Shown here one piece after another: positions 1 through 34,491 of a DNA stretch of 34,491 nucleotides. This DNA is from a virus. Position numbers and translations under genes: made by a program. The stretch lies in the IMG/VR virus record IMGVR_UViG_3300009180_000121, positions 1-34,491 of that record; one strand, written 5' to 3'. The notes below the pieces were generated by a model. That model did no database searches. It worked only from the letters and a program-made list of their open reading frames with translations, and was not told the origin of the DNA. Every line of letters starts with the position of its first letter. The first letter of the stretch is position 1.

Positions 1-100
1 CCACTGGGTCTACGGTTGCGCATCCACCAAGTGCTAGTGCCAAAGGCAGAATCAATCCTACTACGACCCTCCGCCCATTCTTTCCTAATCGCAGACTCAT
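1..100 (-). CDS. Rz1-like outer-membrane spanin lipoprotein (partial, C-terminus outside window)
   Basis: Starts at ATG 98-100 and runs off the left edge after 33 residues. The visible part is a lipoprotein signal peptide: a basic start (RLGKNGRR), a hydrophobic stretch and the lipobox ALGGC with the acylated cysteine at residue 27, followed by ATVDPV. It lies entirely inside the gene at 1-176, in the +1 frame. An embedded lipoprotein in the +1 frame is the classic Rz/Rz1 spanin arrangement, in which an outer-membrane lipoprotein pairs with an inner-membrane protein to fuse the envelope at lysis. The ribosome site is weak. Assignment rests on the signal peptide, the nesting and the holin-like neighbour, since the mature domain is not visible. 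Confidence 0.55.
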   Translation of the reverse strand, partial: MSLRLGKNGRRVVVGLILPLALALGGCATVDPV

Positions 101-176
101 TGCGCTCACGTTCCCCGGGGAACAATCCTACAATTGCCTTGAGCAATTCGATAAGAGCGCCAATCCACGAAAACAC
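1..176 (-). CDS. Small membrane protein, candidate inner-membrane spanin (partial)
   Basis: Reads from GTG 174-176 (a proposed start with no clear Shine-Dalgarno) and is still open at the left edge after 58 codons. The N-terminus is hydrophobic or amphipathic (VFSWIGALIELLKAIVGLF), followed by a charged stretch rich in Glu and Arg (PGERERNESAIRKEW). This fits an anchored protein with a periplasmic helix, as in inner-membrane spanins. A lipoprotein gene is embedded in its +1 frame, which supports the reading. It begins 6 bases after the stop of the holin-like gene and in the same frame. The anchor is short for a typical Rz, so an unrelated small membrane protein is possible. Confidence 0.4.
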   Translation of the reverse strand, partial: MFSWIGALIELLKAIVGLFPGERERNESAIRKEWAEGRSRIDSAFGTSTWWMRNRRPS

Positions 177-182
177 AAAATG

Positions 183-344
183 TTATTTTGCGTCGGCAGC
201 CTTGATCAACCCGACTCCGGCGATGATCGCGGCGATGAGTATTCCAAGGTCAGGCACTTTGCCTGTCTTCAAAAATTCCACCGCTGCCCCAGCAATAGCT
301 ACTACGATTGACAAAACTCCAGTTGCAGTTGTTTTCCAGTTCAT
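183..344 (-). CDS. Holin-like small membrane protein, 53 aa
   Basis: A 53-residue protein starting at ATG 342-344, with a strong Shine-Dalgarno (GGGAGGA) on the minus strand just upstream. It has two hydrophobic segments: residues about 6-24 (TATGVLSIVVAIAGAAV) and about 33-48 (DLGILIAAIIAGVGLI). They are separated by a short charged turn (EFLKTGKVP), and the tail is KAADAK. Two short transmembrane helices in a tiny protein next to the terminase and spanin-type genes fit a class II or pinholin-type holin. No family was identified with certainty, and many phages carry such proteins annotated only as hypothetical. Confidence 0.6.
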   Translation of the reverse strand: MNWKTTATGVLSIVVAIAGAAVEFLKTGKVPDLGILIAAIIAGVGLIKAADAK

Positions 345-361
345 GTTGTTTTCCTCCCGGT

Positions 362-1921
362 TTATCCCCCGACATCCCAGCCGGACATTTCGTTGTCCGC
401 GGATGCCTGCTTCATTAGTTCAAGCAAAGATGGACGCGTGTATGCCATTGTCAAGTCGTAGTCAATCCCAGAGTTGTCGCATGCCATTGCGACCGCGTCG
501 GCCCTGTCCGGAGATGCCACCCCCCTAGACCGCATTGCGTCTTTTGACTCCAGGCCCAGCTTCCCGCGGGACGTGGCTTGAGCTCTCCTGGTCACTAGTT
601 GGCTTTTGAGAATATCGTCTTCGGGCAGGATGATGTCGCAAGTGTCGATCTTCCGGGCCAGCCTGTGCCACATCTCGGAACCCTTGTTCTGATACGCGTC
701 GTTGTCCCTGGCGTTGCCACCAAAGTTAATCCGATTCACGGTCCACCCAGCTTCGCTCAGCGCGTCGCACATCGGCAGACCCAGGCCCCCGGCATCGGCG
801 AATACTTGCTCCGGCTTAACCCCGGCTTTCTTTAGCTCCATAATGATCCGCCCGACCGTTGCCATCGTGTCTCTTTCGCGCCATGTGATCAGCGGAAGGA
901 TTCGGTTGCCCTCCCGGATTGCGATCACGTTCTCGTCGCCACCCGCGGAAAAGTCAATGCCAGCTGCCCTGTCTGTTCCATTAGGGACAGGAGGGTTGTT
1001 TACGCAATTGTCGTAGCTGCCTAAGCTCACGACCAGGCGCTCTTCGCCCAAGTCCATAAATTCTGCCTTGAGCATCGACTGAGTAAATGGGCTGTTGATG
1101 CCGTAGCGTTGCTGAATTTCTTGTATGTACAAAGGGCTGATATGGGGACAGTCCCAGGCTGTCGCCCGGGTCTTTTTCCACAGATCTGCCTCCTTTGTAA
1201 AGCATCGGTAGAACTGACCTACCGGAGCCCCCGGCGAACTGGCGACTAGTAATCTAGTTGGTTGGCACCGAAACACTGAAACGTAGATCGGATCTTGGAC
1301 GGTCTTGGCTTCGTCGACAACGTACAGAAGGGGAGCGCTTTCATGGTTCGCAGCGTGGAAACCCTCCGCTCTGCCTGCTGACTCGTTGTCATTGCCTGCT
1401 GTAAACCCCAAAATTCGGCTTATACGCCCCGAGGCGTGCTTGAAGCGGATTTCCCCACTGGTGACCTCAACCATGTCGCCGAAGGGCCTTAGAAGGGCTT
1501 TAATCGCAGGCCAGAGTACGGATTCCACTTGGCGATACACAGACGCTGTAACGACGCTCAGAGACTCCTCAAAGCATACCATGTGCCAGACCAGGGCCGG
1601 GGCGATGACATTTGACGTCTTGCCGGAACCGTTCGCAGCCACCAGCGCTACCCTGCTATAGATCGGGGCCAGGTTATTCATGACCTCTTTTTGCCAGGGG
1701 TATAGGTTTAATCTGAGCACGCCCTCCGCGAATCCTGCCGGGGTAGCCTGTTCGTCAACCTTGGATGCCGGGCCGGGTTTCGATGACCCCTTTTTATTTC
1801 TAGCCGAATTTCTGATGGGGGGCGCGCGCGCGCGCGCGCGTGGTGGGGGCCCCCCGGGGGGGGTGTCGTGGGGGGTCGGATTTTCCTGGGGTGTCGTCTT
1901 CACAATTTTATTGACTTCCAA
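362..1921 (-). CDS. terL: Terminase large subunit
   Basis: The packaging motor ATPase and headful/cos nuclease. Counting from the TTG at 1921 (519 aa), Walker A is AANGSGKT at residues 95-102, Walker B is LLYVVDEA at about 198-205, and the coupling motif VASSPG is at 226-231. The RNase H-like nuclease shows GIDFSAGGD (D323), FADAGG (D376) and SPDRADAVA (D472, D475). The start is uncertain: TTG 1921 has a poor ribosome site, GTG 1903 is an alternative, and no ATG lies before the conserved part at about residue 63. The first 60 residues are Pro/Arg/Ala-rich and are encoded by an extreme GC run (1818-1863). It follows terS with a 33-base gap. Confidence 0.95.
   Translation of the reverse strand: MEVNKIVKTTPQENPTPHDTPPGGPPPRARARAPPIRNSARNKKGSSKPGPASKVDEQATPAGFAEGVLRLNLYPWQKEVMNNLAPIYSRVALVAANGSGKTSNVIAPALVWHMVCFEESLSVVTASVYRQVESVLWPAIKALLRPFGDMVEVTSGEIRFKHASGRISRILGFTAGNDNESAGRAEGFHAANHESAPLLYVVDEAKTVQDPIYVSVFRCQPTRLLVASSPGAPVGQFYRCFTKEADLWKKTRATAWDCPHISPLYIQEIQQRYGINSPFTQSMLKAEFMDLGEERLVVSLGSYDNCVNNPPVPNGTDRAAGIDFSAGGDENVIAIREGNRILPLITWRERDTMATVGRIIMELKKAGVKPEQVFADAGGLGLPMCDALSEAGWTVNRINFGGNARDNDAYQNKGSEMWHRLARKIDTCDIILPEDDILKSQLVTRRAQATSRGKLGLESKDAMRSRGVASPDRADAVAMACDNSGIDYDLTMAYTRPSLLELMKQASADNEMSGWDVGG
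1818..1863. repeat. Alternating GC and homopolymer G/C tract inside terL
   Basis: Positions 1822-1840 are a 19-base uninterrupted alternating G/C run. After a short spacer come runs of G, C and G at 1845-1863. On the minus strand this encodes the PPGGPPPRARARAPP segment of the terminase N-terminus. Such alternating purine-pyrimidine DNA can adopt Z-form, and both tract types are prone to slippage in replication or sequencing. A change of one repeat unit would shift the frame upstream of the ATPase. Confidence 0.9.
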
Positions 1922-1954
1922 ACCCCATATAATATAATTCTAATATTGGTCGTT

Positions 1955-2617
1955 TCATTTGTCGCACAATGAGTCTTGTGTGGTATTTGCCTCAATAACA
2001 GACTTCGACCCCGACTTCCCGGCATACTTAATTTTGTTTGCGTTGACTAACAGCGCAGCGTCGGCCGCGGTAAAATGTACGTTCGCCACCGATCCTCCGA
2101 CCTGGACTCTTGCCTGCTGACCGAAATGCTCCTGAGCCCTGCGTTCGATGCGCCATGCGGCCGCTTGCCAGGTCCCCTTTTCTGCCGCCCTGTCAATGAC
2201 TTCCAACGCGCGGGTGATGTGGAGCGACTCTGCTTTTTTTAAGCGTTCGGTGATGTGGGGCCTGGCGGATAGGAATGCTGATAGCGTGGACTTTGCGATT
2301 CCAAGTAAGTCCGCAATCATGGCATATGGGAACCCTTTACTCAGCGCAGTCTCGACTATTGTCAGGTGCTCCTCGGTAATCTTGGGCAATCCCCTGGCGC
2401 CTAGTTCAACGTCCGGGATGTAATTCGGAACTTCATTCATGAGTCTGCGCTCTTTGTCCAGGCGCTTCTCATCCACCTTCTCAATCTTCTTCTCGGGAAC
2501 GCGCAGCTTCATCCTGCGCTTCTTTTGCCTCGGCACTATGGCCGGGATCGGATCAGAGACTAGATCCTTTGGACTCGTAGTAATTGGCAAGTCGCTGGAG
2601 TTTCCAGATGCATTCAT
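1955..2617 (-). CDS. terS: Terminase small subunit
   Basis: A 220-residue protein starting at ATG 2615-2617, directly upstream of terL. Residues 1-65 are low-complexity and basic (PRQKKRRMKLRVPEKK). Residues about 80-125 form a helix-turn-helix (ALSKGFPYAMIADLLGIAK, then STLSAFLSARPHITERLKKA). The segment after it (EVIDRAAEKGTWQAAAWRIE) is the usual oligomerisation helix region, with RRAQEHFGQQ typical of phage small terminases. The protein would recognise the packaging site and load the large subunit. It overlaps the upstream 65-aa gene by 65 bases. The intergenic region upstream (2751-3111) is a natural candidate for a pac or cos site. Confidence 0.85.
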   Translation of the reverse strand: MNASGNSSDLPITTSPKDLVSDPIPAIVPRQKKRRMKLRVPEKKIEKVDEKRLDKERRLMNEVPNYIPDVELGARGLPKITEEHLTIVETALSKGFPYAMIADLLGIAKSTLSAFLSARPHITERLKKAESLHITRALEVIDRAAEKGTWQAAAWRIERRAQEHFGQQARVQVGGSVANVHFTAADAALLVNANKIKYAGKSGSKSVIEANTTQDSLCDK

Positions 2618-2750
2618 TAACTAGCGTCTCCCCAACTTCGTCGCTGCACTTCCTGTTGCAATTGGTAAGCAACTTCCAGAACGATGAGCATGCTGACTTG
2701 AGCTTAACGTTCTCAGCGATGATCGATTTGATTTTAGCTTCGTCTGACAC
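2553..2750 (-). CDS. Small hypothetical protein, 65 aa
   Basis: Not recognised. The GTG at 2748-2750 is chosen because GGGAGG lies 7 bases upstream; a TTG at 2756 would sit on top of that site. The product is helical and Lys/Glu-rich with four cysteines (ACSSFWK, NCNRKCSDE, NECIWK), and it ends NYYESKGSSL. It overlaps the start of terS by 65 bases in another frame, so its translation probably couples to terS. It is the first gene after the structured intergenic region. A short regulator or a packaging accessory is possible, but nothing in the sequence proves either. Confidence 0.6.
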   Translation of the reverse strand: MSDEAKIKSIIAENVKLKSACSSFWKLLTNCNRKCSDEVGETLVNECIWKLQRLANYYESKGSSL

Positions 2751-2892
2751 ATGCAACCCTCCCGGTAGTTAGAAAACCCCGCGCCCGGGAACCACTTTCA
2801 CCCCTCCCGGGTCGCAGCCAGTTCCCCAACCCACCCCATAAGAACTGGCTTGCGTCAAAGTATTGCATCCGGGCCAACGCGCAAGCCTTTCG

Positions 2893-2901
2893 TGTTTCAC
2901 C
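2893..2901. promoter_or_regulatory. Third copy of the TGTTTCACC half-site
   Basis: TGTTTCACC at 2893-2901 repeats the plus-strand half-site found at 3020-3028. It lies on the far side of the structured RNA, about 125 bases from the main inverted repeat. Three copies in one intergenic region suggest a protein-binding motif, though a 9-base match is short. Confidence 0.35.
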
Positions 2902-2941
2902 TATTCTTTCTGGTAAGAATTAAAAAGGCATATGGTAAACT

Positions 2942-3022
2942 GAAAAGACCCCGCGGTTGGAGCGGTACCGCTAGCGCAGCGAAGCGGGGGGACTTTAGTC
3001 CCCCGCTCTAACAGGGGTCTGT
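2942..3022 (-). ncRNA. Candidate small structured RNA ending in a T run
   Basis: On the minus strand, a 7-bp outer stem AGACCCC (3020-3014) with GGGGTCT (2952-2946) closes a domain of about 75 bases. Inside are a strong hairpin at 3007-2983 (GGGGGAC, TAAA loop, GTCCCCC, plus three further pairs past a bulged C) and a 12-base perfect palindrome AGCGGTACCGCT at 2972-2961. The 3' arm of the outer stem runs straight into TTTT. A TATAAT box at 3034-3029 would start transcription near 3022. The unit therefore looks like a self-contained RNA of about 80 nt or a terminated leader. It has a three-way-junction shape but is not a tRNA. The function is unknown. Confidence 0.55.
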
Positions 3023-3065
3023 TTCACCATTATATACATATAAGGGGAACGAAATGGTGAAACAG
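3019..3065 (-). promoter_or_regulatory. 13-bp inverted repeat around a TATAAT box (promoter/operator)
   Basis: CTGTTTCACCATT at 3019-3031 and AATGGTGAAACAG at 3053-3065 are perfect inverted repeats with a 21-base centre. On the minus strand a perfect -10 hexamer TATAAT lies at 3034-3029, partly inside one arm. No good -35 hexamer is present at 16-18 bp (the bases there are CATTTC, CCATTT or ACCATT). The arrangement looks like an operator whose occupation blocks or activates a promoter firing toward the structured RNA and terS. The intergenic region 2751-3111 holds no other gene that I can see. Confidence 0.5.
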
Positions 3066-3111
3066 TGTAGAACCCGGGTTTAACAGAGTAGCCCGAAATG
3101 GCTGTTTTAGC

Positions 3112-3309
3112 CTAGTTTTGAGCACTAAAACCAACCACCGGGAGCTCTTTCCCGGCCCAATTCCTGTTACCTTTAGGCGCCCCACCCTTCTTACCATTAG
3201 CGATCGATGCCTTGGCCTTAGCCTCCGACCTCACCCTGCCGATTCTGGACGTGAACAGCGCCACCGGGACCTCACATCTACAGTTAGGACATTCAATTGA
3301 TTTACTCAT
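3112..3309 (-). CDS. Small basic protein with CPNC motif, 65 aa
   Basis: ATG 3307-3309 is chosen because GGAGG lies 5 bases upstream and it forms an ATGA overlap with the stop of the Mom-like gene. The start of the product is MSKSIECPNCRCEVPVALF, a single Cys-Pro-Asn-Cys knuckle plus one more Cys. A basic segment (SEAKAKASIANGKKGGAPKG) follows, as seen in small phage DNA-binding or unknown proteins. Only half a zinc ribbon is visible, so metal binding would need a dimer. Coupled translation suggests a role with the Mom-like protein. It is the last gene before the terS intergenic region. Confidence 0.6.
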   Translation of the reverse strand: MSKSIECPNCRCEVPVALFTSRIGRVRSEAKAKASIANGKKGGAPKGNRNWAGKELPVVGFSAQN

Positions 3310-3974
3310 TCTTCCCTCCATTCTTTCCATTCTTTCCAGTTTTGTATCTCCCATTTCAGTAAAGCCTTGTCCTTCTGATTGCAGAAATAGACAAACCTAT
3401 GCTTCCTGGTCCGCGGAACGATCACTGCCTCTTCCATGGTCCGCGAGTGCCTGCTGTGCTTGTTGCCGACCACCTTGTCCCCGGAAGATCTCTTGTCGGA
3501 CAGTCCGGTATAGATCCAGTTCGTTGCCGAGTAGATCATTCCATTGTGCCCGGCCCCGGTGTCTGCATAGCTAACCAGGATCAAGTACGGTCGCAACTTT
3601 GTTAACTCTCGAATGCTCCAGGATATGAATCTGCTTTCAGAGTTCTTAGGACACCGATCGTCGAGCCACAATCTGTTCAACTCGTAGACCCTGGACGCAT
3701 TCTCTGCCCCGCATATGCCCCTGCATAGATGGGGCGACGCGGGTTTGCCGAACGAGATTACTCCCAGCAGTTCATTGCCATGGAAGCACCCGAACGACCA
3801 GTTGCACGGCACGGCCCGGTGCGCGTAGTGGTTGGCGACGACTACTTCATTCATCGTCTTGGACCCTATGGCCCGGAATTTAAGTTGGAGCGCAGAGGTA
3901 GGAATTGCACCTCCATCGTCCCCTTGGAATAGGGGAAGCTCTACTATTGAGCTATCTGCGCGTAAACTCACCAT
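3306..3974 (-). CDS. Mom-like DNA modification protein (GNAT-fold)
   Basis: A 222-residue protein that I recognise as a relative of the Mu Mom adenine-modification family. The characteristic blocks are LLGVISFGKPASP, then YELNRLWLDDRCPKNSES, then ILVSYADTGAGHNG and IYSATNWIYTGL. Mom converts adenines in phage DNA to a carbamoylmethyl form and so evades restriction; the fold is acetyltransferase-like. Substrate and chemistry here are inferred from the family. The start at ATG 3974 overlaps the previous stop by 7 bases. The first 28 codons coincide with a tRNA-Gly-like sequence (3886-3961), and the family domain begins right after it at LQLKFRAIG. The C-terminal tail is Trp/Glu/Lys-rich. Confidence 0.75.
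   Translation of the reverse strand: MVSLRADSSIVELPLFQGDDGGAIPTSALQLKFRAIGSKTMNEVVVANHYAHRAVPCNWSFGCFHGNELLGVISFGKPASPHLCRGICGAENASRVYELNRLWLDDRCPKNSESRFISWSIRELTKLRPYLILVSYADTGAGHNGMIYSATNWIYTGLSDKRSSGDKVVGNKHSRHSRTMEEAVIVPRTRKHRFVYFCNQKDKALLKWEIQNWKEWKEWREE
3886..3961 (-). tRNA. tRNA-Gly(UCC)-like sequence, degenerate or atypical
   Basis: A 76-base minus-strand stretch folds as a near-cloverleaf. It has a perfect 7-bp acceptor (GCGCAGA with TCTGCGC), TA, a D-stem GCTC/GAGC with the loop AATAGTA, and an anticodon stem TCCCC/GGGGA. The variable region is CGAT, and the T-arm is GGAGG, TGCAATT, CCTaCC. The sequence ends in an encoded TCCA. The anticodon would be UCC (Gly). Deviations: the anticodon loop is 8 nt (TATTCCAA), one base bulges in the T-stem, the D-loop lacks GG, and T55 is G. 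It lies within the 5' coding part of the Mom-like gene. It may be a decayed or atypical tRNA. Confidence 0.45.
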
Positions 3975-4243
3975 GTCCCCATCTCGTCGATGAACCCGAT
4001 CGTCTTATCCCGACGCTCCTTCAGCACTTCCAGGAGCCTGTCGGTCATGTCGATTTCGAACAGATCTCCATTACCTCCGAGCAGTCCACCGTCCCGATTT
4101 AGATAGCGCAGGATCTTCGGCTTGTTGCTAGCACTCTCCATGATCTCGCAGATCCCATAGTCCCGGTTGTATCGGTAGTACTTGCCCGGAACAATCTGCT
4201 CGAACGTGAGCGCTCCCTCTTCTTTGTCGTCGTAGTAGTTCAT
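3968..4243 (-). CDS. Hypothetical protein, 91 aa
   Basis: Not recognised. ATG 4241-4243 is chosen because GGAGG lies 5 bases upstream and it makes an ATGA overlap with the stop of the 26-aa membrane protein. The product starts MNYYDDKEEGALTFEQIVPG and continues KYYRYNRDYGICEI, a mixed alpha/beta pattern. It includes a central RYLNRDGGLLGGNGDLFEI segment and a charged helix (RLLEVLKERRDKT). No signal peptide or membrane segment is seen. It sits between small genes of the early region and the Mom-like gene, whose ATG overlaps its stop by 7 bases. Confidence 0.65.
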   Translation of the reverse strand: MNYYDDKEEGALTFEQIVPGKYYRYNRDYGICEIMESASNKPKILRYLNRDGGLLGGNGDLFEIDMTDRLLEVLKERRDKTIGFIDEMGTW

Positions 4244-4320
4244 GGTTTCCTCCAGTACATTTTCCACATAAACACGGTGCATAGAATTCCGCATGGGGTC
4301 AATAGGATTAGCTCTGACAT
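4240..4320 (-). CDS. Micro-protein with one membrane segment, 26 aa
   Basis: ATG 4318-4320 is preceded by AAGGAGG at a 4-base spacing, the strongest ribosome site nearby. The product begins MSELILLTPCGILCTVFMW and ends KMYWRKP. It has a hydrophobic core with two cysteines and a basic C-terminus, so it probably inserts in the membrane with the tail inside. It starts 13 bases before the end of the 151-aa gene and stops in an ATGA overlap with the 91-aa gene. The function is unknown; a translational linker that keeps ribosomes loaded is an alternative reading. Confidence 0.5.
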   Translation of the reverse strand: MSELILLTPCGILCTVFMWKMYWRKP

Positions 4321-4763
4321 ACAACCTCCTTCTTCCACTCAGTCACCTTCAGGATCGAGGGCGCCTCGATGCCCAGGTAGAACTGGATGCCCTTTGTGTC
4401 CGTCACAAACTTCTTGCCCTTGTTAACTCCGTCGAGCACCTCGAAGACGAACGACTTGTTCGCCCGGCCCCTGTATCCGCACAGGCGAGAAGTGCCCTTG
4501 GGGGTCTTAAACTCCTTGGTCAAGTGCTCCTCCTTTAGTCCGTCGAATCCATGGCGAACAATCGACCGCAAGTCTGCCAGGTCTTTGGTCACAATCTCTC
4601 CGCCTTCCTCAACCGACCGAACCTCCATCTTGAATGTGGCAGTGTCCGCGTTGTAGGTGCAGTTGCCTAGCTTGAGGTTGAACTGCTTGTTGACCTTGTT
4701 GAGCTCTGCCAGGAGCGGGTCAATCTGGTTACGAATTATGTTGAGTGTGTCTTTATTGATCAT
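4308..4763 (-). CDS. Hypothetical protein, 151 aa
   Basis: Not recognised. The first half is a helix (NIIRNQIDPLLAELNKVNKQ) followed by a beta-rich segment (LGNCTYNADTATFKMEVRSV). The C-terminal half (FKTPKGTSRLCGYRGRANKS, FVFEVLDGVNKGKKFVTD) has the alternating pattern of a small beta-barrel, and the protein ends KVTEWKKEVVCQS. The start at ATG 4761-4763 has a weak purine-rich ribosome site (AAGAAAG). It lies between the 88-aa gene and the small membrane gene in the helicase operon. A nucleic-acid-binding role is only a guess from its place. Confidence 0.7.
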   Translation of the reverse strand: MINKDTLNIIRNQIDPLLAELNKVNKQFNLKLGNCTYNADTATFKMEVRSVEEGGEIVTKDLADLRSIVRHGFDGLKEEHLTKEFKTPKGTSRLCGYRGRANKSFVFEVLDGVNKGKKFVTDTKGIQFYLGIEAPSILKVTEWKKEVVCQS

Positions 4764-4791
4764 GTTGGTTGGTCTTTCTTGGTTGGTTGGG

Positions 4792-5058
4792 TTATTTGAT
4801 GGACTTGATCTTGGCGATGATCTTGTCTTCCTTCTTGTTCATCCACTCGATCAGTGGCTCGAGCGCTCTTCCGCCACTTGCCACATACTGACCTTTGCAT
4901 ACTGCGACCCAGGTTAAGTGGGGCTCACTGAATCCGCCACTCAAACTAAAGCCAATGCTTTCAGTCTGCTTGAACTTAACTCCGAGTTTTTCCCAGGATG
5001 CTTGAGTGCGACCCGCTTTGACCGGGGTTGCTTCGGTTTTTGTTAATGTGTTGCTCAT
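4792..5058 (-). CDS. Hypothetical protein, 88 aa
   Basis: Not recognised. It starts at ATG 5056-5058 after an 88-base gap from the helicase gene, with no strong Shine-Dalgarno. The first 30 residues are polar and basic (TKTEATPVKAGRTQASWEK). The rest has an aromatic beta pattern (GFSEPHLTWVAVCKGQYV) ending in a Lys-rich helix (WMNKKEDKIIAKIKSIK). A hairpin and an inverted repeat lie just upstream (5070-5143), so this gene may have its own promoter or attenuator. No membrane segment is seen. Confidence 0.65.
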   Translation of the reverse strand: MSNTLTKTEATPVKAGRTQASWEKLGVKFKQTESIGFSLSGGFSEPHLTWVAVCKGQYVASGGRALEPLIEWMNKKEDKIIAKIKSIK

Positions 5059-5069
5059 GGTTAGAATTT

Positions 5070-5143
5070 AACCCATCCGCTGGGTTATGTCTACAAGTAT
5101 TTTCACTACCATGCGTAAGTTGTTGATATTGAATGAAATACTT
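5070..5143 (-). promoter_or_regulatory. Inverted repeat and small hairpin between helicase and 88-aa gene
   Basis: AAGTATTTTCA (5095-5105) and TGAAATACTT (5134-5143) form an imperfect inverted repeat with one extra base. Nearer the start codon, AACCCA (5070-5075) and TGGGTT (5081-5086) make a 6-bp hairpin with a 5-base loop in the RNA leader. The region is AT-rich and could hold a regulated promoter, but I see no convincing -35/-10 pair. The hairpin lacks a T run, so it is not a clear terminator. Confidence 0.35.
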
Positions 5144-5146
5144 TTT

Positions 5147-6565
5147 CTAAAAACCTGGTGACGGAACGCGGTAAACCTCGCCGAACTGCGTTTTATCTTT
5201 CAGCAACTTGCCAGACTTCACCAAGCGCGTGAGATACCTCGAGAGAGTTCCCCGCGGAATTCCCATAGCAGGATCTGCTTTCTCCCACACCTCCTTGAAC
5301 GATGAGCCCTTCTCCTTGTCGACGCATGCCATCACTTCCTCGTCCTCGTATGCCTTCTTCGATCCTTCGGTTGGTCGCGCGTCGTCCGGATTAAATTCTG
5401 CTGTGCGTTTCATCAGCGGAAATTCCCACTGCACGCAGAACGGATCAATCGGCGAGAAGTCTCTCATCGTTGGCTCGACGATTAAAACATTCTCCTCCTT
5501 GTGAGGATGCATGACAAAGATGCTGTCCGGGTCTCGAGCGAATACTGTACTGCCTGACATCTTATCAAATCCTGCCCTGTTGCCGTGGCCCTTGCTGAAG
5601 TGATGCCCGAACACGACGCTGGCATTTGTTTCTACCGCAATGCTGTCAACCTCGTTCATTAACGTTGCCATCTCTCCGGCACTGTTCTCGTCTCTCTCTC
5701 CATACAGCTTGTAGATCGGGTCGAAGCAGATCAGTCCAAACTCTCCAATCCGCAACTGGTCGATGATCTTGGGCCGCAACGCGCTCAGGTCCGCCGAGTG
5801 TCCTCGCAGATTCCAAACGAACAACTGGTCGTTGGGTATCTGAATGCCAAGCGCCCGGCACACTGATCTTATCCGCTCCCGGAACGAGTACTGTTGGATC
5901 TCAAAGTTAATGAACAGCACCCGCGTCTTGCGAGTAGGCATCTCCCAAAACTTTGTGCCCGACGCCACACATATCGCCAACTGCAACAGCGTCCAGGTCT
6001 TCATGCTCTTGCTCGTCCCGCCCAGCACCATCTTGCAACCGCGGTGCAGGGCACCAAAGATAATCTCCTCCGGCTTCTCAATCGGCAATTCATCGAGGGC
6101 CCCCGCCTCCATGATGAGTGGGAGATTCCCACTGCCCCATGGCTTGCTGGCCCCGGCCAGGATGTTCCTAATATCTTCCGGGCATGCGTCCTGTTCTTCC
6201 ATCGCACCGAGCGCCTTGAGCGCAGCCGTGTGCATGTTCCGCATCCGAGTTGTCTTCCGCAACCTGGGCAACCAATAGTCCATTTTCGACGCGGACGTGA
6301 TCGATCCTGACATAATCTTCAGGCTGAATTCATGCACATACTTCTGGTGCTCCTTCGCCACAAACTCACCCATGGCGACAGCGTCAGGTGGCACACCATC
6401 CCGAAGCCCCCGGGCGACGCACCGGGCTACTGGTTGGTAGTAGTTGTGCGGGTCCAGGATCTCAGCCTTGTTCCTGTCCAGGATCGTTGGGTCAGTGAAG
6501 CATGCTGACAGCACTGCCCACTCCGCCTCGTTATCCCGCGGAGGTCCGTAAGAGTCTGGGTTCAT
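5147..6565 (-). CDS. Replicative helicase, DnaB-like N-domain with RepA-type ATPase
   Basis: ATG 6563-6565 is chosen because it makes an ATGA overlap with the preceding 54-aa gene; this gives 472 residues. Residues about 10-110 resemble the DnaB N-terminal domain (DNEAEWAVLSACFTDPTIL). A RecA-fold ATPase of the RepA/AAA_25 type follows: Walker A GGTSKSMKT at about 182-190, the catalytic-Glu strand VLFINFEIQ, Walker B LICFDPIYKLYG at about 278-289 and the sensor FGHHFSKGHG at about 319-328. The C-terminal 70 residues look like a winged helix (GTLSRYLTRLVKSGKLLKDK). It should unwind the phage origin, and its product may act with a host primase, since no primase domain is visible. Confidence 0.85.
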   Translation of the reverse strand: MNPDSYGPPRDNEAEWAVLSACFTDPTILDRNKAEILDPHNYYQPVARCVARGLRDGVPPDAVAMGEFVAKEHQKYVHEFSLKIMSGSITSASKMDYWLPRLRKTTRMRNMHTAALKALGAMEEQDACPEDIRNILAGASKPWGSGNLPLIMEAGALDELPIEKPEEIIFGALHRGCKMVLGGTSKSMKTWTLLQLAICVASGTKFWEMPTRKTRVLFINFEIQQYSFRERIRSVCRALGIQIPNDQLFVWNLRGHSADLSALRPKIIDQLRIGEFGLICFDPIYKLYGERDENSAGEMATLMNEVDSIAVETNASVVFGHHFSKGHGNRAGFDKMSGSTVFARDPDSIFVMHPHKEENVLIVEPTMRDFSPIDPFCVQWEFPLMKRTAEFNPDDARPTEGSKKAYEDEEVMACVDKEKGSSFKEVWEKADPAMGIPRGTLSRYLTRLVKSGKLLKDKTQFGEVYRVPSPGF

Positions 6566-6726
6566 TGCGGTTGCGTCCCCCACATGTTCCTCCAGGCAGT
6601 CTTACGCATTTCCACAATCACGCTCCACACGTTGGGAGGAAACGACCAGCACTTCTCAACCTGGAACTGTTCCGCCAGTTTCTTTAGTTCGTTGGGCACC
6701 TCAGACTTATATTCGTCAATCTTCAT
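6562..6726 (-). CDS. Small hypothetical protein, 54 aa
   Basis: Not recognised. ATG 6724-6726 follows directly on the TAA of the 119-aa gene, with GGAAGG about 8 bases upstream. The product starts MKIDEYKSEVPNELKKLAEQ and ends TAWRNMWGTQPQ, with a central SFPPNVWSVIVEMRKT segment. It is soluble and probably helical. Its TGA overlaps the ATG of the helicase, so the two are probably translated together, and a helicase accessory role is possible from context only. Confidence 0.7.
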   Translation of the reverse strand: MKIDEYKSEVPNELKKLAEQFQVEKCWSFPPNVWSVIVEMRKTAWRNMWGTQPQ

Positions 6727-7086
6727 TTAATTACCCTTCCTTGATTGATGAAACTTTCGGTTCTCATTTTCACTACACTTCTCGGGCGTCAACTTCTCCA
6801 GGCGCCGGACTACGTCACGGTGGTCCACATTGGCCCCGGCGGCCATGAGCCATGTAGCCATAGGTTCCCCGCGGACCGCGCGGACTAATTCGTCTGACTC
6901 GATGTAGCTTTTGTATCCGTCTCCGTGTCCCGAGTTGCGTCTCGGCTTGGCTATTGATACGAGCCCGGACAGAATCTTTCTGCGATTCAGTAGTTTAATG
7001 TCTGAGATCATCTGCACGACGACCTCTCCTGCGAGTTGCCTATACCTTTCGGTCAGGTCTCCTTTTGTGAGTCTGGTGGATTGCAT
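6727..7086 (-). CDS. Hypothetical protein, 119 aa
   Basis: Not recognised. It starts at ATG 7084-7086 with AAGGA about 9 bases upstream. The sequence is basic and helical (RLTKGDLTERYRQLAGEVVV), with a central GHGDGYKSYIESDELVRAVR segment and an NVDHRDVVRRLEKLTPEKCS segment, and a basic tail ending HQSRKGN. No catalytic motif is visible. It overlaps the preceding gene by 34 bases and abuts the 54-aa gene. It lies at the head of the helicase operon, so a replication accessory or DNA-binding role is plausible but unproven. Confidence 0.7.
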   Translation of the reverse strand: MQSTRLTKGDLTERYRQLAGEVVVQMISDIKLLNRRKILSGLVSIAKPRRNSGHGDGYKSYIESDELVRAVRGEPMATWLMAAGANVDHRDVVRRLEKLTPEKCSENENRKFHQSRKGN

Positions 7087-7304
7087 TGTGGGGTTCCTTT
7101 CGTTGGGGTTGTTGTCTTATCTTCTACAAAACATCCTGTCAACATGTCCAGCTTATATCCATTTCCGTGCCAGTAATCGTAAAGCATCGCGTTGATTATT
7201 CTTCCTTGGTTGCCGAATTCTTCAGGGAACAAGTTCCCCGGAGCGAGGCCAAGATCCTTCACAAGCGCCCCGAACTTGACCGAGGTTATCTTGTAGATTT
7301 TCAC
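7053..7304 (-). CDS. Hypothetical protein, up to 83 aa, GTG start uncertain
   Basis: Not recognised. The longest form starts at GTG 7302-7304, inside the end of the preceding 80-aa gene; later starts (GTG 7262, ATG 7187) are possible. No strong ribosome site decides between them. The product contains DLGLAPGNLFPEEFGNQGR and INAMLYDYWHGNGYKLD, which read like a real folded protein. The tail is Pro/Thr-rich (DKTTTPTKGTPQCNPPD) and overlaps the 119-aa gene. An 83-base overlap with its neighbour is large, so one of the two may be shorter than drawn. Confidence 0.5.
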   Translation of the reverse strand: MKIYKITSVKFGALVKDLGLAPGNLFPEEFGNQGRIINAMLYDYWHGNGYKLDMLTGCFVEDKTTTPTKGTPQCNPPDSQKET

Positions 7305-7464
7305 TTAGTTCTTTGTTGAACAGCAGGGCCGCGTCGACGTTTGTAATGATCTGCCGGATTCCTGGAGCGTGAGTGTGGTCAGCCTTATCGCGCTCGACAA
7401 CGAGCATCCTCTTAGTTGCCTCGAGGATATCACGTTGCCATTTGAGGGTGTTCGCCAAGCTCAC
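7222..7464 (-). CDS. Small helical protein, 80 aa
   Basis: Starts at GTG 7462-7464, which overlaps the TGA of the 51-aa gene as GTGA; this coupling is why the start is chosen. The first 60 residues are helical (SLANTLKWQRDILEATKRML, IRQIITNVDAALLFNKEL). The C-terminal 20 (GACEGSWPRSGELVP) overlap the next gene in another frame and may be less constrained. No known domain is recognised. It belongs to the small-gene cluster upstream of the helicase. Confidence 0.55.
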   Translation of the reverse strand: MSLANTLKWQRDILEATKRMLVVERDKADHTHAPGIRQIITNVDAALLFNKELSENLQDNLGQVRGACEGSWPRSGELVP

Positions 7465-7616
7465 CGATTCTTGCTCTTGCCAGCTGAACGAAGTGCGATC
7501 GCAACCATCTGTTCAAAGCTCCGGGCCTTGCCTCCGGCCCCGCGCTCCTTGCCTTTCTTCTTATTATCCTTAATCAGTTCCCGCATGTTCTTCGATACGT
7601 TCTTTCCGAGTGGCAT
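7461..7616 (-). CDS. Small basic phage protein, 51 aa (MPLGKNVSKN family)
   Basis: Starts at ATG 7614-7616 with an AAAGGAAA site. The product begins MPLGKNVSKNMRELIKDNKK, continues with KGKERGAGGKARSFEQM and ends VAIALRSAGKSKNR. I recognise this as a widespread small phage protein of unknown function whose relatives share the basic GAGGKARS core and an IALSAAGKSK-type end. Its high Lys/Arg content suggests nucleic-acid binding. The stop overlaps the GTG of the next gene. A 10-codon frame starts at 7652, between this gene and the upstream stop, and is probably spurious. Confidence 0.75.
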   Translation of the reverse strand: MPLGKNVSKNMRELIKDNKKKGKERGAGGKARSFEQMVAIALRSAGKSKNR

Positions 7617-7651
7617 AGTTTAGTTTCCTTTCTGTTTGTTGTTTACCGACA

Positions 7652-8242
7652 TTACGCTGTTTCTTCTCCGACTACATCGTCCCAGGTCGCTTCCTCACCG
7701 TGCCAGGTCTCGCGCTGTCCGCGCAGCCACTTAGGCTTGTCGCCTGGGGTAGTGAAGCTCGACTCGTTCCACAGGACGTTGTTGCCCGGGACAGCAGTGA
7801 TCCTGCCGTTGTTTAGTCTAATGAAGTGGTGAGACTTAGTCTGCTCCGGGGCCATGGAGAATCCGTCTCCGTAAGGTTCAGCAGTAAACATGTAGCGCCC
7901 AACCTCCCATGTCTTCTTGCTAGCGATCCACACCCTGCAGGACAGACCCATCAGATATTCGTATTCGATCGTCGTGAAGTTCCACCCAAAACAATCCCAC
8001 CTCTGCGCGTCGTTCAGATCCCAATCGGCAATAGCTACCTCTCCATGAGCCAAGGCATGCAGTGGAAGTCCGCGGTAGATCGCGCCACACTTGAGCATAA
8101 CCGTGCATCCCCAGGCCCGGCCAGGGATCGCAGTCAGCCCAAACCAGACAGCGTCATCTATCTCCTGCTTCACACCGTCCGACACAAATGCCATGTCGAC
8201 CTTGACGTATAGGTGGCGAGGAAGGCTGGCTGCGTGGGTCAT
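7652..8242 (-). CDS. Hypothetical protein, 196 aa, aromatic-rich
   Basis: Family not named. It starts at ATG 8240-8242, overlapping the stop of the 59-aa gene as ATGA. The sequence is unusually rich in Trp, Tyr and Phe (DAVWFGLTAIPGRAWGCTVM, WDCFGWNFTTIEYEYL). It has HALAHGEVAIADWDLNDAQR in the middle and a C-terminus with NVLWNESSF and an acidic tail (WDDVVGEETA). The pattern of short strands and turns suggests a compact beta fold, perhaps carbohydrate- or ligand-binding. It follows two small membrane genes and the dioxygenase in one tightly coupled operon. Confidence 0.7.
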   Translation of the reverse strand: MTHAASLPRHLYVKVDMAFVSDGVKQEIDDAVWFGLTAIPGRAWGCTVMLKCGAIYRGLPLHALAHGEVAIADWDLNDAQRWDCFGWNFTTIEYEYLMGLSCRVWIASKKTWEVGRYMFTAEPYGDGFSMAPEQTKSHHFIRLNNGRITAVPGNNVLWNESSFTTPGDKPKWLRGQRETWHGEEATWDDVVGEETA

Positions 8243-8418
8243 TTGACCTTCTTCTGGGGCAAATCGTTCTTAACCTTCTTCCAGACTGACTCGTCCTTAT
8301 CGAATCCAAGAGACCAGTTCATGACCTTGTTGTAGATCGAATACCCATATCCAAACCGCATGAACGTCCTTGAGATCAAGTCTCCTATCCAATAAAAAGT
8401 CCAGGCTAGCGCTCTCAT
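8239..8418 (-). CDS. Small phage protein, 59 aa, amphipathic/membrane-associated
   Basis: ATG 8416-8418 overlaps the stop of the 26-aa gene (ATGA), and its own TGA overlaps the ATG of the 196-aa gene (ATGA). The product starts MRALAWTFYWIGDLISRTFM, continues RFGYGYSIYNKVMNWSLGFD and ends in a Lys-rich tail (VWKKVKNDLPQKKVK). I recognise the YWIGDL...YN.VM.WS pattern from small hypothetical proteins common in tailed phages; no function is known. The aromatic N-terminal half may lie on or in the membrane. Confidence 0.75.
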   Translation of the reverse strand: MRALAWTFYWIGDLISRTFMRFGYGYSIYNKVMNWSLGFDKDESVWKKVKNDLPQKKVK

Positions 8419-8495
8419 TTATTCAGCTTGTCGCAGTACATGAGAAGTACTCCAAAGACAACCATCCAAAACATAATTATAAAGAAATCGCTCAT
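8415..8495 (-). CDS. Micro-protein with one transmembrane helix, 26 aa
   Basis: ATG 8493-8495 overlaps the TGA of the dioxygenase gene (ATGA) and has GGAGGA about 9 bases upstream. The product is one hydrophobic helix (FFIIMFWMVVFGVLLMY) with a short acidic start (MSD) and a charged end (CDKLNK), so it is very likely a membrane micro-protein. Its stop overlaps the next start. Such genes are easily missed in annotation. The function is unknown; membrane remodelling or superinfection control are possibilities from size and topology only. Confidence 0.65.
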   Translation of the reverse strand: MSDFFIIMFWMVVFGVLLMYCDKLNK

Positions 8496-9055
8496 CGCCA
8501 CTGTCCTCCTGTAAGCCAGGCGACCAGCACCCACCTAGAGCCAAAGAACACTGGCAGTGCTTGGTGCCTGATGTAGGCGGGGAACATCGTTGCCGATCCA
8601 CGCTTCTTTACATCTTTTCCGTTATGCAAGTCGCACTCAACCCTAAGCCCTCCGCCCAGGAACTCTGATGGATCTGATAGGTTGATCACCATCGTTAGCT
8701 TGCGGTCGCTACCGTCGAAGCAGTCGAAGTGTGGAAGGAAGAACTGACCCGGCCTGTAGCGCAGGATCTGCAGTTGCTGAATGCCAGTGATGTCAAACTT
8801 GTAGTGCTCTTCGTTTAGGTCGCTAGCGACATTCCTCACCACTTCGTATAGCCACTTGTAGTGTTCCGCGAACGGTACCCAGCACGATGAACATGTCCTG
8901 GTGTAGGAAGACCTAGTCGTGCCATCCTTCTTCATGACGTGAGATCTTTTCATGCCTATGACCTCGGCATCATCACGGATCATATTGCACTGGCCCTGCG
9001 TCAACACGTCCGGCTCACACACTGCCGTAAGAATCTTTTGTTTGAAGTTATTCAT
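8492..9055 (-). CDS. 2-oxoglutarate/Fe(II) dioxygenase, prolyl-4-hydroxylase-like
   Basis: A 187-residue protein with the double-stranded beta-helix signature. The iron-binding HxD is in FFLPHFDC (H109, D111), the distal histidine is in YIRHQALPVF (H164), and the 2-oxoglutarate-binding arginine is in FGSRWVLVAW (R174). The length and the order RYRPGQFFLPHFD, TMVINLSDPSEFLGGGLR, HQALPV match phage prolyl-4-hydroxylase-type oxygenases. It would hydroxylate a protein side chain or a nucleobase; the substrate is unknown. It lies immediately downstream of two glycosyltransferases, which suggests hydroxylation followed by glycosylation of one target (inference). Confidence 0.85.
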   Translation of the reverse strand: MNNFKQKILTAVCEPDVLTQGQCNMIRDDAEVIGMKRSHVMKKDGTTRSSYTRTCSSCWVPFAEHYKWLYEVVRNVASDLNEEHYKFDITGIQQLQILRYRPGQFFLPHFDCFDGSDRKLTMVINLSDPSEFLGGGLRVECDLHNGKDVKKRGSATMFPAYIRHQALPVFFGSRWVLVAWLTGGQWR

Positions 9056-9302
9056 TTGCCATCTCCTTGAGCGCGGTCTTTAGTGCGTACTGGAATAGTG
9101 CTTCCTTGTCGTTAGCAATATGAACGCGCCCAGCCTCGGCGATTGCCTCGTAGACGTCCTTGTCCACGTCCAGGCCCAACTCATAGCAGACAACTTTCTT
9201 CTCAGAAACAATTCTGATTAGATTTTCTTTAGGTTTGCTTGGATTTCTTTTGTCTTTGCCAGAATATCTTCTGGCTTGATTGACCTTAGAACGTTGCACC
9301 AT
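9048..9302 (-). CDS. Hypothetical protein, 84 aa, start nested in GT9 gene
   Basis: ATG 9300-9302 is chosen because AAAGGAGA lies 7 bases upstream; this makes the gene overlap the end of the GT9 gene by 85 bases in another frame. The first 30 residues are basic and low-complexity (SKVNQARRYSGKDKRNPSKP). The rest is a small alpha/beta domain (KVVCYELGLDVDKDVYEAIA, EAGRVHIANDKEALFQYALK). It ends by overlapping the ATG of the dioxygenase. The family is unknown; a linker or partner for the modification enzymes is a guess from position. Confidence 0.6.
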   Translation of the reverse strand: MVQRSKVNQARRYSGKDKRNPSKPKENLIRIVSEKKVVCYELGLDVDKDVYEAIAEAGRVHIANDKEALFQYALKTALKEMANE

Positions 9303-10282
9303 TTGGGGTCTCCTTTTATCGAGTTGACTGCATCTTTGCATTTGTCCTTGGGTTGCTCGTACACCGAGCATGGGGCGTTGGGACAAACATCTTTAGGGAA
9401 GATTGGCTTCACATATTTGTAGTACTTCGATGTGTGCTCAGGTCCGTAAGGTCCGTACAGCCCTACGGTTGGCGCGTCGAATACCGCGGTCATGTGCATC
9501 ACTGCCGACTCTGGGCAAACAGCCATGTCGCATCGAGCCGCAAGGTGTAGCAGAGACCTAACGTTGCGCAGTCTTCCCTGGAGATTGATTAGCCTGTTGT
9601 GCGTGATGGATAGGGGAGGATCGTCGTGGCCTACTGCTACAACGTGCCAATCCTTATTCTCCTTTAGGAACGACTTGATGAATAGTCCTGCCTCGTATGT
9701 TGGGTAGCTCTTCCACAGGCTAGATCCACTGATCGAATAGAGCAGGAATGGTCCGGCAACGTCAAATCCAACCGTAGCAAGTTCATGCTGATCCTTTTCC
9801 ATCAGCTTTGCGTATGGCTTCTTAAACTGATCGTCAACCTCTACGCCCCAGGATCTGTAGACGTAGTCATACACGTTTCCGTCTAGGTGTGCGGTCTTCG
9901 ACAAGATATCGTCAAGACAGACGTGGCCTTTGTACGACTTCCAGGTGGAGATTGTGGGTGCTAATGGTAGCGCCCTGACTCCTGCAAATCCTTCCCACAA
10001 TCCAAGATGACGTTGGGGAACGTAGACATCGATCCTTCCGTCTCCCTCGTAGTGTTGCATTGCCCTGGCAATGCCCATGGCGATGAACTGATCTCCAATC
10101 GCCCCGCCCCGGTACAGGCAAGCATATCCTCCAGAGGCACAACCAACCCTGTACGGTATCGTGTACGCGTCTGCATGTGTGCCGGGTATCCCGCGGACTT
10201 CATCCGGGACTACGATTGAATCGTGCGGATGGTGGAGCCGATCGTCCAACATCATGGGATCTTTTAGGGTCAATATTCTCAT
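9218..10282 (-). CDS. GT9-type glycosyltransferase (heptosyltransferase-like)
   Basis: A 354-residue protein. The C-terminal Rossmann domain has the GT9 signature CPESAVMHMTAVFDAPTVGL followed by YGPYGPEH at about residues 254-281, equivalent to the D/E-S-x-x-M-H-x-A motif of ADP-heptose transferases. The N-terminal domain has a GGAIGDQFIAMGIARAM glycine loop and DVYVPQRHLGLWEGF. A late Cys cluster (DVCPNAPCSVYEQPKDKCK) resembles the metal-binding or disulfide end of related phage and bacterial enzymes. It would transfer a sugar from a nucleotide donor; the acceptor is unknown. It starts in an ATGA overlap with the GT8 gene. Confidence 0.8.
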   Translation of the reverse strand: MRILTLKDPMMLDDRLHHPHDSIVVPDEVRGIPGTHADAYTIPYRVGCASGGYACLYRGGAIGDQFIAMGIARAMQHYEGDGRIDVYVPQRHLGLWEGFAGVRALPLAPTISTWKSYKGHVCLDDILSKTAHLDGNVYDYVYRSWGVEVDDQFKKPYAKLMEKDQHELATVGFDVAGPFLLYSISGSSLWKSYPTYEAGLFIKSFLKENKDWHVVAVGHDDPPLSITHNRLINLQGRLRNVRSLLHLAARCDMAVCPESAVMHMTAVFDAPTVGLYGPYGPEHTSKYYKYVKPIFPKDVCPNAPCSVYEQPKDKCKDAVNSIKGDPKWCNVLRSIKPEDILAKTKEIQANLKKI

Positions 10283-10923
10283 GGTAATACCTTGTCCATT
10301 TCCTCAATCCACTTTGCCCTGGCATCTCCGTAGATCCCGGCTGCGTGTGGCATGAATCCGTCCGACTGTTTCTTGTCCTTTGGAGTATTGATCTCCATCG
10401 CGTTCCATTCCCAGCTTAGGAAACGGATAGAGTAACCGAGCATTCTGGCCCGGTAGTTTGTGAAAGTCTGCTCAGGGAAAGCGAACGGTGCGTACACGAA
10501 ATTTGCCCAGGCGCCTGCATGTTGCTTGTCGCAAACCATGACCCCGGTATTGAAATAGCCTTGAGTCCACTTGACCGATCCGAGCATGGCCTGGGATAAG
10601 ATCATCTCGTTCGCCCGGCCCCAATGCAACTGGTCTCCGTGAGGAGCGTCGGCACAAGCGTAGAAGTGTCCGTGAGGGAAAGTCTCGAATGGGTTTACAC
10701 ACTCGCGCGAAATCAATACATCGCTGTCAACGAACAGAGTCCTGTCAGAATTCTGCACCGCGTCGACTAACGACATCTTGGCTAGCAGTCCGATCGGGTT
10801 CTCCGGCTTGATGACCACAAGATTAGCGTCCCAACGCTTAGAAGATTCTTCCATCCTTGGCAGGGAATGCTTCTCAAACCATTCCGGCAACTGGCAACTA
10901 ACTGTTACTATTTGCCTCTTCAT
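10279..10923 (-). CDS. GT8-like glycosyltransferase
   Basis: A 214-residue protein with the GT-A features of family 8. It has RTLFVDSDVLISRE with the DxD metal site (D66, D68), a YFNTGVMVCD strand at about 122-131, and an FPEQTFTNYRARM loop. The length is short but typical of phage versions. It would use a nucleotide sugar with Mn2+; the acceptor is unknown (DNA base, capsid or host surface). ATG 10921-10923 has AAGGAGG about 9 bases upstream, inside the end of the 50-aa gene. It ends in an ATGA overlap with the GT9 gene, so the pair is co-expressed. Confidence 0.75.
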   Translation of the reverse strand: MKRQIVTVSCQLPEWFEKHSLPRMEESSKRWDANLVVIKPENPIGLLAKMSLVDAVQNSDRTLFVDSDVLISRECVNPFETFPHGHFYACADAPHGDQLHWGRANEMILSQAMLGSVKWTQGYFNTGVMVCDKQHAGAWANFVYAPFAFPEQTFTNYRARMLGYSIRFLSWEWNAMEINTPKDKKQSDGFMPHAAGIYGDARAKWIEEMDKVLP

Positions 10924-11050
10924 TAATGCCTGCCTCCTTGATTGCTTTCTTTAACCCCTCTGGGATGATCGTTAGCTTTCCGCCAGAATCAAAAATATCT
11001 CCATTTGAAGTCACCGCGTAGTACCTTTCGCCCCACTGGACAAAGATCAT
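10898..11050 (-). CDS. Small hypothetical protein, 50 aa
   Basis: ATG 11048-11050 is chosen because GAGGA lies 7 bases upstream and it makes an ATGA overlap with the upstream stop. The product begins MIFVQWGERYYAVTSNGDIF and continues DSGGKLTIIPEGLKKAIKEA, reading as a compact beta-hairpin domain plus a helix and ending NEEANSNS. No family is recognised. Its 3' end overlaps the GT8 start by 26 bases and carries that gene's ribosome site. Confidence 0.6.
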   Translation of the reverse strand: MIFVQWGERYYAVTSNGDIFDSGGKLTIIPEGLKKAIKEAGINEEANSNS

Positions 11051-11253
11051 GTTGACTTCCTCTCGTCCATAAATCTCTGGATGATCTGATGCAGTCGATA
11101 ATTTTCCCATGACAGATACTCCATGATGCGCTCCATCCTGGTCGACTCGTCCTTATGGAGGAACACTGCAAGAGGGTCCTCCCAGGTCTTTGTCTTTGGA
11201 CCAATATGGATGCTGGTGCTATTTGTCGTCACGGATTTTGTCAATTTTTTCAA
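11047..11253 (-). CDS. Small hypothetical protein, 61-68 aa, start uncertain
   Basis: The frame is open from TTG 11253; GTG 11230-11232 is an equally likely start, giving 61 residues. Neither has a good ribosome site, and both lie inside or at the end of the 43-aa membrane gene. The product contains TSIHIGPKTKTWEDPLAVFL and a helical end (MERIMEYLSWENYRLHQIIQ, RFMDERKST). It stops in an ATGA overlap with the 50-aa gene, which argues that it is real. No family is recognised. Confidence 0.5.
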   Translation of the reverse strand: MKKLTKSVTTNSTSIHIGPKTKTWEDPLAVFLHKDESTRMERIMEYLSWENYRLHQIIQRFMDERKST

Positions 11254-11350
11254 CCGCGATCATGGTTACCCAAACCAATGGCGCAAGCACAATCACGACA
11301 GTTGTGATTAGCCCAATCAGAAATATCAACTCAACGATGCGCCCAGCCAT
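11219..11350 (-). CDS. Single-span membrane protein, 43 aa
   Basis: ATG 11348-11350 forms a TAATG overlap with the preceding stop. The product has a long hydrophobic stretch from about residue 8 to 33 (LIFLIGLITTVVIVLAPLVW, then VTMIAV) and a charged end (EKIDKIRDDK). It is long enough for one helix or a re-entrant pair. Small membrane proteins like this lie in many phage early operons without known function. A holin role is possible but the lysis-type genes are elsewhere. Confidence 0.6.
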   Translation of the reverse strand: MAGRIVELIFLIGLITTVVIVLAPLVWVTMIAVEKIDKIRDDK

Positions 11351-11727
11351 TAATGTATTTTCCCTTCCTTCGCCTTGTAGAGCGTAAACACGGCCCGAAC
11401 CAGTGCTCGCTCCAGGTGGTCGATACAAGTTTCGCCGGAACCATCCGGAGAAGACGTGTTGCCATCGATCTGTTGCATTGCCCGGGTCATGTGGGCAATT
11501 GCCCTGTCCGAGTTGTAGCGGAGCGAATTCTTGTGGAACCACTCTCCAAACCTAGACTTGTTTGACCCCCGGCTCATGATCTTTCTGATCACGGTGCTCG
11601 CATGAGTAGCTACGTCTTCGATCGTTGGTTCTGTATGCTCTCTGACCGGGAGCCCCTCCTGGAGCTCTCGAACTGCTGTTCCTAGCGAATCGATCGCTTC
11701 CATGATTGATTGAGTACTATCTGCCAT
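11350..11727 (-). CDS. Hypothetical helical protein, 125 aa
   Basis: ATG 11725-11727 is chosen because AGGAGG lies 6 bases upstream; a TTG at 11733 would overlap that site. The C-terminal half (GEWFHKNSLRYNSDRAIAHM and CIDHLERALVRAVFTLYKAK) has the spaced His and Asp pattern seen in phage proteins related to the N-terminal domain of dATP/dGTP diphosphohydrolases (DUF5664-like). The match is weak and the function unproven. The N-terminal half is polar and helical. It sits between the 52-aa basic protein and a membrane protein. Confidence 0.65.
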   Translation of the reverse strand: MADSTQSIMEAIDSLGTAVRELQEGLPVREHTEPTIEDVATHASTVIRKIMSRGSNKSRFGEWFHKNSLRYNSDRAIAHMTRAMQQIDGNTSSPDGSGETCIDHLERALVRAVFTLYKAKEGKIH

Positions 11728-11875
11728 AACCAACCTCCTTCGCTGTCAACTTGGATCTTTCAAATGCTTTTGCAGTTGGAGCTCCCTCAGATCCCGGCTT
11801 TCTCATTCTTTCTTTTGAGCCAGCCTTAATCCTGGCCCTCTTCTTATGTATGTTTGCGTATAGTCCTGGTTTCAT
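11717..11875 (-). CDS. Small basic phage protein, 52 aa (MKPGLYANIH family)
   Basis: ATG 11873-11875 with AAAGGAG about 9 bases upstream. The product begins MKPGLYANIHKKRARIKAGS, continues with KERMRKPGSEGAPTAKAF and ends ERSKLTAKEVGYGR. I recognise this as a very widespread small phage protein of unknown function. It is strongly basic, with a conserved MRKPG.(E/K)GAPTAKAF core, so nucleic-acid or ribosome contact is plausible. It overlaps the next gene by 11 bases and carries that gene's ribosome site. Confidence 0.8.
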   Translation of the reverse strand: MKPGLYANIHKKRARIKAGSKERMRKPGSEGAPTAKAFERSKLTAKEVGYGR

Positions 11876-11892
11876 TTTTATTACTCCTTTTG

Positions 11893-12765
11893 CTAAACCA
11901 CACCCTTGGGTTTGAATTTCTTGTCAAAGCACCACAGGGCCAGACAGTGCTGAAAAGCACTCCAGCCATCTTCCAACTCCTGCTCACTCCACTTGTGAAC
12001 AAACGGAGCAGATGGAGTCTTCGAAGACAGGATCACTGACATGCAGTGCACTTCCTTGCCAAGGGCCTTCCTGTATGCCCCTAACTGCATAGCGTCGTGT
12101 GGGTAGACCGGGCGCCTTGATGCTGTCACCTTATCTGGGTCGAACGATCTGTTCTTCAGATCGATTAGGCATGTGCCATACTCGGAGTGATCAATCAGCG
12201 CGTCCGCCTTCCCAGCGTATCCAGCACCGACCAGCACCTTCTCTTCCCAATGCGCCTTGACGACATCGGAGTTGATCCACTTCACCATGTGTTCGGCAAA
12301 CGGAACAAGATCTTCCCGGATCTTAATATCCTTTACGGATACAGGCTCCTTCTTCTCGCGTAGCAGTGGTAGTAGCCTCTCCTGGACGTCGTGCATAGCA
12401 GTGCCATGGTTCGACGCCTTCTTGGTGACTGCCTTGCTCAACTCTTCAATCACTGAGGCCCAATCTTCCAGGGACTCCCCGGGAAGTCTTGGGCGCTCGT
12501 CGGCTGCGAGTAGACACTGAGATATTTTCCACGCGTTAAGCTGTGGAGCGTCCTTCACTTTCATCACTGAAGTGACCGACGGAAGAAGATCAATTCCTTC
12601 CTTGGCTAACTTCCTCACGTCCCGGAGCGTTGTTGGACGATCGCGCCCTTCAGCGTCCGGGACCGTGTGGTAAGCCTCTCCGTCAGTCGAGTACCAGTGC
12701 GCGGAAAATTCCGCTGACACAAGTTTCGTCGGCGTTTCCGAATAAGTAGAGAGTTCCAGTGCCAT
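11893..12765 (-). CDS. PD-(D/E)XK exonuclease, RecB/Cas4-like
   Basis: A 290-residue protein. The nuclease core is visible as AGYAGKADALIDHS (D188), CLIDLKNRS (D202, K204) and the QxxxY motif in MQLGAYRKAL (Q227, Y231). The upstream SNHGTAMHDVQE (about 118-129) matches the early helix with a conserved His of RecB-family nucleases. The enzyme should degrade or resect linear DNA and act with the SSB-like protein whose stop overlaps its ATG by one base. Such pairs serve phage recombination and replication. The N-terminal 60 residues are variable. Confidence 0.8.
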   Translation of the reverse strand: MALELSTYSETPTKLVSAEFSAHWYSTDGEAYHTVPDAEGRDRPTTLRDVRKLAKEGIDLLPSVTSVMKVKDAPQLNAWKISQCLLAADERPRLPGESLEDWASVIEELSKAVTKKASNHGTAMHDVQERLLPLLREKKEPVSVKDIKIREDLVPFAEHMVKWINSDVVKAHWEEKVLVGAGYAGKADALIDHSEYGTCLIDLKNRSFDPDKVTASRRPVYPHDAMQLGAYRKALGKEVHCMSVILSSKTPSAPFVHKWSEQELEDGWSAFQHCLALWCFDKKFKPKGVV

Positions 12766-13382
12766 TAGAACGGTGCTCCGTCGTCAGTCGCTACGGTCGA
12801 CTTGACTCCACCGAGCTCTTTCGACAGAAGAACTTTTTCCTGTAGCCACTTCGGCAAGTTGTTAAACTCGCCACCCTGGCCTTGCTCAATCTCATACGAG
12901 ATAAGATTGTTTACGCGCTCGGGAACTGCCATGCCTTTAGGCATTTTGGATGCAGATCCAATCGCAGCGTAGGTCTTGCCGGAGGTTTGGCTAACCTTGT
13001 GGACTACGTTGAGTAGTGCCGACTTCCCCAGGAAGTCAGTCACCTTGAATGAGGCGAGTTGCTTCGCGTTGAGCGCTGATCCTAGCCAACCCTCAATGAA
13101 CTTCCGAAGCGACGCCTTCGGTCCGATCGACGCGGTAAACTCCGCGGAACAGACCAACGGCTTTTTGATGATGGTGACCTTACCATTCTCTACTTGCTCG
13201 AAGTCGTCGTTCTGGTCGCAGATCTCAAACGCGATCCGGATCTTCTTTAACTCCTTCGTCTCACCTTGGTAGGTGCTCTTTTGGGTTCCCATGTCAATTA
13301 CCGAATAGCAGATTGCAGGATGCGCTCCCGCCTCTACGATCGGTCTTTCTTTTGTGCTTTTCTCGCTTAGTACTAATGCCAT
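12765..13382 (-). CDS. Single-stranded DNA-binding protein candidate
   Basis: A 205-residue protein. The central region alternates strands as in an OB-fold (AICYSVIDMGTQKSTYQGET, KIRIAFEICDQND, LLNVVHKVSQTSGKTYAAI). The C-terminus ends in the acidic tip TDDGAPF, very close to the DDDIPF tail by which bacterial SSBs recruit partners. A mid-section SAEFTASIGPKASLRKFIEG is typical of phage replication proteins of this size. It lies directly upstream of the RecB-like exonuclease and shares one base with it. The family match is by pattern and not certain. Confidence 0.6.
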   Translation of the reverse strand: MALVLSEKSTKERPIVEAGAHPAICYSVIDMGTQKSTYQGETKELKKIRIAFEICDQNDDFEQVENGKVTIIKKPLVCSAEFTASIGPKASLRKFIEGWLGSALNAKQLASFKVTDFLGKSALLNVVHKVSQTSGKTYAAIGSASKMPKGMAVPERVNNLISYEIEQGQGGEFNNLPKWLQEKVLLSKELGGVKSTVATDDGAPF

Positions 13383-13396
13383 ATGTGTATTCTCCT

Positions 13397-13810
13397 TTAT
13401 GGTTTATTTGGGTTTATTTGAGGTGAAGTCTGATGAATGTCTTTTGCGTGTGTAACTGCTGGCAACACGATCGGAAGACTATTATTTACTAAATCGATCC
13501 AATCCTTAAATTTCATTGTGACGTGCCATCCTGTTTGATTTCTTCGATGACAGACGATAGGTGTTTTACCAGTTTTTGAATCGTTGGTAGACTGTTGCAT
13601 CCAGTCGTAAATTTTGGTTTGCTGGCAGTACTTGACCTCGACGTGGAAGGGCCAGAATTCTGATTCGACCAGTACGTCACTAGCTCCGCCATCCGGAGAC
13701 CCGCAGAATTGCTGGGCGCGCCTAGCCTTCCATCCAGCCTCACTGAGCAGGCTTGATACCTCGCGTTCACCGCGTTTCCCCTTGTTGCGTGACATCTTTC
13801 CTCCGCCCAT
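13397..13810 (-). CDS. Holliday-junction-resolvase-like PD-(D/E)XK nuclease
   Basis: A 137-residue protein. The core reads NKGKRGEREVSSLLSEAGW, RAQQFCGSPDGGASDVLV (D45) and FHVEVKYC (E58, K60), the arrangement of Hjc-like resolvases and phage PDDEXK endonucleases. Two starts are each well supported: ATG 13810 with AAGGAGGT 4 bases upstream, and ATG 13795 (MSRNKG) with GGAGGA at a similar distance. It may resolve branched DNA before packaging. A 94-base intergenic region precedes it, the longest gap in this part of the operon; it contains a small TGCCG/CGGCA hairpin. Confidence 0.75.
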   Translation of the reverse strand: MGGGKMSRNKGKRGEREVSSLLSEAGWKARRAQQFCGSPDGGASDVLVESEFWPFHVEVKYCQQTKIYDWMQQSTNDSKTGKTPIVCHRRNQTGWHVTMKFKDWIDLVNNSLPIVLPAVTHAKDIHQTSPQINPNKP

Positions 13811-13904
13811 GGTGACCTCCTTGTTTCAAGATCACCGGACTCTGCCGAAACACGGCAACTAGGTCAACACATTATTTTTGGGAAACTTTAATTAGCTTGA
13901 CTTG

Positions 13905-14294
13905 CTATATTTTAGCCAAACTCATCCAGGCAATTGAATCTTCTGGAGATGCGGAACGCGTCGCTTTCATTTTTCTTGAGTCAAATACCCAAAGCAAATC
14001 CTTGTCCAGCGCGACCAGGAATATTAGGTCGATGCACTTGCCATACTTCCTCTTGTCGACTCCGCGCCCGGTGCTGAACTTGTAGCTCGGGCCCCTTCTG
14101 CCATTGCTGTGTAGCCGCGGGGCGCCACACGACTTGACCTGGATTCTTTTGAATGTTCCGTCCTTCTCCGCAACGATGTCGTACCCGGCGTTGTCCTCAA
14201 ATGGGGTCAACACGTTCCACCCGGAAGCGAGGAGTCCTGCGATTACCCTAGCGACTCCTACCGCTCCTGTCTGACGATTACCCGGTTGGGGCAT
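13905..14294 (-). CDS. PD-(D/E)XK endonuclease-like protein, 129 aa
   Basis: ATG 14292-14294 is chosen because the conserved part starts immediately; a longer frame (to 14375) only reads through the lysozyme-like gene. The core is ARVIAGLLASGWNVLTPFED, then AGYDIVAEKDG (D39) and FKRIQVKSCG (Q52, K54), which resembles the group-I-intron-type PD-(D/E)XK family (PF11645-like). The middle is basic with HSNGRRGPSYKFS, and the C-terminal half has LIFLVALDKDLLWVFDSRKM. It overlaps the preceding stop by 17 bases. It could be a resolvase, a restriction-like enzyme or a mobile endonuclease. Confidence 0.65.
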   Translation of the reverse strand: MPQPGNRQTGAVGVARVIAGLLASGWNVLTPFEDNAGYDIVAEKDGTFKRIQVKSCGAPRLHSNGRRGPSYKFSTGRGVDKRKYGKCIDLIFLVALDKDLLWVFDSRKMKATRSASPEDSIAWMSLAKI

Positions 14295-15102
14295 TCCCGA
14301 AAAGCCGATATCTGTTCGAGACTCTATTCTGGAGACCATTGAGGAACTTTTTACGTTCTGGGTTCTGCTCCGCAAGCCTTCTCTCGTAGGTCATCTGCTC
14401 GACAGAAACGTTCCTCATTACCTCTGATGGGTTCAGTCCCTCCAGGGCCTTGAGCGTCTGAGGCCCAAGCGCTCCGTCATCCTTCACGCCGATCGCGCGT
14501 TGCAGGAACTTCGTTGCCCCTCCGACCCCGCGGTTGAATGCCAGGTCCTGGAAGAAGGGTCGGTAAGGCTCAGGAAGTTTAGACGTGAAGGGCCTGGCAT
14601 ATTCTACGACGTACCTGGCAGCTGCGTCCCTGCGCTCCCCCGCTGGAAGATTCTTCAGCATCTCCGCGGCCGCTGGATGATACTTGTCGTTGATCCCGGC
14701 GACTTCGTAGCTACCGCCCATATCCCCGGAAGGGAGATTGTAGACCATTACGTTCCCGGACTTGTCCTTCCTGGCCTCCATGTCAACTGTCGCCAGGGCT
14801 GAGTCGTATTCATTCTTGGGCACCTTTGGCCCGATTAAGTTTTGATCCTGCATAATATTTTTAGTCACTTGATCCTCCATTGCTCTTTGTGTTGTCTCTG
14901 ACCGGATGTCGTCCATCGTCGCCGCGGATCGCATGCGCTCAGACATTGCGACCAGGCGCTGACCCTTCTCGTCGGTCCACCCCGCCCTCTGTGGCTCTTG
15001 CATCGGCCTGGACGCGTTTTGCCTGTCGAATTCTCCGGCCCCAAATGGGGTAAAATTTCTGCTTGCGCTTAGTTCCGGGATCTGTGTTAGAGTATTAGCC
15101 AT
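14278..15102 (-). CDS. Virion-associated lysozyme-like protein (GH108/PG-binding type)
   Basis: A 274-residue protein. Residues about 1-100 are polar and have no signal peptide. Residues about 110-215 resemble a glycoside hydrolase 108 domain with a divergent catalytic segment (TVDMEARKDKSGN, GGSYEVAGINDKYHP). The following segment FQDLAFNRGVGGATKFLQRA plus IGVKDDGALGPQTLKALEG matches the PG_binding_3 domain. Lack of an export signal and its place next to the giant internal virion protein suggest a particle-borne muramidase that opens the wall during DNA entry. It could also be the endolysin, exported through a holin. The exact catalytic residue needs structure comparison. Confidence 0.65.
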   Translation of the reverse strand: MANTLTQIPELSASRNFTPFGAGEFDRQNASRPMQEPQRAGWTDEKGQRLVAMSERMRSAATMDDIRSETTQRAMEDQVTKNIMQDQNLIGPKVPKNEYDSALATVDMEARKDKSGNVMVYNLPSGDMGGSYEVAGINDKYHPAAAEMLKNLPAGERRDAAARYVVEYARPFTSKLPEPYRPFFQDLAFNRGVGGATKFLQRAIGVKDDGALGPQTLKALEGLNPSEVMRNVSVEQMTYERRLAEQNPERKKFLNGLQNRVSNRYRLFGNAPTG

Positions 15103-15373
15103 GAAGAAAATCCTATTGTTGGTCGTCTTGTCACTCGGTCACTGTTTCGCCGGGGATCTCACAGATGCAACCGGGAACTACGGTGGTTCCGTCTACCGCA
15201 CTTCCTACAGTACATCCACAGGGGAATACGGTGGTTCCATCTTTAGGAACAGGAGTCTCTCCGACGCCTCCGGAAACTACGCTGGATGCCTCACAAGGAA
15301 TGGAAGCATTGTCGACGCCAAGGGGGCCTACGGAGGTTTTATTTCCAGGTTTGGAGATACCGACGTCGAGTGA
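15101..15373 (+). CDS. Secreted small repeat protein, 90 aa, only plus-strand gene
   Basis: The start is ATG 15101-15103, whose bases interlock with the start codon of the divergent lysozyme-like gene. Residues 1-18 are a clear signal peptide (MKKILLLVVLSLGHCFAG). The mature part has four imperfect repeats on the pattern DAxGxYGGxxxR: DATGNYGGSVYR, TSTGEYGGSIFR, DASGNYAGCLTR and DAKGAYGGFISR. Such repeats build small beta folds in secreted proteins. It fills the gap between two minus-strand genes almost exactly, ending 2 bases before the stop of the giant gene. The ribosome site and promoter are weak. It is probably a cargo gene. Confidence 0.7.
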   Translation: MKKILLLVVLSLGHCFAGDLTDATGNYGGSVYRTSYSTSTGEYGGSIFRNRSLSDASGNYAGCLTRNGSIVDAKGAYGGFISRFGDTDVE

Positions 15374-15375
15374 GG

Positions 15376-18300
15376 TCATTTTTTGGCCTCCAGTTGTTTT
15401 TTAATTAGCCTAGACTTTACTGCTGATTCGAGGTTTTGAGTCTGAACATTTCTGGCAGTTGCGCCTCGAACTCCGCGTCCAGTTCGTCCTCCGCTGTCCT
15501 GTCCGGCCATGCTACGCTTAGGTAGTTCTCCCGCGTTAGGGGCAGTCCCTCCCTCAGTAGGAACCTGACCGCTCCGTCTTGCCCAGCTAGGGTCTTCAAT
15601 TCCTCCTGCAAATCTGCTGATTGTGTTTCTTGCTTCATTTATTTTTACCCTTCCTTTAGTATAGCTCTTCCAGACGCTGTCGACAAATTCTTTATTTTTG
15701 GCCTGGCCCTTGAACGTTGGCTTGAACAGGCCCCGGATTGCCTCCCAGGTAATGCTCTGCATCTCCCGGGGAAGTACTTTGCGCTCTTTCGCAGCGTTTC
15801 TGTAAGCCTCGGCAAATAGTGCGTAGGTGCCAGACGCTCCAACTATCTTAGAGGAGGGGCCTCCGCCAAGGTTATGAAGCACCTCTGTAGACCCGCCGGA
15901 CAAGGGACGGAGTAGCCCGGCCGCGACTGCATGCGTATCAATAGTAACGTCTCCGAACTTGGAATTGGGCTGGAGGATATTGTTGAAGAAGTTTCTGACC
16001 TTGTGTTCCTCGCCAAGCTGGTTGTGAATGTTTTCCCTGGCTCCGTTCTCAAGAATACTAATCCCCTTCTCAATCTGCGAGAATGACCCCCAACCAACCT
16101 TGCCCTCGGTTCCGTCATCGTTGAGCTTCTTGCCTAATATCTTTCCGTCTGGGTTATAGACGTCGAAGGATCTAGAATTGTTGACCTCGTCCCAAGCGCG
16201 CAGGAAGATAGCCTTGTCGAACGAATCCTTGACCTCGCTGTAGCGCTTGCCGAGAAGATTCTTCCTCGCCGAATTTACTAGCATGCCCCTCTTGGGGTCA
16301 GACTTTAACCAGTTAAACATTTCCTGAGAAAACACCTCTTTGGATTTGTTTGTGTTGATGTCAATTACTCTGTCCGCAAGCGACACGTTCATAAACCAAT
16401 CCTTCTGCGGGGATAGCACAGCGAGCACTCCTGCATTCTGCCTAGTTTCGGTCCCATACTTCCCGGACCACTCCTCGGAAATCTTTCTGGCTCCGTCGTA
16501 CCACTTCTTGGCCTGCTCCCTAAGCTCGGGTTTGAATGAGTCGTAAAGATACAAAAGATTGCCCTTAACGTGATCGACGAATTCCCCGAGAACCCCTTCG
16601 GTGGTCTTGCTCTTTGGGCTAAATCCAGGGTACTTCTTAACAAGGTCCGCCTGTTTTTTAGCTAGTTCTTTGTCCTTCAGGATAACGTCTAGGCCAATCG
16701 TCAGCTTCTCGGTAAGCGGATTCTCTGTCGCCTTAACTGCCTTTGGATTCCTTTGGCTAACCCAAAACTCTTCGTCTTTCTTTTCGGCTTGGCTAGCCGG
16801 AGCACACTGTTTCTGCTCTTCGCCACCGATTAGGCTAGTAAACTTTGGCTCAGTCTTAGCGGTCCCGGAAAACTCTTTCTCCATCTCCTGCATCTTGCGA
16901 ACCCCGGCGAAAACCTCTGGGGTAATGTCAATTTTCCACATTGGGATTTGATCTGGCTCTACAATTCTTGACCCAGGATTAGACGCCCTTGATTCCATTG
17001 CGCTTTTCTCGCCATCCATTGGCAACGTCCTGCCATCCTGGGTTATTACATAGTAGCGGTCGTTTGTTATGGATGACTTCTCTACAGGGGCTCCATACTG
17101 CTTCATGTACTTGCCAATCTCGGATGGCAACATTTCGTCATAAAACTTTGCCATTCCCATCTTGCTACTCCCTGCCATGCCAGGATATCTCTCTTGCTGT
17201 TCCGCGCCAATTGTCCATCCGATCCATTTCTTCCCTGAGTCAACTGCCTCGGCCAGGGCCCTTTTGAACATTTGAATCGGCCAATCTTTCCGGAACGGTG
17301 CGTCCGGGACGCTTTTGTACGGATCTATTTTGCTCTCTCCTTCGGCCCTGTACCATCTCGTTTGATCCTCTCTGCTTAACTTGTCAAATTCAATGGGATC
17401 ACCGTACTTCTTTCTGAATTCATTTTCTAATTTTACAAGATTATCATCCTCTTTATATCCGTACTTTCTTCCCGCCTGGTGCCTATCGCTTTGAATCTCT
17501 TCAATGAATAATCCATCTCTACCAAAAGAATCGGGCCTTTCGTCCAAACGCATGTGCGCGATATAGTCGGTAACCTTTGGGTAATGCTTTGAAATGTATG
17601 CTTTTTCAATTGACTCATTTGGAAGTTTCGCGTCGTATGCTCTTGCAAGGTCAACAATTTCCTGTGTCACCGTGTCGTTAAACTCAACGACCCTGTCATT
17701 CGTTGATATGTCCTCGCCACTAATTCTTCCGTAATCAAGTTCATCCAATCCGGCTGCGCTTATGTCTGTCAGGAAACCATCCGCATCTTTTGCGTTCTTA
17801 AATTCAATTCTGTAGGCACCTTTTCTTTTTGTTCCTTGGTCCTGTTTCCTGGACAGCACAACTTCTCTGTAATTCTTCCCGCCAGGAATTGTGAACCCAC
17901 CAAACCTTGGCGCATTCCCTGACACTGATGCCCTATCAAATTGCTCTGCCCTTGCGTTCAAGTGCTCTGCTTTTTTCATCATGCGATCAAAAGTTTCGTA
18001 AACCTTGCTTTCACCAATTTTTCCAAGATTTGTTGGAGAATTCTTTAGGAAAGCCCTTGCTTCCTCTTCCGCAGCCATTGCCATCCTTGTGAGTTGGCTG
18101 GATGTAGAAATATTGTCGCGACGATTCTGCAAGTCCATCATTTCACCGTAGGCACCATCGCCCATCTCGTCGTCCATTCCTCCCAGTGGATTAGCTGAAT
18201 CTGCGACCTCAAGCTCATTCAGTCTTGCAATATCCTGCTCGTTTAAGGCAGTTTTTGAGCCTTTTGCTGAACCGTATCTTGTCTCTTCAAGCTGGACCTT

Positions 18301-21300
18301 GCCCTTTCCAGCCAGGAATTCTTCCAGCTTATCTCTTGGTACTTTCCCTGCGTTTTCACTTGCAAGCCTATCAATCTCTTCATTAATTCCTGACCACTTA
18401 ACATCCTCCTCGTTTACCCCGCGGGTCTGGCCTGGCTTAATAATTGCCTTTACTTGCTCTGGAGTGGCAAGTCTTGGCATCTTGTCGCGAATAGCCTTCT
18501 GGAGTGACACGTCTCCAGGCGCCAAGTTCGCGGCTTGCTTCTGGTAGTCAAAGAAGAATCCTGTACGCCCGGTATCGCGAGAGTTAGCAATACGGTCCAG
18601 GCGATAGGATTTGACCAGGCTCCCCGGGGGACGCCCTTCGGCTACGTACATGGGATTCGCATTTTTGTTGGCAATGTTTGTGATGCCGAATAGGTAGTTG
18701 ATCGCGTTGCGCTTATCGATGCCGATCCCTGTCTCGCCTGGTCTTTCGTTGGCATGGTTGTCCAGGTACTGCATGACGTCCTTCTCGTAAGACGACAGGT
18801 CTCCACCCCACACTTCATTGATCCGGCCCTTTCCGCTCCTGGCAAAATCAAGCATGCGACCGCGCAGAGCAGATATGTCCACTGCCTGAGCCAAGATGTT
18901 CCCGGCCTTGGATAGGCGCCAACCCAAGAACGCGATCTCGGATTGTCCAACCTTAATGTTGCCTAGTCCGCGCTTAACAGACTGAGCCCAACTCCCATCC
19001 TCGCCTGTGCCGATCTTTTGGTACCAGACAGAATATGTCTTACCCTCCTGACGGCTGTCCTGGAGGGTCTTGGCTACTTCCTTCGTGAAATCGTTAAAAC
19101 TGTCGAGGTTAAAGAATCCCTCCGGGAGGGTATTGCCACCGACGTATGGTTTGCCATCGGACTGAATCTTGACGCCAAACTCAGGGCTCCCGCGCTCCAG
19201 GACCGCGTTGGGGTCGTACATTTTGGCAACGTCTGCCACCCGGGCCTTGTCAACTGCCAGAATCGATGCCGGGTCTTTGGCTCGAACAGTACCGTCCGGG
19301 AACCTTACCGCAAAATCGTTTTCCTCAAGATTTGTCTTTCTGTTGCGAGTAAATTGGATTGCTGGATTGTTAGCCAGGTTTCTGTTTCCTGGCCCCGGGA
19401 CTAGCGTCACGTCCTTCTGCTTTTCTGCCTTCTCTAGTCCGTCAAGATACTTGTCGCGGTCCCGGAACCATCTTGAGGTTAACTCTCGAAGCTGTTTAGA
19501 CGGAACAAGAGGATTGTCTTTGAATAGAGTATCAATATTCGTCGGCTTAGGCCCGGTTGTGTCGATCCCAAACTTATTCAAGAGCCTGCCAACAGGGGCT
19601 AAGAATCCTTCCTGGAGCGAGAGCAGATCTGTGCCCGGGAGGGTCTTGCGTCGCAGAGAATCTAAATCCTTCCCGCGGAACTCGCCCACAAACTGTTCTG
19701 CCAGAACCTCGTCCGCTATCCAATCAAGATCCCCGGCCCCAGGCTCGGACCGCTGAGATCCTTCTCGGAGCTCGTTTGCCTTTGCCCTTATTTCGGCCTC
19801 GGTCGGTGTGCCCCGGCCTTGGCGCTCGCCTTCCAAAAGTTTCCTGGCGTACTCATTTCCAAATCTGCGCAGGCCCTCTTCACCATATTCTGACATGACT
19901 GCCATCCGACCTTCAGCCTTATTAATTGCCGGAGACTTCATGATGGCATGCATGATCTCATGCTTAACCGTATCCCCGGAGGACCGCATGTCGTCCATGT
20001 TTACTAGGAGCCTTGTCGTGCCTGACTTATCTGGAACTGCTTTGACAACTCCGGCCGCGTTGATCCCAGCATTTTCGGGCATCATGAACGAGTCTCGACC
20101 GTGGAATTCAACTTGGACGTCGGGCGCCATCATCTGGAGAGTCGCGGCGTCTAGGAATGGGCGATTGTCCTTGCGGACATAGTCGGCAATCTTGTTTACG
20201 TCTAGGCCAAGATCCGCCTGCCTTGCGAAAAGTCTGTTGACGTCACCCTGCTTGGCAAGCGCCTTCTTTGCTGGGATCGCTGCGACTCCCTTGACCGCTC
20301 CTCCAATCGTGCCAAGACCACTCCCAATAACCAATCCGCCACCGATACCCTCTTCCTCTCCTCCAGACGCAACATAGCCCAACCCTGCGCCGACGGCCGC
20401 AGATTTGACAGCGCCCTTGCCTGTCTCCAGGCCAAGCTCCGCGGCCCCTTGCGTGATCGGAGAAGATACAATCGATGTGTTCGCGGCCTTTCTAAGCCAC
20501 TCGGGATTCTTCTGATTCTTCGCGACGCGCTCCATGACGGTCATCCTGGATGGTCCTGTCATCGCCTCTTCTCCAGCGATCCGGACTGCCTGGGCTCCGC
20601 GCTCCACAACCTCTGCTCCAGCCCTAACCCCGGCTATCTTAGCTCCAATTGGAAATGCCCCGGGGATACCTATTGCGGCCGCTCCTGTGGCGATTGCTCC
20701 TGCAGTCTTTGGCGCAGTTACGCCAGGCAGAACGCGCTGGATACCTTGCCCAACCTTTTCGACTCCAAGATCAATGGCTCCGCCTGTTGCCCGGGCCGCG
20801 GTCTCAATCCCCCGGGCGATTTTAGTTGTGGCGCCTAATCCTCTTCCGGCAATTCCTGCCGCCTTCGCTCCTGGCCCAATGAATGGAACTGCGAGCGTCG
20901 GATCTAGGACCATGCTCGCGGCCTCCGCGGCCTTTGGTGCGAACGTCCCTTCCGGCAATCCGACAATGCTTTTGCCCTGGGCTCTTTCGGCGTTCATCTT
21001 GTCGATCGCCTGCATCTGGTAGTTTTGGTCGATCGTCTTTTGGTTTAGGTAGGACTTGTAGTCGTCCTGCATTCCAAGCGCTCCAGCCACCATGAACGGA
21101 GCCTTTTCAATAAATTTAGATGCTCCGACTGCCATTGTGCCAAGGTCGACAGTTCCCCTGGCCCCGGCTTCTAGCAATGTAGCTGGAAGTGAAGGATCGC
21201 CCGGCCTCGGCTCGCGCATCGATGCCGTTTTGATTAGTTCCGGGATGCCTTCTTTGATTACAGGGCCAAGATACTCCGCGGCCCCGGTCATTCCAGCACC

Positions 21301-21579
21301 AATTCTGCTGATTGCTCCAGGCTCAGTAGCCTTGAGAATCGAAAACTCTTCTTCGCTAGCTATGAACGAAGGATCTGATTCATCTTGAGATCTTAGGAAT
21401 GACGAGGTCGACGCCTCGTCCATGACAGGCTTAGAGTCTACAAATGAAACTCCCCCACCGTAGGCGCTATGAACTAGCGACGCTTCTTCTTGCGTAAACT
21501 CAAAATTCGGATTGTCGCGGTACTGGCGCAGCAAATAATTTGCTGCCTCCAATGGATCCTGGATGATTTCGTCGGCCAT
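15376..21579 (-). CDS. Giant internal virion / polyvalent protein, 2067 aa
   Basis: The largest gene. Residues about 200-450 are Ala/Gly-rich hydrophobic helices, as in proteins ejected through the envelope. A zincin motif VKHEIMHAIM lies at about residues 537-546, with a likely third ligand in ADEVLAEQF at about 620. A domain known from large phage polyvalent proteins follows (GLFIEEIQSDRHQAGRKYGY, then VPDAPFRKDWPIQMFKRAL, then WIGWTIGAEQQERYPG). A C-terminal domain has LAVLSPQKDWFMNVSLADRV and VTIDTHAVAAGLLRPLSG. It probably rides in the capsid, enters the cell with the DNA and acts on host targets. The stretch 16.9-18.4 kb is more AT-rich than its surroundings. Confidence 0.8.
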   Translation of the reverse strand: MADEIIQDPLEAANYLLRQYRDNPNFEFTQEEASLVHSAYGGGVSFVDSKPVMDEASTSSFLRSQDESDPSFIASEEEFSILKATEPGAISRIGAGMTGAAEYLGPVIKEGIPELIKTASMREPRPGDPSLPATLLEAGARGTVDLGTMAVGASKFIEKAPFMVAGALGMQDDYKSYLNQKTIDQNYQMQAIDKMNAERAQGKSIVGLPEGTFAPKAAEAASMVLDPTLAVPFIGPGAKAAGIAGRGLGATTKIARGIETAARATGGAIDLGVEKVGQGIQRVLPGVTAPKTAGAIATGAAAIGIPGAFPIGAKIAGVRAGAEVVERGAQAVRIAGEEAMTGPSRMTVMERVAKNQKNPEWLRKAANTSIVSSPITQGAAELGLETGKGAVKSAAVGAGLGYVASGGEEEGIGGGLVIGSGLGTIGGAVKGVAAIPAKKALAKQGDVNRLFARQADLGLDVNKIADYVRKDNRPFLDAATLQMMAPDVQVEFHGRDSFMMPENAGINAAGVVKAVPDKSGTTRLLVNMDDMRSSGDTVKHEIMHAIMKSPAINKAEGRMAVMSEYGEEGLRRFGNEYARKLLEGERQGRGTPTEAEIRAKANELREGSQRSEPGAGDLDWIADEVLAEQFVGEFRGKDLDSLRRKTLPGTDLLSLQEGFLAPVGRLLNKFGIDTTGPKPTNIDTLFKDNPLVPSKQLRELTSRWFRDRDKYLDGLEKAEKQKDVTLVPGPGNRNLANNPAIQFTRNRKTNLEENDFAVRFPDGTVRAKDPASILAVDKARVADVAKMYDPNAVLERGSPEFGVKIQSDGKPYVGGNTLPEGFFNLDSFNDFTKEVAKTLQDSRQEGKTYSVWYQKIGTGEDGSWAQSVKRGLGNIKVGQSEIAFLGWRLSKAGNILAQAVDISALRGRMLDFARSGKGRINEVWGGDLSSYEKDVMQYLDNHANERPGETGIGIDKRNAINYLFGITNIANKNANPMYVAEGRPPGSLVKSYRLDRIANSRDTGRTGFFFDYQKQAANLAPGDVSLQKAIRDKMPRLATPEQVKAIIKPGQTRGVNEEDVKWSGINEEIDRLASENAGKVPRDKLEEFLAGKGKVQLEETRYGSAKGSKTALNEQDIARLNELEVADSANPLGGMDDEMGDGAYGEMMDLQNRRDNISTSSQLTRMAMAAEEEARAFLKNSPTNLGKIGESKVYETFDRMMKKAEHLNARAEQFDRASVSGNAPRFGGFTIPGGKNYREVVLSRKQDQGTKRKGAYRIEFKNAKDADGFLTDISAAGLDELDYGRISGEDISTNDRVVEFNDTVTQEIVDLARAYDAKLPNESIEKAYISKHYPKVTDYIAHMRLDERPDSFGRDGLFIEEIQSDRHQAGRKYGYKEDDNLVKLENEFRKKYGDPIEFDKLSREDQTRWYRAEGESKIDPYKSVPDAPFRKDWPIQMFKRALAEAVDSGKKWIGWTIGAEQQERYPGMAGSSKMGMAKFYDEMLPSEIGKYMKQYGAPVEKSSITNDRYYVITQDGRTLPMDGEKSAMESRASNPGSRIVEPDQIPMWKIDITPEVFAGVRKMQEMEKEFSGTAKTEPKFTSLIGGEEQKQCAPASQAEKKDEEFWVSQRNPKAVKATENPLTEKLTIGLDVILKDKELAKKQADLVKKYPGFSPKSKTTEGVLGEFVDHVKGNLLYLYDSFKPELREQAKKWYDGARKISEEWSGKYGTETRQNAGVLAVLSPQKDWFMNVSLADRVIDINTNKSKEVFSQEMFNWLKSDPKRGMLVNSARKNLLGKRYSEVKDSFDKAIFLRAWDEVNNSRSFDVYNPDGKILGKKLNDDGTEGKVGWGSFSQIEKGISILENGARENIHNQLGEEHKVRNFFNNILQPNSKFGDVTIDTHAVAAGLLRPLSGGSTEVLHNLGGGPSSKIVGASGTYALFAEAYRNAAKERKVLPREMQSITWEAIRGLFKPTFKGQAKNKEFVDSVWKSYTKGRVKINEARNTISRFAGGIEDPSWARRSGQVPTEGGTAPNAGELPKRSMAGQDSGGRTGRGVRGATARNVQTQNLESAVKSRLIKKQLEAKK

Positions 21580-21585
21580 GACCGA

Positions 21586-22551
21586 CTAGCGGTTTTGAAT
21601 TACCTTGCGAGTGCGAGGATCGTATCCGCCGAATCCGGTAGGACTCATTGGACGTTGTGCGGGTTGTTGCGGCATCTGCTGTTGCCCAGCCTGCCCGGCT
21701 TGTTGGCCCTGCGATTGATCGTCCAAGTTCGACTTGGGCAATTCAACGGTTCTTCCAGCAATGCTCTTGTAGTCTTCGGCCCTTGCCTTCAGTCTTGTCC
21801 TCATGCTCTTAATCGCGGCGAGCGTCGTTGCCGTGGTTGGCCCTGTGAGGGGATTGTTGAATCCAACAGATACAGGAGTTGTCCCCATTGGGATGGCAAA
21901 CTTCCTGGCTGCCTCAACTTCGCCTTCTCTTGCTACAGATCCAGGATCAAGAACTTTCGCTAGAGATACTGCGAATAGGTATGGAATTTGCTTCAGTGTT
22001 GCGGACCCATCTGGGTCAACAGTTTCAAAATTTCCGTACTTTTTTACAGTATTCTCAAGCTCGTCTGCCATGCGATATGCCTCGCGGATGTTTGACTCAA
22101 ACGCAAAATCTGCCTGCGTCAACTCCTTACCCTTGGCGACAAGGGCTTTCTCCCCGGCGTCAGCGACGTTCATCATGATTCTTCGCTTCTCCGGGTCCTG
22201 CTCCATCATCGCCTTTTCTTTGTAGTACTTAACCTTGTTGACCTGGCGATCGACGTAGGCGTCGACAAGTTCTTCTGAAAGTCCGGCGGGAACTACGATG
22301 CTTGTGCCGGGCGCTGCCCTTGTTCCTGTCGTCTCTGCCAGCCTATTCATTAGCGCAGCCTGTTCGACAGGATCGCTCGATGCCATGAGGGCTTGACCAA
22401 CTCTTTTTGCTTCTTGCTCGGGGTAAAGTTTTTGCTTGAGCATCTCAACTCTAAGCGCGCGATCTTGATCTTCCATCGCCTGGCGAGCATCTTCTTTTCT
22501 GTATTCTTCGGCCTGAGATGGAAATGGGAATAAAGCTCTTGGTCCTGCCAT
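21586..22551 (-). CDS. Internal virion protein-like, 321 aa
   Basis: Not a named family, but the content and place fit an ejection or internal core protein. It is mainly helical with coiled-coil-like charge (EEYRKEDARQAMEDQDRALR, VKYYKEKAMMEQDPEKRR). It includes the segment FAVSLAKVLDPGSVAREGEV followed by EAARKFAIP, which recurs in phage internal proteins. The C-terminus is Gln/Gly-rich (DDQSQGQQAGQAGQQQMPQQ). It lies between the 574-aa protein and the giant protein with gaps of only a few bases, so the three are probably made together. Confidence 0.65.
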   Translation of the reverse strand: MAGPRALFPFPSQAEEYRKEDARQAMEDQDRALRVEMLKQKLYPEQEAKRVGQALMASSDPVEQAALMNRLAETTGTRAAPGTSIVVPAGLSEELVDAYVDRQVNKVKYYKEKAMMEQDPEKRRIMMNVADAGEKALVAKGKELTQADFAFESNIREAYRMADELENTVKKYGNFETVDPDGSATLKQIPYLFAVSLAKVLDPGSVAREGEVEAARKFAIPMGTTPVSVGFNNPLTGPTTATTLAAIKSMRTRLKARAEDYKSIAGRTVELPKSNLDDQSQGQQAGQAGQQQMPQQPAQRPMSPTGFGGYDPRTRKVIQNR

Positions 22552-22555
22552 AAAG

Positions 22556-24280
22556 TTATCCTATCTTGCTGTCCATCCATTTGCGGATGATGGACTTGAT
22601 TTTTGGTTTGTTGCGTATCGATTCCGCAATTCTTTCCCCATACTCAGTGTAGAAGTTTCTTAGATTATCGGACGCTTTGGTTAGCATCCACTCGCGGAAC
22701 TGAAGCCACTTAGGATTTTCTTCTCCATAGACTTCTCTAGCGACCCAACAGAAAATTGGCCCACCACCAGATCCACCAAATATGCCTCCTGGAGAAACCT
22801 TTCCAAGGATGCCTCCGGCGGCGGAAAGATAGTTAGGCAATGAATTCGCGCTATCAACCTGGGCCTGCGCCCCAACTTGGGCTCCGTATGTGCTGGCCTG
22901 GTAATTGGCTTGCGAGCGATAAAGATCATTAAACGCCTGAGTAAGGGCGACAGGAATGTTTTGATCAACTGCTTGGTAGAAAGGCGCAGCGGTAGATGCC
23001 TGCTGATTAAACCCACCAGGAAGAGATTGGTTCGCTTGGATATAGCCCTGCATCGCGCCCTGCTGTTGTGCTGTTCTTGCTTGAGCCAGGTTTCCAATAC
23101 TAGGCCCTCCGGCAATGAATCCAGCCGCGGCCCCGAGCCTGTTCTGCTTGACGCCTTCACGAAGTAAAAGATCGCGAGCCCTTGCTGCGCCAGTAGTTTC
23201 GCCAGATCCAAGGAACTGTTGCGCAGCCCCGAACCGAGCCAGTTTGCGCTGTTCCCCGGCTGCGCCAATCTGCGCGGCCTCCTGCACTGCTGGTCCAAGG
23301 CCAAAAATATTGCCCCGGGCAGTTTGAGCCCCTCGGATTGCTTGCTCGTACCCGCGAAGTTCTTCGGCACCAATCGTAGATCCAAGCCGAAGCTGGTTCA
23401 TCGCCTCTTCTTCAATTGTGGCGCGAAGTTGCTCTGTCTTTGGAGTGGTTGTGGGCCCAAGCGGTTGAGTAGCCATATCCCTGTACTGTTGGCCCAGGCT
23501 AACCGCGGTACGATAAGAATCCGGATCAATCTGATAAAGTTGCTGAGAAGCGCGTTCTTCGGGCAATTGAACAAATGATCTAAATGCCGTGATCTCTTTT
23601 AACCCTTCTGGGCTGTCCATCGTAATCGGAGTGAAATTCTTTTGCATATCCTGCGCGTCAGTAACTGCGCTAGTTACGCTTTTTAAGTCATTGCTAAGTT
23701 GCTTGATGAATACTTCTGAAGAAGTACGCCTAGCATCGCCAGCGGGAAGATCGGCAAGAAGTTTGTTGGCAGAGTTAAGCCTTTCGGTAATACCAGCAAT
23801 CTGCGTGTTGCCACGCTCAATCACGCTGTTGAGGCGGGATAACTTTGAGTTATTGTAATCATCAACGATCTGATTGTCGGATACTTGGAAGTTTAGCATT
23901 GAGCCAAGGTCAGACGATCCATAATTACGACCAGCAGAAAGTTGTGATAAGGCCTGGTTAAACTCTGGACCAGCATTAGGATTTTGCATTCCCAAGCCTC
24001 CAGCAGTTAATGCCTGGATTTGCGAGGCAAGAGAGTTGCGGGTGTTTTCTTGGCTAGTAACTTCAGCAAGACGCTTTTCGTAGGTGTCTTGAAGATTTTT
24101 AATATTGGCATTTTGCCTTCTTGAAATTTCATTCTGAACATCAGCTATGTTTGTGTATGGAAATTCCCCTCCATATTTGTCATAATTGTAAATCCCGCTT
24201 TGATTTACATCTGCTGTTTCAATGTCTCCATTGCTATTGATCCTGTATCTTGTTGGCCTTGGTTTTTGTTGATTCCCCAT
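22556..24280 (-). CDS. Internal virion protein-like, 574 aa, with AREVYG C-terminal module
   Basis: A 574-residue protein. The first 250 residues are Gln/Asn-rich helices. Residues about 270-480 are Ala/Gly-rich (LGSTIGAEELRGYEQAIRGA, AAQIGAAGEQRKLARFGAAQ). The last 65 residues form a distinct module (CWVAREVYGEENPKWLQFRE, WMLTKASDNLRNFYTEYGER, then a Lys-rich end). I recognise this module from the ends of many phage internal and tail proteins, where it follows a Gly-rich linker (GGIFGGSGGGPIF here). The protein is probably a capsid-internal or ejection protein. It starts directly after the 158-aa gene. Confidence 0.7.
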   Translation of the reverse strand: MGNQQKPRPTRYRINSNGDIETADVNQSGIYNYDKYGGEFPYTNIADVQNEISRRQNANIKNLQDTYEKRLAEVTSQENTRNSLASQIQALTAGGLGMQNPNAGPEFNQALSQLSAGRNYGSSDLGSMLNFQVSDNQIVDDYNNSKLSRLNSVIERGNTQIAGITERLNSANKLLADLPAGDARRTSSEVFIKQLSNDLKSVTSAVTDAQDMQKNFTPITMDSPEGLKEITAFRSFVQLPEERASQQLYQIDPDSYRTAVSLGQQYRDMATQPLGPTTTPKTEQLRATIEEEAMNQLRLGSTIGAEELRGYEQAIRGAQTARGNIFGLGPAVQEAAQIGAAGEQRKLARFGAAQQFLGSGETTGAARARDLLLREGVKQNRLGAAAGFIAGGPSIGNLAQARTAQQQGAMQGYIQANQSLPGGFNQQASTAAPFYQAVDQNIPVALTQAFNDLYRSQANYQASTYGAQVGAQAQVDSANSLPNYLSAAGGILGKVSPGGIFGGSGGGPIFCWVAREVYGEENPKWLQFREWMLTKASDNLRNFYTEYGERIAESIRNKPKIKSIIRKWMDSKIG

Positions 24281-24281
24281 A

Positions 24282-24758
24282 TTAAGCCTTTAGTTCTGGG
24301 TTGCTGATGTTCGTTCCAACTGTTCCATAAAAATCAACTGGTCCTGGTTGGCGGTTAAACGCTACATTCTGCTCAACTGAGCCATAGGGGCTAGTTCCGT
24401 AAAGACGTTCGAACTGCTTAGTCATTTGATCGCCTAGTCCTCGGTTTAGGGCATACGCTTGTGGGCTTTGTTCATACGATCTGCGCAACCCTTCCAGAGT
24501 CCTCTGCGGACCATATTGACGCTCTAGTTGCATTCCAGATTGTACGCCAGCTTGCTGATCTAAGGCTGACAATTGGCGTTCTAGCGAGCGTTGCTGGGGT
24601 AGATACTGAATGCGAAGTTTGTTTTCTAAAGCTGCCATTGCTGGAGACTTTTCGATGTAAGTATCAATGTTCATCCTATAGGCTTCAGCATTAGCCCGAG
24701 CCACCTCTCGCGGGTCTGGAGGGGGAGGCGGTGACGGAATAGAGGGTGATCCACCCAT
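24282..24758 (-). CDS. Virion-associated protein with Pro-rich N-terminus, 158 aa
   Basis: Begins with a proline run (MGGSPSIPSPPPPPDPREVA), then long helices rich in Arg and Gln (RIQYLPQQRSLERQLSALDQ, YGPQRTLEGLRRSYEQSPQA). Short proteins with this start lie upstream of internal virion protein genes in many podoviruses; the function is not established. Its start shares one base with the preceding stop (TAATG). No membrane segment or catalytic motif is visible. It is probably a structural or assembly factor for the internal core. Confidence 0.6.
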   Translation of the reverse strand: MGGSPSIPSPPPPPDPREVARANAEAYRMNIDTYIEKSPAMAALENKLRIQYLPQQRSLERQLSALDQQAGVQSGMQLERQYGPQRTLEGLRRSYEQSPQAYALNRGLGDQMTKQFERLYGTSPYGSVEQNVAFNRQPGPVDFYGTVGTNISNPELKA

Positions 24759-25138
24759 TATGCACCAACTTTCATGAGTTCTGTGAATCTATCAAAATTA
24801 TATGTTTTCATTTTCCCACCATTTCTCCTAAATGCAACGTACTTAAAATTCTTGAATTTTTCTGCAATCATTGCCCATAACATTTTGGTTCCGCCATATA
24901 TTTTTGAGCAAGCAATATCTGCCCATAATGTGTCACCATTTTGTTCCATATAAAAATAATCTTCAATTCTGTTCAAGTCGCTTACTGGTCTTACTACAAT
25001 AAATCCTGCAAATTCATTTTTGTCAAATATCTTGAAAAGCAGTTTATTTGATTTTGCCCATTCCAACCAAAAATCAAGGGTGTCCCATTTGCTTGAAATC
25101 TTGTAAAGACTTCTCATCATGTCTGATTCTTGAGTCAT
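24758..25138 (-). CDS. GNAT-like protein A, 126 aa
   Basis: A 126-residue protein, AT-rich relative to its neighbours. The order of elements matches a short acetyltransferase-like fold: an N-terminal helix (WDTLDFWLEWAKSNKLLF), strands (EFAGFIVVRPVS), a GDTLWADIACS strand, a helix (MLWAMIAEKFKNF) and a final strand (YVAFRRNGGKMKTYNF). The adjacent upstream gene (25135-25515) has the same length and the same order, so the two look like paralogues. No acetyl-CoA pyrophosphate loop is obvious. Similar genes precede internal virion genes in some podoviruses. It could be structural rather than catalytic. Confidence 0.55.
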   Translation of the reverse strand: MTQESDMMRSLYKISSKWDTLDFWLEWAKSNKLLFKIFDKNEFAGFIVVRPVSDLNRIEDYFYMEQNGDTLWADIACSKIYGGTKMLWAMIAEKFKNFKYVAFRRNGGKMKTYNFDRFTELMKVGA

Positions 25139-25515
25139 AATTTTGACCCGATGAATGCCTTTCGCATAAATGTCATATAGTCGTAACTCCTTGGTTTCCC
25201 GGAACGATTAAACGTAATACGCTTACGAATGCCAAAACGCTCCCAAAGGAGAAGCAACAGGCACCTCAAGGAGATAGCACCCTTTGATGACACCGTCAAG
25301 TCTACAAAGACATTGTCCCCATCCTCGGAGTGAACGTAGTGATCGGGCTTCTGGCCCTCTTTAAGGCATCTGGCTAATGCTACACCGGCAATGCCATCCG
25401 AATCCTCGACAATTCCGACCATGCCCTGCCTTTCAAACCATCTAAACCAATCAGCTAGGTTGTGCCACATTCCCTCCGGAACCCCGGACGCCTCAATGTA
25501 TTCTATGGCGGTCAT
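25135..25515 (-). CDS. GNAT-like protein B, 126 aa
   Basis: The same length as the next gene and a parallel layout: an N-terminal helix (MWHNLADWFRWFERQGMVGI), a strand pair (DGIAGVALARCL), a GDNVFVDLTVSS strand, a helix (SLRCLLLLLWERFGI) and a final strand (RITFNRSGKPRSYDY). The shared end, an R-x-G-K-x-x-(S/T)-Y segment after a basic strand, supports common origin with protein A. It is coupled by ATGA overlaps on both sides. It is less AT-rich than its partner, so the duplication is old or one copy was acquired. The function is unknown. Confidence 0.55.
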   Translation of the reverse strand: MTAIEYIEASGVPEGMWHNLADWFRWFERQGMVGIVEDSDGIAGVALARCLKEGQKPDHYVHSEDGDNVFVDLTVSSKGAISLRCLLLLLWERFGIRKRITFNRSGKPRSYDYMTFMRKAFIGSKL

Positions 25516-27371
25516 AGCGACTTCTGAAGTACTAATGTGTCCGGGTTTGCTGCTGCCATGATTTGGCGAAGTGAGAATTGTCCTGTCGAGCTTGCCACCT
25601 TAATGGCTAGGCTTCGCCACTTCTCATAAGCGCGCAAATCATTGGCAACTCTCTTTCTTTCGGGAGAGGTAAGAATTGCCGGGATGTAAAAAGGAATCGA
25701 GAGCTCAATATTTGATGGGTCCAGATTAGCAAGCACTGATATAAATGATGAGTCCGTGTCTCGCTGGATAAATATGTCAACGTCTTCGCTAAATGTCTTA
25801 TCAAAGCTGACCTCGAAATGGCTACCATATTTACTGGCAAATGGATCTTCAAAAATAAAGGCCCTGGTAGAAACGTAGGACTCGTAATAAGAACCGGCGT
25901 CCTTGTAATCACTTTCAACTGTTGAATTTAGCGTCTTATATCCATTATAATTTGTAATTAAGCCATTGGGAGACTTGGCTGCAAGCCTGCGACCTAACGC
26001 ACTGAAATTTGTTTGCTCTAATTGGACTGCTGCGTAACTCCAGGTTCCCTCAAAGCATTGTAGGATTGTGTTGTAAACTATCATTGTGTCGCAGGCGTCG
26101 CTTGTGCCTGTAGCTACGGAAAGTATATACCGATTGTCATGAAATATTGCGTATGATTTTTGAATTTCAACAGGATTAATAGAAAGGATAACGTCTTTAA
26201 TAGTTTCGCTGAGTGGAAGTCCGACTGAAGTAAAGTCGTCGGCAACAGACCGACTGAGCGAACGTATTCCATCTGATGCCAAGAAAAACACGTCCGAATT
26301 GACCTGTACTGCTGTCTTTTCAGCCGCACATCCAACTGTTGAGCTTACTTGTTCAACCACCCAATCTGCGGCAGAAGTCATATCGGTTGGTATAGTTACC
26401 TGATAAATTTTAGACGCCTTGAACACAATAATCCGATTTGCGTAGTATGGGACAATTGCAGTTATTTCTTGCCCATCACCATTCCCAACGACAATGCTGT
26501 TATTTGATGCCCACAGGGCAGTATCGAGAATATCCGAGCAATAAAGCGTGTTGCGCTCTACTCCGCTACCAACTCCGAATAGCCTATTCCCTCCGGTGGC
26601 AACAATAATACGAAGCCCAACAGGAGGCAGGCCCATAGAGGGAGTTGCGGTGGCACCAGATCCATTGCCAATAATTGTGACAGTCGGGGCAAATGAATAT
26701 CTTGCATCAGAATTGTTCGATACTTCAATAGCTGTTACAGCCCCTCCAGCTACAGTCGTAACCAGGGTTGGAGGCGTTCCGCCAAGGTCTGGTCCTGTAA
26801 TGATTGCCGTGGCCGAAGTATAACCAGTACCAGCAGATGAAACTGTAATTGCTCGTAGCTTTCCCCCTTGTTGTTTTATGCTCGTTCCATCCCAAACCGT
26901 CAATGGTCCGACCCCATCCACAAGATACTCAAAGTCATTAAACTGGGTCATATTTACTTTTGCTGTAGATGAAACCAGATAACCACTCTCCCATATCTGA
27001 CTTGTTGTGCCCCAGGTCGAGGTTGTGGCCGACCAGGTTGCAAGCGTTGGTTGCCTTGTTGCAACTCCGCCATTGTTTACAGAGAACAATCTTCCACCGG
27101 AAACTGTAAGCAATTGCTCGTTGCTTGCGGTGTCGTAATAACCCATCCCACCGACTGAAGTTGTCCCGGTTGTTGTGCCTCCGGTTGAGAAGGTTGCGAA
27201 TCCGTACCTAGTTTCTGCCCTTCCCTGTGGAGACAGGGTCATATTCCTTAACTCTTGAGATTGGTTTTCTGCCAAATTTTCCGATTGAATGCCACTGGCC
27301 TGGCCGCCATTGAATTGACGGATTCCGTCGAACGCCAGGACATCGTCCAGATTGTCTTGGAAGTATGGCAC
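25512..27371 (-). CDS. Tail tube/hub protein candidate, 619 aa
   Basis: Starts at GTG 27369-27371 (AGGGG upstream) and ends in an ATGA overlap. The N-terminus (FDGIRQFNGGQASGIQSENL, QELRNMTLSPQGRAETRYGF) is typical of podovirus tail tube or stabilisation proteins that begin by matching a gluey neck surface. The body is a long series of beta strands with repeated Thr/Gly turns, as in a beta-propeller (GYYDTASNEQLLTVSGGRLF, ERNTLYCSDILDTALWASNN). By position after the 232-aa connector candidate it would be the distal tail (gp10-like or tail tubular B-like). Family identity is by pattern only. Confidence 0.65.
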   Translation of the reverse strand: MPYFQDNLDDVLAFDGIRQFNGGQASGIQSENLAENQSQELRNMTLSPQGRAETRYGFATFSTGGTTTGTTSVGGMGYYDTASNEQLLTVSGGRLFSVNNGGVATRQPTLATWSATTSTWGTTSQIWESGYLVSSTAKVNMTQFNDFEYLVDGVGPLTVWDGTSIKQQGGKLRAITVSSAGTGYTSATAIITGPDLGGTPPTLVTTVAGGAVTAIEVSNNSDARYSFAPTVTIIGNGSGATATPSMGLPPVGLRIIVATGGNRLFGVGSGVERNTLYCSDILDTALWASNNSIVVGNGDGQEITAIVPYYANRIIVFKASKIYQVTIPTDMTSAADWVVEQVSSTVGCAAEKTAVQVNSDVFFLASDGIRSLSRSVADDFTSVGLPLSETIKDVILSINPVEIQKSYAIFHDNRYILSVATGTSDACDTMIVYNTILQCFEGTWSYAAVQLEQTNFSALGRRLAAKSPNGLITNYNGYKTLNSTVESDYKDAGSYYESYVSTRAFIFEDPFASKYGSHFEVSFDKTFSEDVDIFIQRDTDSSFISVLANLDPSNIELSIPFYIPAILTSPERKRVANDLRAYEKWRSLAIKVASSTGQFSLRQIMAAANPDTLVLQKSL

Positions 27372-27374
27372 GAA

Positions 27375-28073
27375 CTAAACCCCTATGTCTGTGATGCTGT
27401 ATTCGCCTAAACTTGACGGAGTAATAACCTTAATTCCACCAACCTGGCTCATCTCGTACTGAGCCATTTGCGCCAAGTCGGCATTTGCAGACGACACAAC
27501 TGCCTGGGCCTTGGCGTATTGGCGCTCTCGCTCGAGAGCGTCTGCATGGGTAAGGGCAAGAACAACGTGCTGGACGTGCGGGAGACGCAATTCGTCTGTG
27601 ATAGCGGCAGAGCTTGGGGGAAAATCAACAATGTTATTTTGTCTTGTGATGCAAGTAACCTTTTCTATCACTTTCAATGTAGTTGTGCTGGTCGTGTTGA
27701 GTAGTGGATACAAGTCAATTTCGGCAGTCCCAGAAGTATTCCTCCCCTTGAAATAATACTGACTCGGAGTCCCGGTTCTATCCGAATCAAGCAAGTCCGC
27801 GTCTTGACTGACAATTGTCTGAAGATCAACAGACATGAGCTCGCTGTCTCCGTAAGCTACGGACAAAGGATTTTCGACCAGGGAGCCAAGTGAAACTGTC
27901 CTGGTTCCAGTCGAAACTGAATAAGTTGAATTTGTGATGCTCTCCCTCCATGGGGCAAAGTTCCACACCCGCCTATAATTTAGGCTGGCCGATTTTTGCA
28001 AGAAGTTAAGCGTATCCGAGTCGGTTTTGCCAATCTTCTCGCCTGCGTATTGGGCAATTTCAGTTAATGTCAT
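27375..28073 (-). CDS. Head-tail connector / tail adaptor candidate, 232 aa
   Basis: A 232-residue protein with an opening helix pair (TEIAQYAGEKIGKTDSDTLN, FLQKSASLNYRRVWNFAPWR). A beta-rich middle contains TGTPSQYYFKGRNTSG and IDLYPLLNTTSTTTLKVIEK, and a helical end follows (DALERERQYAKAQAVV). The LYP.....T.TL.V pattern with ELRLPH after it is characteristic of podovirus adaptor proteins of the tail tubular A or gp4 type that ring the portal. It overlaps the preceding gene by 14 bases and is followed by the 619-aa tail candidate, the order expected for a short-tail neck. Confidence 0.65.
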   Translation of the reverse strand: MTLTEIAQYAGEKIGKTDSDTLNFLQKSASLNYRRVWNFAPWRESITNSTYSVSTGTRTVSLGSLVENPLSVAYGDSELMSVDLQTIVSQDADLLDSDRTGTPSQYYFKGRNTSGTAEIDLYPLLNTTSTTTLKVIEKVTCITRQNNIVDFPPSSAAITDELRLPHVQHVVLALTHADALERERQYAKAQAVVSSANADLAQMAQYEMSQVGGIKVITPSSLGEYSITDIGV

Positions 28074-28440
28074 TTTTTACCTCAATCCAGCTAATTGTTG
28101 GCTCATCCCAACGATATGTTTTCCCATCATTTGGCATTTCAATTGGAGCAACCCAAGAAAATATTGCATCATCCCATACAAATGAATTAAATAATTTTGG
28201 AGGTATAAATATATCTTTTTCATTATTATAAGAATAACCAATTCCTGCATAATTCCCTCTGAATGAATTATTGTAGCTTGTCTGCTTCCATCGTCCATCC
28301 AGCTTCAATGTGTTTTTTATGAAATCCAAACCAATGCCTTCTGTTTCTGGAAATGTTTTTTCTGGCTCGCCTAGAGTTAAATTATTTATTGAAATAACAT
28401 AAACTACTAAATTATCCTCAATTTTTGCAAAATATCCCAT
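28060..28440 (-). CDS. Virion accessory protein, IPPKPFNSW-type, 126 aa
   Basis: An AT-rich gene. The product begins MGYFAKIEDNLVVYVISINN and contains GIGYSYNNEKDIFIPPKLFN followed by SFVWDDAIFSWVAPIEMPND and GKTYRWDEPTISW. I recognise this from small proteins common in marine and freshwater myoviruses and podoviruses, whose usual motif is GIGYTYD...D.FIPPKPF.SW. They lie among tail-fibre genes and are thought to be structural, but no function is proven. The low GC relative to the tail genes suggests recent exchange. Confidence 0.7.
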   Translation of the reverse strand: MGYFAKIEDNLVVYVISINNLTLGEPEKTFPETEGIGLDFIKNTLKLDGRWKQTSYNNSFRGNYAGIGYSYNNEKDIFIPPKLFNSFVWDDAIFSWVAPIEMPNDGKTYRWDEPTISWIEVKNDIN

Positions 28441-28444
28441 AAAA

Positions 28445-29296
28445 TTACCAGGTAATTGTTCCAGAATCGTTAAATATGTATATTTTGTAATTTCCGCTTG
28501 TTGTTGTGGTCGGAGATCCTGTTGTTATGGCTGACTTGTATGAGGCAAGATGCCTTATAATAACAACTCCCTTTCCTCCGGCCCCGCCATTTTGAGCTCC
28601 ATTATATTGAAGATTTCCAATGCCCATGCCACCATTCCCAGTATTTGCAGTTCCGTTAAATCCAGTTTCTCCAGAGCTACTTGCTCCATTATCACCGCCT
28701 TTTCCTCTTGTAACAGAAGATCCAGAAATTGAACTTGAAATTCCAGCACCACCAGTCCCATTCCCCCTTGAGTATCCATCATAACCTCCTCCGCCTGCCC
28801 CGCCGCCCGCTCCACCGCACCTATAAGTCACTGTATCGCTTCTGCCTGCCCCGCCATTAAATCCTTGTCCAGCCGTTCCAGAACCACCTCCCCTATCAGT
28901 TCCATATGCTTGTCCGCCTCCACCACCCGATCCGCCACCCACGCCGGCTTCAGTTGAGCCTCCACCTCGCCCACCACCCAAGCATGAAATTGTTGATACT
29001 GTAGAATATAATAAAGAGTCACTTCCTTGTCCAGCTTGAGAAGCACCCGCACCAACAGTTATTGTGTATTCCCTTCCAGATAGGATGGATAATGGAGATA
29101 AAATAGAAGAATTAGATCCAGATGTTTCTCCAGATACTGAAGATTTGTAGCCCCCAGCACCTCCACCACCAGAGGCGTTGAGTCCTCCTTCATTAGGTAT
29201 ATAACCACCACCACCACCACCAGCTACAATTACATACTCAACGCTAGGCGGTACTTGCGATCCAAAAAATGAAACAGGAAATACTGGCCACGCCAT
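28445..29296 (-). CDS. Glycine-rich adhesin-like tail protein, 283 aa
   Basis: The N-terminus PPSVEYVIVAGGGGGGYI is a common start of phage fibre and adhesin proteins with a glycine-rich domain. The body has repeated glycine stretches (ASGGGGAGGYKSS, GGGRGGGSTEAGVGGGSGGG, GGAGGGAGGGGYDGYSRGNG) separated by short variable loops. This architecture resembles adhesins such as T-even gp38, in which packed polyglycine helices display receptor-binding loops. The C-terminal 30 residues return to ordinary beta sequence (GNYKIYIFNDSGTITW). It is likely the host-range determinant. It lies between the repeat fibre and the 126-aa accessory gene. Confidence 0.7.
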   Translation of the reverse strand: MAWPVFPVSFFGSQVPPSVEYVIVAGGGGGGYIPNEGGLNASGGGGAGGYKSSVSGETSGSNSSILSPLSILSGREYTITVGAGASQAGQGSDSLLYSTVSTISCLGGGRGGGSTEAGVGGGSGGGGGQAYGTDRGGGSGTAGQGFNGGAGRSDTVTYRCGGAGGGAGGGGYDGYSRGNGTGGAGISSSISGSSVTRGKGGDNGASSSGETGFNGTANTGNGGMGIGNLQYNGAQNGGAGGKGVVIIRHLASYKSAITTGSPTTTTSGNYKIYIFNDSGTITW

Positions 29297-29300
29297 AAAC

Positions 29301-30272
29301 TTACGAGTAATTCTGCGATGCTACTCCGAATAAGGATGTTCCATTTGAAACAAATGTAAAAATGTCTGATTTTGCCGAGCCTGTTGTAAGCGTTGGAGCG
29401 GTTGCCCCGGGCCACTTATATGTTGCATCCCACGCCAATGTATTTGATCCAGTACCTTGCGTAACAATTAGAATATATGTTGCTCCATCTACTTTGTTTG
29501 TTGCCTCCGCCATAGTTCCGTTTGTTGACAAAACAAGTCTCGTAACCTGATTGCTTGCAAGATTCCAGGAGATAGATGCGCCGCTTGTCAGGGTTGTCGC
29601 GTTGAAATTATGTGTTGCAGTATATTCTTGAGCCGAAGCAAGTTTTGCAACAGTTGCGGTGCTTGCGGTGGCTGTGCCTTGGCTAATTGTAAGATCGCCA
29701 GCGAGTGTAGTGGAAAGATTTGTGATCGTTGAGGTTGCGCTATTAAGACTAGAAATCGTTGCATTTGTGCTGTTAAGAGTTGCAACGGTTCCAGACGTAA
29801 ATACGCCAGCAGTTCCAGTTGTAGTTCCGGCGGTAAGGGTTGGAATAAGGCCAGAAGTAATTGTTCCGGATGTAATCGCAGCCGAAGTAAAATTCCCCAA
29901 GGTTCCAGTTGTAGTTCCAATCGTAGCATTATTGGATACTAGGGTTGGGATCGTACCAGTAGTAATCGTTGCGCTGGTGGCAACAGTGCGGTTGGATGTA
30001 ATTGTGCCAGATAGGTTAGCATTGGTGTAAGTGCCATTGGTAAGAGTGTCGTTTAACAATTTTTGAATCGTAACCCTATTGGCCGCACCGCTATCGCCAT
30101 TATCTGTGTCTGCAATAAGAAGCTGGTCTGCCGTGCTTACAGTCGCAACCATTGCCGACTGTTCGGAGATAAGCCCAGTATAGATGTCCAGCAATCCAGT
30201 AATGTTGTTGAGCTTGGCTCCTGTTACCTGATCGCCATCAGCAAAAGATTGACCCGCGTTAAATTTGCTCAT
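29301..30272 (-). CDS. Tail fibre-like protein, Thr/Ser-rich repeats, 323 aa
   Basis: The N-terminal 75 residues (SFADGDQVTGAKLNNITGLL, ADQLLIADTDNGDSGAANRV) are a virion-attachment type domain. A region of Thr/Ser/Ala/Ile repeats of irregular length follows (SGTITSNRTVATSATITTGT, TSGTITSGLIPTLTAGTTTG), with the look of an extended beta-helix shaft. The C-terminal 100 residues (YTATHNFNATTLTSGASISW, TYILIVTQGTGSNTLAWDAT) form a globular beta tip seen in other phage fibres. It begins in an ATGA overlap with the 291-aa repeat protein, so the two may form one fibre. Confidence 0.65.
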   Translation of the reverse strand: MSKFNAGQSFADGDQVTGAKLNNITGLLDIYTGLISEQSAMVATVSTADQLLIADTDNGDSGAANRVTIQKLLNDTLTNGTYTNANLSGTITSNRTVATSATITTGTIPTLVSNNATIGTTTGTLGNFTSAAITSGTITSGLIPTLTAGTTTGTAGVFTSGTVATLNSTNATISSLNSATSTITNLSTTLAGDLTISQGTATASTATVAKLASAQEYTATHNFNATTLTSGASISWNLASNQVTRLVLSTNGTMAEATNKVDGATYILIVTQGTGSNTLAWDATYKWPGATAPTLTTGSAKSDIFTFVSNGTSLFGVASQNYS

Positions 30273-31144
30273 GTTATAAACCTCATTGCGGTTGCGAATA
30301 TTGTTCCTGCGGGAATTGTGCCTGCGGTTGCTCCTTTGCTATTGACGACATACCTTGCAACATTTGAAGCAATTGGATAAAAATTGGTCATAATCTGCAC
30401 TGTGCCAGTTGTCGATCCGAGCGAATTAATTGATCCGATGACTATGTCCCCCAACTCAACTCCGGATAGCGAAAATGTTCCGGTTGTCGTGTCTGCCACA
30501 TTATACGCCGCGACAACAGCTGATCCAAAGGTTGCCGTAGTATAGGATACTTTTGTAAGTGTTGGTCCGGCTGAACCACCAATCTCAAGGCTTCCAACTG
30601 TTACTACACCAGTATTGCTAATTGTCGTGGAGGCAATCGTCCCAAGCGTGTTCGTTCCAGTAGAAGATGTGAAGCCAGTAGCAAAGGTTGTCACTCCGTT
30701 GATTGTGGGGATCGTAGCTGTGCTGATTGTAGCTGTGCTGATTGTGGCTGTGCCAATCGTTGCTGTCCCGGTAGATGCTGTTATGTGAGATCCAAATGTA
30801 ATTGCCCCAAGCTGGACTGGAATAGTGGCGGTTGATATGGTGGCAGTAGAGATGGTGGCAGTGCTTGCAGACAGGGTGCCAATTGTGGTTGTTCCGCTTG
30901 AAATGTTTACGCTAGAACTGAACGTAGCTGCCCCGGTGACAGCCAAGCTAGACGCCAGGGTGGTCGCACCAACCGCATTAAGCGTGCCAGTTGAGTTTAC
31001 GCCTGTCGTAGATAGCTGAAGCGCAGAGGATACGTTGTTGCCATCGGTGATGGTCTGGATCGTTGGGTCTATGCCAGTAAGACCGCTAGTTTTAATTAGC
31101 TGGACGTAACTGGTCGAAATGTTCTGCGTTCCTAGTGTAGCCAT
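30269..31144 (-). CDS. Repeat-rich fibre protein with ISTAT pentads, 291 aa
   Basis: A 291-residue protein. The centre carries short tandem repeats of the pentad ISTAT or IGTAT (LSASTATISTATISTATIP and GTATIGTATISTATISTATI), encoded by near-identical 15-base units. Flanking regions have longer Ala/Thr/Ser repeats, and the C-terminal 90 residues (GDIVIGSINSLGSTTGTVQI, SNVARYVVNSKGATAGTIPA) form a beta domain resembling the interface domain of tail needle and fibre proteins. The protein is probably an elongated trimeric fibre. The tandem units could gain or lose copies and so change its length. Confidence 0.65.
   Translation of the reverse strand: MATLGTQNISTSYVQLIKTSGLTGIDPTIQTITDGNNVSSALQLSTTGVNSTGTLNAVGATTLASSLAVTGAATFSSSVNISSGTTTIGTLSASTATISTATISTATIPVQLGAITFGSHITASTGTATIGTATISTATISTATIPTINGVTTFATGFTSSTGTNTLGTIASTTISNTGVVTVGSLEIGGSAGPTLTKVSYTTATFGSAVVAAYNVADTTTGTFSLSGVELGDIVIGSINSLGSTTGTVQIMTNFYPIASNVARYVVNSKGATAGTIPAGTIFATAMRFIT
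30716..30870. repeat. 15-base tandem repeats encoding ISTAT pentads
   Basis: On the plus strand, GCTGTGCTGATTGTA-type units repeat with slight change from 30728 to about 30765, and a second set (GTGGCGGTTGATATG and relatives) lies at about 30826-30866. On the minus strand each unit gives Ile-Ser-Thr-Ala-Thr. The arrays are short (3-4 units), have no spacers and stay in frame, so they are protein-coding repeats and not a CRISPR array. Confidence 0.75.
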
Positions 31145-31371
31145 TAGTGGTTCATCCTGTTTTTAACTAGGTCCCAGGCAACGGAAAACAGCAGCCCGGC
31201 GACCCCAGCAATTGCAAATATCCTGGAACGGAGGTGTTCCAGGGCAGAAACTCTATTTACCACATCTGCGTAGTTTGACAAGCTGGTCTCGACCATTTGA
31301 TACAACTGGACCTGGCGCTCTTCCATCCGGGCCAATTTGACCTCTATGCCCCACACCTGGTCTTCACTCAT
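31144..31371 (-). CDS. Holin-like protein, coiled coil plus C-terminal membrane helix, 75 aa
   Basis: ATG 31369-31371 is chosen because it overlaps the preceding stop by 8 bases; a longer frame reads into that gene. Residues 1-45 are a charged helix (VKLARMEERQVQLYQMVETS, YADVVNRVSALEHLRSR). Residues about 49-66 are a membrane helix (IFAIAGVAGLLFSVAWDL), followed by a basic end (VKNRMNH). This topology resembles XhlA-type holin partners and other small phage lysis proteins. It lies downstream of a lipoprotein gene and a helical protein inside the fibre region, so a second lysis-type set is possible. Confidence 0.55.
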   Translation of the reverse strand: MSEDQVWGIEVKLARMEERQVQLYQMVETSLSNYADVVNRVSALEHLRSRIFAIAGVAGLLFSVAWDLVKNRMNH

Positions 31372-31636
31372 TGCGAGACTCCAGGTACTTGAGACTGACC
31401 GCAAGATGTACGACCGCACCGACGACCTCGTCCCGGTCCCTGCCGTCGTCTACCATCCTTTTGATCGATCTGTTGACTGACAGAAGATGCTTTACTGCAC
31501 CGATATACTTCGTTCCCCTTGCAAGCCTGTTGTTGTCCTCGGCACACTTCAGTGCCTCCTTGAAACAGGCGTAATCCTTTGCCGTCAGCAATAAACGCAA
31601 ACCTAGGACTGTGATCCATGTTGCGATGCGCTTCAT
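31364..31636 (-). CDS. Small helical protein, 90 aa
   Basis: ATG 31634-31636 overlaps the stop of the lipoprotein gene as ATGA. The first 17 residues are weakly hydrophobic (MKRIATWITVLGLRLLL) and may be a signal or anchor. The rest is a charged helix bundle (KDYACFKEALKCAEDNNRLA, VKHLLSVNRSIKRMVDD, then DEVVGAVVHLAVSLKYLESR). If the start is an anchor, the protein would have the topology of an inner-membrane spanin, with the adjacent lipoprotein as its partner, but in reversed gene order and not nested. The function is unproven. Confidence 0.55.
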   Translation of the reverse strand: MKRIATWITVLGLRLLLTAKDYACFKEALKCAEDNNRLARGTKYIGAVKHLLSVNRSIKRMVDDGRDRDEVVGAVVHLAVSLKYLESRNE

Positions 31637-31770
31637 TTGGCATTACCAGAACTTACTGCTCCAGCATCGGACGCAGCACCCATGTCCGAGTAGCGCGGTA
31701 ATACATTGCTGTCTGCTGGCTTTGGCGAGCAGGAGCAGAGCAAGAGGGCGATGAGGAGGAGGAGGTTCAT
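31633..31770 (-). CDS. Small lipoprotein, 45 aa
   Basis: ATG 31768-31770 shares a base with the preceding stop (TAATG). The product begins with a lipoprotein signal (MNLLLLIALLLCSCSPKPAD), lipobox LCSC with the acylated cysteine at residue 14, and a short polar mature part (NVLPRYSDMGAASDAGAVSS). Size and signal fit an outer-membrane spanin or a cor-like exclusion lipoprotein. The stop overlaps the next start as ATGA. A decayed copy of its first codons is present near 32693. Confidence 0.65.
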   Translation of the reverse strand: MNLLLLIALLLCSCSPKPADSNVLPRYSDMGAASDAGAVSSGNAK

Positions 31771-32231
31771 TAAGCAGCGGTGATGGTGATGGCTAGATAC
31801 CAGCCAGTTGTGGGGATGTAATTAATATTTGTTGATGCGTTTGCTGACTGTTTACCATTTAGAGACCATTGACCACTATCGTAATCATACCCAAACCACC
31901 AAAGATTCCAGCCTGCTTCTGATGGTATAAGTTCTTGATCTCCGTAATGATCATAAACAGATGTATTTGGAGATAAAATGAAAGTTGGGTAAGCATTGCC
32001 GTATCCACCTGTATAATACCCTACTCCTGCACCAATTATTTCAATTCCATCCGAAATACTTCCAGATGTTCTTTTAGTACCTATTCCATCAAAATAAAAA
32101 TTAAATGGAACTGTTAAATTTACTTGAGTCGTACTCGCCACAGGAATCCCGCTGGGTGCTGGTGTTGATCCTCTCTGCCTGGAAATCCTCCTATTAATCG
32201 GAAGTGGGCAAGCTGTTGAGTACAGAGGCAC
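31770..32231 (-). CDS. Small fibre/receptor-binding-type protein, 153 aa
   Basis: Starts at GTG 32229-32231 with GAGG about 7 bases upstream. The segment APSGIPVASTTQVNLT followed by beta strands and aromatic turns (YYTGGYGNAYPTFILSPNTS, EAGWNLWWFGYDYDSGQWSL, then NINYIPTTGWYLAITITAA) reads as a compact beta-sandwich. It shares its N-terminal style and its C-terminal ITITAA ending with the 32722-33120 gene, so the two are duplicates. By position among fibre genes it is probably exposed on the virion. Confidence 0.6.
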   Translation of the reverse strand: MPLYSTACPLPINRRISRQRGSTPAPSGIPVASTTQVNLTVPFNFYFDGIGTKRTSGSISDGIEIIGAGVGYYTGGYGNAYPTFILSPNTSVYDHYGDQELIPSEAGWNLWWFGYDYDSGQWSLNGKQSANASTNINYIPTTGWYLAITITAA

Positions 32232-32240
32232 AGTTTACCT

Positions 32241-32654
32241 CTAGCTCAATACTGTTACTCTGGCTGTTCCTGCTGTGCCAAATATTCCGCCAATAAGTCC
32301 AGTGTAGTTCATTGGCACTTCATAATACTCTCCGCTTCCAACGCTAACGGTGTATGAAGTTGTTGAGGTTGTTCCAGTACCCAGAGTTGCATATAACCTA
32401 CCAGCACCTTCATTGAAAATAGTACATCCGAGCCTAGCTGTTGATGAAGTTGCAATCGTTCCGTAGCTAGTGCTGGTAAATGCAGTGGGACCAGTTCCGC
32501 CAGTTGTAGAGTTAGGCGGACGAATGCCATCAGCAACGTCGGCCTGGAGCGTGACCATCAAAGCCTCAATTGCATCCAGGTTGTAGTTAATGCTTTGCGT
32601 TCCGCCTGTTGCAGTGCCTACGGTTTGAAGAATGCGTTGTGTTTGCCAGCCCAT
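32241..32654 (-). CDS. Virion beta-rich protein, 137 aa
   Basis: ATG 32652-32654 with AAAGGAC about 6 bases upstream. A short helix (SINYNLDAIEALMVTLQADV) is followed by a beta domain rich in Thr, Gly and Ser (TSTSYGTIATSSTARLGCTI, NEGAGRLYATLGTGTTSTTS, YTVSVGSGEYYEVPMNYTGL). The pattern fits a small decoration or fibre-tip domain with an Ig-like fold. It lies between the duplicated small fibre genes. The family is not named. Confidence 0.6.
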   Translation of the reverse strand: MGWQTQRILQTVGTATGGTQSINYNLDAIEALMVTLQADVADGIRPPNSTTGGTGPTAFTSTSYGTIATSSTARLGCTIFNEGAGRLYATLGTGTTSTTSYTVSVGSGEYYEVPMNYTGLIGGIFGTAGTARVTVLS

Positions 32655-32690
32655 ATATTTGTCCTTTTTAGTTTATCACGCTAGGGGGTG

Positions 32691-32721
32691 TTCATCAAGC
32701 GGCGGTGATGGTGAAAATGCA
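32691..32721. pseudogene. Remnant of a duplicated gene end and lipoprotein start
   Basis: After the TAA at 32722-32724 the minus strand continues in frame as C-I-F-T-I-T-A-A and a second stop (TGA 32697-32695). The paralogous gene at 31770 ends A-I-T-I-T-A-A. The following bases (GATGAACACCCCC) resemble the paralogue's downstream start of the lipoprotein (AATGAACCTCCTC). This is therefore a decayed copy of that junction, left by duplication or by recombination between fibre cassettes. Confidence 0.65.
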
Positions 32722-33120
32722 TTATGAATTTGTCATTGTCTTGTCGCCAGTTCCATGAAAAAGAGTTTGTGTTCTTGGAACAGACGTTTGATTTGTTGAT
32801 GCTTGAGATACTGGATATGTATTTGAATATAGATCACCACCGTCACCATCCCATCCTCTGAATTCCCAATTATCATTTACATACCCATACATTCCATAGG
32901 GATCACCTTCACTAAGTCTTGAGTCATTTGTTCTGTAATAAAAACCAAAAATCCAAGCGTAAGCATAATTTCCAGTTTCTTTAATCCATCCTCCAGCAAG
33001 ATTTTCAGTATTGCTTGGAGTCAATGTCATTGTGAATGATGCTGGAAGGCCAAGAGGTGCGGCTCCACCACCAACCTTACGGATAGTCTGCACTCCTAAA
33101 CCTAGAGACAATTTTGGCAT
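32722..33120 (-). CDS. Small fibre/receptor-binding-type protein, 132 aa, probably truncated
   Basis: ATG 33118-33120 (MPKLSLGLGVQTIRKVGGGA) is chosen over an upstream TTG because many phage fibre proteins start this way. The body is a beta-rich domain (ASFTMTLTPSNTENLAGGWI, YAYAWIFGFYYRTND, EFRGWDGDGGDLYS). It ends VPRTQTLFHGTGDKTMTNS at an in-frame TAA, after which the frame continues for eight codons matching the end of the paralogue at 31770. It therefore looks shortened by a nonsense change. The ribosome site is weak. Confidence 0.55.
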   Translation of the reverse strand: MPKLSLGLGVQTIRKVGGGAAPLGLPASFTMTLTPSNTENLAGGWIKETGNYAYAWIFGFYYRTNDSRLSEGDPYGMYGYVNDNWEFRGWDGDGGDLYSNTYPVSQASTNQTSVPRTQTLFHGTGDKTMTNS

Positions 33121-33135
33121 ATAATTAAAATGCAA

Positions 33136-33184
33136 TCATCCGCCAAGGGATTGAACCTTGGACGGTTTGACTGCTAATAGGTAA
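33136..33184 (-). other. tRNA T-arm-like hairpin in a 64-base gap
   Basis: The minus strand carries CAAGG-TTCAATC-CCTTG, a 5-bp stem with a 7-base loop that matches the tRNA T-arm consensus exactly, followed by GCGGATGA. Just upstream GCTAA-TTACCTA-TTAGC would make an anticodon-like arm, overlapping the end of the 78-aa gene. No matching 5' acceptor is present, so this is not a complete tRNA. It may be a tRNA remnant, an attachment-type site or a chance terminator-like hairpin. Confidence 0.35.
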
Positions 33185-33421
33185 TTAGCCCTTGTAGGCA
33201 ATCACTCGGCCAGTTCCAGCAGTGAAGCTGTTAAACTCACCGTAAATGATGTTGCCAGATCCAATTGTAATGCCAGTCAGAGTCCCATCATAGTTACCAG
33301 AAATAGCGCTGAATGTAGTATCGGCGAGCATTTGAATCGCCCAATAGCCACTTCCAGCGACACTTGCGGTGCCAACTGTGAAACCATTCCTGGCCCCAAA
33401 CCTATCCGTATCGGCAGACAT
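33185..33421 (-). CDS. Small virion protein, 78 aa
   Basis: Starts at ATG 33419-33421, sharing a base with the preceding stop (TAATG). The product is beta-rich with Thr and Gly (FTVGTASVAGSGYWAIQMLA, ISGNYDGTLTGITIGSGNII, then FNSFTAGTGRVIAYKG). It resembles the small capsid-decorating or fibre-base proteins that follow capsid genes in podoviruses. No family is named. Its 3' end forms part of the tRNA-like sequence in the following gap. Confidence 0.6.
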   Translation of the reverse strand: MSADTDRFGARNGFTVGTASVAGSGYWAIQMLADTTFSAISGNYDGTLTGITIGSGNIIYGEFNSFTAGTGRVIAYKG

Positions 33422-33612
33422 TAGCTGTAGACCGGAATCTTGTACGAGGTGCCGTTGAGCTTAACGGTAATTCCCAGGGTCGAAGTACCAGAAACAAATG
33501 TTCCGGTAGTTGCAGTTGTGGTGAATTCCATTGCGGTAGCTTCTGTTCCAGAATTAATCCGAACAGGCTTGCCTTTTGCTTTCAATTCGCGGCGAATGTT
33601 GATTTGACTCAT
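33421..33612 (-). CDS. Small virion protein, 63 aa
   Basis: Starts at ATG 33610-33612 in an ATGA overlap with the preceding gene. A basic N-terminus (MSQINIRRELKAKGKPVRIN) leads into a Thr-rich beta segment (FTTTATTGTFVSGTSTLGIT) and the end LNGTSYKIPVYS. It is similar in size and style to the next gene, and both could be parts of a head-decoration or fibre-base complex. The family is unknown. Confidence 0.6.
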   Translation of the reverse strand: MSQINIRRELKAKGKPVRINSGTEATAMEFTTTATTGTFVSGTSTLGITVKLNGTSYKIPVYS

Positions 33613-33902
33613 AGATCTAATTTCCTATGTTTTGCCCAAACTTGTTTGATTGTATCGGCTTTATGTCTTGGGCGGAACTTGGAGCCGAGTTTTTGTTCTA
33701 GTGCGTGATAACCTTTTAGAATGTTGCGACCGTCCATGGCCGCTGGATGATATGCTGGTTCTGAACCACAATTAACAAGTCTGAAGCTAGAGGGAAAATT
33801 GCGTCTTTTTAGCTTACTTGGGACATTGTCCCTTTCATCTACTGGACGCTCGAGCGTTACAACTCCCCCGGTGTCCCTGTCTTCATACTCGTAGAGTGGC
33901 AT
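33609..33902 (-). CDS. Hypothetical protein, 97 aa, MPLYEYED start
   Basis: The product begins MPLYEYEDRDTGGVVTLERP and continues VDERDNVPSKLKRRNFPSSF. The start recalls the FmdB-type zinc ribbon (MPIYEY..), but only one cysteine is present (LVNCGSEPAY), so the metal site is missing. The C-terminal half is basic (LEQKLGSKFRPRHKADTIKQ). It overlaps the next gene as ATGA and the previous one as TGATG. It lies in the capsid-proximal cluster; the function is unknown. Confidence 0.6.
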   Translation of the reverse strand: MPLYEYEDRDTGGVVTLERPVDERDNVPSKLKRRNFPSSFRLVNCGSEPAYHPAAMDGRNILKGYHALEQKLGSKFRPRHKADTIKQVWAKHRKLDL

Positions 33903-34153
33903 CAGTCTTCCGTCATTTCTCCGCCGTCCATCTTGACGGCTTCATTCCGAAGACGTTCTCCATCGCTTTCAGCTTTAGGATTTTCTTTTTCAATCTCTCC
34001 CTCTGCTTCGCTTACGCGAACCATGGCAACGCCTTCTTTGATTTCAACAACTTCTCCGGTCAATTCAACCATATCGCCGATTGCAGGCTCGGCCTGTTCG
34101 GTCTCTTGCGAGATGGTTAGATTCTCGATCGGAATATTTACCATGTTAGCCAT
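33902..34153 (-). CDS. Acidic virion-region protein, 83 aa
   Basis: ATG 34151-34153 (MANMVNIPIENLTISQETEQ) is chosen because AGGGG lies 7 bases upstream; the frame is open to 34246 but that part reads through a GC hairpin. A short barrel-like segment (IGDMVELTGEVVEIKEGVAM) is followed by a very acidic tail (VSEAEGEIEKENPKAES, ending MDGGEMTED). Acidic proteins next to capsid genes can act as scaffolds or assembly factors. The role is unproven. Confidence 0.6.
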   Translation of the reverse strand: MANMVNIPIENLTISQETEQAEPAIGDMVELTGEVVEIKEGVAMVRVSEAEGEIEKENPKAESDGERLRNEAVKMDGGEMTED

Positions 34154-34174
34154 TTTTGACCCCTTGCTTTTAGG

Positions 34175-34223
34175 TTCGGGCCCGGGGAGATTTTTGCCTC
34201 CCCGGACCTTCGCTTCGGGCCCG
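34175..34223 (-). terminator. Strong GC hairpin after the capsid gene
   Basis: CCGGGGAG (34182-34189) and CTCCCCGG (34197-34204) pair perfectly around a 7-base loop, and TTCGGGCCC occurs twice as a direct repeat (34175-34183, 34215-34223). The structure lies between the capsid stop and the next ribosome site. There is no T run on the minus strand after it, so a partial terminator, an RNA-processing site or an mRNA stabiliser are all possible. Such hairpins often set high capsid expression. Confidence 0.45.
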
Positions 34224-34250
34224 ATCATTAATACGATCGCGCCCATTTAA

Positions 34251-34491
34251 TTAGCTGACTTCAGAACGACTAAACACGACTCGGTAGAACGCTCCGTTCA
34301 ACTGAATCGCGGTGTAGTACGTTTTGACAGCGACCGAGGTTACCAAATCCAGAGGGTCGGACTTGTCAGGACCTTCTGCAATTAGGACCTTGGGGCTATA
34401 GGGCGAGTCGCCTGTGAGGCTAGGTACGCCGAATGCCTGGTCACCGAGCACAATGTTCGCCAAGAAAGGCGCAGTGCTGGAGTTGTAGGAC
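34251..34491 (-). CDS. Major capsid protein, N4-gp56-like (C-terminal part)
   Basis: The frame is open to the right edge, so the N-terminus is outside the window; an apparent start at 34463 is only an internal Leu codon. The 79 visible residues include FLANIVLGDQAFGVPSLTGD, then KSDPLDLVTSVAVKTYYTAI, then QLNGAFYRVVFSRSEVS. This matches the end of N4-gp56-type HK97-fold capsid proteins, whose pattern is a Y/F-G strand, then D-P-L, then W/V-K and a final strand after L-N. The assignment is from this end only. It is followed by a strong hairpin and small virion genes. Confidence 0.65.
   Translation of the reverse strand, partial: SYNSSTAPFLANIVLGDQAFGVPSLTGDSPYSPKVLIAEGPDKSDPLDLVTSVAVKTYYTAIQLNGAFYRVVFSRSEVS

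Follow-up and report, generated by a model that had tools for sequence, protein, structure and literature searches.

In the pRNA of phage phi29, complementary loops join the copies into a ring. The put RNA of phage HK022, with two stem-loops and about 70 nt, belongs to the early operons, putL being located directly behind the PL promoter, and it binds the β′ zinc-binding domain and needs no protein factor to suppress termination (PMC9378689). In addition, structured 5′ leaders of phage and bacterial operons have been presented as candidate RNA motifs from comparative genomics (e.g. PMC2864571). Here we report the analysis of two structured elements, R1 and R2, upstream of the terminase gene terS of a phage. 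Like put, R1 is a short, structured RNA of a phage and stands close to where a long transcription unit begins; in contrast to put, it forms a closed three-way junction and precedes late genes, and an effect on the polymerase is known for put. Tested for the put architecture of two consecutive stem-loops in about 70 nt, R1 does not show it; hence we do not file R1 as a put RNA, and the comparison is made by analogy. With the structured operon leaders, R1 and R2 share being noncoding, covarying and fixed upstream of one gene set, which are the general marks of a cis-regulatory leader, while they differ in having no match in Rfam 15 and in being two elements with different phylogenetic reach. Like the phi29 pRNA, R1 is a three-way-junction phage RNA near packaging genes; unlike it, R1 has no interlocking loops and no Rfam match, and this phage has a conventional TerS and TerL.

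The window, which means the whole stretch of DNA analysed, is the 34,491-base virus record IMGVR_UViG_3300009180_000121 of IMG/VR (positions 1 to 34,491). The identified genes in the window are all on the minus strand, and the features around the locus are as follows.

362..1921, minus strand: terL, terminase large subunit (phrog_2, E 2e-24)
1955..2617, minus strand: terS, terminase small subunit (phrog_4102, E 4e-15)
2553..2750, minus strand: sm67, small ORF with a probable GTG start, first gene behind the leader region (homologs in L074-L076)
2757..2886, minus strand: R2, structured element between R1 and the ribosome-binding site
2943..3022, minus strand: R1, three-way-junction RNA ending in UUUU (from folding and alignment)
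3112-3354, minus strand: ORF of 80 aa
3306-3974, minus strand: Mom-like gene

The noncoding gap of about 350 nt (2757-3111) houses an inverted repeat, R1 and R2. No family match was found for sm67, and replication and recombination genes are located farther up from the Mom-like gene. In one relative, the contig of L023/L068, a 127-nt overlap of the ends closes a circle of 36,553 bp, in which the leader region is followed by terS, terL, an SU10-type portal, the major head protein and a tail fibre. This gene order places the leader region at the boundary between replication/modification and packaging/head genes, and in this circular relative the region opens the packaging/head module sm67-terS-terL-portal-capsid. 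A cassette of tRNA and mom upstream of R1 is present in some relatives and missing in others while R1 stays throughout, showing that R1 belongs with terS. A replication origin near the leader region was rejected, as there is no GC-skew switch around 3 kb.

Fold and conservation of R1

The original prediction described an RNA of about 80 nt with a 7-bp closing stem, two inner hairpins and a terminal UUUU (2946-2943), and our folding agrees with this description. The stems are given below.

3020-3014/2952-2946, minus strand: P1 of R1 (AGACCCC/GGGGUCU in the window)
3012-3010/2958-2956, minus strand: P2 of R1
3008-3003/2965-2960, minus strand: P3 of R1
3002-2998/2993-2989, minus strand: P4 of R1
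2987-2983/2972-2968, minus strand: P5 of R1

On the minus strand, the stretch 3025-2930 folds with -43.4 kcal/mol, compared with -27.4 ± 3.3 in shuffles (z -4.84, 0 of 200 as good), and R1 is among the three most structured places on the entire minus strand in a scan with 110-nt windows. Its sequence is close to a palindrome, and both strands of R1 fold about equally well. The region first delimited as structured, 2893-3065, does contain the fold, but the conserved structure extends further, to about 2757. With an intrinsic terminator taken as a GC-rich hairpin directly followed by about five or more U, the U-run after R1, which has 4 nt in the window and 3 nt in three relatives (L007, L009 and L016), would make at best a weak terminator; the terminator listing contains a weak 5-pair site at 2963-2948 that differs from the supported fold, with a U-run of 3-4 nt.

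A terS search of IMG/VR yields 33 loci as relatives. Among their upstream stretches, 28 match the R1 region, the window's own included, and the remaining loci are contigs ending before R1 or fall outside that match test; besides the window, 27 related contigs of IMG/VR thus have R1 upstream of terS. The mean pairwise identity of R1 is 0.953, whereas the spacer behind it has 0.783 and sm67 and terS together have 0.866, so R1 is the most conserved part of the noncoding gap and exceeds the adjoining coding DNA. The RNAalifold consensus for R1 is the three-way junction, and 16 distinct sequences fold as a closed three-way junction. Six versions of P1 are found (AGACCCC/GGGGUCU, AGCCCCC/GGGGGCU, GACCCCU/GGGGGUC, AGACCCCU/GGGGGUCU, AGCCACU/AGUGGCU and AGACCCU/GGGGUCU), each with 7 or 8 consecutive pairs counting G-U, and in P4 a G-C is exchanged for an A-U among relatives. 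The fold is real because all six versions of P1 pair and P4 makes this exchange. The pairs of P2, P3 and P5 never vary, and covariation is therefore silent on their pairing. We looked among the relatives for stems varying without compensation, and found compensatory changes in P1 and P4 instead; judged from the alignment, these matched changes show that the R1 fold is kept by selection. The states of P1 and P4 are scattered across the terS tree, which points to recurrent changes or to spread by recombination. In the shuffle control, 98.7% of R1 cells are paired (96.3% in shuffles, 0/500) and 15 cells are changed on both sides (5.3 in shuffles, 0/500), whereas pairs with a change on both sides number 4 against 2.8 (80/500) and further pair types are not above shuffles (492/500); the alignment used there has L028 misplaced in P1, and the direct comparison of P1 is the clearer evidence.

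As for its reach, R1 was not matched in any of 62 loci that are more distant or partial, Akkermansia phages and prophages included, and its core pattern is absent from the searched bacterial genome contigs. Its model, run under strict filters and without a positive control, does not occur in 388 genomes belonging to the same phylum as an Akkermansia MAG (see below), which is a weak negative. No match was obtained in annotated phages by blastn with 811 bases, and in the searches made R1 was never found away from terS. As R1 is limited to one clade, late expression in the wider group does not depend on it. In agreement with the original statement that no family is recognised, R1 has no Rfam match at gathering score, nor with E values of up to 10; the window has no Rfam 15 family above the gathering threshold except a tRNA at 3890-3961. 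A terS-associated RNA motif was not found in a literature search of partial coverage. Two copies of R1 in L045 (IMGVR_UViG_3300020042_012129) were rejected as a true duplication, since the contig is a head-to-head chimera of two strains, both strains' ends being at window position 2783, within hairpin B of R2.

The inverted repeat and R2

A perfect inverted repeat of 13 bp with a spacer of 21 nt is present at 3019-3031/3053-3065 as originally reported, and the window as a whole has no other inverted repeat of 13 bp or more whose arms lie within 120 nt (search seed 11).

3053..3065, minus strand: left (5′) arm, CTGTTTCACCATT, operator-like, identical in 27 of 28 aligned sequences
3019..3031, minus strand: right arm, AATGGTGAAACAG, with core AATGGTGAAA invariant in 28 of 28
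3029..3034, minus strand: TATAAT box, possible -10, with a 3-nt overlap with the right arm

The outer CAG of the right arm is TGA in L007, L009, L010 and L016. Overall, in the alignment of 28 sequences the arms are fixed letter for letter while the adjoining stems change sequence yet keep pairing, which speaks for a sequence-specific protein site rather than just an RNA hairpin, and the inverted repeat is a plausible candidate operator. In a longer transcript, it would also be predicted to fold as a hairpin stacked directly on P1. The TATAAT box, which had been described as bracketed by the repeat, does exist, but its AAT (box 3034-3029, minus strand) already belongs to the right arm, which opens with these three bases (3031-3029), CAGAAT replaces the box in 10 of the 28 aligned sequences, and no -35-like hexamer was found 16-18 nt upstream. 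The box hence lacks the sigma-70 arrangement of -35 and -10 hexamers with 16-18 nt between them, and it is not listed at 3034-3029 in a promoter scan of the window; the promoter reading of TATAAT is weak. The third half-site of the original prediction is an exact 9-mer in the window (2893-2901), but it is not conserved in the alignment and its motif is not enriched. A regulon of repeated operators was rejected, with 9 matches of GGTGAAACA at up to one mismatch against 8.7 expected in the window, i.e. no enrichment, and only weak enrichment of AATGGTGAAACAG (16 against 11.0). Also rejected was a mobile element with TGTTTCACC...GGTGAAACA terminal repeats, for which target duplication is not seen and the right end is not conserved.

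The second element, R2, which the original prediction did not mention, has three hairpins, two of them with G-rich loops.

2880-2877/2868-2865, minus strand: hairpin of R2
2850-2842/2824-2816, minus strand: hairpin of R2 with loop GGGGUGGGUUGGGG
2815-2805/2791-2781, minus strand: hairpin of R2
2763-2757, minus strand: ribosome-binding site GGGAGGG, the end of R2

R2 is located at the same place in five contigs of more distant phages, whose terS is about 55% identical; wider searches for R2 contributed two contigs, kin of L075 and L076. Changes on both sides are seen in 9 of its 21 pairs, and the covariation score is 0.403, where shuffles give 0.180 and slid versions no more than 0.087, this slid control being biased toward R2 as the structure was picked from the same sequences. 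R2 covaries more strongly than R1 and extends to more distant phages; unlike R1, it has a marked strand preference, its fold being much better on the gene strand. The distant phages with R2 have no R1, and in L075, L076, L203 and L205 a small ORF ends directly ahead of R2. With R1 in one clade and R2 wider, the locus shows how such leaders gain or lose modules. A switch between hairpin B and the ribosome-binding site is disfavoured: in L027, hairpin B is kept by compensation (CCCUGG/CCAGGG) while the alternative pairing with the ribosome-binding site is weakened, and this favours hairpin B. In L074, the place of R1 ahead of R2 is occupied by an unrelated insert of about 240 nt (677-917), which has inverted repeats close to its ends (GATTTTTGTAAGAATC / TTCTGTAAAAGAATC). 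In L203 (2225-2420) and L205 (2090-2290), the pre-R2 small ORF is itself preceded by a noncoding stretch of another kind, which has long hairpins and seems to be structured.

Possible roles of the region

With moderate confidence, we regard the inverted repeat, R1 and R2 as a regulatory 5′ leader that opens the late (packaging, morphogenesis) transcription unit of this phage clade; most likely, the conserved folded RNA ahead of the packaging genes helps control late virion gene expression. The reading is favoured because R1 and R2 show compensatory changes, R1 is always upstream of terS and outconserves the adjoining coding DNA, the packaging, portal, head and tail genes follow in the circular relative, and R2 prefers the gene strand, with arms fixed while stems covary. 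It is weakened because the TATAAT box varies among relatives and lacks a -35, R1 folds on both strands and is confined to one clade, and P2, P3 and P5 are invariant. The inverted repeat would most likely serve as an operator that binds a protein and controls a promoter located at the repeat or close to it; R1 would fold as soon as its region is transcribed, and R2 would fold beside the ribosome-binding site of sm67, ahead of terS. R1 would then most likely act in cis on the packaging-gene transcript, probably via elongation or readthrough into the long late operon, or else by another transcriptional route or message stability, while R2, adjoining the ribosome-binding site, would more likely affect the start of translation. 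Among the roles first listed, a leader for terS/terL is best placed. The folds with their conservation, the fixed position and the gene order are observed, whereas the start of transcription, the operator, the action in cis and the level at which control occurs are inferred. On the whole, the locus provides two covariation-supported RNA elements new to Rfam, at the boundary of replication and packaging genes, in a phage group to which no isolate of the searched phage collection is close. Should the leader control the late operon, it would provide a compact RNA handle on late gene control beyond the models of lambda and T4.

The leader explanation also has a sharper version, whose probability is not to be added to it: R1 would be a put-like element, the nascent RNA binding the transcribing RNA polymerase, which would then resist terminators throughout the late operon. 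R1 would start at or next to the first base of the RNA, before a long array of genes on one strand, a placement comparable to that of putL behind PL (PMC9378689); yet it is a closed junction where put has two stem-loops, and the promoter ahead of it is putative, and we consider this version unlikely. That R1 represents a second, structurally unrelated class of protein-free RNA antiterminator, letting the host polymerase read through the whole late operon of an uncultured phage probably infecting Verrucomicrobiota, seems quite unlikely. It is likewise rather improbable that R1 is a free small RNA of about 80 nt acting in trans, with its own promoter and a weak terminator: the compact fold pairs its two ends, and in the window TATAAT is just upstream and UUUU just downstream, but the U-run is merely 3-4, the box is not conserved, and R1 keeps to terS in all searches.

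Sites such as pac, cos or TerS-binding sites typically adjoin terS, and the region might be such a DNA site, its hairpins mattering as DNA. The position fits, and some contigs end at 2783, 2797, 2949 and 2954. However, contig ends are scattered, most being near the low-complexity tract at 1685-1990, and most contigs run across the leader region; the stems hold their pairing through changes of sequence, which would be unnecessary for a protein site on double-stranded DNA, and R2 is biased toward the gene strand. We give a DNA site little credence: the pac role of the original prediction is, like a cos role, weakly supported, as the stems indicate a single-stranded fold and there is no single end site, and the same scatter speaks against a cos end at the leader region. 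Template switching can copy one arm of a palindrome onto the other, and the near-palindromic R1, folding on both strands, would be a substrate for stem changes during replication without selection for RNA; against six versions of P1, changes in P4 and three R2 hairpins, and conservation above that of coding DNA, this is very improbable. Finally, a packaging RNA forming part of the motor as in phi29, also listed originally, is extremely improbable. Beside the junction near the terminase genes that suggests it stand the ordinary TerS/TerL pair, the two hairpin loops (UAAA/UGAA and CGCUNCG), which by eye are not complementary to each other and so offer no evident loop-loop ring, and the phi29 pRNA model of Rfam, which finds nothing either at gathering score or with E allowed up to 10.

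Host and further observations

The closest terL genes in annotated phages are those of Akkermansia phages (38%). The search of bacterial genome contigs gave only two matches, both in an Akkermansia MAG, and a terL relative is detected in 12 of 388 genomes of the phylum of this MAG (best 42%). These similarities suggest a Verrucomicrobiota host as likely.

ARAGORN does not detect the tRNA gene at 3890-3961 (minus strand; Rfam 35.3 bits). The gene overlaps the 5′ end annotated for the Mom-like ORF, which in reality probably starts further in. The tRNA and mom occur as one cassette in about half of the comparable relatives, and the D-arm shows matched changes among relatives, from GCUC/GAGC to GUUC/GAAC. 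At 1685-1990, many relatives' contigs end around a tract of CCCCGGGGGG and GCGCGC, which lies in the 5′ part of terL and encodes PPGGPPPRARARAT; this is probably an assembly or sequencing obstacle, and may be a terminus. In addition, another gap, at 34140-34260 (minus strand), is strongly folded (z -5.05) with two GC-rich hairpins; it precedes a small ORF of the region that holds the structural genes.
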